NCBI GenBank assembly: GCA_945898095.1
Contig: CAMDHE010000040.1
Coordinates: 1 to 36,614, forward strand
Length of the DNA: 36,614 bases
From: Roseateles toxinivorans
Lineage (GTDB): Bacteria; Pseudomonadota; Gammaproteobacteria; Burkholderiales; Burkholderiaceae_C
Direction of reading: 5' to 3'
The first letter of the stretch is position 1. Each line of letters opens with the position of its first letter. The notes beneath the pieces are model-generated. The model searched no databases. It saw nothing but the letters and a program-made list of their open reading frames with translations, and was not told the origin of the DNA. Below, in pieces: positions 1 through 36,614 of the stretch. A program made the translations under genes and the position numbers.

Positions 1-677
1 CGCAAAAGCTGCTGACTGCCCAAGGCATCAACGATGTTCATGCGGCCCGACCCCTGGACCTGGAGCAGCGCCAGGTCGACCGGACTTTCGACATAAGCGA
101 GCTCATCGCCACGCAGCCGCGTACGCTGTTCGGTCTCGATCTGCTGGCGCGTGTAATAAGGGCGGCGCTGGTTCAGGTCGGCCGGCGCGCCATGCACCGG
201 CACAGTGAAACCGGCTTGCGGCTTGCGACTGGCTTGCAGCAGCGGCTCGTAATAGCCGGTGATCAGGCCCTGCGCGTCGCCGCCAAGACTTTCGACCCGG
301 TAGGGCTGCAGGTGCTGCATCAGCCACAGCGCCGCCTCGACATCGTCGGCCGGCGCCGCCATGAAGGCCAGCGCACAGACCTCGGCCCAACCGGCCGCCG
401 GCTTGTTGCAGCCGCGCAGCAAGGCCGGCCATACCTCAACGGCGTGATCCTGGCCCCAACCCGGCAACTCGCCCCATTCGACCGGGATCCAACGCGAGTT
501 CTCGCGCAGCAACATGTCGCGCTGGCGCAAGCTGTTGTCCAGCGCCGGTGTGCGCGCTGCCGGCTTGGCCAAGGGCAGCAAGGGCAATGAAGGCGGCGTC
601 GAGCAGGCCGCCATGCCGCCTAGAATCACAGCGGCGGCACAACCGTGCAGCCAGCCTGAAATCGAGGTCAACGACAT
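1..677 (-). CDS. mltA: Membrane-bound lytic murein transglycosylase A, 3' end outside the window
   Basis: MltA cleaves the glycan strands of peptidoglycan to 1,6-anhydromuropeptides and is normally an outer-membrane lipoprotein. The N-terminus shows a hydrophobic stretch ending in LGGMAAC, a plausible lipobox with the Cys at about residue 25. The family signatures GLITGYYEP and YVESPVDLALLQVQGSGRM follow in the same frame, in the right order. About 225 codons are present; the catalytic C-terminal part lies beyond base 1. I chose the ATG at 677. An in-frame ATG at 728 would add a basic extension (MNTNKAKAPRASSKSKS) and cannot be excluded. The gene lies downstream of apaG on the same strand. 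Its start codon shares a CATG with a small gene on the other strand. Confidence 0.9.
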   Translation of the reverse strand, partial: MSLTSISGWLHGCAAAVILGGMAACSTPPSLPLLPLAKPAARTPALDNSLRQRDMLLRENSRWIPVEWGELPGWGQDHAVEVWPALLRGCNKPAAGWAEVCALAFMAAPADDVEAALWLMQHLQPYRVESLGGDAQGLITGYYEPLLQASRKPQAGFTVPVHGAPADLNQRRPYYTRQQIETEQRTRLRGDELAYVESPVDLALLQVQGSGRMNIVDALGSQQLL

Positions 678-792
678 GGATTTGCTCTTGCTGGAGGCCC
701 TCGGCGCCTTGGCCTTGTTCGTGTTCATCATCTGGTGGACCATGTTCTCGGGGCGCAAAGGCGGCGAGCGGCAGCAAGACCAGGACCAGTGA
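676..792 (+). CDS. Tiny single-span membrane protein candidate (38 aa)
   Basis: The predicted 38-residue protein has one hydrophobic segment (about residues 2-24, rich in Leu, Ala and Phe), a Trp-Trp pair at the membrane edge, and a short polar tail with basic and acidic residues (GRKGGERQQDQDQ). A GAGG Shine-Dalgarno lies about 8 bases before the ATG. The start overlaps the divergent mltA start inside one CATG. The stop falls 15 bases before the end of the convergent apaG. I recognise no family. The good ribosome site and membrane-protein-like composition favour a real gene, but the length gives little statistical support. Confidence 0.5.
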   Translation: MDLLLLEALGALALFVFIIWWTMFSGRKGGERQQDQDQ

Positions 793-807
793 GCCGAAGC
801 GCGCCGC

Positions 808-1182
808 TCAGTGCAAGGTGCTGCTGTCGGCCAGCATGAACTCGGCGACTTCGGTGTAAAAAACTTCGGCTTCCTCAGTGACACAGAGCAGGCGCCCGCT
901 CATGCTGCCCTGCGGCGTGCCGATCTGCGCCCATGAGCTGTACTGGAACTTCTGCCCCGGCGCCAGCAAAGGCTGATGACCAACCAGCGCCAGGCCTTGC
1001 ACTTCCTGCACCAGATTGTTCGCATCGGTGATGCGCCAATGACGGGCAATCACCTGCGCGGTGATATCGCCAGTATTTTCAATCGTGATCTGGTAGCTGT
1101 AGGCGTAGATCGCCCGCTCAGCCTGGGTCTGCTCAGGTAGCGCTTGCACGATCACGCTGCAGTTCAATTGCGGTTTTGCCAT
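808..1182 (-). CDS. apaG: ApaG (Co2+/Mg2+ efflux-associated) protein
   Basis: This 124-residue protein consists of the single fibronectin-III-like ApaG domain and has the usual family length. Recognisable stretches are YSYQITIENTGD, ARHWRITDANN, and the loop GLALVGHQPLLAPGQKFQYS leading into GSMSGRL. ApaG has been linked to cobalt/magnesium resistance in enterobacteria, but its biochemical role is unsettled. The ATG at 1182 directly starts the conserved domain. mltA follows downstream on the same strand after about 130 bases, so the two may be co-transcribed. Confidence 0.95.
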   Translation of the reverse strand: MAKPQLNCSVIVQALPEQTQAERAIYAYSYQITIENTGDITAQVIARHWRITDANNLVQEVQGLALVGHQPLLAPGQKFQYSSWAQIGTPQGSMSGRLLCVTEEAEVFYTEVAEFMLADSSTLH

Positions 1183-1301
1183 GAGGCGGATTCTAGTTCT
1201 CCCGCCCGGTTTTTGCCGCGAGTTGGCCCGGTCTTGCCAACTGACCCGCTGTAAACGAGCGCTCGAAATCAGGCGAGCAGGCTGAAATGGGCAAGATCCG
1301 C

Positions 1302-1333
1302 ACCCTCGCTAATCAAAAATCTATGGCGAGGGT
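1302..1333. repeat. Inverted repeat in the apaG-MITE gap
   Basis: ACCCTCGC at 1302-1309 is exactly complementary to GCGAGGGT at 1326-1333, with a 16-base AT-rich spacer. No T-tract follows on either strand, so this is not an obvious terminator. The rest of 1183-1360 shows no gene. It may be promoter sequence for apaG (minus strand) or a decayed end of another small repeat. Confidence 0.3.
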
Positions 1334-1360
1334 TCCACCTCTGCTAGCCGCGGCATTTAG

Positions 1361-1522
1361 GGATGCTCTGCATAACTCAACGCGAGTAGGTGCAGCGCGG
1401 ATCGGGATGGGATGCAAGGCGCGTTTTGCAGCCAATAGCGCGTGCTATTGGCAATAAATGCAACGCCGCAGACCGCCCGAGGCCGGGCTAGCACAAGCCG
1501 TGAGGGGTTATGCAGAGCATCC
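1361..1522. mobile_element. MITE-like element (162 bp) with 16-bp terminal inverted repeats
   Basis: The two ends are exact inverted repeats over 16 bases (GGATGCTCTGCATAAC inward from each side), followed by partly matching sequence. The element is flanked on both sides by TTAG (1357-1360 and 1523-1526), which looks like a 4-bp target duplication. A YTAR-type 4-bp duplication is typical of the IS5 group, so this is probably a non-autonomous IS5-family derivative. The centre contains a perfect 9-bp hairpin, GCCAATAGC-GCGT-GCTATTGGC (1431-1452). No transposase reading frame fits inside. It ends 69 bases before the next start codon, so it may influence that gene's expression. Confidence 0.75.
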
Positions 1523-1591
1523 TTAGGTGTTAAAACCCGCTTGGTTCTTTTTAAATTCGGAAAAATCAAATAACTCTCAGGAGTAAACCCC

Positions 1592-1906
1592 ATGGTCAAT
1601 GAAATCATCGTGATTGGCGATCTGGAGATGCGCGAAGGCGTTTCAATGGACGAGTACAACAAACTGCTTGGCAAAATGTACAAGATCGTGAGCTCGATGC
1701 CGGGCTTTCAGTCAGTCAAGAAATTCACTGCTGACGACGGTGAAACAGTGAGTATTTATCGGTTTGAGTCAGAACAGGCGCTGGAAGCCTGGCGTACCCA
1801 GCCCGACCATATAGAGGCGATGAAGCGCGGCCATGCCGAGTTCTACGCCTCGGGGCATTTGCAAATTTGCAAGGTGATCCGGGAGGTTGGCTTCAAAAAG
1901 CCTTGA
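1592..1906 (+). CDS. Antibiotic biosynthesis monooxygenase (ABM) domain protein
   Basis: The 104-residue protein fits the dimeric ferredoxin-like ABM fold. It has a beta strand at the start (EIIVIGDLEMREG), a helix with MYKIVSSMPGFQSVKKF, a strand containing SIYRFESEQALEAWRTQPDH, a helix (IEAMKRGHAEFYAS) and a final strand. The phrase W-x-x-x-P-x-H is common in this family. Members include heme- and quinol-acting enzymes and many unassigned proteins; the substrate cannot be told here. An AGGAG ribosome site lies about 9 bases before the ATG. The gene converges on the hydrogenase with 29 bases between stop codons, and the MITE lies just upstream. Confidence 0.8.
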   Translation: MVNEIIVIGDLEMREGVSMDEYNKLLGKMYKIVSSMPGFQSVKKFTADDGETVSIYRFESEQALEAWRTQPDHIEAMKRGHAEFYASGHLQICKVIREVGFKKP

Positions 1907-1935
1907 GTCAAACCATGGCGATAGGGACTCATTGT

Positions 1936-4008
1936 TTACAGAATCTCCCTCACCAGTCTCTTTATAACGGTTCTGGACTGGCTGCCTTCTGGTATTGATT
2001 CCAATTCCAGACTGAACCTGCACCGCTCACCCGCGCTGGTTATGACCATCAGACTTTCAATATCAGCAGCGGCTTCCATCCGATGTCGTTCATATCGCGG
2101 CCCATACTTGCGCGGCGGCAAGTGATTCTTGATCAGCGCTTCAACAGCTGCAGCGCCCTGGACATCGCCAAAAGGTGAGGCGGTTGACCAGGTTCCATCC
2201 GGATGAAATAGCCTGGCCGCGCCAGCAGCATCGCGTCTGTCGACACAGTCAAGAAACCGCATCAAAAGCAAGCGCTTGGAATTTCTTGCCGCGTAGCTTG
2301 TATGCAGCAGCGCCTGTGCGTGAGCAGAATGAGGCTCAACCAATTCTGTCGCATACAGCTTTTGAAGCTCCTGATTTTCATACGAACGACGTCGCGGCGC
2401 TATTTTGTCGATTGCATAAATTGCCTGCGCGCGCTTCTCCAGGATCAGCGGGTCCATCGACTTGGGTTCGCCACCTCCACCCAGACAACCGCCCACACAG
2501 GCCATCACCTCAATCGCCACATAATCATCGCGCCAAGTTTCTGTTTGCAGCATATATTGGGCTGCTGCAATACCATTGCAGACGGCGACCTTGCCGACGC
2601 CGGCGATCTCGGTTGATTTAACGCCCTGACTCACGCCGCGTAACTGATGCCATTCCAAGGGCAGCGAGTTTTCCAGACCGACGAAATGGCTTGCGGTTCG
2701 CGCCACCGCTTCCATAACCCCACCCGATGCGCCGAAAATCTGTCCGGCGCCGGTGCTTTCACCCAGCGGGTTGTCAAATTCACCATTTTCCGACAAGGCA
2801 TCAAAGGCAATACCGCGCGCCCTGATCATTCTGGCCAGTTCGCGCGTCGTGAGTACATGGTCTATATCACCCGATAAACCAGGCCGCATGGCCTCATCTT
2901 TCTTGGCGGTACAGGGCATCACGCTGACCACATAAAGCTCTTGCTTGCCCTCGGCGAAATCGGGCCCAAGCGTAGCTGCAAACGGACCCCGTTTGGCGAT
3001 TGCGCCATGCATTTGCTGTGGTGATTTTGCAGTACTCAGGTGGGGCAGAAGATCAGGTCGGTTGATCTCGACCCAGTTCACCCATCCCGGACAGCAGGAG
3101 GTAAAAAGCGGCAGCTTCTTCTGACTCCTCAGACGCACCACAAACTCTGACGCTTCCTCCATGACGGTCAGATCTGCAGCAAAATTGGTATCGAAGACAT
3201 AATCAAAACCCAGCTGTCTCAGGGCATTGATCATTCTGCCCGTACTCACCGTACCCGGTTTCATTCCAAACTCTTCACTGATCGCAACCCTTGTTGCGGG
3301 CGCCACCTGGACGGCAGAGATACGCCGGCGTGAATCGAGGATATTCAATACATCATGCCAATGGGGCGCCTCGATCAAGGCACCCACCGGGCAGACCAAG
3401 GTGCATTGCCCGCAGGAGATGCATTTGGTGTCAGCCAGGGATTGATCAAAAACATTGACGGGCAAACGCTCGGACCCCCTCTCGGCAAATCCTATAATAT
3501 ATTGTTGTTGTCCCGCCTGACCGCAGGCTTCAGCGCACAATCCGCATTCAACGCATTTTGAAAGATCCCTCCAGATACTCGGTGAAGTGTGGTCAGTCAG
3601 CCGATGTTCCGGATGCTCTGTGGATCCTCTCGGCAGGTATTCCCAACGGTCCTCCAATTGATTTTCCCGCACAATATTTTGCAGTTTGCAAGCCCCGTTG
3701 ACTTCGCATTGCATGCATTCTTTGGGGTGGCGGGCCAACAGCCATTCTGCATCTGCCTTGCGAAATTCCTGCAGATCCCTGGAATCGGTTTCTACAATAT
3801 CACCTGATTTCGCCTTGGTGACGCAAGCCGGTTGTGCTCGGGCTTCGCCTTCGACATCAACAAGGCACATCCGGCATACGGCATGGGAAGGCAAGCGCGG
3901 GTAATAGCACAGCGTGGGGATATATACACCTGCTTCCCTCGCAGCATCGAGAATCGTCGCGCCATCAGGCACTTCGACAGGTCTGCCGTTCACGCTAAGG
4001 TTGATCAT
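1936..4008 (-). CDS. [FeFe]-hydrogenase with four accessory FeS clusters and an NTF2/SnoaL-like C-terminal domain
   Basis: [FeFe]-hydrogenases interconvert H2 and protons plus electrons. Numbering from the ATG at 4008 (690 aa), the order is as follows. First a plant-ferredoxin-like 2Fe-2S domain (C34, C45, C48, C62), then a His-ligated 4Fe-4S cluster (H94, C98, C101, C107), then a two-4Fe-4S ferredoxin (C152-C162, C196-C206). The H-cluster motifs TSCCPGW (303-309), MPCTAKKDE (364-372) and EVMACVGGCLGGGGEP (500-515) follow. The proton-relay Cys is present, as in clostridial CpI. The usual small-subunit-like tail ends with SAHAQALLHTSY. About 115 further residues then resemble a SnoaL/NTF2-like domain (MRFLDCVDRRDAAGAARLF). 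An in-frame TTG at 4023 is a weaker start. No maturation genes are in the window. G+C is visibly lower than in flanking housekeeping genes. Confidence 0.93.
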   Translation of the reverse strand: MINLSVNGRPVEVPDGATILDAAREAGVYIPTLCYYPRLPSHAVCRMCLVDVEGEARAQPACVTKAKSGDIVETDSRDLQEFRKADAEWLLARHPKECMQCEVNGACKLQNIVRENQLEDRWEYLPRGSTEHPEHRLTDHTSPSIWRDLSKCVECGLCAEACGQAGQQQYIIGFAERGSERLPVNVFDQSLADTKCISCGQCTLVCPVGALIEAPHWHDVLNILDSRRRISAVQVAPATRVAISEEFGMKPGTVSTGRMINALRQLGFDYVFDTNFAADLTVMEEASEFVVRLRSQKKLPLFTSCCPGWVNWVEINRPDLLPHLSTAKSPQQMHGAIAKRGPFAATLGPDFAEGKQELYVVSVMPCTAKKDEAMRPGLSGDIDHVLTTRELARMIRARGIAFDALSENGEFDNPLGESTGAGQIFGASGGVMEAVARTASHFVGLENSLPLEWHQLRGVSQGVKSTEIAGVGKVAVCNGIAAAQYMLQTETWRDDYVAIEVMACVGGCLGGGGEPKSMDPLILEKRAQAIYAIDKIAPRRRSYENQELQKLYATELVEPHSAHAQALLHTSYAARNSKRLLLMRFLDCVDRRDAAGAARLFHPDGTWSTASPFGDVQGAAAVEALIKNHLPPRKYGPRYERHRMEAAADIESLMVITSAGERCRFSLELESIPEGSQSRTVIKRLVREIL

Positions 4009-4048
4009 TGACCTGAAACTCAATTGACGATTTTGTGGGCATTTATAA

Positions 4049-4062
4049 TCGCAATGTTGCGA
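4049..4062. promoter_or_regulatory. Palindrome in the hydrogenase upstream region
   Basis: TCGCAA and TTGCGA form a perfect 6-bp inverted repeat around a 2-base centre, about 40 bases upstream of the hydrogenase ATG. A TATAAA-like sequence (minus strand, about 4043-4048) lies immediately downstream, so the palindrome would sit in the -35 region of a candidate promoter. It is not an FNR box. The regulator is unknown. Confidence 0.3.
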
Positions 4063-4096
4063 ACCAGACAGGCCATCTTATCGAGGCCCTGAAAAA

Positions 4097-4120
4097 TTGA
4101 TAGCCCCGACGGGGGATCAA
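4097..4120. promoter_or_regulatory. TTGAT-N14-ATCAA inverted repeat upstream of the hydrogenase
   Basis: TTGAT at 4097 and ATCAA at 4116 face each other, and GC-rich inner arms (GCCCCG / CGGGGG) extend the pairing. The half-sites match FNR half-sites, but the spacing is 14 bases instead of 4, so an FNR site is unlikely. It may be an operator or an intrinsic hairpin between the divergent hydrogenase and antitoxin genes. The rest of the 4009-4366 gap shows no gene. Confidence 0.3.
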
Positions 4121-4307
4121 GGTCGGCTTTCTGGCTTTGTCCCCCCACAAAGTTTGGGCCCTTGTCAGGTGGATCAATTCAGCGGCCGGCAGTCAATAGA
4201 GCAGCCCTGAGACTGGTTGAAGGTGCTCGTCCAACTCGGTCAGGACGAGCCGTGACGTCAAACTCAAGGCTGTGTCCAAATTTCAGACCTCTAGTCTGCT
4301 CTCTCAC

Positions 4308-4335
4308 TTGCGCCACTTGGCTCGATACGTATAAA
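4308..4335 (+). promoter_or_regulatory. Candidate sigma-70 promoter of the Phd/PIN operon
   Basis: TTGCGC (4308-4313) and TATAAA (4330-4335) are 16 bases apart and end 31 bases before the antitoxin start. The -10 is a good match and the -35 moderate. Confidence 0.4.
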
Positions 4336-4366
4336 ATGATCCCATGTAGTCACAGGTGCATTCGCT

Positions 4367-4612
4367 ATGGAAATATTTCAGATTCGTGAGGCCAAGGCTA
4401 GTTTTTCTGCGTTGGTGCTTGCTGCTGAAAAAGGTCGGCCCACGCTCATCAGCCGCCATGGTCAACCCTGCGCAATGATTGTGTCGGTTGCCGATGGCGC
4501 ACGCCTCTATCCGCTGGAAATGCCCAACCTGGCCAACTATTTGTTGGATCTGCCTGAGCCACTAGAGACTGAGCGCGACACCACGCCGCTTCGGGGTGTC
4601 GATTTTGTATAA
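4367..4612 (+). CDS. Phd/YefM-family antitoxin
   Basis: This 81-residue protein begins with the Phd/YefM DNA-binding core: MEIFQIREAKASFSALV, then a helix-rich stretch with AAEKGRPTLISRHGQPCAMI, typical of the family (x-x-A-K-x-x-F-x-x-L and I-x-R-x-G-x-P). Such antitoxins neutralise their toxin through the C-terminal tail and repress their own promoter. The gene overlaps the PIN toxin downstream by 17 bases, a usual toxin-antitoxin arrangement. A sigma-70-like promoter precedes it. Confidence 0.9.
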   Translation: MEIFQIREAKASFSALVLAAEKGRPTLISRHGQPCAMIVSVADGARLYPLEMPNLANYLLDLPEPLETERDTTPLRGVDFV

Positions 4613-5057
4613 CGGTTATCTACTTGACACTACGGTGATCTCGATTCTGGCACCGGGGCGTGGAAACATTGTGCCCACCCCGCTGGGCGAATGGCTGCAA
4701 GTCCATCACAAGGAACTTTTCCTCCCCGCTATTGCGGTGGCGGAAATGGCTCAAGGCATTGGCAAGTTGCGCCGCGCTGGTGGTACGGAGCAGGCCGATC
4801 GCCTTGACCGTTGGCTCGACGGATTGTTGGCCACCTATGCGGATCGCATCTTGCCTTTGGATGCACAGGCCGCCCGGCTCGCGGGTCAAATTTCTGATGC
4901 GGCTATGTCAAAGGGCTGCCATCCAGGTTTTGCCGATGTCGCGATTGCCGCGCTGGCCCAAAACGCTGGCCTGCTCTTGTTGACCAGCAACCTCAAACAC
5001 TTTCAGCCACTCGGCGTGGCCTGCGTGGATCCATTGATGGCATTGCCTTCAGTGTGA
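4596..5057 (+). CDS. PIN-domain toxin, VapC/FitB-like
   Basis: PIN toxins are Mg2+-dependent ribonucleases that usually cut tRNA or rRNA. Acidic active-site residues are readable: the first Asp in YLLDTTVIS, a Glu in AVAEMAQGI, and a later Asp in GFADVAIAALA, followed by the typical LLLLTSNLKHFQPLGV end. At 153 residues, the length suits the FitB/VapC group. The listed start is a GTG that overlaps the antitoxin. The protein pairs with a Phd-type rather than VapB-type antitoxin, a known mixed combination. Confidence 0.9.
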   Translation: MSILYNGYLLDTTVISILAPGRGNIVPTPLGEWLQVHHKELFLPAIAVAEMAQGIGKLRRAGGTEQADRLDRWLDGLLATYADRILPLDAQAARLAGQISDAAMSKGCHPGFADVAIAALAQNAGLLLLTSNLKHFQPLGVACVDPLMALPSV

Positions 5058-5286
5058 TGGAGTTCATGCTCACCGCGGTGCGCCTGCTTGCGCTACAAGA
5101 GGCCTTGCTCTACAAATTGGGTGACGACAGCCTGGCAGGAAAATCTCAAAAAACAAGCAGCGTCCGCGGCGGCGGTAGGGCGCGGTGAAGCACCAAGACC
5201 AGGCTCATGACCGCAGAGCCGGGTTGGTCGCTCTGAAGTTCTGCAGACTTGTGGCCTGAATCCGAGGTCGCCATGGGGGTCAGGCC
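5058..5286. other. Intergenic stretch without a gene
   Basis: This lies between the PIN toxin and the convergent end of the nitrile hydratase operon. I see no convincing reading frame, no GC-hairpin with T-tract and no clear repeat. It probably marks the right boundary of the lower-G+C accessory segment. Confidence 0.4.
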
Positions 5287-5664
5287 TCAGGAATTGAAGT
5301 CGGTCGCCTGCAGCACGATGGGCTGGCCATGCGGTGTGCGGTCGGCGGCATGGTCCCAGGCCTGGGCACAACGCGACAGTTCGGCCGCGTCGGTGGCGCC
5401 TTTGGCGGCCACCAGGTCTTCGAGCGCCGCCAGCCAATGCCGGTAGTAGGTGTCGCCCAGGTCAGCATCCCCGGCGGCCTGCGCCGCCGTGATGCGGGCC
5501 GACAGCGCGGCGGCCCATTCGGGCCAGCTGAACAGGCCGCGTTGGTGCAGTTGCAGCGTGATCGCGAAAGCCTGGGCCTGCCAGGGCTCGGCGAACACCG
5601 GGGCGCTGTCGGGGCCGGCGGATTCGCCCGCAGGCAGGCCGGGGCAGATTGAGAAGTCAATCAT
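5287..5664 (-). CDS. Nitrile hydratase accessory (activator) protein
   Basis: The 125-residue protein resembles the N-terminal part of nitrile hydratase beta, as known activator proteins of cobalt nitrile hydratases do. The stretch FAEPWQAQAFAITLQLHQRG followed by LFSWPEWAAALSARI is characteristic, as is a later YYRHWLAALEDLVAAKG. These proteins form a complex with the alpha subunit and help deliver cobalt by subunit swapping. The ATG overlaps the beta-subunit stop (ATGA), so translation is coupled. It is the last gene of the operon; no amidase or cobalt transporter follows. Confidence 0.88.
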   Translation of the reverse strand: MIDFSICPGLPAGESAGPDSAPVFAEPWQAQAFAITLQLHQRGLFSWPEWAAALSARITAAQAAGDADLGDTYYRHWLAALEDLVAAKGATDAAELSRCAQAWDHAADRTPHGQPIVLQATDFNS

Positions 5665-6350
5665 GGCTGACTCCGGCTGACCGTCGGGTCGACGAGCGGA
5701 TCCAACATGCTTTCCCAGGCGTCCAGGCCCACGCGCAAGCTCGGATCAGCGTCCGGGCCCCACAGGTCCTGGCCCTCGAACACCAAACCGTACAGCCATT
5801 GCGGCTGCTCGCCCAGGCCTTGGGCGTTGCTGTCGGCGAACACATGCACGCCATGCACCCGCTCGACGGTGCCGGGCTTGCCGCGGGCATAGGCTGGCAG
5901 CCGGCTGTGGTGGTCTGGCTGCAGCGCCGAGGTGATCACAAGGTCGCCAGTCGCGAAGCGCGCCGGGGCGCTGGGCACTCGCTCGGTGGGCGAGCCCTTG
6001 GCCAGCGCGGCGGCCACCTGCTCGGCCGCCAGCAGCCGCGGCAAGGCCGGCGCCGCTTGCTGCGCATGGCCGGCGGCCAGCTCGTCCTCGCTCACCAACT
6101 CGCGTTCCTCCAGCAGCCGCTGCAGGCCGGCCAGCCAGATGCGGTAGTAGCTCAGCGTGGCGTAGTCAGGCAGGGTCTCGCGCGCGGAGCGACTTTGGTC
6201 GATGTTCCAGGCCCCGGTGGCTCCCATCGCCAGCGTCAGCGCCAAGACCCGCGGCTCCCAGCTGGCGTGCCACAACTCGCCCTCGGCTTCGGGCAGCACA
6301 ATGCCCTCGACTTGGCGACCGCCCAGATCGGCATTGCTGATGTAACTCAT
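5661..6350 (-). CDS. nthB: Nitrile hydratase subunit beta
   Basis: Nitrile hydratase converts nitriles to amides; beta covers the metal site on alpha. The 229-residue protein has the typical beta layout. An N-terminal arm (SYISNADLGG) is followed by a helical part with FH/WE-like ELWHASWEPRVLAL and GAWNIDQSRSARE. Then come SYYRIWLAGLQRLLEE and a C-terminal SH3-like domain from about residue 125 (FATGDLVITSALQ, HSRLPAYARGKPGTVERVHG, WLYGLVFEGQDLWG). Its ATG overlaps the alpha stop in ATGA, and its stop overlaps the accessory gene start the same way. Confidence 0.95.
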   Translation of the reverse strand: MSYISNADLGGRQVEGIVLPEAEGELWHASWEPRVLALTLAMGATGAWNIDQSRSARETLPDYATLSYYRIWLAGLQRLLEERELVSEDELAAGHAQQAAPALPRLLAAEQVAAALAKGSPTERVPSAPARFATGDLVITSALQPDHHSRLPAYARGKPGTVERVHGVHVFADSNAQGLGEQPQWLYGLVFEGQDLWGPDADPSLRVGLDAWESMLDPLVDPTVSRSQP

Positions 6351-7015
6351 GCCAAGGGCCTCGCCATCTCATCCTGCGGCGCCGGCGAGCGGGCCAGGCC
6401 AGTGCCTATCATCGAGTCGCGGCTGACCAACTCGGCCAGCGCGGCTTCGTCCAGGTTCTCACTGCCGGGCGGGCGTTGCGGGATCACCAGGTAGCGCACC
6501 TCGGCGGTCGAATCCCAGACCCTGATGCCCATGCCCTTAGGCAGCGTGACGCCAAAATCAGCCAATACGCCGCGCGGATCGCGCACCGCCCTTGCGCGGT
6601 AAGGTGCGCTCTTGTACCAGGTGGGCGGCAGCCCCAGCACCGGCCAGGGGTAGCAGCTGCACAAGGTGCAGACCACCAGGTTGTGCTGCTCAGGCGTGTT
6701 GACCACCGCCACCATATGTTCGCCCTGACGGCCGGTATAGCCCAGCGAAGCGATGGCCGCCGTGGCGTCGCGCAACAGCCACTCCCTGAAATCAGCGTCG
6801 GCCCAGGCCCGGGCCACCACCCTTGCGCCGTTGCGCGGGCCGATGCGGGTCTGGTAGGTGTCGATCAACACATCAAGCGCGGCCGGGTCGATATAGCCCT
6901 TCTCGGTCAGCACGGTCTCGAGTGCACGCACGCGCAAGTCCATCTCGCCGAGCTCGCTGTGGTCGTCAGCATGGTCATGGTCGACGTGCCCATGGTGGGA
7001 ATGATCTTTAGTCAT
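6347..7015 (-). CDS. nthA: Nitrile hydratase subunit alpha, cobalt type
   Basis: The metal-binding motif VCTLCSCYPWP is at residues 115-125 (C116, C119, C121). The CTLCSC form, with Thr, is the cobalt-type signature; iron enzymes carry CSLCSC. Two of these Cys are normally oxidised to sulfinic and sulfenic acids. Also typical are GPRNGARVVARAW, LGLPPTWYKSAPYRAR, DPRGVLADFG and the end SRDSMIGTGL. I chose the ATG at 7015, giving 222 aa. The N-terminus is His-rich (HSHHGHVDHDHADDH), possibly a cobalt-handling tail. An upstream in-frame start near 7090 would add 25 residues without family resemblance. Confidence 0.95.
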   Translation of the reverse strand: MTKDHSHHGHVDHDHADDHSELGEMDLRVRALETVLTEKGYIDPAALDVLIDTYQTRIGPRNGARVVARAWADADFREWLLRDATAAIASLGYTGRQGEHMVAVVNTPEQHNLVVCTLCSCYPWPVLGLPPTWYKSAPYRARAVRDPRGVLADFGVTLPKGMGIRVWDSTAEVRYLVIPQRPPGSENLDEAALAELVSRDSMIGTGLARSPAPQDEMARPLA

Positions 7016-7208
7016 GGCAGCACTTTCAGGATTGGCCCATCCATGATGACGGACGGGCAGTTCAAGGCCAAGTATTGCACCTCGAAGCAACTCTTGCCCC
7101 GCAACATCGTAGATGCGGGCGATGGACGCCCACTATGGGCTTCGACCTCGCTGGCGCACAAAACATGCGGCAGGTCGGCTTGGATTGACCAATCCCTTCC
7201 AACGCCGA

Positions 7209-7826
7209 TCAGGCCTTGGAACTGGGTCTTGCGTCCATGCGCTTGATCCAGGCGGCGGTCCAGGGATGCTCTGCGGCGATCGACTGGCCGACCATTGCCC
7301 CGAAGGTCAAAAAGCAATAGAGCAGGATGTCGGCAAGGGTCAGGTGGTCGCCACAGACGAACTGACGATTCCCCATCATGTCGCCGAACCACTTCAGGCG
7401 ATCCTTGGCGATAGCCTTCAATTCGTCGGCCGCAACAGGACCCACAAGCATGATCCGCGATTCGAACAGCTTGCGACCTTCAGCGGCACGGAAGGCATTG
7501 CTCAAGGGCTCGCAGATGTTCAGGTCGATGCGCCGCGTCCACATGCGTGTCTCAGCTCGCGCTTCCGGCGTAGCACCGATCAGCACGGGGGCCGGCTGCA
7601 TCTCTTCGAGATATTCACAGATCGCGGTGATCTCACAAATAAAACGGCCATCGTCCAATTCCAGAGCTGGAGTTTGGCCCGCAGCATTGACCGCGGTGTT
7701 GTAGGGCGGGCGGCGGTTTTCACCGCCCATCAGGTCGACCGTGACGATCGGCAGATTCATGCCTTTTTCGGCCAAGAACATGCGCACCACATGCGGGTTG
7801 GGTCCAATTGAGCTATGCAGTTTCAT
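7209..7826 (-). CDS. Glutathione S-transferase family protein
   Basis: This 205-residue protein has a thioredoxin-like N-terminal half, MKLHSSIGPNPHVVRMFLAE at the start and later GQTPALELDDG with CEITAICEYLEE, the glutathione-binding cis-Pro and Glu-Ser-like region. An all-helical C-terminal half follows, including FVCGDHLTLADILLYCFLTF, the N-capping-box motif of GSTs. A good ribosome site (AAAGGT) lies 7 bases before the ATG. It lies upstream of the nitrile hydratase operon on the same strand with a 193-base gap, so it may or may not be co-transcribed. The substrate is unknown. Confidence 0.92.
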   Translation of the reverse strand: MKLHSSIGPNPHVVRMFLAEKGMNLPIVTVDLMGGENRRPPYNTAVNAAGQTPALELDDGRFICEITAICEYLEEMQPAPVLIGATPEARAETRMWTRRIDLNICEPLSNAFRAAEGRKLFESRIMLVGPVAADELKAIAKDRLKWFGDMMGNRQFVCGDHLTLADILLYCFLTFGAMVGQSIAAEHPWTAAWIKRMDARPSSKA

Positions 7827-8020
7827 CGAATTTACCTTTCGTTGTTTCGCGGTTGGTCAGGGTCGGGGTCGGGACGCGCGAGTATTGCACTGCGACCAGC
7901 CTAAGACGATTCAAGACTTTTAAGGTATTGGTGGCGGACGGTTGACTGTCTAAACCGCAAATTTCTGAGCCAAATAGCAATGGAGAGTAATGCTGCGGAC
8001 TGGCGGGGGCTCCGAAATTT

Positions 8021-9580
8021 TCAACTTGCGCTCGTACTGGAATGCGTCTCCAACCGGCGTTGCCCGAGCGCGGTCAGGCGGTATCGCTGGCTGCGGCTGT
8101 TAGGCTTGTCAGGCCGGGTCATTTCAATCAGGCCACCTTCCAGCGTCGGCAACAGATAGGCCTTGCGAAAATGTGGCGTGTGCTTCAAGCCCAATGCGTC
8201 TTGCAGCGCACTGCGAGTGTGCTCGCCTTGTGCTGCCGCTACCAGTAGCCGCATGACTTCCCCTGTGACTTGGTCGGTGACTTGGTCGGTGACTTGGTCG
8301 GTGGTCGAAATTGCCGCCCGTGTCCGCGGATGATTGGGCAATCGGATTACAAACGAAAGTCGGTCGTCATCCGTTTCAAACAGCGGCGAAGGCGAGCCGT
8401 TGGCGGTCATCACCTTGAGGATTTTCGGGATGCCCGTCGAGCGTCCTTCCGTCAGGTCAAGCTCCTTCAGGAACTCCCCAATCCGCCGATTGCGGTATCG
8501 ACGGCTAACGGCGCGCCCAGCCTGAAAGTCCGCCAGCCGGATCGACCGGTCCGGACCGGGGAAGCTCAAGATGACCAAATCTTCGTTGCTGATGCGCACC
8601 TCAATAGGCTCGCGCTCTTCATATGACCGGTGGTAGACCGCATTGGCCAAGGCCTCCTCGATGGCTGCGTAGGGGAAGTTCCAGACCCGCGTGGCCTCGG
8701 CGCGATCCGGGTGCTTGATGACCGTCTCGCGCAGGTAGTTGCGCTGGATGTAATTCAAAGCCTCGCGCGTCATCCGCGCCAGAGGACCCTTGAAGATTTT
8801 TTCCTCGAAGCGATCACCGCCAGCACCTTCAGGGAACCAGACCACATCGATCTGCACGCCAGGGAAAAATCGCTCCGGCGTGTCATTGAAGAACAGCAAG
8901 CCCACATTCTTGGGCCAAGGTGATTCGGTGGGCCCGCCCACCAAGTTTATCTGCCGCGCCAAAGCCTCGACCGACAGCCCCGACGCATCAGCTGCCAGCG
9001 CACTACCCACCTCCTGCAAAAAGGCCTGCATCAGCGGTTTGGAAAGATCATCAATCCGCGCCGACTGGTTGAAGCGGTCGTCGAACGGCACCTTGGCAGC
9101 CAAGCTCAACAACTCCTGTTCGGTGTCGCCCTTTGCCTCGACCGTACTGCTGTATCGCCGGATGTAGTAATGCCAAGTCTTCTTCTTGGCTGTGACAGCT
9201 TCGGGGGCTTTGTAGGGACGGTTCTGCCCGCCCGGCGCCCACAGCACGAGCAGCTTATGCCCCTCAAACTCCTCAACGCTCAGTAGCGGGAAATACGGCG
9301 GCTGGATCAACTGGCAATACGCCAGTAGTTCGCGCTGAATTTTGTCCAACTGGTTGTCCGGCAAACCCGCTGGCGGAAATACGGGCTGGCCATTGGCATC
9401 GCAATCCTGCCCGATCACCACGTAACCGCCGCCGAGGTTTTCAAAGTCGTTGGCATAGGCGCACAGGGTGCGGATAATCGCGTCCGGGTTCCACCCGGTC
9501 TTGTACTCGATGCGTTCGCCTTCGACCGTGCGCTGGCGAAGCAGGTCGGTGAGGTTGATGGGGAGCTTGCTCATATTCAT
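8021..9580 (-). CDS. Schlafen AlbA_2-domain ATP-binding protein / putative transcriptional regulator
   Basis: With the ATG at 9580 the protein has 519 residues, and GGAAG sits about 7 bases upstream. The N-terminal AlbA_2 domain shows ERIEYKTGWNPDAIIRTLCA and NLGGGYVVIGQD. The middle and C-terminal parts match the GHKL-like ATPase of COG2865 proteins: IEEALANAVYHRSYEEREPI, then GRSTGIPKIL and DRLSFVIRLP. After a TDQV-repeat linker (about 427-438) comes a winged-helix-like tail (TRSALQDALGLKHTPHFRKA). Such proteins are common in accessory and defence-rich loci, but their activity is mostly uncharacterised. It stands alone beside tRNA-Arg. Confidence 0.88.
   Translation of the reverse strand: MNMSKLPINLTDLLRQRTVEGERIEYKTGWNPDAIIRTLCAYANDFENLGGGYVVIGQDCDANGQPVFPPAGLPDNQLDKIQRELLAYCQLIQPPYFPLLSVEEFEGHKLLVLWAPGGQNRPYKAPEAVTAKKKTWHYYIRRYSSTVEAKGDTEQELLSLAAKVPFDDRFNQSARIDDLSKPLMQAFLQEVGSALAADASGLSVEALARQINLVGGPTESPWPKNVGLLFFNDTPERFFPGVQIDVVWFPEGAGGDRFEEKIFKGPLARMTREALNYIQRNYLRETVIKHPDRAEATRVWNFPYAAIEEALANAVYHRSYEEREPIEVRISNEDLVILSFPGPDRSIRLADFQAGRAVSRRYRNRRIGEFLKELDLTEGRSTGIPKILKVMTANGSPSPLFETDDDRLSFVIRLPNHPRTRAAISTTDQVTDQVTDQVTGEVMRLLVAAAQGEHTRSALQDALGLKHTPHFRKAYLLPTLEGGLIEMTRPDKPNSRSQRYRLTALGQRRLETHSSTSAS
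8267..8302 (-). repeat. Three exact 12-bp tandem repeats coding TDQV
   Basis: GACTTGGTCGGT is repeated three times without a mismatch. On the coding (minus) strand it gives three TDQV units in the linker between the ATPase-like domain and the C-terminal winged helix. Gain or loss of units would keep the frame and change linker length. Confidence 0.9.
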
Positions 9581-9614
9581 CCCGAAACTTCCGCCGTCTT
9601 CGATGCAAAAGTTC

Positions 9615-9651
9615 AAACAGACTTTCCGTACGGATTCCGTACAGACTGTTT
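9615..9651. promoter_or_regulatory. Possible operator upstream of the AlbA_2 gene
   Basis: The perfect palindrome TCCGTACGGA (9625-9634) is followed by a second TTCCGTAC one helical turn on (9624-9631 and 9635-9642, 11-base period). Outer arms AAACAG (9615-9620) and CTGTTT (9646-9651) enclose it. It lies 35-70 bases upstream of the AlbA_2 start, a typical place for autoregulation. Confidence 0.4.
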
Positions 9652-9707
9652 CTTGCAATAAAAAGGACTTGGCATCTCTGCTAAGCCCTTGATTTTAAAG
9701 TAATTTT

Positions 9708-9783
9708 TGGTGCGCCCGGCCGGTCTCGAACCAGCAACCCCTGCCTTCGGAGGGCAGTACTCTATCCATTGAGCTACGGGCGC
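9708..9783 (-). tRNA. tRNA-Arg (anticodon CCG)
   Basis: The minus strand folds as a 76-nt tRNA with an encoded CCA. The acceptor stem is GCGCCCG pairing with CGGGCGC. The D-arm contains AGCTCAATGGATAGAG, the anticodon stem is CTGCC/GGCAG with loop CTCCGAA (anticodon CCG, reading CGG), and the T-arm contains GGTTCGAGACC. A TAGAAT box about 11 bases upstream (9794-9799) may be its -10. Its 3' end faces the AlbA_2 gene, but I found no second copy of the tRNA 3' end that would mark an attachment site. Confidence 0.96.
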
Positions 9784-9841
9784 AGCGTCGGCCATTCTAG
9801 CAGCGGGCGGGCATTCGGCCGGCATTGGCCGACAGCGTAGA

Positions 9842-9847
9842 TATAAT
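9842..9847 (+). promoter_or_regulatory. Candidate -10 box of the cytochrome gene
   Basis: A perfect TATAAT stands 79 bases before the cytochrome start. No convincing -35 is visible at 16-18 bases spacing. Confidence 0.35.
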
Positions 9848-9926
9848 CTGCGGCTTTGCGGTCCGCTCTGGCGGGTGCGCGATTTGTTCCATCGCAAACA
9901 TCAATGCCAAGGCCTACGAGGATTTC

Positions 9927-10466
9927 ATGAGCGGACCCCAAGATCACAATCAAGCCCACGACGAAGAATCGCACGAAGGGCCGATCAAGACCCCCAAGCA
10001 ACTGGCCTTGGCCGTGTTGTTTGCCTTTGTCGTGCCGGTCATCGTGATCGTGATGCTGGCTAGCTATGTGACGACCGAGAGCAAGCCGTCCGCTGGCAGC
10101 GAAGCGCTGGAAGCACAGGCGACCGCTGCGCGGGTGCAGCCCGTCGGCAGGATAGAGGTCAAGGATTTGTCTGACCCGGCTTCGATGAAAACCGGTCAAC
10201 AAGTCTTCGAGGCCCAATGCACAGCCTGCCATACGGCCGGCGCACTCGGCGCACCCAAGCTCGGCGACCTCGCTGCCTGGGTGGCGCGCAACAAGACCGG
10301 CTACGAAGCGCTGCTGAACTCGGCACTGAAGGGCAAGAACGCAATGACCGCGCAAAGTGGCGGCGACTTCAGCGACTTCGAAATCGGCCGTGCCGTGGTC
10401 TATATGGCCAACAGCAGCGGTGCCAAGTTCGACGAACCGAAGGCCCCGGCAGTAGCGGCTAAGTAA
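9927..10466 (+). CDS. Membrane-anchored c-type cytochrome, c5 family
   Basis: From the ATG at 9927, with GAGGA just upstream, the protein has 179 residues. A polar N-terminus is followed by one transmembrane anchor (about 25-47). The periplasmic heme domain has C98-T-A-C101-H102 and a likely axial Met at 140 (KNAMTAQSGG). It ends with the family-typical FEIGRAVVYMANSSG helix and an Ala/Pro/Lys tail. Such proteins carry electrons to terminal oxidases. An upstream in-frame start would add residues with no signal-like character. A strong terminator follows. Confidence 0.93.
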   Translation: MSGPQDHNQAHDEESHEGPIKTPKQLALAVLFAFVVPVIVIVMLASYVTTESKPSAGSEALEAQATAARVQPVGRIEVKDLSDPASMKTGQQVFEAQCTACHTAGALGAPKLGDLAAWVARNKTGYEALLNSALKGKNAMTAQSGGDFSDFEIGRAVVYMANSSGAKFDEPKAPAVAAK

Positions 10467-10481
10467 GCTGCGCAATGACCG

Positions 10482-10508
10482 AAGCCGGCCCGTCAGGCCG
10501 GCTTTTTT
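10482..10508. terminator. Bidirectional intrinsic terminator
   Basis: The perfect stem AAGCCGGCC / GGCCGGCTT with a 5-base loop is followed by a T-run on the plus strand. It lies between the convergent cytochrome gene and the last gene of the ilvE operon, and touches the latter's stop codon. Confidence 0.9.
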
Positions 10509-11037
10509 ACGTCTGCCCCGGCTCGCGTTGAAAACCAAAGCGTTGCTGCAACTCGCCCGACAAGCAATCCTGCGGCTGCCAAACACCGGTCTCCACTGCA
10601 TCGGCGGCCAAGACCATATCCATGCTGTGCACCAAGCCGAAGCCCAGGTCGGTCGCCAGATAGAGCCGGCCCAGTTCGTCAACCCAGGCCGACTGCTGCC
10701 TGGCGGCGCGGCCGGTATGGCTGTGGATCTGTAACTCGGCGTCAGCATTGAGGCTGAGCCGCCAGATCCAGGGCGTGGCCTCAAGCTGCAGGTAAACGCG
10801 CTGCGGGCCGTTCTGGAAGAACCAGCTGCCCATCGCGTCGCAGGCGTAATTGCGCTCGATGAAGGCGCGCAGCTTTTCATGCTCGATGCGGCTGCCCTTG
10901 ACCTGCGGAAACGGTCCCGCCGCCTGGATCCGCTCGTCGCGCATATACCAATCGCCGCGCGCATCCAGCGCCAGCCAGCCGTAGCAATGAGGCACTGCGG
11001 GCCATTTCTTCAGCGCGGCTTCAACGATTGCATCCAT
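10507..11037 (-). CDS. Conserved protein of unknown function (DUF2946-like)
   Basis: The 176-residue protein contains KKWPAVPHCYGWLALDARGDW, split here as KKWPAVPHCYGWL then ALDARGDWYMRDERIQ, followed by RAFIERNYACD and GSWFFQNGPQRVYLQLEATP. This layout is familiar from Burkholderiales hypothetical proteins, probably the DUF2946 group, although I cannot verify the family number. It has no signal peptide or membrane segment. It is the last gene of the ilvE operon, 9 bases after the hydrolase stop. Function unknown. Confidence 0.8.
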   Translation of the reverse strand: MDAIVEAALKKWPAVPHCYGWLALDARGDWYMRDERIQAAGPFPQVKGSRIEHEKLRAFIERNYACDAMGSWFFQNGPQRVYLQLEATPWIWRLSLNADAELQIHSHTGRAARQQSAWVDELGRLYLATDLGFGLVHSMDMVLAADAVETGVWQPQDCLSGELQQRFGFQREPGQT

Positions 11038-11046
11038 GGGGCTCCT

Positions 11047-12003
11047 TCAGCAGTTTGAGGCCAGCCAGTCGCAGACCTGCTCGGGCATCGCCAGCAGCCG
11101 GCCGGGCGGCCGGCCCGCAGTGAAGCCGACATGCCCACCCTGCTCGGGCTGCCAGAGCCTGACGTAGCTGTTTACATCCTGCTGCAGCGGTAGACAGGAG
11201 GCGGGCACGAAGGGGTCATTGCGGGCATTCAGCAGCAGGGCCGGAATGCGGATGCGCTGCAACTGCGGCTTGGCCGAGGCGCGCAGCCAATAATCTTCGG
11301 TGCTGCGAAAACCATGCAGCGGCGCGGTGAACAGCTGGTCGAATTCGTACAGATTGCGCGCCTGGCGCAGCCGCTCGCCATCGAACAGCCCCGGATGCTG
11401 GGCCAGTTTGCGCAAGGCTTTGGGCACCATCGTGCGCAAGAACATGCGGGTGTAAGTGTGGCGGTTGAAACCCCGGCCGATCGCGTGGCCGGCCGCGGTC
11501 AGGTCGATCGGCGAGCAGACCGCGCAGACTGCCGAAGCATTGGCCGCTGCATCAGCACCGCTCTCCTCGGCCCAGCGCAGCAGGGCATTGCCGCCGAGCG
11601 AAACACCCACTGCAAGCACCGGCCCGCCGTTTGCGGCGCGCAAGCGATCGAGCAGCCAGCCGATCTCCTCGAAATCGCCTGAATGGTAAGCACGCGGCGC
11701 CAGGTTCAGCTCACCTGAGCAACCGCGAAAATGCGGCAGCGCGAAGCCCCAGCCGCGCGCTTTGGCAACCGCAGCGAAGGCCTTCGCATAATGGCTTTGC
11801 GAGCTGCCCTCGAGCCCATGGAACAGCACCAGCAGCGGCGCGCCGACGGGTGCATCGAGCCGGTCGACATCGACGAAATCACCATCGGGCGTATCCCAGC
11901 GTTCGCGCCTGAAGCTGGCAGCGGCGCCGGCATCAGCAAACAGCGCCGGCCAGATCGTCTGCAACTGGCCGCCGGGGAGCCAGCGAGGGGCCTGATAGAC
12001 CAT
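11047..12003 (-). CDS. Alpha/beta hydrolase, YheT family
   Basis: The 318-residue protein begins YQAPRWLPGGQLQTIWPALF, the hallmark of the YheT/UPF0017 group. LLVLFHGLEGSS (oxyanion region), the nucleophile elbow GVSLGGNALLRW, RNDPFVPASCLP near the acid, and GGHVGFTAG with the catalytic His follow. The substrate is probably a carboxylic ester but is unknown. The ATG at 12003 shares a base with the stop of the preceding gene (TGATG), so translation is coupled. A TTG one codon earlier is less likely. Confidence 0.93.
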   Translation of the reverse strand: MVYQAPRWLPGGQLQTIWPALFADAGAAASFRRERWDTPDGDFVDVDRLDAPVGAPLLVLFHGLEGSSQSHYAKAFAAVAKARGWGFALPHFRGCSGELNLAPRAYHSGDFEEIGWLLDRLRAANGGPVLAVGVSLGGNALLRWAEESGADAAANASAVCAVCSPIDLTAAGHAIGRGFNRHTYTRMFLRTMVPKALRKLAQHPGLFDGERLRQARNLYEFDQLFTAPLHGFRSTEDYWLRASAKPQLQRIRIPALLLNARNDPFVPASCLPLQQDVNSYVRLWQPEQGGHVGFTAGRPPGRLLAMPEQVCDWLASNC

Positions 12004-12449
12004 CAATGCAGGGTCGTGGGCAGGTCGGCGGCCAGGACCTGCACGTCATGCGGGGTGCCGGGGCTGGCATGGTGGACCATCATGCGCCAGCCCTGCGCGG
12101 TCTTCAGATAAACATTGGTCGAGATGACCCAGGCGCTTTGCTGACCTTCATTGCTGTTGACCAGCACCCGCTCGAGCACCTGGTGGATGGCGGTATCGCC
12201 GGATTGAAAGCGCCGCACCCGCTCAACTTGAACCGCAATCGCGCCATGGGAAAACACCGCCTCGAAGGTCGTGCGGATGGCACCCGCGCCGACCACCCTC
12301 GGCCCGCCCGGATGCACGCAGCTGATCTCTTCTTCATCGGCCCAGACCTGCATCAAGCGACCCAGATCGCCTTGCTGCAGCGCTTCGTAGAACTGTTGCT
12401 CGATCTCCTCGGGAGACGCCAGCAAGACCTGGGCTTTGGGGACTGGCAT
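12003..12449 (-). CDS. NTF2/SnoaL-like (DUF4440-type) protein
   Basis: From the ATG at 12449 the protein has 148 residues. It shows the usual cone-fold pattern: SPEEIEQQFYEALQQGDLGR, VWADEEEISCVHPGGPRVVG, AIRTTFEAVF, then strands ending in AWVISTNVYLKTAQGWRMMV and HHASPGTP. Family members bind or transform small hydrophobic ligands, but many have no known activity. It sits 12 bases after the zinc-finger gene and overlaps the YheT gene by one base. Residues upstream of this Met in the longer reading frame overlap the zinc-finger gene and are not part of the fold. Confidence 0.88.
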   Translation of the reverse strand: MPVPKAQVLLASPEEIEQQFYEALQQGDLGRLMQVWADEEEISCVHPGGPRVVGAGAIRTTFEAVFSHGAIAVQVERVRRFQSGDTAIHQVLERVLVNSNEGQQSAWVISTNVYLKTAQGWRMMVHHASPGTPHDVQVLAADLPTTLH

Positions 12450-12460
12450 GGCTGAAAAGA

Positions 12461-12664
12461 TCAATGCCCGTGCAGAATCTCGCCAGCCTTCAACTGGTAG
12501 ACGGTGCCGCAGTAAGGGCATTTGCCATGGCCGGCATGCGAGATGTCGATGAAGACCTTCGGGTGCGTGCTCCACAAAGCCATCTTCGGATTCGGACAGG
12601 CGACGACGCCGGGGCCTTGCACGTCGCTGGCGGTCACTTCGACGACTGCTATCGGTTTTTTCAT
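12461..12664 (-). CDS. Small zinc-finger (zf-CHCC) protein
   Basis: The 67-residue protein has the CHCC ligand set: ACPNP early, SHAGHGKCPYCGTVYQL late. The fold is related to the mitochondrial complex I subunit NDUFS6, and members are common as small proteins next to ilvE in betaproteobacteria. It starts 8 bases after the ilvE stop, so it is clearly in the operon. A precise role is not known. Confidence 0.9.
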   Translation of the reverse strand: MKKPIAVVEVTASDVQGPGVVACPNPKMALWSTHPKVFIDISHAGHGKCPYCGTVYQLKAGEILHGH

Positions 12665-12672
12665 TTTCAGCC

Positions 12673-13596
12673 TCAGACCAAGGTCAGCCAGCCAGCATAT
12701 TTCGGATTGCGTCCGTTCACGATGTCGAAGAACGCGCTCTGGATCTTCTCGGTGATCGGGCCGCGCGAGCCGCTGCCGAGTTCGACCCGGTCGAGTTCGC
12801 GGATCGGTGTCACTTCGGCTGCGGTGCCGGTGAAGAAGGCCTCGTCGCAGATATAGACCTCGTCGCGGGTGATGCGTTTTTCCACCAGCTTCAGACCCAG
12901 GTCTTCGCAGATATGCATGATCGTGTTGCGGGTGATGCCGTTCAGCGCGCCAGCCGAAAGGTCAGGCGTGTAGACCACGCCTTTCTTGATGATGAAGAGG
13001 TTCTCGCCAGCGCCTTCGGAAACGAAACCCGAGGCATCAAGCAGCATCGCTTCGTCATAGCCGTCCTCGGTCGCTTCCATATTGGCCAGGATCGAGTTGG
13101 TGTAGTTGCTGACCGCCTTGGCCTGCGTCATCGTGATGTTGACATGGTGGCGGGTGTAACTGCTGGTCTTGACGCGGATGCCGCGCTGCATGCCTTCTTC
13201 ACCCAGATATGCGCCCCAGGGCCAGGCGGCAACCATCAGGTGGATCTTGTTGCCCTTGGGCGAGACGCCAAGCTTTTCAGAGCCGATCCAGGCCAGCGGG
13301 CGCAAGTAGCAGCTTTCCAGCTTGTTTTCGCGCACGACCTGCTTCTGCGCCGCTTCGACCTGCTCGGGCGTGAAGGGAATCTTCATGCGCAGGATCTTGG
13401 CGCTGTTGAAGAGCCGTTCGGTATGTTCCTGCAGGCGGAAGATTGCCGTGCCAGCCGCGGTGTTGTAGGCGCGCACACCCTCGAAAGCGCCGCAGCCATA
13501 GTGCAGCGTGTGGCTCAGCACATGGATCTTGGCATCGCGCCATTCCACCAGCTCGCCGTCCATCCAGATCTTGCCGTCGCGGTCGTCCAATGACAT
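12673..13596 (-). CDS. ilvE: Branched-chain amino acid aminotransferase
   Basis: This PLP enzyme makes the last step of Val, Leu and Ile synthesis, and the first of their breakdown, using glutamate/2-oxoglutarate. The 307-residue length is typical. The PLP lysine is probably K160 in TQAKAVSNYTNS. Class IV signatures GCGAFEGVRAY, WPWGAYLG, DASGFVSEGAGENLF and FTGTAAEVTPIRELD are all present. The ATG at 13596 has AAGGA 7 bases upstream; a longer in-frame extension lacks similarity. It heads a five-gene operon (ilvE, zf-CHCC, NTF2-like, YheT, DUF). Confidence 0.97.
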   Translation of the reverse strand: MSLDDRDGKIWMDGELVEWRDAKIHVLSHTLHYGCGAFEGVRAYNTAAGTAIFRLQEHTERLFNSAKILRMKIPFTPEQVEAAQKQVVRENKLESCYLRPLAWIGSEKLGVSPKGNKIHLMVAAWPWGAYLGEEGMQRGIRVKTSSYTRHHVNITMTQAKAVSNYTNSILANMEATEDGYDEAMLLDASGFVSEGAGENLFIIKKGVVYTPDLSAGALNGITRNTIMHICEDLGLKLVEKRITRDEVYICDEAFFTGTAAEVTPIRELDRVELGSGSRGPITEKIQSAFFDIVNGRNPKYAGWLTLV

Positions 13597-13837
13597 GAGG
13601 TATTCCTTGTGTTGCGCTGGGAGGTGACAAGCCGTTGATTCTAGCGGCGCCGCGCTGCACCCAATCCAACCCTCGCTGCAGCGAGGTTCGGCCAGGACCA
13701 GCCCCGCAAGCGGGTGAGCAGGGTCCCCGAACTGGGGGGAATTGACGGGAAACAAGTTGACAGTGGCCGCCACTGCTCGAATCGGGACCGTGGACGACAC
13801 CACATTCCCTCAATTCACGCCAAAAGGATCTCATCTC

Positions 13838-14416
13838 ATGAAACTCAAACTTGCAATATCGAGTGTTGCGCTGGCCGCTGCGGCATTTGCCGCGCCTGCA
13901 CAGGCAAATTCCTTCAACTGCATCACAAATAACAGCCTGGCGACATGCAATCAGGCGACGAGCGCGATCACCTGGACCACGGCAGGCTCAACCTTGACCA
14001 TCTCGAATGCGGGTCCATATGTCGCTGACCAAACAGGCCCTGTCGTCACTTCAATCTATTTCGAATTATTCGCCCCCACTCTTGGCCCAGCCTCTGGGCC
14101 CAAAGTTCAATATTCCCAAAATGGATCGCCTGGCAATCTCCCGGGTGGAAATACTGTTGGTTTCACTGAATTCTCCAGCTTTTCACCCGACAGCCCCTCG
14201 CCTAAATGGGGCATCAACCCCGGCGAATCGCTCAGCTTTAGCGCTGTTCAAAACCTAAGTTATCGCTTGGGCATTCATGTGCAAGCGCTGCAAGGTGGTT
14301 TGAGCGAATCGCTGGTGGCAACTGTTTCACATGCGCCCGAGCCCGAAACCTACGCGCTGATGCTCGCCGGCCTCGGCCTGGTCGGTTTCATGGCGAGGCG
14401 CCGCAAGCTCGGCTGA
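13838..14416 (+). CDS. PEP-CTERM sorting-domain protein
   Basis: The 192-residue exported protein has a signal peptide (KLKLAISSVALAAAAFAA, cleavage probably after AQA). Its Ser/Thr/Asn/Gly-rich middle contains a Cys pair (NCITNNSLATCN). The C-terminus is a classic PEP-CTERM signal: PEPETYALMLAGLGLVGF then MARRRK. Exosortase normally cuts such signals in bacteria that make exopolysaccharide; no exosortase gene is in the window. AAGGA lies about 10 bases before the ATG at 13838, and a terminator follows. The middle domain is not recognised. Confidence 0.92.
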   Translation: MKLKLAISSVALAAAAFAAPAQANSFNCITNNSLATCNQATSAITWTTAGSTLTISNAGPYVADQTGPVVTSIYFELFAPTLGPASGPKVQYSQNGSPGNLPGGNTVGFTEFSSFSPDSPSPKWGINPGESLSFSAVQNLSYRLGIHVQALQGGLSESLVATVSHAPEPETYALMLAGLGLVGFMARRRKLG

Positions 14417-14538
14417 GCTCGCAACGGCGGCCAGTAAAACCCCCTGCAACGGGGGTTTTTTCAATTGCGGTCCGATCGTTATTCAGGCCGCAGCAACGAC
14501 CAGCTGCAGCCGACCAGCGTCGGCCCGGCCATGGTTCT
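14401..14538. repeat. Left copy of an imperfect direct repeat flanking vapBC
   Basis: It covers the last codons of the PEP-CTERM gene, the GGCTGAGCT..CCAGTAAAA stretch and TTCAGGCCGCAGCA-CGACCA (14482-14502). The last is 20/21 identical to 15355-15375. On the minus strand, 14525 downward reads ADAGRLQLVVAAA-stop, a shortened relative of TDAGEVQLVV from the end of the membrane-protein gene at 15343-15726. The left copy also contains the terminator hairpin, which the right copy lacks. Confidence 0.6.
14436..14461 (+). terminator. Intrinsic terminator after the PEP-CTERM gene
   Basis: CCCCC and GGGGG pair around a 6-base loop, extended by an A-run/T-run, starting 20 bases after the stop codon. 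Confidence 0.88.
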
Positions 14539-14546
14539 ATCAAGCC

Positions 14547-14575
14547 TTGCAAGTGAAAAATATTTGTCTTACCAT
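14547..14575 (+). promoter_or_regulatory. Candidate promoter of vapBC
   Basis: TTGCAA and TACCAT stand 17 bases apart, each matching 4 of 6 consensus bases, 28 bases before the antitoxin ATG. CTTAC occurs twice around the -10 (14568 and 14580 region), a possible operator for the AbrB-type antitoxin. Confidence 0.4.
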
Positions 14576-14603
14576 GTGGCTTACTTTTTGATCAAGGTAG
14601 ACC

Positions 14604-14864
14604 ATGGAAACCGTCATCCTGTCCAGCAAAGGCCAGCTCGTCATCCCCAAAGGGGTGCGCGATGACGCGCGCATTGCGGCAGGCTCGCGCTTGCAGGTGT
14701 CGTATCTGGATGGAGAAATCAGGCTGCGGCCCTTGCCCGACTTGGCCGCATCTTCGCTCGAGAATGTGGCGGGTTGCCTATTCAAGCCCGCGCGCAAACC
14801 GCTGAATGAGGCACAGACCCAGGCTGCAATTCGGGTCAGGCTCAAAGCCCTTGACGCTCCGTAA
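14604..14864 (+). CDS. vapB: AbrB/MazE-family antitoxin (VapB)
   Basis: The 86-residue protein starts with a swapped-hairpin SpoVT/AbrB DNA-binding domain: ETVILSSKGQLVIPKGVRDD, then RIAAGSRLQVSYLDGEIRL. The C-terminal half (FKPARKPLNEAQTQAAI) is the flexible toxin-binding region typical of VapB. AAGGTAG lies just before the ATG. The toxin follows after 20 bases. VapB normally represses the shared promoter together with VapC. Confidence 0.93.
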   Translation: METVILSSKGQLVIPKGVRDDARIAAGSRLQVSYLDGEIRLRPLPDLAASSLENVAGCLFKPARKPLNEAQTQAAIRVRLKALDAP

Positions 14865-14884
14865 TCGACGCTCTGATCGGCACC

Positions 14885-15295
14885 ATGATCGCACTCGACA
14901 CCAATGTGCTGGCGCGGCTGTTGCTGCAAGACGACCGGGTTCAATTTGAACGGGCCAAGGCCATGCTGGCCACCGATCAGCAGTTCACTGCGCCTGGGAC
15001 CGTGCTGCTGGAACTGGTGTGGGTTCTGGAATCCAATGATTGCACCGCCGCCGAGATTCAGCGCGGTGTGGGTTTGCTATTGGGTCTGCCCAATTTCAAC
15101 CCGCCGCAAGCCTGGGCCTTGCGTTTGGCGCTGGATGCCTTTGTGCAGGGCATCGACTTTGCCGATGCTCTGCACTTGGCCTTGAGCAAAGGCGAGGATG
15201 CATTGCTCACTTGTGACAAGGCTTTTGTCAAAAAGGCCGGCAAAGGCAGTTTCACAACACCCGTCAGGTTGGTTCAGTCGCTGGCTCCGAAATAA
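14885..15295 (+). CDS. vapC: PIN-domain ribonuclease toxin (VapC)
   Basis: This 136-residue protein has the standard VapC acidic residues: MIALDTNVLARLLLQDD (first Asp), LLELVWVLES (Glu), and GIDFADALHLALSK (Asp pair), then LLTCDKAFVKKA. It is predicted to cleave tRNA or rRNA when released from VapB. The pair lies between imperfect duplicated flanks, so it probably arrived as a module. It differs clearly from the other PIN protein at 4596-5057. Confidence 0.94.
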   Translation: MIALDTNVLARLLLQDDRVQFERAKAMLATDQQFTAPGTVLLELVWVLESNDCTAAEIQRGVGLLLGLPNFNPPQAWALRLALDAFVQGIDFADALHLALSKGEDALLTCDKAFVKKAGKGSFTTPVRLVQSLAPK

Positions 15296-15296
15296 A

Positions 15297-15445
15297 GCCG
15301 CGATTTAGCTTGGCTGAGCTTGCCAACGCCGCCAGTAAAAATTCAAGCCTGGTCTTCAGGCCGCAGCAGCGACCATTTGCTGACCCTGCCCTGCTCGAGA
15401 ACAACGACCAGTTGCACCTCGCCGGCGTCGGTCCAGGCATAGGTC
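15297..15445. repeat. Right copy of the imperfect direct repeat flanking vapBC
   Basis: GGCTGAGCTTGCCAACG (15312 on) and CCAGTAAAA repeat the sequence after the PEP-CTERM stop at 14411-14439. TTCAGGCCGCAGCAGCGACCA (15355-15375) repeats 14482-14502. Farther on, CGACCAGTTGCACC..GGCGTCGG resembles 14497-14524. This copy includes the intact 3' end of the membrane-protein gene. Confidence 0.6.
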
Positions 15446-15726
15446 TCGGGCGAAGTCGACAGCTTATTGCCCAGACTGCGGGTCAGCGGCAACAGCTCAA
15501 CCAGTTTCATGCCCAAACGCATTTTGGTACTGAGCATCACCGCATTGTCGATCTGGCCCATCGGCCCTTCGGCCGCGATCCGCATCACCCGGATAAAGCG
15601 GCTGAACTGCAGCAGCAACCAGAAAGAAACGATGGTCACCCCCAACACCAGGCCCTGCCAGCCATAAAGCAGGCCGCCACCAATCAGCGCGGTCAAGGCC
15701 AGCGCAATGCCAATCCACTTATTCAT
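15343..15726 (-). CDS. Small membrane protein of unknown function
   Basis: From the ATG at 15726 there are 127 residues. Two hydrophobic segments are near the N-terminus (about 4-21, WIGIALALTALIGGGLLY, and 24-44, GLVLGVTIVSFWLLLQF). A soluble, cytosol-like C-terminal domain with TDAGEVQLVVVLEQGRVSKW follows. I recognise no named family. It lies 50 bases downstream of radA on the same strand and may be co-transcribed. A shortened copy of its last codons is present on the far side of vapBC. Confidence 0.75.
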   Translation of the reverse strand: MNKWIGIALALTALIGGGLLYGWQGLVLGVTIVSFWLLLQFSRFIRVMRIAAEGPMGQIDNAVMLSTKMRLGMKLVELLPLTRSLGNKLSTSPETYAWTDAGEVQLVVVLEQGRVSKWSLLRPEDQA

Positions 15727-15775
15727 GGGTCTGGATGCTAGCAGCCAGGACCAGGGCGCCGGGCAGCAACAGGCC

Positions 15776-17137
15776 TTACAAGCCGCGGACCAGTTCCATC
15801 GCGTCCTCGATCCGCTCGACTGCATGGATCGTCAGGCCTTCAATCGGCTTTTTCGGCGCATTCGCCTTGGGCACGACGGCGATCGAAAAGCCCAGCTTGG
15901 CGGCTTCTTTCAAGCGCTCCTGGCCGCGCGGCGCAGGCCGCACTTCGCCGGCCAGGCCGACTTCACCAAAAGCAAAAAAGCCTTTCGGCAAAGCCCGGCC
16001 GCGCAAGCTGCTTTGAATCGCCAGCAGCACCGCAAGGTCGGCCGCCGGTTCGCTGATGCGCACGCCGCCGACGGCGTTGACGAACACATCCTGGTCATTG
16101 GTGGCAACGCCGGCATGGCGATGCAGCACCGCCAGCAGCATCGCCAGCCGGTCGCGGTCGAGGCCGACGCTCAAGCGCCTGGGGCTGGGCCCGCCTGAAT
16201 CGACCAAGGCCTGCAGCTCGACCAGCAGCGGGCGCGTGCCTTCCAGCGTCACCAGCACACAACTGCCAGGCACCGGCTCGCCATGGGTCGACAAGAAAAT
16301 CGCGCTCGGATTGGCCACGCCTTTCAGGCCTTTTTCGGTCATCGCGAAAACGCCGATCTCGTTGACCGCACCGAAGCGGTTCTTGATCGCCCTCACCAAC
16401 CGGAAGCTCGAATGGGTATCGCCCTCGAAATAGAGCACCGTGTCGACGATATGTTCGAGCACGCGCGGGCCGGCGATCGCGCCTTCCTTGGTCACATGGC
16501 CGACCAGCACGATCGCGCAGCCGGTCGACTTGGCGGTGCGCGTCAGCTGCGCTGCGCATTCACGCACTTGCGCGACCGAGCCCGGTGCCGATGACAGATG
16601 TTCGGAATAAAGGGTCTGGATCGAGTCGATGACGCAAAAAGCGGGTTGCTCGACTTCGAGCGTGGCGAGGATTTTCTCGAGGCTGATTTCGGCCAGCACG
16701 CGCACGCGTTTGCCGGCCAGGCCGAGGCGGCGCGAACGCATCGCGATCTGCGCGCCGGATTCCTCGCCGGTGACGTAAAGCACCGGCAACTTGTTCGACA
16801 GATCGTCAATCGCCTGCAGCAGCAAGGTCGATTTGCCGATGCCGGGGTCACCGCCGATCAGCACCACGCCGCCAGCCACGATGCCGCCGCCGAGCACGCG
16901 GTCGAGCTCTTCCTGGCCGGTCGGGGTGCGCTCGAAGTCCGAGGCCTCGATCTCGCTCAGCGTCGCCACCGGCTGGCTCTTGGCCAGCGACTGATAGCGA
17001 TTCTTGCCGCCCGCAGCGCTTTCGGCCACGCCTTCGACCAGCGTATTCCAAGCGCCGCAAGCCGGGCATTTGCCCAGCCATTTCGGGCTGGTGCCGCCGC
17101 AATCAGAGCAGGTGTAAATCGATTTTTCCTTGGCCAT
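15776..17137 (-). CDS. radA: DNA repair protein RadA
   Basis: RadA (Sms) is a RecA-like ATPase that drives branch migration during recombinational repair. The 453-residue protein has a zinc finger at the start (C10, C13, C24, C27), Walker A GGDPGIGKST, the RadA-specific KNRFG motif in RAIKNRFGAVNEIG, and a Lon-protease-like C-terminal domain (LPKGFFAFGEVGLAGEVRP). The ATG at 17137 precedes MAKEKSIYTCSDCGG, the usual N-terminus. Confidence 0.97.
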   Translation of the reverse strand: MAKEKSIYTCSDCGGTSPKWLGKCPACGAWNTLVEGVAESAAGGKNRYQSLAKSQPVATLSEIEASDFERTPTGQEELDRVLGGGIVAGGVVLIGGDPGIGKSTLLLQAIDDLSNKLPVLYVTGEESGAQIAMRSRRLGLAGKRVRVLAEISLEKILATLEVEQPAFCVIDSIQTLYSEHLSSAPGSVAQVRECAAQLTRTAKSTGCAIVLVGHVTKEGAIAGPRVLEHIVDTVLYFEGDTHSSFRLVRAIKNRFGAVNEIGVFAMTEKGLKGVANPSAIFLSTHGEPVPGSCVLVTLEGTRPLLVELQALVDSGGPSPRRLSVGLDRDRLAMLLAVLHRHAGVATNDQDVFVNAVGGVRISEPAADLAVLLAIQSSLRGRALPKGFFAFGEVGLAGEVRPAPRGQERLKEAAKLGFSIAVVPKANAPKKPIEGLTIHAVERIEDAMELVRGL

Positions 17138-17214
17138 GGGCTGGATTGTCGACTGCCAAACTGCCAGCGCGCTGCGCCGGCATGCTAAAAGGGCGATTTG
17201 CCTTTCGAAAATCA

Positions 17215-17844
17215 ATGGATTTCAGCACCTGGTTGGGTTTTTTTGCGGCGTCCTGGGCGATCAGCCTGTCGCCAGGCGCCGGCGCGATCGCGGCGATGAG
17301 CGCGGGCTTGAACCATGGCTTCAAGCGCGGCTATTTCACGACTTTCGGTCTGGTGCTGGGCATCCTGACCCAGGTGCTGCTGGTCGGCATCGGCCTGGGT
17401 GCCTTGATCGCAAGTTCAAGCCTGGCTTTCACGCTGGTGCAATGGCTCGGCGTGGCCTATCTGGTCTGGCTGGGCATCCAGCAATGGCGCGCGCCGGTCA
17501 CGCCGCTGCAGGCAACGGCCAGTGAAGAACCACGCCTGCCGCGGCGCCAGATGGTGTTGCGCGGCTGGTTGGTCAATGCGGTCAATCCGAAAGGGACTGT
17601 CTTCATGCTGGCGATCGTGCCGCAGTTTCTCGACCTGCAAGCCAGCCTGCCGCAGCAATATCTATTGATCGCCGCGACGCTTTGCTGCACCGACCTGGTG
17701 GTGATGGCGGGTTATACGGCGCTGGCGGCGCGGCTGCTGACGGCGCTGCGCTCGAGCCGCCAGATCAGGCTGATGAATCGCAGTTTCGGCGGCCTCTTCA
17801 TCGTCGCCGGCGCCTTGCTGGCCACCTTCCGGCGCGGGGTCTGA
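17215..17844 (+). CDS. LysE/RhtB-family amino acid exporter
   Basis: This is a 209-residue inner-membrane protein with about six hydrophobic segments. The family start WLGFFAASWAISLSPGAGAI matches the conserved SPGP-like motif, followed by GFKRGYFTTFGLVLGILTQ, LGVAYLVWLGIQQWR and VNAVNPKGTVFMLAIVPQF. Substrate unknown; relatives export homoserine, threonine, lysine or leucine. In-frame Met codons upstream (17182, 17146) are possible but lie before the family start. Its stop overlaps the next start (TGATG), so the two exporters are coupled. Confidence 0.92.
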   Translation: MDFSTWLGFFAASWAISLSPGAGAIAAMSAGLNHGFKRGYFTTFGLVLGILTQVLLVGIGLGALIASSSLAFTLVQWLGVAYLVWLGIQQWRAPVTPLQATASEEPRLPRRQMVLRGWLVNAVNPKGTVFMLAIVPQFLDLQASLPQQYLLIAATLCCTDLVVMAGYTALAARLLTALRSSRQIRLMNRSFGGLFIVAGALLATFRRGV

Positions 17845-18725
17845 TGCGCGCTTTCTCCGACCGGTCGCTGTTCTGGCTGCCCACCTTGATCTGGGCCAGC
17901 ACCTGGCATCTGATTCTTTTCCAGCTCGATACACCGGTTCCGGTGCTGAATTCAGTCGCCTGGCGCTTCGGCTTGGCAGCCTTGCTGTTGCTGGCCCTGG
18001 CACGCTGGCGCGGCGAATCGCTGCGGCTGCCGCGCTCGGCCCATTGGCTGATGGCTGCGACGGGCATCGTCCAGTACAGCGGCAATTACTGGGCCGTCTA
18101 TGAAGCCGAGCGCTATCTGCCCAGCGGGCTGGTAGCGGTGCTGTTCTCGCTGATGGTGTTCGGCAATGCGATCTCGGGGCGCTATTTTTTCGGCCAGTCG
18201 GTGGGCCGGCGTTTCATGTTGGCGGCCAGCGGCGGCGTGGCCGGCGTAGCGATGATTTTCTGGCCCGAGATCGCCTCGACCGGCGCCCGCCCCGGCGCGG
18301 CCCTGGGTCTGGGCCTGGGTCTGCTGGCCATGTTGTCAGCCTGCACCGGCAATGTGCTGACATTGACGCTGACAAACCGCCAGCTGCCGCTGGTGCCGAT
18401 CCTGGCCTGGAGCATGGCTTATGGCGCGATCTTCCTGATTCTGCTGTCGCTGGCCAGCGGAGCCGGTCTGCATTTCGACTGGCGCTTGCCTTATGTCGGG
18501 TCGCTGCTCTACCTGTCGCTGTTCGGTTCGGTCACGGCTTTCGTGCTTTATTTCAAACTTGCGCAACGCCAGGGCCCGGCGCGAGCGGCCTTGACCGGGG
18601 TGGTGGTGCCGGTGATCGCGCTGCTGATCTCGGCACTGCTGGAAGGCTGGCAGCCGACCCTGCTGGCATTGGCAGGCATGACGCTCTGCCTGGCCAGCAT
18701 TTTCGTCGCTACTCGCCCGCGCTGA
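17844..18725 (+). CDS. DMT-superfamily (EamA) transporter
   Basis: The 293-residue protein has ten predicted membrane helices in two EamA repeats. The first repeat begins LIWASTWHLILFQLDTPVP and contains AVYEAERYLPSGLVAVLFSL; the second includes TAFVLYFKLAQRQGPARAAL and VVVPVIALLISALLEGW, the conserved end of the family. Such proteins export metabolites or amino acids. The start overlaps the LysE stop, and the 3' end overlaps the convergent arfB by 17 bases. Confidence 0.92.
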   Translation: MRAFSDRSLFWLPTLIWASTWHLILFQLDTPVPVLNSVAWRFGLAALLLLALARWRGESLRLPRSAHWLMAATGIVQYSGNYWAVYEAERYLPSGLVAVLFSLMVFGNAISGRYFFGQSVGRRFMLAASGGVAGVAMIFWPEIASTGARPGAALGLGLGLLAMLSACTGNVLTLTLTNRQLPLVPILAWSMAYGAIFLILLSLASGAGLHFDWRLPYVGSLLYLSLFGSVTAFVLYFKLAQRQGPARAALTGVVVPVIALLISALLEGWQPTLLALAGMTLCLASIFVATRPR

Positions 18726-19119
18726 CGCGGCTGCGGCCGGCCTTGATGCCGCTGCGCAGCGATTTGCCTTCGAGCCGGCGCTGCTTGGAGCCGAAGGTCG
18801 GCTTGGTCGGGCGCCGCGGCGTGGGCAGATGGGCCACGCTCTGCACCATCGCCTGCAAGCGCGCCAATGCATCGGCGCGGTTCATCTCCTGGCTGCGGTG
18901 TTCCTGCGCCTTGATGACGACGATGCCGTCGCGGTTGATGCGCTGGTCGGCCAGATGCAGCAGGCGCTGCTTGATCACCTCGGGCAGGCTGCTGGCTGCG
19001 ATGTCAAAGCGCAGGTGAATCGCGCTGGACACCTTGTTGACATTCTGCCCGCCCGGGCCGCTGGCGCGGATCGCGCTGAAGTCAAGCTCGGCCTCGGAGG
19101 GAATCCAGTTCAGCAACAT
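18709..19119 (-). CDS. arfB: Alternative ribosome-rescue factor / peptidyl-tRNA hydrolase ArfB
   Basis: The 136-residue protein has the catalytic GGQ motif (G23-G24-Q25 in ASGPGGQNVNKVSSA), followed by AIHLRFD and VVIKAQEHRSQEMNR. A basic C-terminal tail (RPTKPTFGSKQRRLEGK) enters the empty mRNA channel of stalled ribosomes. The length and lack of a codon-recognition domain separate it from RF1/RF2. It starts 7 bases after the alr stop, so they form an operon. Confidence 0.95.
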   Translation of the reverse strand: MLLNWIPSEAELDFSAIRASGPGGQNVNKVSSAIHLRFDIAASSLPEVIKQRLLHLADQRINRDGIVVIKAQEHRSQEMNRADALARLQAMVQSVAHLPTPRRPTKPTFGSKQRRLEGKSLRSGIKAGRSRVSAGE

Positions 19120-19126
19120 GGCCGCA

Positions 19127-20230
19127 TCAATCCCGGTTTTCGACCGTCACCGGCACACGCCTGGCCAGCGCGCACATCAACTCATAGCTGATCGTGCCGG
19201 CGGCCTGCGCAACTGTGTCGATCGGCAGGGTTGCACCCTTGGGCCCGCAACCCCAGAGCGTGACTTCGCTGCCCAGGCCGGCCTGCGGCATATCCGTCAG
19301 GTCGACCACCAGCATGTCCATCGAGACCCGGCCGACCGTCGTCGTGCGCTGCCCGTTGACCAGCACTGGCGTGCCGCTGCCGGCATGACGCGGGTAGCCG
19401 TCGGCATAGCCGCAAGCCACGATGCCGATGCGCATTGCATGGCTGGCGCAAAAGCTGCTGCCATAGCCGACGCTGTCTCCTGGCTGCAGGTTCTGCATGC
19501 CGATGACGCGAGAGCGCAGCGTCATCGCCGGACGCAGATCCCAGTGAGCCGGGTCGTTGCCGGGGTAATCGGGGGCGCTTCCGTAGACCATCACGCCAGC
19601 CCGTACCCAGTCGCTGCGCAGACGGTAGCGCAAGGTGGCCGCGCTGTTGCTCAAGGACCTTTCGCCGGGCAGATCAGCCGCCGCAGCCTCGAAACTGGCG
19701 AGCTGATGGGCAATGCCGTCCGCGCCGAAGCGCAGCCCGTCGGCGTCGGAGAAATGCGTCATCAAGGAAATCTCATCAACCTGCGGCAGCGCGTTGAGCC
19801 TGGTCCAGGCGGCGCGAAAGGCCTGCGGCGTGAAGCCCAATCGGTTCATGCCGCTGTTGAGCTTGAGAAAAATGCGGTGCGGCTCATGGGTTTTGTGCAT
19901 GGCCAGCCAGTCGATCTGCTGTTCGCAATGGACCGCATGCCAGAGCTTCAGCCGCGAACAAAGCTCTAGGTCACGCGACTCGAAAGCGCCTTCCAGCAGC
20001 AGGATCGGGCCGCGCCAGCCCAGCTTGCGGAGCAATTGGGCTTCGTCAAGATCAAGCAGGGCAAAGCCGTCCGCAGCACGCAGACCCGGGTAACAGTTTT
20101 CAATCCCGTGGCCATAGGCATTGGCTTTGACCACGGCCCAGACCTTGGCGTCGGGCGCAGCATTGCGGGCCTGCGCCAGGTTATGCGTCAAGGCTTGAAC
20201 ATGGATGATGGCTTCGATGGGGCGCGGCAT
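19127..20230 (-). CDS. alr: Alanine racemase
   Basis: A PLP enzyme making D-alanine for peptidoglycan. The 367-residue protein shows the PLP lysine K35 in [10 protein letters not shown] and the second catalytic base Y256 in [10 protein letters not shown]. Also seen are [35 protein letters not shown] and [12 protein letters not shown], all in the usual order. The gene is divergent from lplT and leads arfB. Whether it is the biosynthetic (Alr) or catabolic (DadX) form cannot be told; no dadA is adjacent. Confidence 0.96.
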
Positions 20231-20371
20231 GGGCGAATTGTGGCATCGCGCCAGAAGCTGTTGAATGTCCCCCGAAAAAGCTGCATGCTATAAAGTCGCC
20301 TGCTCGCTACTGTTGCGCCCGTTTACGTACCTGGGCCTTTTTGCCACTTTCCCTCAGTTCAGAATGGGTTC

Positions 20372-21643
20372 ATGAAAAAAGGCTTCTTCACCATCATGGC
20401 GGCGCAGTTCTTCAGCTCCTTGGCTGACAACGCGTTGTTCGTCGCTGCCGTTGAATTGCTCTACACCTCCGGCAGCCCCGAATGGCAGCGCGCTGCCTTG
20501 GTACCAATGTTTGCGCTTTTCTATGTGGTGCTGGCACCTTTTGTCGGCGCCTTTGCCGATGCCGTGCCCAAGGGCAAGGTGATGTTCTACGCCAACAGCA
20601 TCAAGGTCGTCGGTTGCCTGATGATGCTGTTCGGCACCCATCCGCTGATGTCCTATGCCATCGTCGGCCTCGGTGCTGCTGCTTATTCACCGGCCAAATA
20701 TGGCATCCTGACCGAGTTGCTGCCGGCGTCCCAACTGGTCAAGGCCAATGGCTGGATCGAGGGCCTGACGATCAGTTCGATCATCTTGGGCGTGCTGCTG
20801 GGCGGGCAACTGGTCGGCCTGAATATATCGAGCATGCTGCTGGCCTTCGATTGCCCGTTGATCGACACCGGCATCGACACAGCGCCCGAAGCGGCGATTT
20901 CGGCCCTGGTCGGCCTCTATGTGATCGCCGCCTTGTTCAATCTGCGCATCCCGCGCACCGATTCACCATTGCAAGCGCTGTCCCATGGCGTGGTCGGTCT
21001 GGTGATCGATTTTTCCCGCTGCAACAAACTGCTCTGGCAGGACAAGCTGGGGCAGATCTCGCTGGCGACGACCACCTTGTTCTGGGGCGTTTCGGGCAAC
21101 CTGCGCTATATCGTGCTGGCCTGGGCCGCCGCGGCGCTGGGTTATGGCACCACGCAGGCCTCGAGCTTGGTCGGTGTGGTCGCAATAGGCACTGCGGCCG
21201 GCGCGGTGCTGGCCTCGATGTATATCCGCCTCGATCGCGCCACTGCGGTGATCCCCTTGGGCATCGCGATGGGGCTGCTGATCATCCTGATGAACTTCAT
21301 CAGCAATGTCTGGATCGCCGCGCCTTTCCTGATCATGCTCGGCGGCATCGGCGGTTATCTGGTGGTGCCGATGAATGCGCTGCTGCAGCACCGGGGTCAC
21401 AACCTGATGGGTGCAGGTCGTTCGATCGCGGTGCAGAATTTCAATGAGCAGGCCTGCATCCTGGGCCTCGGCGCCTTGTATACCGGCATGACAAAACTGG
21501 GTATGTCGGCCTTTGGCGCCATCACGATCTTCGGTGTGGTGGTCGCCAGCATCATGTGGGTGATACGCCGCTGGCACCAGAACAATTGCATCCACCACCA
21601 CCACGAAGTCGATCGCCTGCTCAAGCTGACGCGCTGCGAATAG
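20372..21643 (+). CDS. lplT: Lysophospholipid transporter LplT
   Basis: This 423-residue MFS-type flippase moves lysophospholipids inward across the inner membrane. It starts MKKGFFTIMAAQFFSSLADN, with ALVPMFALFYVVLAPFVGAF and AYSPAKYGILTELLPASQLV, then KANGWIEGLTI, all LplT signatures. Twelve hydrophobic helices are spread over the length, with GRSIAVQNFNEQ near helix 11. In enterobacteria lplT pairs with aas; here no acyltransferase is adjacent. It is transcribed divergently from alr. Confidence 0.94.
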   Translation: MKKGFFTIMAAQFFSSLADNALFVAAVELLYTSGSPEWQRAALVPMFALFYVVLAPFVGAFADAVPKGKVMFYANSIKVVGCLMMLFGTHPLMSYAIVGLGAAAYSPAKYGILTELLPASQLVKANGWIEGLTISSIILGVLLGGQLVGLNISSMLLAFDCPLIDTGIDTAPEAAISALVGLYVIAALFNLRIPRTDSPLQALSHGVVGLVIDFSRCNKLLWQDKLGQISLATTTLFWGVSGNLRYIVLAWAAAALGYGTTQASSLVGVVAIGTAAGAVLASMYIRLDRATAVIPLGIAMGLLIILMNFISNVWIAAPFLIMLGGIGGYLVVPMNALLQHRGHNLMGAGRSIAVQNFNEQACILGLGALYTGMTKLGMSAFGAITIFGVVVASIMWVIRRWHQNNCIHHHHEVDRLLKLTRCE

Positions 21644-21645
21644 CT

Positions 21646-22230
21646 TCAACCGCCGAGCAAACCCTTCTTCAGGCTGGCTTCGACTGGCTTGTCACCGATC
21701 CAGATCCGCAACACGGCGGTGAAGAACTCCTCGCCGGCAATCACCGCGCCTCGCGGTTGGCCATTGACCATCACGCGGGTACCGACTTCGGGAACAAATT
21801 CGAAGTTGATCAGATCGCCCTTCTTGGCCTCACCAACCAATTTCAGCGTGGCATTCAAGGCGTCGATCTGTGCTTTCAGGGCGGCGAGTTGCGCGGCACT
21901 GTGGTTGTTGCGCAAGCCTTCGTTCAACGCATCGGCGAAGGATTCGGCGTCTACGTTGCGCAACATCGTGATGGCGATGCGGCGCGGGCCTTTTTGGGCC
22001 AGCAGATTGTTGGCATCGGCTGATTTCTGCGGCACATAGAGCGCGGCCACATAGACCTTGAAGAAAACACGAGTCCGCAAACCGGCGCCGTTCAACTGCA
22101 AGGCGGCATTGCCGACCTGGGCCGAAGACTCGAGCTTCACGCCTTCGACTTCGACCGTCTGCGCGCCCGATCCCGCTACGGCCAGGGCCAGCAAGCTTGC
22201 GGCCAGCAGCCGCGGAAAAATTCTGCTCAT
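21646..22230 (-). CDS. Chalcone-isomerase-fold periplasmic protein
   Basis: From the ATG at 22230, with AAGGAG 7 bases upstream, this gives 194 residues. A signal peptide (RIFPRLLAASLLALAVAGSG) ends near AQT. The mature part has the chalcone isomerase-like pattern: LQLNGAGLRTRVFFKVYVAAL, YVPQKSADANNLLA, PRRIAITMLRNVDAESFADAL, and an end with FFTAVLRIWIGDKPVEASLK. In bacteria the role is unknown; a fatty-acid- or ligand-binding function is suspected for the fold. It ends 2 bases from the convergent lplT stop. Confidence 0.9.
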   Translation of the reverse strand: MSRIFPRLLAASLLALAVAGSGAQTVEVEGVKLESSAQVGNAALQLNGAGLRTRVFFKVYVAALYVPQKSADANNLLAQKGPRRIAITMLRNVDAESFADALNEGLRNNHSAAQLAALKAQIDALNATLKLVGEAKKGDLINFEFVPEVGTRVMVNGQPRGAVIAGEEFFTAVLRIWIGDKPVEASLKKGLLGG

Positions 22231-22481
22231 GATCGATCTCCTTTGTTTGGGGGTTTCAGTTTGACAGATCAGCCGGCTCTTTGGGTGCAGCCGCAGTTGC
22301 TGCCACAAAGCATGAACGAGTTATCACCTTGTCTGTCCATTGGCTTGCGGGGAAAAGTTACAAGGCGGTTACAGTGGGGAGACAATGCACGCCCTGTCGC
22401 CATTTTGAGCAGCATTGGGCCAGCTTCGACCGAACCGTCGGGACTGACCCAATTCTGTTTTTTACATTGAGTGGGATGACC

Positions 22482-24362
22482 ATGAACCAAGCTGAAATCG
22501 GGAATTTGCACATGAACGTGCCGGACTATGTGAAGCACCAGCGCTTGATAAGCTGGGTCGCCGAGGTCGCTGCACTGACCCAGGCGCGAGACGTCTATTG
22601 GTGCGACGGAAGTCAGGAAGAATATGACCGCCTGTGCCAGCAACTGGTGCAAAAAGGCACGTTCAAGAAGCTCAATCCGGAGTTGCGCGCCAACAGTTAT
22701 CTGGCCTGTAGCGACCCCAGCGATGTGGCTCGGGTCGAAGACCGCACCTTCATCTGCTCGGCCAGGAAAGAGGATGCCGGCCCGACCAACAACTGGACCG
22801 ACCCGGCCGAAATGCGCAGCCTGCTGCAGACCGGCGAGCAAGCGCTGTTCAAGGGCAGCATGCGTGGCCGCACGCTCTACGTCGTGCCGTTCAGCATGGG
22901 CCCGCTGGGCTCGCATATCGCGCATATCGGTGTCGAGTTGTCAGACAGCCCCTATGTGGCAATCAATATGCGCCTCATGACCCGGATGGGCCGCGCGGTG
23001 ATCGACCTGCTGGGTGAAGACCATGAATTCGTGCCCTGTGTGCATACGGTGGGCGCACCGCTCGAAGCCGGCCAGGCCGATGTGAAATGGCCCTGCAATG
23101 CGACCAAATACATCGTCCAGTACCCGGAGACGCATGAAATCTGGTCCTATGGCTCGGGCTATGGCGGCAATGCCTTGCTGGGCAAGAAATGCTTTGCGCT
23201 GCGCATCGCCTCGAAGATGGGCCTCGACCAAGGCTGGCTGGCCGAACATATGCTGATCCTGGGCGTGACTTCACCTGCTGGAAAAAAATACCATTTTGCC
23301 GGCGCCTTCCCGAGCGCTTGCGGCAAAACCAATTTCTCGATGCTGATTCCCCCTGCAGCCTTCGATGGCTGGAAGGTGACGACGATCGGCGACGACATTG
23401 CCTGGATCAAGCCCGGCGCCGATGGCCGGCTCTATGCAATCAACCCTGAAGCGGGTTATTTCGGCGTCGCGCCGGGCACCAACAACCTGACCAATGCCAA
23501 TTGCATGGCCAGTCTTCACAAGGATGTGATCTTCACCAATGTCGCGCTGACCGACGATGGTGATGTCTGGTGGGAAGGCCTGAGCGACACCCCGCCGGCT
23601 CATCTGATCGACTGGCAGGGCAAGGATTGGACCCCGGCGATCGGCAAGGAAACCGGTGCCAAGGCCGCCCATCCAAATGCGCGCTTCACCGTTTCAGCCG
23701 GAAACAACCCGGCCCTTGACGCCGACTGGGATGATCCCGAAGGCGTGCCGATCGACGCTTTCATCTTCGGCGGTCGCCGCTCGACCACCGTGCCGCTGGT
23801 GACCGAAGCTCGCAACTGGAACGAAGGCGTTTACATGGCGGCGACGATGGGCAGCGAGACCACCGCTGCTGCGGCCGGCCAGCAAGGCGTTGTGCGCCGC
23901 GACCCCTTCGCCATGCTGCCCTTCGTCGGTTACAACATGAGCGACTATTTCCAGCATTGGCTGGACATGGGCAAGAAGCTGCAAGCCCTGTGCGAAAAGT
24001 CAGGCGCCAAGCTGCCCAAGATCTACTGCGTCAATTGGTTCCGCAAGGGGTCTGACGGCAAATTCGTCTGGCCTGGCTATGGCGAAAACATGCGTGTGCT
24101 GAAGTGGATGCTCGACCGGGTTGAAGGTCAGGGCCATGGCGATGATCATGCGTTCGGCGTGACGCCGCGCTATGAAGACATCAACTGGCATGGCATGGAC
24201 TTTACGCCGGCACAGTTCGAAACCGCGACCCGCATCGACAAAGCCGACTGGGCTGCCGAGATGGGCCTGCATGAAGCCTTGTTCGAGCAACTCGCCTACC
24301 ATCTGCCGCCCGAACTGCCCGCCCTCAAGGCCAAGATGGAACTGCGCTTGGCGGCCGAATAA
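22482..24362 (+). CDS. pckG: Phosphoenolpyruvate carboxykinase (GTP)
   Basis: Converts oxaloacetate plus GTP to PEP, CO2 and GDP at the start of gluconeogenesis. The protein has about 626 residues. Signatures present are [55 protein letters not shown] and the P-loop [15 protein letters not shown] (about 274-288). [14 protein letters not shown] and [19 protein letters not shown] follow. All are specific to the GTP-dependent enzyme, not the ATP type. The start is either 22482 or the ATG two codons earlier; the longer frame upstream has no similarity. A strong terminator follows. Confidence 0.96.
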
Positions 24363-24383
24363 GGCCAGCAAACCGCTATCAGT

Positions 24384-24412
24384 AAAAAGCCCGCTGAAAG
24401 CGGGCTTTTTTT
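24384..24412 (+). terminator. Intrinsic terminator of pckG
   Basis: AAAAAGCCCGC and GCGGGCTTTTT pair around a 5-base loop, 21 bases after the stop codon, followed by more T. Confidence 0.93.
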
Positions 24413-24664
24413 GTTGTTGGGCGCACACCTGCGAGTGCAAGGTCCGCCGTGAGTCGATCACAAGGAACGAAGTGACGGGCAACTGCGTGAGGGTGGCCGA
24501 TTGTGGGAAGGAAGCGTAAATCGCGAGCCGATGAACAAAAATCGCATAGCGGGCGCTGCCAAGCAGGGCGCGCGGGCCATGAAGCGCGAAGCTTTCGTGG
24601 TCAAGAGGTGCTGGATCGTGTGATCCAGCAAGCCTTGTTGCTTGCCCGCTTTGGGTGTAACCGT
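24413..24664. other. Gene-free stretch with a perfect hairpin
   Basis: I see no coding frame. GCTGGATC (24610-24617) and GATCCAGC (24622-24629) form a perfect 8-bp stem with a 4-base loop, 35 bases beyond the exonuclease stop. It may act as a weak terminator for that operon (minus strand), but no T-tract accompanies it. Confidence 0.35.
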
Positions 24665-25318
24665 TCAGCCTGAGCGGGGCAGCCAACGATGTTGTGACGC
24701 CAAATTCCGCACGTCCTGCCATTGGTGGCACTGCGCTGCGACGCGCGGCCAAATGCACTGCAGCAGTTCACATTCGGCCAGCGTGTCGGCTGCGGCTTGA
24801 TGTCGCACTGAGCACTCAATCTTGAAGTGGCGCAGCCAGTCGTCCAGCGCTCTGGCCCGCACGCCCTCAGACGTGACGGCACACAGGTGGTCAAGGTCCA
24901 GCCACGGGTTGGACAGTTCGCCGAGATGGTGCTGAGTCATGTGGCGTTGGATCACGGCCTCGTCAAACGCGCAGTGAAACGCCAGCAGCGGCGAGTTGCC
25001 GACGAACTGGCGAAACGCTTGCAAGGCTTGGGTCGGCGCCAAGCCCGCTCGCTGCTCTTGCACGCCAATGCCATGCAGCAAAATATTCGCGTGGCTTGAT
25101 GCGTGTTCTTGCTGGAGCACCACTTCAAAACTGTCGCCAAGGTCAATGTGCAAGGTTTGCCGTGGCCAATCCACTTGCATCCCGATGGCCGCGATCGCCA
25201 GCAGGCGATCACGTTTGGCGTTGAGGCCGCTGGTTTCCACGTCGAGCATGACCCAGCGGTTTTCGTTCGGCGGTGTTGCGCCTCGCCACCCCGTTAACCA
25301 TCGAATCAGCCGGCGCAC
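24665..25318 (-). CDS. 3'-5' exonuclease, DnaQ-like (DEDDh)
   Basis: The 217-residue protein keeps all DEDDh residues: D26 and E28 in MLDVETSGL, D119 in AFHCAFDEAV, H173 and D178 in VRHQAAADTL. It is expected to remove nucleotides from single-stranded or mismatched ends. It follows the DUF294 gene by 3 bases on the same strand and is co-transcribed with it. This pairing recurs beside VC_2705-type symporters, where its purpose is not understood. A decayed relative of this family lies at 30882-31385. Confidence 0.92.
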   Translation of the reverse strand: MRRLIRWLTGWRGATPPNENRWVMLDVETSGLNAKRDRLLAIAAIGMQVDWPRQTLHIDLGDSFEVVLQQEHASSHANILLHGIGVQEQRAGLAPTQALQAFRQFVGNSPLLAFHCAFDEAVIQRHMTQHHLGELSNPWLDLDHLCAVTSEGVRARALDDWLRHFKIECSVRHQAAADTLAECELLQCIWPRVAAQCHQWQDVRNLASQHRWLPRSG

Positions 25319-25321
25319 GGC

Positions 25322-27229
25322 TTACCTTTGGTAGTCGAGTTGCAGGCGCTGCTGCAACTGACGAGCGACGCGCAAAGTTTCGCGCAAAATGCGCCGGTCG
25401 ATGTCGTTCAACTGGGCGACCACCAGTCGGTTGGGCTGCGCTAGCGCCGGCCCGCCTTTTAGCTGAATGCGCAAGCGGAGCATCTGCAAGAACTCAAAGC
25501 CACTGACCCAGGCGCCGTATTCATTCTCGGCAAGTGCCATGTGTTGTCCTGCCGCTTCCAGGCGTTGCCTGCTGTTGGTTTGCGCAAGGCCGTGCGCCAA
25601 ACTGTAAATGCGGGCAACGTCGACAAAGATCGCTGCGCCCTGCAACTTCAAGTCGAGCGTGCCGTTGGCATCTGTGTCGATGGCGCCACGCCAGTTCAGG
25701 GCGACACCTCGCGTCAGGGCATTGAGGGCCATTTGCTTGAGAAAGCGGGGCGTTTGTTGCGCCGCTTGAACGACCTCTTGGCGCAGACTTTGAGCCCGCG
25801 CGGCATCCCCGGACAAGTGGCGAAAATCAAAATAATTACTCGCATTCAGCAGATCTTCGGGCGTTCCCTGTCGGATCCATTGCTCGAAGCGAGCACGCCA
25901 TTCGTCCCAGGTCAGGCAGCAGGCCGGCTGACCGGCCATGACACCGCCGCGGCACAAAGGGTAGCCGCAGGCGTCCAGCACCAAGTTCACGTCGTGGGCG
26001 AAGGCTAGCGTTCTTGCTCTTTGTGCCTCTGTCGTGTCGTTCGGCAGGATCAGGGCGTTGTCTTGGTCGGTGGCAATCGTTTGTTCATCGCGGCCTTCGG
26101 AGCCCAAGGCCAACCAGCATAGCCGGCGCATGTCGATACCGTGTTCCTCGGCCTTGAGTGCCAACAGCTTTTCAGTCAGCACATCGTTCAGGTGGCTGAT
26201 CATGGCCGTCAGTTGGCGCGCCTGCACACCTTGCCCCAACAGGCTGTGTGCCAATTGGCGAATGCCTTCGGCGGCTTGAATCAGCGAGGCGCTATCGGTA
26301 GCCGCACGCAAGCTGCTGCTGACGCTCTTCAAACTTTGCTTTTGCATGGCGAACAAGTCACGTTCTGAGACCATGCCCACCGCAGCCCCATGGCGGGTGA
26401 TGGGGACATGCCGCATGCCATGACGCGACATCAGCAGCGCGGCGTCTTCGGCCGTGTGGGCGGTGGTGAGCGACAACACCGGCTGCGTCATGACCTGGGC
26501 AATCGGCGCATCAAGGGGCACTTGCGCCAAAGTGATGCGGCCCAAAATGTCGAAGCGCGTGAGGATGCCCAGCGGTTGCCCGATCGGGTCAGTCACCAGC
26601 ATGGCGCCAATGCGGGCGTCGTGCATGGCTTGCAGGGCTTTACGCAAAGACGTCTCTGGCGTGCAACTCACCGGGCTGCGTTGCACCAATGCTTCGAGCG
26701 GTTTTTCGAATTGTTGCTCGGTCAGTGCTTGGGTGGCGTAACTGGCCAGCAAGGCTTGGCGCGATAGCGCCAGAAGTTGGTTGGACTGTTGATTCAAAAA
26801 ATCAGCAAAGACCGGGCTTTGCCGCGCCAGCGTTTGCATGGCCAGCACGGGTAATGCCAGCACAAAAGTATCTGCACTGGCGCGGTAAACCGCTGTGACC
26901 GGCCGCCCGGCCATCGCCGCACCCAAGGGCAGCAGGTCACCGGCTTCGTATTCAAAGACATCACCCATCGGCCCCGCTAGGCCGCCGGTGCCTGTCACGG
27001 CACCGCGGCGAATATAAAACAGCTGCGTCACGACCCCCGACGCCGGCTCTATCAGGACATCTTCAGGTGCGTAGTAATGCTGGCTGGCTTGCGACAAAAA
27101 GAAATCGAGATCGGCATGGGCCATTTGCGCGAACGGGGAATGTTCTGCCAACTCTTTGCGAAAGTTGCTCAGCAGGCTGCCTGAAGGGCTCAAATCTGAA
27201 TGTCGCTCAAGGGCGGGTGGTACGGTCAT
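25322..27229 (-). CDS. DUF294 nucleotidyltransferase-like protein with cNMP-binding and CBS domains
   Basis: From the ATG at 27229 the protein has 635 residues. The order is a cyclic-nucleotide-binding-like domain (about 25-125, with LFYIRRGAVTGTGG), two CBS repeats (about 180-295, each ending like GILTRFDILGR and GMVSERDLFAM), and a DUF294 nucleotidyltransferase core. The core has GSEGRDEQTIATDQDNA at about 376-392, which keeps the G-S and D-x-D metal residues. A substrate-binding C-terminal domain follows. It resembles GlnD-like sensors that modify a partner in response to nucleotides. Starts at 27265 (ATG) or 27283 (TTG) are possible; ribosome sites are weak for all. It is divergent from the symporter operon, suggesting regulation of transport. 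Confidence 0.93.
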   Translation of the reverse strand: MTVPPALERHSDLSPSGSLLSNFRKELAEHSPFAQMAHADLDFFLSQASQHYYAPEDVLIEPASGVVTQLFYIRRGAVTGTGGLAGPMGDVFEYEAGDLLPLGAAMAGRPVTAVYRASADTFVLALPVLAMQTLARQSPVFADFLNQQSNQLLALSRQALLASYATQALTEQQFEKPLEALVQRSPVSCTPETSLRKALQAMHDARIGAMLVTDPIGQPLGILTRFDILGRITLAQVPLDAPIAQVMTQPVLSLTTAHTAEDAALLMSRHGMRHVPITRHGAAVGMVSERDLFAMQKQSLKSVSSSLRAATDSASLIQAAEGIRQLAHSLLGQGVQARQLTAMISHLNDVLTEKLLALKAEEHGIDMRRLCWLALGSEGRDEQTIATDQDNALILPNDTTEAQRARTLAFAHDVNLVLDACGYPLCRGGVMAGQPACCLTWDEWRARFEQWIRQGTPEDLLNASNYFDFRHLSGDAARAQSLRQEVVQAAQQTPRFLKQMALNALTRGVALNWRGAIDTDANGTLDLKLQGAAIFVDVARIYSLAHGLAQTNSRQRLEAAGQHMALAENEYGAWVSGFEFLQMLRLRIQLKGGPALAQPNRLVVAQLNDIDRRILRETLRVARQLQQRLQLDYQR

Positions 27230-27284
27230 TTTGAGTTTCAACTTCAAATGCAGATCAAACCCCATGCTGCAGAATATACCCAAG

Positions 27285-27294
27285 GGGTTAACCC
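27285..27294. promoter_or_regulatory. Perfect 10-bp palindrome between divergent operons
   Basis: GGGTTAACCC lies between the DUF294 gene and the symporter operon, 56 bases upstream of the former. AT-rich sequence follows. It could be a shared operator. Confidence 0.3.
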
Positions 27295-27383
27295 TATATT
27301 GGGGTTTTCACTGGCCGCGGTGTCAGGAAACAGTCAGGTACGTTGAAGACATTCGCGGTACGCAGTCCATTTAGTAAGAGAAA

Positions 27384-27680
27384 ATGCTCCTGGCCATCGT
27401 GATTCTAAAAAGCTTGATCGAGTTGTCGCTGATGTTTGTGGTGGGTCGATTTATCTTGGGCTTGCTCGCTGGCGCCAAGCGTCAGACCAATGTCTTTTGG
27501 CAATTGCTCGATGTCGCGTCCAAGCCTTCACTTTGGTTGACGCGCCACGTCAGCCCCAAGCTGATCCTTGACCAGCACATCCCGTTGGCGACCGTCAGTT
27601 GGCTGATCATCGCGTGGGTGCTGGTGGTCATGGCCAAAATTGACCTTTGTCTTCAGATCGGAGCCGCAGCATGTCAATGA
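27384..27680 (+). CDS. Small integral membrane protein, first gene of the symporter operon
   Basis: The 98-residue protein has two hydrophobic segments, about 3-30 (AIVILKSLIELSLMFVVG) and 68-90 (LATVSWLIIAWVLVVMAKI), joined by a basic loop (AGAKRQTNVFWQLLDVASKP). I recognise no named family. AAGAG lies just before the ATG. The stop overlaps the TPR gene by 10 bases, so the two are translationally coupled and probably act with the downstream transporter. Confidence 0.8.
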   Translation: MLLAIVILKSLIELSLMFVVGRFILGLLAGAKRQTNVFWQLLDVASKPSLWLTRHVSPKLILDQHIPLATVSWLIIAWVLVVMAKIDLCLQIGAAACQ

Positions 27681-28288
27681 CTGTCAAAACCACCCCAGAA
27701 GCGGTGCGCAAGATTGGGCGATGGGCACTTTTTACCCTGCATTGGCGCGCCAAAATTTTCTTGTTTCTCGGCATGCGAGTATCGGCCAGGCAGGTCTTTG
27801 AAGATGTTTTGCAGTATGTTCCCAAAGATGTGCTGGCCTTGAACAGCTTGGGTTACGCCGCCATGCACGACAAAAACTTTGTTTTGGCGCTCACATATTT
27901 TGATCAGGTTGCGGAACTCTCTGCCGAGTCCTCGAATGCACATTTCAATCAGGCCTTTGTGTGCGAAGAGCTGGGACGACTCGAGGATGCCGAGCGCGGT
28001 TTTCGGGCCGCCATTGCGATCGAGGAAAAAATGGACCGGGCCTGGTACGGCCTCGGACTGGTGCTGGTTCGGCAAGGGCGGCTTGAAGAAGCTGTCATCG
28101 CGCTCAAGCGCAACACAAAACTTCAACCCATGAGCCCGTTTGGCTGGTATCAGCTGGCTCGTGTGCATTTAGACCTGAAGCAAGCCGACGAAGCACTGGC
28201 TGTGATCCGTTACCTGAAGGGTTTTGAGCCCAAGGTGGCGAATCAACTAGAGCGAGAGACTGGGTTGAAAGTCGGAAATCTGAGCTGA
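27671..28288 (+). CDS. TPR-repeat protein
   Basis: The 205-residue protein starts at the ATG at 27671. At least four tetratricopeptide repeats can be traced from about residue 40: ALNSLGYAAMHDKNFVLALT, NAHFNQAFVCEELGRLEDAE, AWYGLGLVLVRQGRLEEAVI and FGWYQLARVHLDLKQADEAL. They fit the W/L-G-Y-A-F pattern. The N-terminus has a hydrophobic, basic stretch (ALFTLHWRAKIFLFLGMR) that may touch the membrane. TPRs bind protein partners; here the likely partners are the membrane proteins of the same operon. Confidence 0.9.
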   Translation: MSMTVKTTPEAVRKIGRWALFTLHWRAKIFLFLGMRVSARQVFEDVLQYVPKDVLALNSLGYAAMHDKNFVLALTYFDQVAELSAESSNAHFNQAFVCEELGRLEDAERGFRAAIAIEEKMDRAWYGLGLVLVRQGRLEEAVIALKRNTKLQPMSPFGWYQLARVHLDLKQADEALAVIRYLKGFEPKVANQLERETGLKVGNLS

Positions 28289-28320
28289 GTTTTTTAAAGT
28301 TTTTACCAAGGAGACACGCG

Positions 28321-28584
28321 ATGCAACTATCGGCAAGGCACCATGAATATTGGCGAAAAAATCTGCGAATCACTGCTTTATTACTGGGCATTTGGTTCTT
28401 TGTAACGTTCGTGCTGGTCTTCTTTGCAAGAGAGCTCGACTTCAAGTTTTTTGGTTGGCCGTTCTCGTTCTGGGTCGCGGCTCAGGGCGCGCTGGTGGTC
28501 TATTGCGTGATCATCTGGTATTACGCCCGCTACATGAACAAGCTCGACATTGAATACGGCGTTGCCGAAGGAGAGGCTTCATGA
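28321..28584 (+). CDS. DUF4212 small subunit of a sodium/solute symporter
   Basis: The 87-residue protein has a conserved N-terminus (RHHEYWRKNLRITALLLGIW) and two membrane helices (about 17-36 and 45-66). It ends with VIIWYYARYMNKLDIEYGV, the family signature. DUF4212 proteins are invariably found just before VC_2705-type symporters and are thought to be their small subunit. AAGGAG is 8 bases before the ATG. The stop overlaps the large-subunit start (ATGA). Confidence 0.95.
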   Translation: MQLSARHHEYWRKNLRITALLLGIWFFVTFVLVFFARELDFKFFGWPFSFWVAAQGALVVYCVIIWYYARYMNKLDIEYGVAEGEAS

Positions 28585-30695
28585 GCATGTTTGGCAGTGA
28601 CAACCAGTCGCAGAGCGACTTCAAGAAAGGCCTGAACAAGGTCTACACCTGGTACACCGGCGGGTTCATCATCTTCGTCATCGCGCTGGCCATCCTCGAA
28701 CAAATGGGTTTGCCGAAAAACTGGATTGGCTACCTGTTCCTGGCGGCAACAGTGCTGCTGTACGCCGGCATCGGCGTCATGAGCCGGACCAACGACGCGG
28801 CTGAATACTATGTGGCGGGCCGACGTGTACCTGCCATGTACAACGGCATGGCGACCGGCGCTGACTGGATGTCTGCAGCGTCCTTCATCGGCATGGCCGG
28901 TACGCTGTACCTGACGGGTTATGGCGGTCTGGCCTTTATTTTGGGCTGGACGGGCGGCTATTGCTTGGTGGCGCTGTTCCTGGCGCCCTATTTGCGCAAG
29001 TTCGGCCAGTTCACCAATCCTGACTTTTTGGGCGCTCGCTACGAGGGCAATTTGCCGCGCCTGATCGGTGTGTTTGCGGCCATTTTGTGTTCCTTCACTT
29101 ACGTGGTGGCGCAGATTTACGGCGTCGGCTTGATCACTGCCCGACTCACTGGCCTGGCTTTTGAAGTCGGTATTTTCGCCGGTCTGGCTGGCATTTTGGT
29201 CTGCTCGTTCCTCGGCGGTATGCGGGCTGTCACTTGGACCCAAGTGGCCCAATACGTGATCTTGATCATTGCCTACCTGTTTCCGGTGATTTGGTTGTCG
29301 GTCAAGCACACCAGCGTGCCGATTCCCCAAGCTGTCTACGGCTACACGCTTGAAAAAGTCACGGCCAAAGAAGAGCAGTTTCTGAAAGATCCGAAAGAGC
29401 TTGAAGTGCGTGGCATTTTCAAAGCCCGTTCCGAGGCTGCGGTTGAAAAACTCAAGGATGTGCCAGCTGCCATGGCTGCTGACAAAACCGCTGCAGAGAA
29501 AACGCTGGAAGATCTGAAAGCGTCGAATGCCCCTGTCACCCAGATCCAGGCTGCTGAAGCCGCTTTGGCCAAGCTACCCGCGGATGAGGCCGCTGCACGC
29601 AATGCCTACAACAGCGCACGGACGTCGAATGCTGCGCGCGCGGCACCACCGATTCGTCACGCTCAGGCCTTCCCGGGCAAAGACGAAGCAACGCAGAATA
29701 TCGCGCGCAAAAACTTCATGGCGCTGGTCTTCTGTTTGATGATTGGTACAGCCGCATTGCCGCACATCTTGATGCGTTACTACACCGTGCCCTCGGTGCG
29801 TGAAGCTCGGGAGTCGGTCAGCTGGTCGCTGTTCTTCATCTTCTTGCTTTACTTCACAGCGCCAGCGCTGGCGGTATTGGCCAAGTACGAGGTGTACACG
29901 GTCCTGGTGAACACGCCGTTCGCCAGTCTGCCGGAGTGGATAGCGCGCTGGAATGCGGTCGATCCGAGCCTGCTGTCGGTGATTGACATGAACAAGGACG
30001 GCATTTTGCAGTTGGCTGAAATCTCGATTGGCGGCGACATCATTGTGCTGGCGACGCCTGAAATCGGTGGCCTGCCTTATGTCGTCTCCGGCATGGTGGC
30101 GGCGGGTGGTTTGGCTGCGGCGCTGTCGACCGCTGACGGCTTGCTGCTGACAATTGCCAATGCCTTGTCGCATGACCTGTACTACAAAGTGTTGGACCCA
30201 AATGCCTCGACCGCGCGTCGCGTCATGGTCTCCAAGATGTTGTTGCTGGTGGTCGCCTTGTGTGCGGCGTATGTGGCGGCGCAGAAACCGGCGGACATCT
30301 TGTTCCTGGTGTCTGCAGCGTTCTCGTTTGCTGCAGCGGCGTTCTTCCCGGCCCTGACCTTGGGCATTTTCTGGAAGCGAGCCAACAAGTGGGGCGCCTC
30401 ACTGGGCATGGCCGCCGGTCTGGGGATCACGTTCTATTACATGATCACCACCCAGCCTTGGCTCTACAAGCTAACGCATGGCACGGCCATCACCCCTGAG
30501 ATCATCAAGGCCAACACGTGGTGGGACATTGCGCCTATCTCGGCCGGTCTGTTTGGCGTGCCCCTCGGCTTTGCGGTGATCATCATCGTCTCGCTGCTGA
30601 CCAAGGCACCAGGCCGGGATATTCAGGAGTTGGTGGAGCATGTGCGTTACCCGAGCCTTGACGGTAAAACCTCAGGTGCAAGCGCCGCACATTGA
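28581..30695 (+). CDS. Sodium:solute symporter, VC_2705 subfamily, large subunit
   Basis: The 704-residue SSF-family transporter is related to acetate permease ActP. Core signatures are DAAEYYVAGRRVPAMYNGMA, GADWMSAASFIGMAGTLYL, PHILMRYYTVPSVREAR and AALSTADGLLLTIANALSHD, with the Na+-site Ser/Thr in the last. Between helices about 245 and 380 lies a charged, Ala-rich insert (EKVTAKEEQFLKDPKELEV onward), probably a coiled coil. At 469-480 the loop DMNKDGILQLAE fits the EF-hand calcium-binding pattern. The substrate is probably a short monocarboxylate, by homology only. A terminator follows. Confidence 0.94.
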   Translation: MSMFGSDNQSQSDFKKGLNKVYTWYTGGFIIFVIALAILEQMGLPKNWIGYLFLAATVLLYAGIGVMSRTNDAAEYYVAGRRVPAMYNGMATGADWMSAASFIGMAGTLYLTGYGGLAFILGWTGGYCLVALFLAPYLRKFGQFTNPDFLGARYEGNLPRLIGVFAAILCSFTYVVAQIYGVGLITARLTGLAFEVGIFAGLAGILVCSFLGGMRAVTWTQVAQYVILIIAYLFPVIWLSVKHTSVPIPQAVYGYTLEKVTAKEEQFLKDPKELEVRGIFKARSEAAVEKLKDVPAAMAADKTAAEKTLEDLKASNAPVTQIQAAEAALAKLPADEAAARNAYNSARTSNAARAAPPIRHAQAFPGKDEATQNIARKNFMALVFCLMIGTAALPHILMRYYTVPSVREARESVSWSLFFIFLLYFTAPALAVLAKYEVYTVLVNTPFASLPEWIARWNAVDPSLLSVIDMNKDGILQLAEISIGGDIIVLATPEIGGLPYVVSGMVAAGGLAAALSTADGLLLTIANALSHDLYYKVLDPNASTARRVMVSKMLLLVVALCAAYVAAQKPADILFLVSAAFSFAAAAFFPALTLGIFWKRANKWGASLGMAAGLGITFYYMITTQPWLYKLTHGTAITPEIIKANTWWDIAPISAGLFGVPLGFAVIIIVSLLTKAPGRDIQELVEHVRYPSLDGKTSGASAAH

Positions 30696-30715
30696 CGACT
30701 TAGCAGTCGTTAGTC

Positions 30716-30751
30716 AAAACCCCCGTCACTTGAGGTGGCGGGGGTTTTTTT
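30716..30751 (+). terminator. Intrinsic terminator of the symporter operon
   Basis: AAAACCCCCGTCAC pairs with GTGGCGGGGGTTTT (one G-T wobble) around TTGAG and continues in a T-run. Confidence 0.93.
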
Positions 30752-30881
30752 ATTGGACATGACATGGCGAAGTTCGGCGGCCAGTGAAGGCATCGCTGTT
30801 TCATGTTCACTCACCAGGGCCTGCAGCTCGCGGTCCGCGATCGCGCAGCATGAGCAAGGCGAGCCTTGACAACGTCGATGA

Positions 30882-31385
30882 CATTGCGACACAGCCCGAG
30901 AGTTTGCGTTGCGACGGTACTTCGAGCAGCTGGTCGACCCGGGCCGCGACATCCCCGCCGCGTCGATCCCGATCCACGGCATCACCCCCGACATGGTGGC
31001 CGGCCAGCCGATGATCGACGAGGTGCTGCCAGCCTTTCACGCCTGTGCGCGCGATACCGTGCTTGTGGCCCACAACGCCACCTTCGGCATACGCTTCCTG
31101 CAGCTCAAGGAGGCACGCACCGGCCTGCTCTTGGACCAGCCAGTGCTTGACACGCTGCTGCTATCGGCGCTGGTGCAGTTGAACCAGGACCCGCGCCGAC
31201 CCGAGGCCATCGCCCAGCGCTTCGGCATCCCGGTGACCGGCCGCCACACCGCGCCGGGCGATGCGCTGGTCACCGCCGAGGTGTTCCAGAATCTGGTCCC
31301 ACTGCTTGTCGAACGAGGCATCCACACGCTTGGCGAGGCGCGCAGCGCGGCGCAGCAGAGCTACTAGGCCCGGCTCAAGTACTGA
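30882..31385 (+). pseudogene. Remnant of a second DnaQ-like 3'-5' exonuclease
   Basis: Reading from about 30882, the frame matches the C-terminal exonuclease domain of long epsilon-like proteins: RRYFEQLVDPGRDIPAASIP, IHGITPDMVAGQP, DTVLVAHNATFGIRFLQLKE, VLDTLLLSAL and GRHTAPGDALVTAEVF. Three signs of decay are visible. The first motif (D-x-E) is missing because the frame is closed upstream by a TGA at 30879. The Exo II Asp is replaced by Gly (HNATFG instead of HNAxFD). A TAG at 31365-31367 interrupts what would be the usual ending SYYARLKY; the next codons still read ARLKY-stop. The partial frame has only a TTG start at 30909. Confidence 0.8.
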
Positions 31386-31498
31386 TCCAGGCCGTCACAG
31401 CGGTAGCGCTGCGACAGCAAGGGCTGTAGCGTCTGCACCACGCCGAAGGCGTCCGTGAGTTGGTTGCGCTCGAAGTTTTCCAGCTCGGCCATCGGCCG
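31364..31498 (-). pseudogene. 3' remnant of a second DUF294 gene
   Basis: The last 45 codons read RPMAELENFERNQLTDAFGV then VQTLQPLLSQRYR. They align with the end of the intact DUF294 protein (AQLNDIDRRILRETLRVARQ, LQQRLQLDYQR). No similarity continues upstream, where the isomerase gene begins after about 30 bases. It converges on the exonuclease remnant; their stop codons share one CTAG. Confidence 0.6.
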
Positions 31499-31530
31499 AT
31501 CAGCGCACGATACCGGATCGGCAGAAGTAC

Positions 31531-32184
31531 TCAGGTCGGTGGCGCGCGCTGCAGTCCGGCAGGCTGCTTGCCTGCCTCGTCCCAAGTCGGGGTATCGAAC
31601 CAGGCATCGCCCAGCAATGCCGCACGCAGCATCGGCAAGGCATCCAAGCCGAAAAACGCTCGCCCTTCGCAGACCAGCGTGGGCACGCCGAACAGGCCCG
31701 CCGCAGCGGCCACCTCGGTGCGCTCGCGCAGTTCGGCCTTGACCTCAGCACTGTTCGGGTCGCGCCGCGGCGCCAGTTGTTCGGTCAAGGACCGCAACGC
31801 TGCAGTCTCGTTCGGATCGGCTCCTTCGCGACACCAGACATGCCGGAACAACTGTTCCACCACCCGGCGGTTGGGTGAGCCACCAGCAGGCACTGTGGCC
31901 AGCGCCAGCCGCTGCAGTGCCAAGGGATTGAAAGGGTGGGGCTGAGGCAGTTGCAGGCAGGTGCCCTGTTGAGCCGCCAGCCATGCGACCTGACGGTAAG
32001 TCCAGGCTCGCTTGGGCACGATCTCGGCAGGCCCTTTCTGGCCCCAATGGCCGAGCAAGCCGGCCAGCAGCAGTGGCTGGTAGTCGACTGCGACGCTGCA
32101 GCCTTCAAGCGCCTGCGGCAGGCGCTCGAAGGCCAACCAGGCATAGGGCGACAGCACATCGAAGTGAAAGCTGATGCGTTTCAT
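31531..32184 (-). CDS. 2-hydroxychromene-2-carboxylate isomerase / DsbA-family protein
   Basis: The 217-residue protein begins with a thioredoxin-like strand and active-site turn, SFHFDVLSPYAWLAFERLP, where the Ser of LSPY corresponds to the catalytic Ser of glutathione-dependent NahD-type isomerases. AAAAGLFGVPTLVCEGRAFF (cis-Pro region) and FGLDALPMLRAAL follow. Members act on aromatic ring-cleavage intermediates, but many have other roles. It is the last gene of the operon led by the methylcrotonyl-CoA carboxylase genes, 4 bases after the DUF1289 gene. Confidence 0.9.
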   Translation of the reverse strand: MKRISFHFDVLSPYAWLAFERLPQALEGCSVAVDYQPLLLAGLLGHWGQKGPAEIVPKRAWTYRQVAWLAAQQGTCLQLPQPHPFNPLALQRLALATVPAGGSPNRRVVEQLFRHVWCREGADPNETAALRSLTEQLAPRRDPNSAEVKAELRERTEVAAAAGLFGVPTLVCEGRAFFGLDALPMLRAALLGDAWFDTPTWDEAGKQPAGLQRAPPT

Positions 32185-32188
32185 CGGG

Positions 32189-32413
32189 TCAGGTCTCGGG
32201 TCGAACTTGGGCCACCAATTTGCGGGCTCGCGCGACCGAGCGGCGCGGGCCCAGTCGCTGCATCACCTCGCGCTTGCCTGCATCGTCGAGCGAGCCCCAG
32301 AGGGCGATCTCATCCAGCGTGCGCAGGCAACCCAGACACCAACCGCTGTCAGCATCCATCCGGCACAGGCTGACGCAAGGGCTGGCCACCGCACGGGGCG
32401 CAGGCGTACTCAC
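32189..32413 (-). CDS. DUF1289 Cys-rich protein
   Basis: The 74-residue protein has the family pattern SPCVSLCRMDADSGWCLGCL, then RTLDEIALWGSL, with four Cys probably binding zinc or an FeS cluster. The function is unknown. The GTG start overlaps the stop of the preceding gene (GTGA), and the next gene follows after 4 bases, so it is inside an operon. Confidence 0.92.
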   Translation of the reverse strand: MSTPAPRAVASPCVSLCRMDADSGWCLGCLRTLDEIALWGSLDDAGKREVMQRLGPRRSVARARKLVAQVRPET

Positions 32414-32928
32414 AGGACCTCCACCACATCGGCCACCGGCGCACCCGTCAGCGCAACCAACTCGGCCGGAGACAGACAGAACACGCCGTGCGGATGGCCA
32501 GCAGCGGCCCAGACCTCGTCAAAGCGAAACAGCTCACGGTCGACCAGCACCACTGGCGCGCAAGCATGGGCCACCGGCGCGACGCCGCCGATCGAAAAAC
32601 CGGTCTGCTGTTTGACAAAAGCCGCATCAGCACGGCCCAACTCGGCCGGCGCCAAGCCCAGTTGCGCCGCCACCTTGCGCAGGTCGACCCGGCGGTCGCC
32701 AGAGGTCACGACCAGCACCGCAACGCCGTCGACCAGATGACGGAAGATCACGCTCTTGGCGATCTGCCCGGTCTGCACCTCGAGTGCGGTGGCTGCGTCC
32801 TCGCAAGTCCGGGCGGCAACATCGAGCCAGCGCGGTTCATGACGGTGACTGCGCTCTGCCAACCAGCGCGCGACACGCCGAAAACCCTCAGGCCGCAGCA
32901 CATCGGCCTGCGCCGCGACCATGCTCAT
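32410..32928 (-). CDS. YbaK/EbsC-type aminoacyl-tRNA deacylase
   Basis: The 172-residue protein has the editing-domain signatures QIAKSVIFRHLVDGVAVLVV, GDRRVDLRKVAAQLG, KQQTGFSIGGVAPVAHA and a final FCLSPAELVALTGA. Relatives hydrolyse mischarged Cys- or Ala-tRNA(Pro). The ATG overlaps the HMG-CoA lyase stop (ATGA). Which mischarged tRNA it edits is not predictable from this sequence. Confidence 0.92.
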   Translation of the reverse strand: MSMVAAQADVLRPEGFRRVARWLAERSHRHEPRWLDVAARTCEDAATALEVQTGQIAKSVIFRHLVDGVAVLVVTSGDRRVDLRKVAAQLGLAPAELGRADAAFVKQQTGFSIGGVAPVAHACAPVVLVDRELFRFDEVWAAAGHPHGVFCLSPAELVALTGAPVADVVEVL

Positions 32929-33851
32929 GCGAAAACCCGGCCCCGCTTGATCAACAACGCCTTGCCGGCGCGCGAGACCGGCGCCCGACCCAGCACGTCA
33001 GAGATGAAACCACCCGCATCGACCAGCGCATCGAGGTCGACCCCGGTGTCTATGCCCATGCCGCGCAGCATGAACACCACGTCCTCGGTCGCGACATTGC
33101 CGGTCGCACCTTTCGCGAAAGGGCAGCCGCCCAGACCGGCGACACTGGTGTCGAAGTTGTGGACACCCATCTCGAGGCAGGCATGGATGTTGGCCAGCGC
33201 TTGGCCATAAGTGTCGTGAAAATGGCCACTGACCTCGTGCAGAGGGTAATGCTTGAGCGCACGCTCCATCGCCGCCTGCACCCGGCGCGGCGTGCCGACG
33301 CCGATGGTGTCGGCCACACCGCAATGGTGCACACCGATGGCCTTGAACAGCTTGACCAGGTGTTCGACCTCGTCAGCGCTGACCTCGCCCTGGTAGGGGC
33401 AGCCCAGCGCGCAGGAGATGGCCGCCCGGACCTTGAGCCCAGCCTCGCGAGCGGCGGCGACCACAGGCGCAAAGCGCTCGATGCTCTCTTCGATGCTGCA
33501 GTTGATGTTGCGCCGGCTGAAGGCCTGGGTGGCGGCACCGAACACCACCACTTCGTCCGGGCGGGTGGCCGCACCGCCGGCCAGCGCGGCCTGCAGGCCC
33601 AGCATGTTGGGCACCAGCACGCTGTAGCGAACCCCTGGCTGGCGCGCGATCGCGGCCATCACCTGAGCGTTGTCGGCCATCTGCGGCACCCATTTCGGGC
33701 TGACATAACTGGTGACCTCGATCTCGCGCAGCCCGGCGTCCTGCAGCCTGTGCACCAGCTCGACCTTGTGCGCTGCCGCCACCGGTAGCGCTTCGTTCTG
33801 CAGGCCATCGCGTGGGCCAACTTCCACCAAGGTGACACGTTCAGGAATCAT
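32925..33851 (-). CDS. Hydroxymethylglutaryl-CoA lyase
   Basis: Splits HMG-CoA into acetoacetate and acetyl-CoA, the last step of leucine breakdown. From the ATG at 33851, with AAAGG about 8 bases upstream, it has 308 residues. The TIM-barrel signatures LVEVGPRDGLQNE (metal Asp), EVTSYVSPKWVPQMAD, SGHFHDTYGQALANI (metal His pair) and GLGGCPFAKGATGNVATED (catalytic Cys) are complete. It follows the carboxylase alpha gene by 38 bases. A TTG five codons upstream is less likely. Confidence 0.96.
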   Translation of the reverse strand: MIPERVTLVEVGPRDGLQNEALPVAAAHKVELVHRLQDAGLREIEVTSYVSPKWVPQMADNAQVMAAIARQPGVRYSVLVPNMLGLQAALAGGAATRPDEVVVFGAATQAFSRRNINCSIEESIERFAPVVAAAREAGLKVRAAISCALGCPYQGEVSADEVEHLVKLFKAIGVHHCGVADTIGVGTPRRVQAAMERALKHYPLHEVSGHFHDTYGQALANIHACLEMGVHNFDTSVAGLGGCPFAKGATGNVATEDVVFMLRGMGIDTGVDLDALVDAGGFISDVLGRAPVSRAGKALLIKRGRVFA

Positions 33852-33889
33852 GGTTTTGCCTTTCAAACCGGAAGATTATCGCGGCGCGA

Positions 33890-35917
33890 TCAGTCCTGCA
33901 GTCGCAGCAACTCGCCACCTTCGGCGACCTGGTCGCCCACCGTGTACAGCAACTCGGCAACCACGCCATCGCGCGGCGCGTTCAGCGTGTGCTCCATCTT
34001 CATCGCCTCCATCACCGCCAGCGCCTGGCCCTGGCTCACGCGCTCACCCGGCTTGACCAGGTAGGCGATCACCTTGCCGGGCATGGGGGCGCTCAAGCGG
34101 CCGCCCTCGGCAGCACCCTCACCGGCATGGGCGATCGCATCGATCTGGCGCAGCACCGCACTGGCCTCGGGCGCGAACACCGCCACTCGCTCGCCGTGGC
34201 CGTAGACCGCCAGCCGCAACCTGCGCTGGCCCAGCGTGAGTTCATGGAACGCGCTAGAGCGGTCCGCCCGGGGCCGCAGTATCAGCGACCAGCGATCGCC
34301 GCCAATCTGCAGCTCAAAACGCGCGTCGGCCGCGCTGCTGTGCGGCCGCGCCAGCGCGACCGCGTGCACCGCGCCCGCATGCTCGATATCGAAATGCCGT
34401 CGGGCACCACCGTGCAATCGCCAACCGTCACGCCGTGACCAAGGGTCAGCGCCAGCCAGCACGGCCTCATCGCTGAGCGCGCGCGCCACCACACCGGCTG
34501 CGGCGACTTCCAGCGCCAGCGGTGGCTGGTTCAGCAGCACGGCGCGCTCGCGCTCGATCAACGCGGTGTCGAGGTCGGCGGTCGAAAACGCGGTGCTGCG
34601 GACGACCCGGCGCAAGAACGCAACGTTGTTGTGCAGGCCAACGATGTGGGTGGCCGCGAGCGCAGCGTCAAGTCGTGCCAGCGCCTGGGCTCGGTTCTCG
34701 CCCCAGACGATGAGCTTGGCGATCATCGAGTCGTAATGCGGACTGATCGCGTCGCCCTCGCCGACGCCGGCATCGACCCGCACCGGGTCTTGCGCGCTCG
34801 TGCGCTCGAAGGCTACATGCGGCGGCCAGCGCAGCACGTCCATCGTGCCGGTCGCCGGCAAGAAACCACCGTCGGGGTTTTCGGCGCAGATGCGGGCTTC
34901 GATCGCATGGCCGTGGATCGCCAACTGGTCCTGACGCAGCGGCAGCGGCTGGCCTGCGGCCACGCGCAGCTGCCACTCGACCAGATCAAGCCCCGTGATC
35001 GCCTCGGTGACCGGGTGCTCGACCTGCAGCCGGGTGTTCATCTCCATGAAATAGAAGCGAAGGTCGCCGTCATCGCGCTGCTCGGCGATGAATTCCACCG
35101 TGCCCGCACCGACATAGCCCACGGCTTTGGCCGCCGCCACCGCGGCAGCGCCCATCTCGGCCCGGCGTTCGGCGCTCAGGCCAGGGGCTGGGGATTCTTC
35201 GAGCACCTTCTGGTGACGGCGCTGCACCGAGCAGTCGCGCTCGAACAGGTGAATGCAGCTGCCGTGGCTGTCGCCGAAGACCTGGATCTCGATGTGGCGC
35301 GGCCGCAGCACATAGCGCTCGACCAGCACATGGTCATCGCCGAAGCTGGACCTGGCCTCACGCTGGCACGAGGCCAGCGCGGCGCCGAAGTCCTGGGCCC
35401 GGTCGACCCGGCGCATGCCCTTGCCGCCACCGCCGGCGCTGGCCTTGATCAGCACTGGATAGCCGATTCGCGCTGCCTCGGCCGCCAGCAGCGCGGGATC
35501 GTTGTCCTGGCCGTGGTAACCCGGCACCAACGGCACGCCGGCTCTTTCCATCAAGGTCTTGGCAGCCGATTTGCTGCCCATCGCGGCAATCGCTTCGGGC
35601 GGCGGGCCGATGAAGACGACGCCAGCGTCGACGCAGTCGCGCGCGAAGCCAGCGTTCTCAGAAAGGAATCCATAGCCCGGATGCACAGCCTGCGCGCCGG
35701 TGGCCAGCGCTGCGGCGAGGATGCGGTCGGCACGCAGGTAGCTGTCGCGCGGCGTCGCACCGCCGATCGCCACCGCCTCGTCGCAGGCCAGCACATGGCG
35801 CGCGCCGGCATCGGCGTCGGAATAGACCGCGACGGTGCGGATGCCCAGGCGGCGCGCAGTGGCCGCCACGCGGCAGGCGATCTCACCCCGATTGGCAATC
35901 AGGATCTTCTTGAACAT
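33890..35917 (-). CDS. Methylcrotonyl-CoA carboxylase subunit alpha (biotin carboxylase)
   Basis: The 675-residue protein begins FKKILIANRGEIACRVAATA. It contains the ATP-grasp biotin carboxylase (ASAGGGGKGMRRV, FERDCSVQRRHQKVLEESPA, EMNTRLQVEHPVTE), a linker and a C-terminal biotinyl domain with the acceptor lysine in VMEAMKMEH. Biotin is carboxylated here and passed to the beta subunit. The ATG at 35917 has GGAG 6 bases upstream; earlier in-frame Met codons add nothing family-like. The neighbouring HMG-CoA lyase supports the methylcrotonyl-CoA assignment over propionyl- or acetyl-CoA carboxylase. Confidence 0.93.
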   Translation of the reverse strand: MFKKILIANRGEIACRVAATARRLGIRTVAVYSDADAGARHVLACDEAVAIGGATPRDSYLRADRILAAALATGAQAVHPGYGFLSENAGFARDCVDAGVVFIGPPPEAIAAMGSKSAAKTLMERAGVPLVPGYHGQDNDPALLAAEAARIGYPVLIKASAGGGGKGMRRVDRAQDFGAALASCQREARSSFGDDHVLVERYVLRPRHIEIQVFGDSHGSCIHLFERDCSVQRRHQKVLEESPAPGLSAERRAEMGAAAVAAAKAVGYVGAGTVEFIAEQRDDGDLRFYFMEMNTRLQVEHPVTEAITGLDLVEWQLRVAAGQPLPLRQDQLAIHGHAIEARICAENPDGGFLPATGTMDVLRWPPHVAFERTSAQDPVRVDAGVGEGDAISPHYDSMIAKLIVWGENRAQALARLDAALAATHIVGLHNNVAFLRRVVRSTAFSTADLDTALIERERAVLLNQPPLALEVAAAGVVARALSDEAVLAGADPWSRRDGWRLHGGARRHFDIEHAGAVHAVALARPHSSAADARFELQIGGDRWSLILRPRADRSSAFHELTLGQRRLRLAVYGHGERVAVFAPEASAVLRQIDAIAHAGEGAAEGGRLSAPMPGKVIAYLVKPGERVSQGQALAVMEAMKMEHTLNAPRDGVVAELLYTVGDQVAEGGELLRLQD

Positions 35918-36070
35918 GTTCAGCTCCATCGCGTTGAGATCGCCTGCATGCGCTTTGCGCAGCATTCGTTTTGGCGTCGCCGCCCCGGGTTGCGCCCGCA
36001 GTCACCGCGCTGGGCCATCAGCGCCTTCATGACCATGGGCGACCACTGTCGTGCGGGGTTGGCCCGCACA

Positions 36071-36614
36071 TCACATCCGAAACACACCGAACTTCGTCTC
36101 CGGGATCGGCGCATTCAAACTCGCGCTCAAACCCAGTGCCAACACGCGCCGGGTGTCAGCCGGGTCGATCACACCGTCGTCCCACAGCCTGGCGCTGGCG
36201 AAGTAGGGGTGGCCCTGGACCTCGTACTGGGCGCGGATGGGCGACTTGAAATCGGCTTCTTCCTCGTCGCTCCACTGCCCGCCGCGGCCCTCGATACCGT
36301 CGCGCTTGACGGTGGCCAGCACGCTGGCGGCCTGGTCGCCGCCCATCACGCTGATGCGGGCGTTGGGCCACATCCAGAGCAAGCGCGGCGAGTAGGCACG
36401 GCCACACATGCCGTAGTTGCCGGCGCCGAACGAGCCGCCGATGATCACCGTGAACTTCGGGACGGCAGCACAGGCCACCGCGGTGACCATCTTGGCGCCG
36501 GCGCGCGCGATGCCCTCGTTTTCGTACTTTCGCCCGACCATGAAGCCGGTGATGTTCTGCAGAAAGACCAACGGGATCTTGCGCTGGCAGCACAGTTCGA
36601 TGAAGTGCGCGCCC
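36071..36614 (-). CDS. Methylcrotonyl-CoA carboxylase subunit beta, 5' part outside the window
   Basis: This is the C-terminal part of the carboxyltransferase, entering from beyond base 36614. It reads [20 protein letters not shown], then [40 protein letters not shown] and [20 protein letters not shown]. The end is [10 protein letters not shown], typical of the methylcrotonyl-CoA group. About 180 codons are present. A 153-base gap separates it from the alpha subunit. In related operons an enoyl-CoA hydratase gene often fills this spot; here only non-coding sequence is seen. Confidence 0.95.

Follow-up and report, generated by a model that had tools for sequence, protein, structure and literature searches.

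The window, by which we mean the whole 36,614-nucleotide stretch of Roseateles toxinivorans DNA that was analyzed, carries a [FeFe]-hydrogenase-like gene whose ORF is intact and runs on the minus strand from an ATG at 4008 to a stop codon at 1936-1938 (Table 1). The gene is located between a convergent ABM-domain gene and a Phd/PIN pair. In a separate MAG (L014), the ABM and ApaG neighbors are kept; hence, the gene belongs to the lineage. A promoter scan gave no promoter-like sites and five terminator-like sites, where 3.4 of the latter were expected. Elsewhere in the window (5661-7090, minus strand) are genes for the beta and alpha subunits of a nitrile hydratase, and the alpha subunit contains a CTLCSC motif of the cobalt type.

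Table 1. Features of the hydrogenase-like gene, its product, and its immediate neighbors in the window.
Feature	Residues	Position	Strand	Basis or remark
Tailed [FeFe]-hydrogenase-like gene		1936..4008	-	690 aa + stop codon
N-terminal 2Fe-2S domain (Fer2_4)	1-76	3781..4008	-	Pfam; cluster cysteines invariant in 37/37
His-Cys3 4Fe-4S domain (NADH-G_4Fe-4S_3)	83-119	3652..3762	-	Pfam; H94, C98, C101, C107 invariant in 37/37
Two ferredoxin-type 4Fe-4S clusters	151-211	3376..3558	-	Pfam; eight cysteines invariant in 37/37
H-cluster domain (Fe_hyd_lg_C)	232-512	2473..3315	-	Pfam; ligands and proton-path residues invariant in 37/37
L1 motif TSCCPGW	303-309	3082..3102	-	Sequence and alignment to CpI
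L2 motif MPCTAKKDE	364-372	2893..2919	-	Sequence and alignment to CpI
L3 motif EVMACVGGCLGGGGEP	500-515	2464..2511	-	Sequence and alignment to CpI
Fe_hyd_SSU, the usual hydrogenase C-terminus	522-575	2284..2445	-	Pfam
SnoaL/NTF2-like tail	577-690	1939..2280	-	Pfam and predicted fold
ABM-domain monooxygenase-like gene		1592-1906	+	Pfam; convergent with the hydrogenase-like gene
Phd/YefM antitoxin and PIN-domain (VapC-like) toxin pair		4367-5057	+	Upstream of the hydrogenase-like gene

The Pfam matches of the protein (Fe_hyd_lg_C, 280.5 bits; Fe_hyd_SSU, 55 bits; and Fer2_4, NADH-G_4Fe-4S_3, and Fer4) are arranged as in M3-type [FeFe]-hydrogenases, i.e., 2Fe-2S, His-Cys3, two 4Fe-4S clusters, H-domain, and SSU. 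The original prediction, made from the sequence, had listed intact H-cluster motifs and four accessory cluster sites, and both are found: L1, L2, and L3 are all present, as are the ligands of the 2Fe-2S cluster (C34, C45, C48, and C62), the His-Cys3 cluster (H94, C98, C101, and C107), and the two 4Fe-4S clusters (C152, C155, C158, and C162; C196, C199, C202, and C206). Alignment to PDB sequences places C305 and C306 of L1 at Cys299 and Cys300 of Clostridium pasteurianum CpI. Among the NCBIfam models, TIGR02512 (group A) is passed with 438 bits relative to a cut-off of 406, while NF040763 (group A6) gives the best score, yet one that is under its cut-off (645 vs 765 bits). An AlphaFold2 model of the whole protein, based on 60 aligned sequences, has a mean pLDDT of 90.6 and a pTM of 0.91, and its best match in a PDB fold search is 8a6t, HydA of a bifurcating hydrogenase.

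Two known enzymes are close enough to be instructive. HydA of the electron-bifurcating HydABC complex (8a6t and 7q4v; NF040763 and TIGR02512) has the same domain order over residues 1 to 576 and scores above the TIGR02512 cut-off, and 8a6t_A is the best match of the window protein in both sequence and fold. However, the identity is 40%, the window protein falls short of the HydA model NF040763, it carries the NTF2 tail, no maturases were found for it, and a coarse motif test detected no NuoF-type neighbor near the tailed gene. CpI, which we take to be group A1/M3, shares the clusters, the L1 to L3 motifs, and the proton path but is 36 to 37% identical and has no tail. The CpI H-cluster is made by HydEFG. 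Among PDB sequences there is no tailed [FeFe]-hydrogenase, the hydrogenase matches ending at query residue 578 or earlier, and no Nar1-type homologue at E≤1.

The C-terminal extension was predicted to be a SnoaL/NTF2-like domain, and the HMM search agrees: the isolated last 121 residues score 32.1 bits with Pfam SnoaL_2 (cut-off 27) and 29.6 bits with SnoaL_4 (cut-off 24). SnoaL_2 is also matched at E≤0.01 by 35 of the 36 tails scanned, i.e., those of all full-length proteins apart from L014, L015, and L047. A tail-only model built from 36 sequences has a pLDDT of 88.6 and an NTF2-like fold. Judging by title, most of the 50 PDB matches listed for this model are proteins or designs of the NTF2-, SnoaL-, or cystatin-like type; their query-normalized TM-scores are moderate (0.41 to 0.61), and their rmsd values span 4 to 15 Å. 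These scores support the NTF2-like fold class but not the detail of the fold. The tail is thus related in fold and Pfam family (SnoaL_2/SnoaL_4) to ketosteroid isomerase, LinA, ActVI-ORFA, and the OCP C-terminal domain but differs from them in that the likeness is limited to these TM-scores among the matches listed and in that the catalytic residues of the isomerase are replaced. The latter, which we take to be Tyr16 and Asp40, align with Phe585 and Thr609, making isomerase chemistry unlikely. A literature search, most subscription journals being outside its scope, found no published description of a SnoaL/NTF2-tailed [FeFe]-hydrogenase. Together with the PDB sequences, this outcome agrees with the original statement that no standard [FeFe] subgroup is known to have such a tail. 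Neither PMC3785491 nor PMC7460606 contributed anything decisive.

The gene is present in 44 distinct proteobacterial genomes: 41 from a GTDB contig scan (42 loci; Aquabacterium holds two), the window's own genome (G000), G867, and G523, with G251 and G307, whose gene is identical, counted once. In 39 genomes it is full-length, in three it is cut by contig ends (L043, L048, and L050; L048 stops before the tail), and in two it is broken. The other 38 full-length proteins are 69 to 98% identical to the window protein. The fusion claimed for the window is borne out by Pfam, by predicted fold, and by its recurrence. Named hosts include Janthinobacterium, Pseudoduganella, Aquabacterium, Thiomicrorhabdus, Hyphomonas, Alloyangia, Brevundimonas, Gallionella, and Mariprofundus; of the 41 host genomes with names, 31 are MAGs. 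A maximum-likelihood tree built from 70 rows separates the 39 tailed ones from all others at a branch supported 100/100, and the stem measures 2.37 changes per site, although long branches elsewhere in the tree leave the sister group of the clade unsure. Counting the center genome each time, the tailed form occurs in two of 300 sampled genomes of the order (any homologue at E≤1e-60 in 11), in two of 321 of the class, and in two of 337 of the class to which the Hyphomonas genome G325 belongs. The homologues found at this E-value in the three samples fall into two kinds: tailed ones with an identity of 71% or more, and ones without a SnoaL/NTF2 tail that reach no more than 45%. The suspected rarity in Burkholderiales therefore stands, but the enzyme is not an isolated oddity of that order; rather, it belongs to a distinct proteobacterial clade.

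This patchy spread, seen in each of the three samples, would be expected of an apo-hydrogenase relic, or of a structural or regulatory protein, whose gene is heading for loss in some lineages. The broken copies point in the same direction. One (L054, about 8001-9190) is in Jannaschia seohaensis, and the other (L052, 2-1677), in a Thiomicrospira MAG, is cut at the contig end and has a frame change and a missing stretch. In addition, Aquabacterium sp. CECT 9606 has, about 18 kb from its intact copy, a second copy (L055, 7848-9383) that encodes 511 aa and has lost an internal part without a change of frame. The tail is also less constrained than the H-domain: its dN/dS is 0.17 to 0.28 in six pairs, reaches 1.04 for L044/L047, two very close sequences, and was not computable in one pair. 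The mean pairwise identity is 63% for the tail and 81% for the H-domain. For the small-subunit part, dN/dS is 0.09 to 0.25 but about 0.7 in two Janthinobacterium pairs (the window/L015 value equals that of window/L014). In contrast, the H-domain is under purifying selection, with dN/dS values of 0.035 to 0.20 in eight pairs (dS is saturated in some), and its catalytic residues are invariant across hosts of several proteobacterial classes. The invariant active site and proton path together with this low dN/dS argue against a relic, and we consider this reading, the structural or regulatory role included, quite improbable. The same dN/dS values and the 38 further full-length fusions indicate that the fusion is due to neither chance nor an assembly accident.

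The extent of this conservation was determined for 37 full-length proteins out of 41 sequences (L043, L048, L050, and L052 were dropped; L054 and L055 were never in the set, and L066 and L084 were fetched later). All 16 accessory-cluster ligands, the four H-cluster cysteines, and, in CpI numbering, C299, E279, E282, R286, S319, S323, K358, M353, F417, and M497 are invariant in 37/37, and Q325 is kept in 36/37. Nine of these ten residues, all but S323, are attributed to the diiron subsite or to the path that serves it with protons, and C299, E279, E282, S319, and R286 are proton-transfer residues. Moreover, 22 tail-less rows share 100 near-invariant positions, and 38 tailed rows are invariant at 82 of them. 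The clade also has residues of its own, invariant or nearly so within it and rare outside (among them C477, W122, H140, W146, W217, H218, W312, H334, W453, and W492). Such an active site is what a real H-cluster would call for, and it favors a true [FeFe]-hydrogenase.

However, the enzymes known to build this cluster are missing from the hosts in our searches. No HydE over the profile cut-off, no HydF over the cut-off of 325.55 bits, and no HydG at E≤1e-40 was found in any of the 44 tailed genomes. Weaker GTPase matches at E≤0.001 are present in every genome of one HydF search set; the best (101 bits, a 459-residue frame) is probably Der-like. The HydG limit is loose enough to give a match in the E. 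coli control, presumably due to ThiH, and a diverged HydG in the tailed genomes is therefore unlikely. Nor can the [NiFe] route generally stand in as a source of Fe(CN)2CO, as HypD was found in only 4/44 genomes. In 29 control genomes with tail-less homologues, the same searches found HydE in 23, HydF in 23, and HydG in 20 (one of the latter as two split pieces under the cut-off). Fisher tests of tailed against tail-less genomes, with relatedness ignored, give 2e-11 for HydG and 8e-14 for HydF. Nevertheless, six of the 29 tail-less genomes (G378, G429, G430, G506, G541, and G989) also lack all three matches, and the absence of maturases is therefore not specific to the tailed form. These six are small genomes of 1.0 to 1.6 Mb with tail-less [FeFe]-hydrogenase genes.

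Given the share of MAGs among the hosts, maturases might have been missed through incomplete assemblies or might be too diverged for detection. This explanation is nearly refuted: the result is 0/44 for three independent families, isolates and genomes of 97 to 100% completeness (G000, G251, and G867) are among those with no match, and the same searches succeed in most tail-less-homologue genomes and find HydE, HydF, and HydG in the Thermotoga control. Collectively, two facts are in tension, i.e., no maker of a CO/CN diiron site was found in most genomes, and all 37 sequences retain this site together with its proton path. With no HydE, HydF, or HydG found in the host genomes, it is not justified to call the protein a working hydrogenase.

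The published record bears on this point. According to PMC4744846, Greening et al. placed hypothetical proteins of Thiomicrospira/Hydrogenovibrio in group A1, and these are given as 70 and 68% identical to proteins of Roseibacterium and Wenzhouxiangella. The same paper reports that T. chilensis, T. kuenenii, and T. pelophila, which carry putative [FeFe] genes, did not consume H2 under the conditions tested; the test covered consumption only, and neither a tail nor HydEFG is mentioned in the passages concerned. The genes of Thiomicrospira/Hydrogenovibrio, Roseibacterium elongatum, and Wenzhouxiangella marina probably belong to the tailed family, a link made through the intact Thiomicrorhabdus L026 and L031 and the broken Thiomicrospira L052 in that family and through similar identity levels rather than by direct sequence comparison. 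Maturase-less [FeFe] genes are already mentioned in print, while a description of the tail did not appear in our search. In PMC4967309, Entamoeba invadens is listed with [FeFe]-hydrogenases and without HydE, HydF, and HydG, and for the maturase-less case of Rhodospirillum rubrum, earlier work is cited as having held the enzyme to be inactive or to have a different role.

The gene neighborhoods give a partial indication of function. The comparison of loci proposed in the original prediction revealed no neighbor common to the tailed loci in general and no general operon; the largest neighbor cluster, a loose short-chain dehydrogenase group at 9/44 loci (one genome counted twice, L003 and L021), is probably not one orthologue. 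Two loci adjoin a 2-oxoacid:ferredoxin oxidoreductase pair and a pyridine-nucleotide/Fe-S protein, identified by Pfam at L025 and by sequence likeness at L032, and a PFOR is nearby at L049. These neighbors are suggestive, as ferredoxin-dependent oxidoreductases would fit H2 chemistry. Across genomes, PFOR (TIGR02176) occurs in 7/44 tailed and 2/9 tail-less, which is uninformative about a fermentative context. No NuoF-type motif is present in 46 stretches (one a duplicate region; 682 kb) around the tailed gene, although the test is coarse, the motif used being found in only 4/31 control loci of ~4.7 kb. An FNR-box with up to two mismatches is found in 10/37 upstream regions, relative to 4.3 expected from mononucleotide shuffles (L043, L050, L051, and L052, where no start was found, were dropped), which is at most suggestive of FNR regulation. 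Carriage on plasmids was rejected, since none of 284 matching PLSDB records reaches 60% identity.

Taken together, we rank first the reading that the protein is a hydrogenase-fold Fe-S oxidoreductase under selection that works without a diiron cofactor made by HydEFG, to which we assign a probability of roughly 0.45. The counts of HydE, HydF, HydG, and HypD, set against tail-less controls that mostly have maturases, speak for it, as do the constraint on the H-domain, the probable Thiomicrospira relatives that consumed no H2, and the outcome of the coarse NuoF test. Against it stand the invariant diiron-subsite and proton-path residues, the neighbors at L025, L032, and L049, the six tail-less genomes without maturases, and the restriction of the published H2 test to consumption. 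The second-ranked reading, a true [FeFe]-hydrogenase whose H-cluster is built by an unknown HydEFG-independent pathway, with the tail possibly aiding assembly or protecting the site, draws on these same residues and neighbors, on the 82 shared invariant positions, and on the Entamoeba invadens precedent. We regard it as rather unlikely because no known source of CO/CN ligands was found, because Thiomicrospira species said to carry such genes consumed no H2, and because several host genera are aerobes. In its broadest form, a whole proteobacterial clade of genuine NTF2-extended [FeFe]-hydrogenases would make or receive an H-cluster-type cofactor without HydE, HydF, and HydG and mostly without HypD; such a second route to an organometallic or H-cluster-like site, operating partly in aerobes, is unlikely.

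For the favored Fe-S oxidoreductase, a partner whose gene lies elsewhere would pass electrons to the NuoG-like clusters at the N-terminus, and these electrons, judging from the conserved ligands, would reach the [4Fe-4S] part of the H-site. The pocket beside this cluster has an intact cysteine/glutamate/serine proton relay and a lysine. Here, a small substrate, but not H2, would be reduced or oxidized with coupled proton transfer, or another small cofactor may be housed. Judging from the pTM of the model, the NTF2-like domain probably has a fixed place in the packing of the whole protein, and it would bind either a partner or a small ligand. The original prediction had proposed that the tail may sense or bind a small molecule, protect from O2, or dock a partner.

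In hydrogenase surveys, such genes are classed as [FeFe]-hydrogenases on the basis of sequence, as PMC4744846 reports for Thiomicrospira. Should the clade be unable to form an H-cluster, these Proteobacteria are being credited with too much H2 metabolism; otherwise, an unknown maturation pathway exists. Isolate genomes are available within the clade for Janthinobacterium, Thiomicrorhabdus, and Hyphomonas, among its genera, and the old puzzle of maturase-less [FeFe]-hydrogenases, as in Entamoeba and Rhodospirillum rubrum, is thereby made directly testable.

Other C-terminal extensions were also seen. At L013, a [FeFe]-hydrogenase-like frame, in which the L2 pattern used is unmatched, runs by eye into a rubredoxin/rubrerythrin-like C-terminus. 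In the class of G325, homologues L069, L070, and L075 have a different C-terminal extension, unassigned to a family, in frames of 662 to 663 aa.
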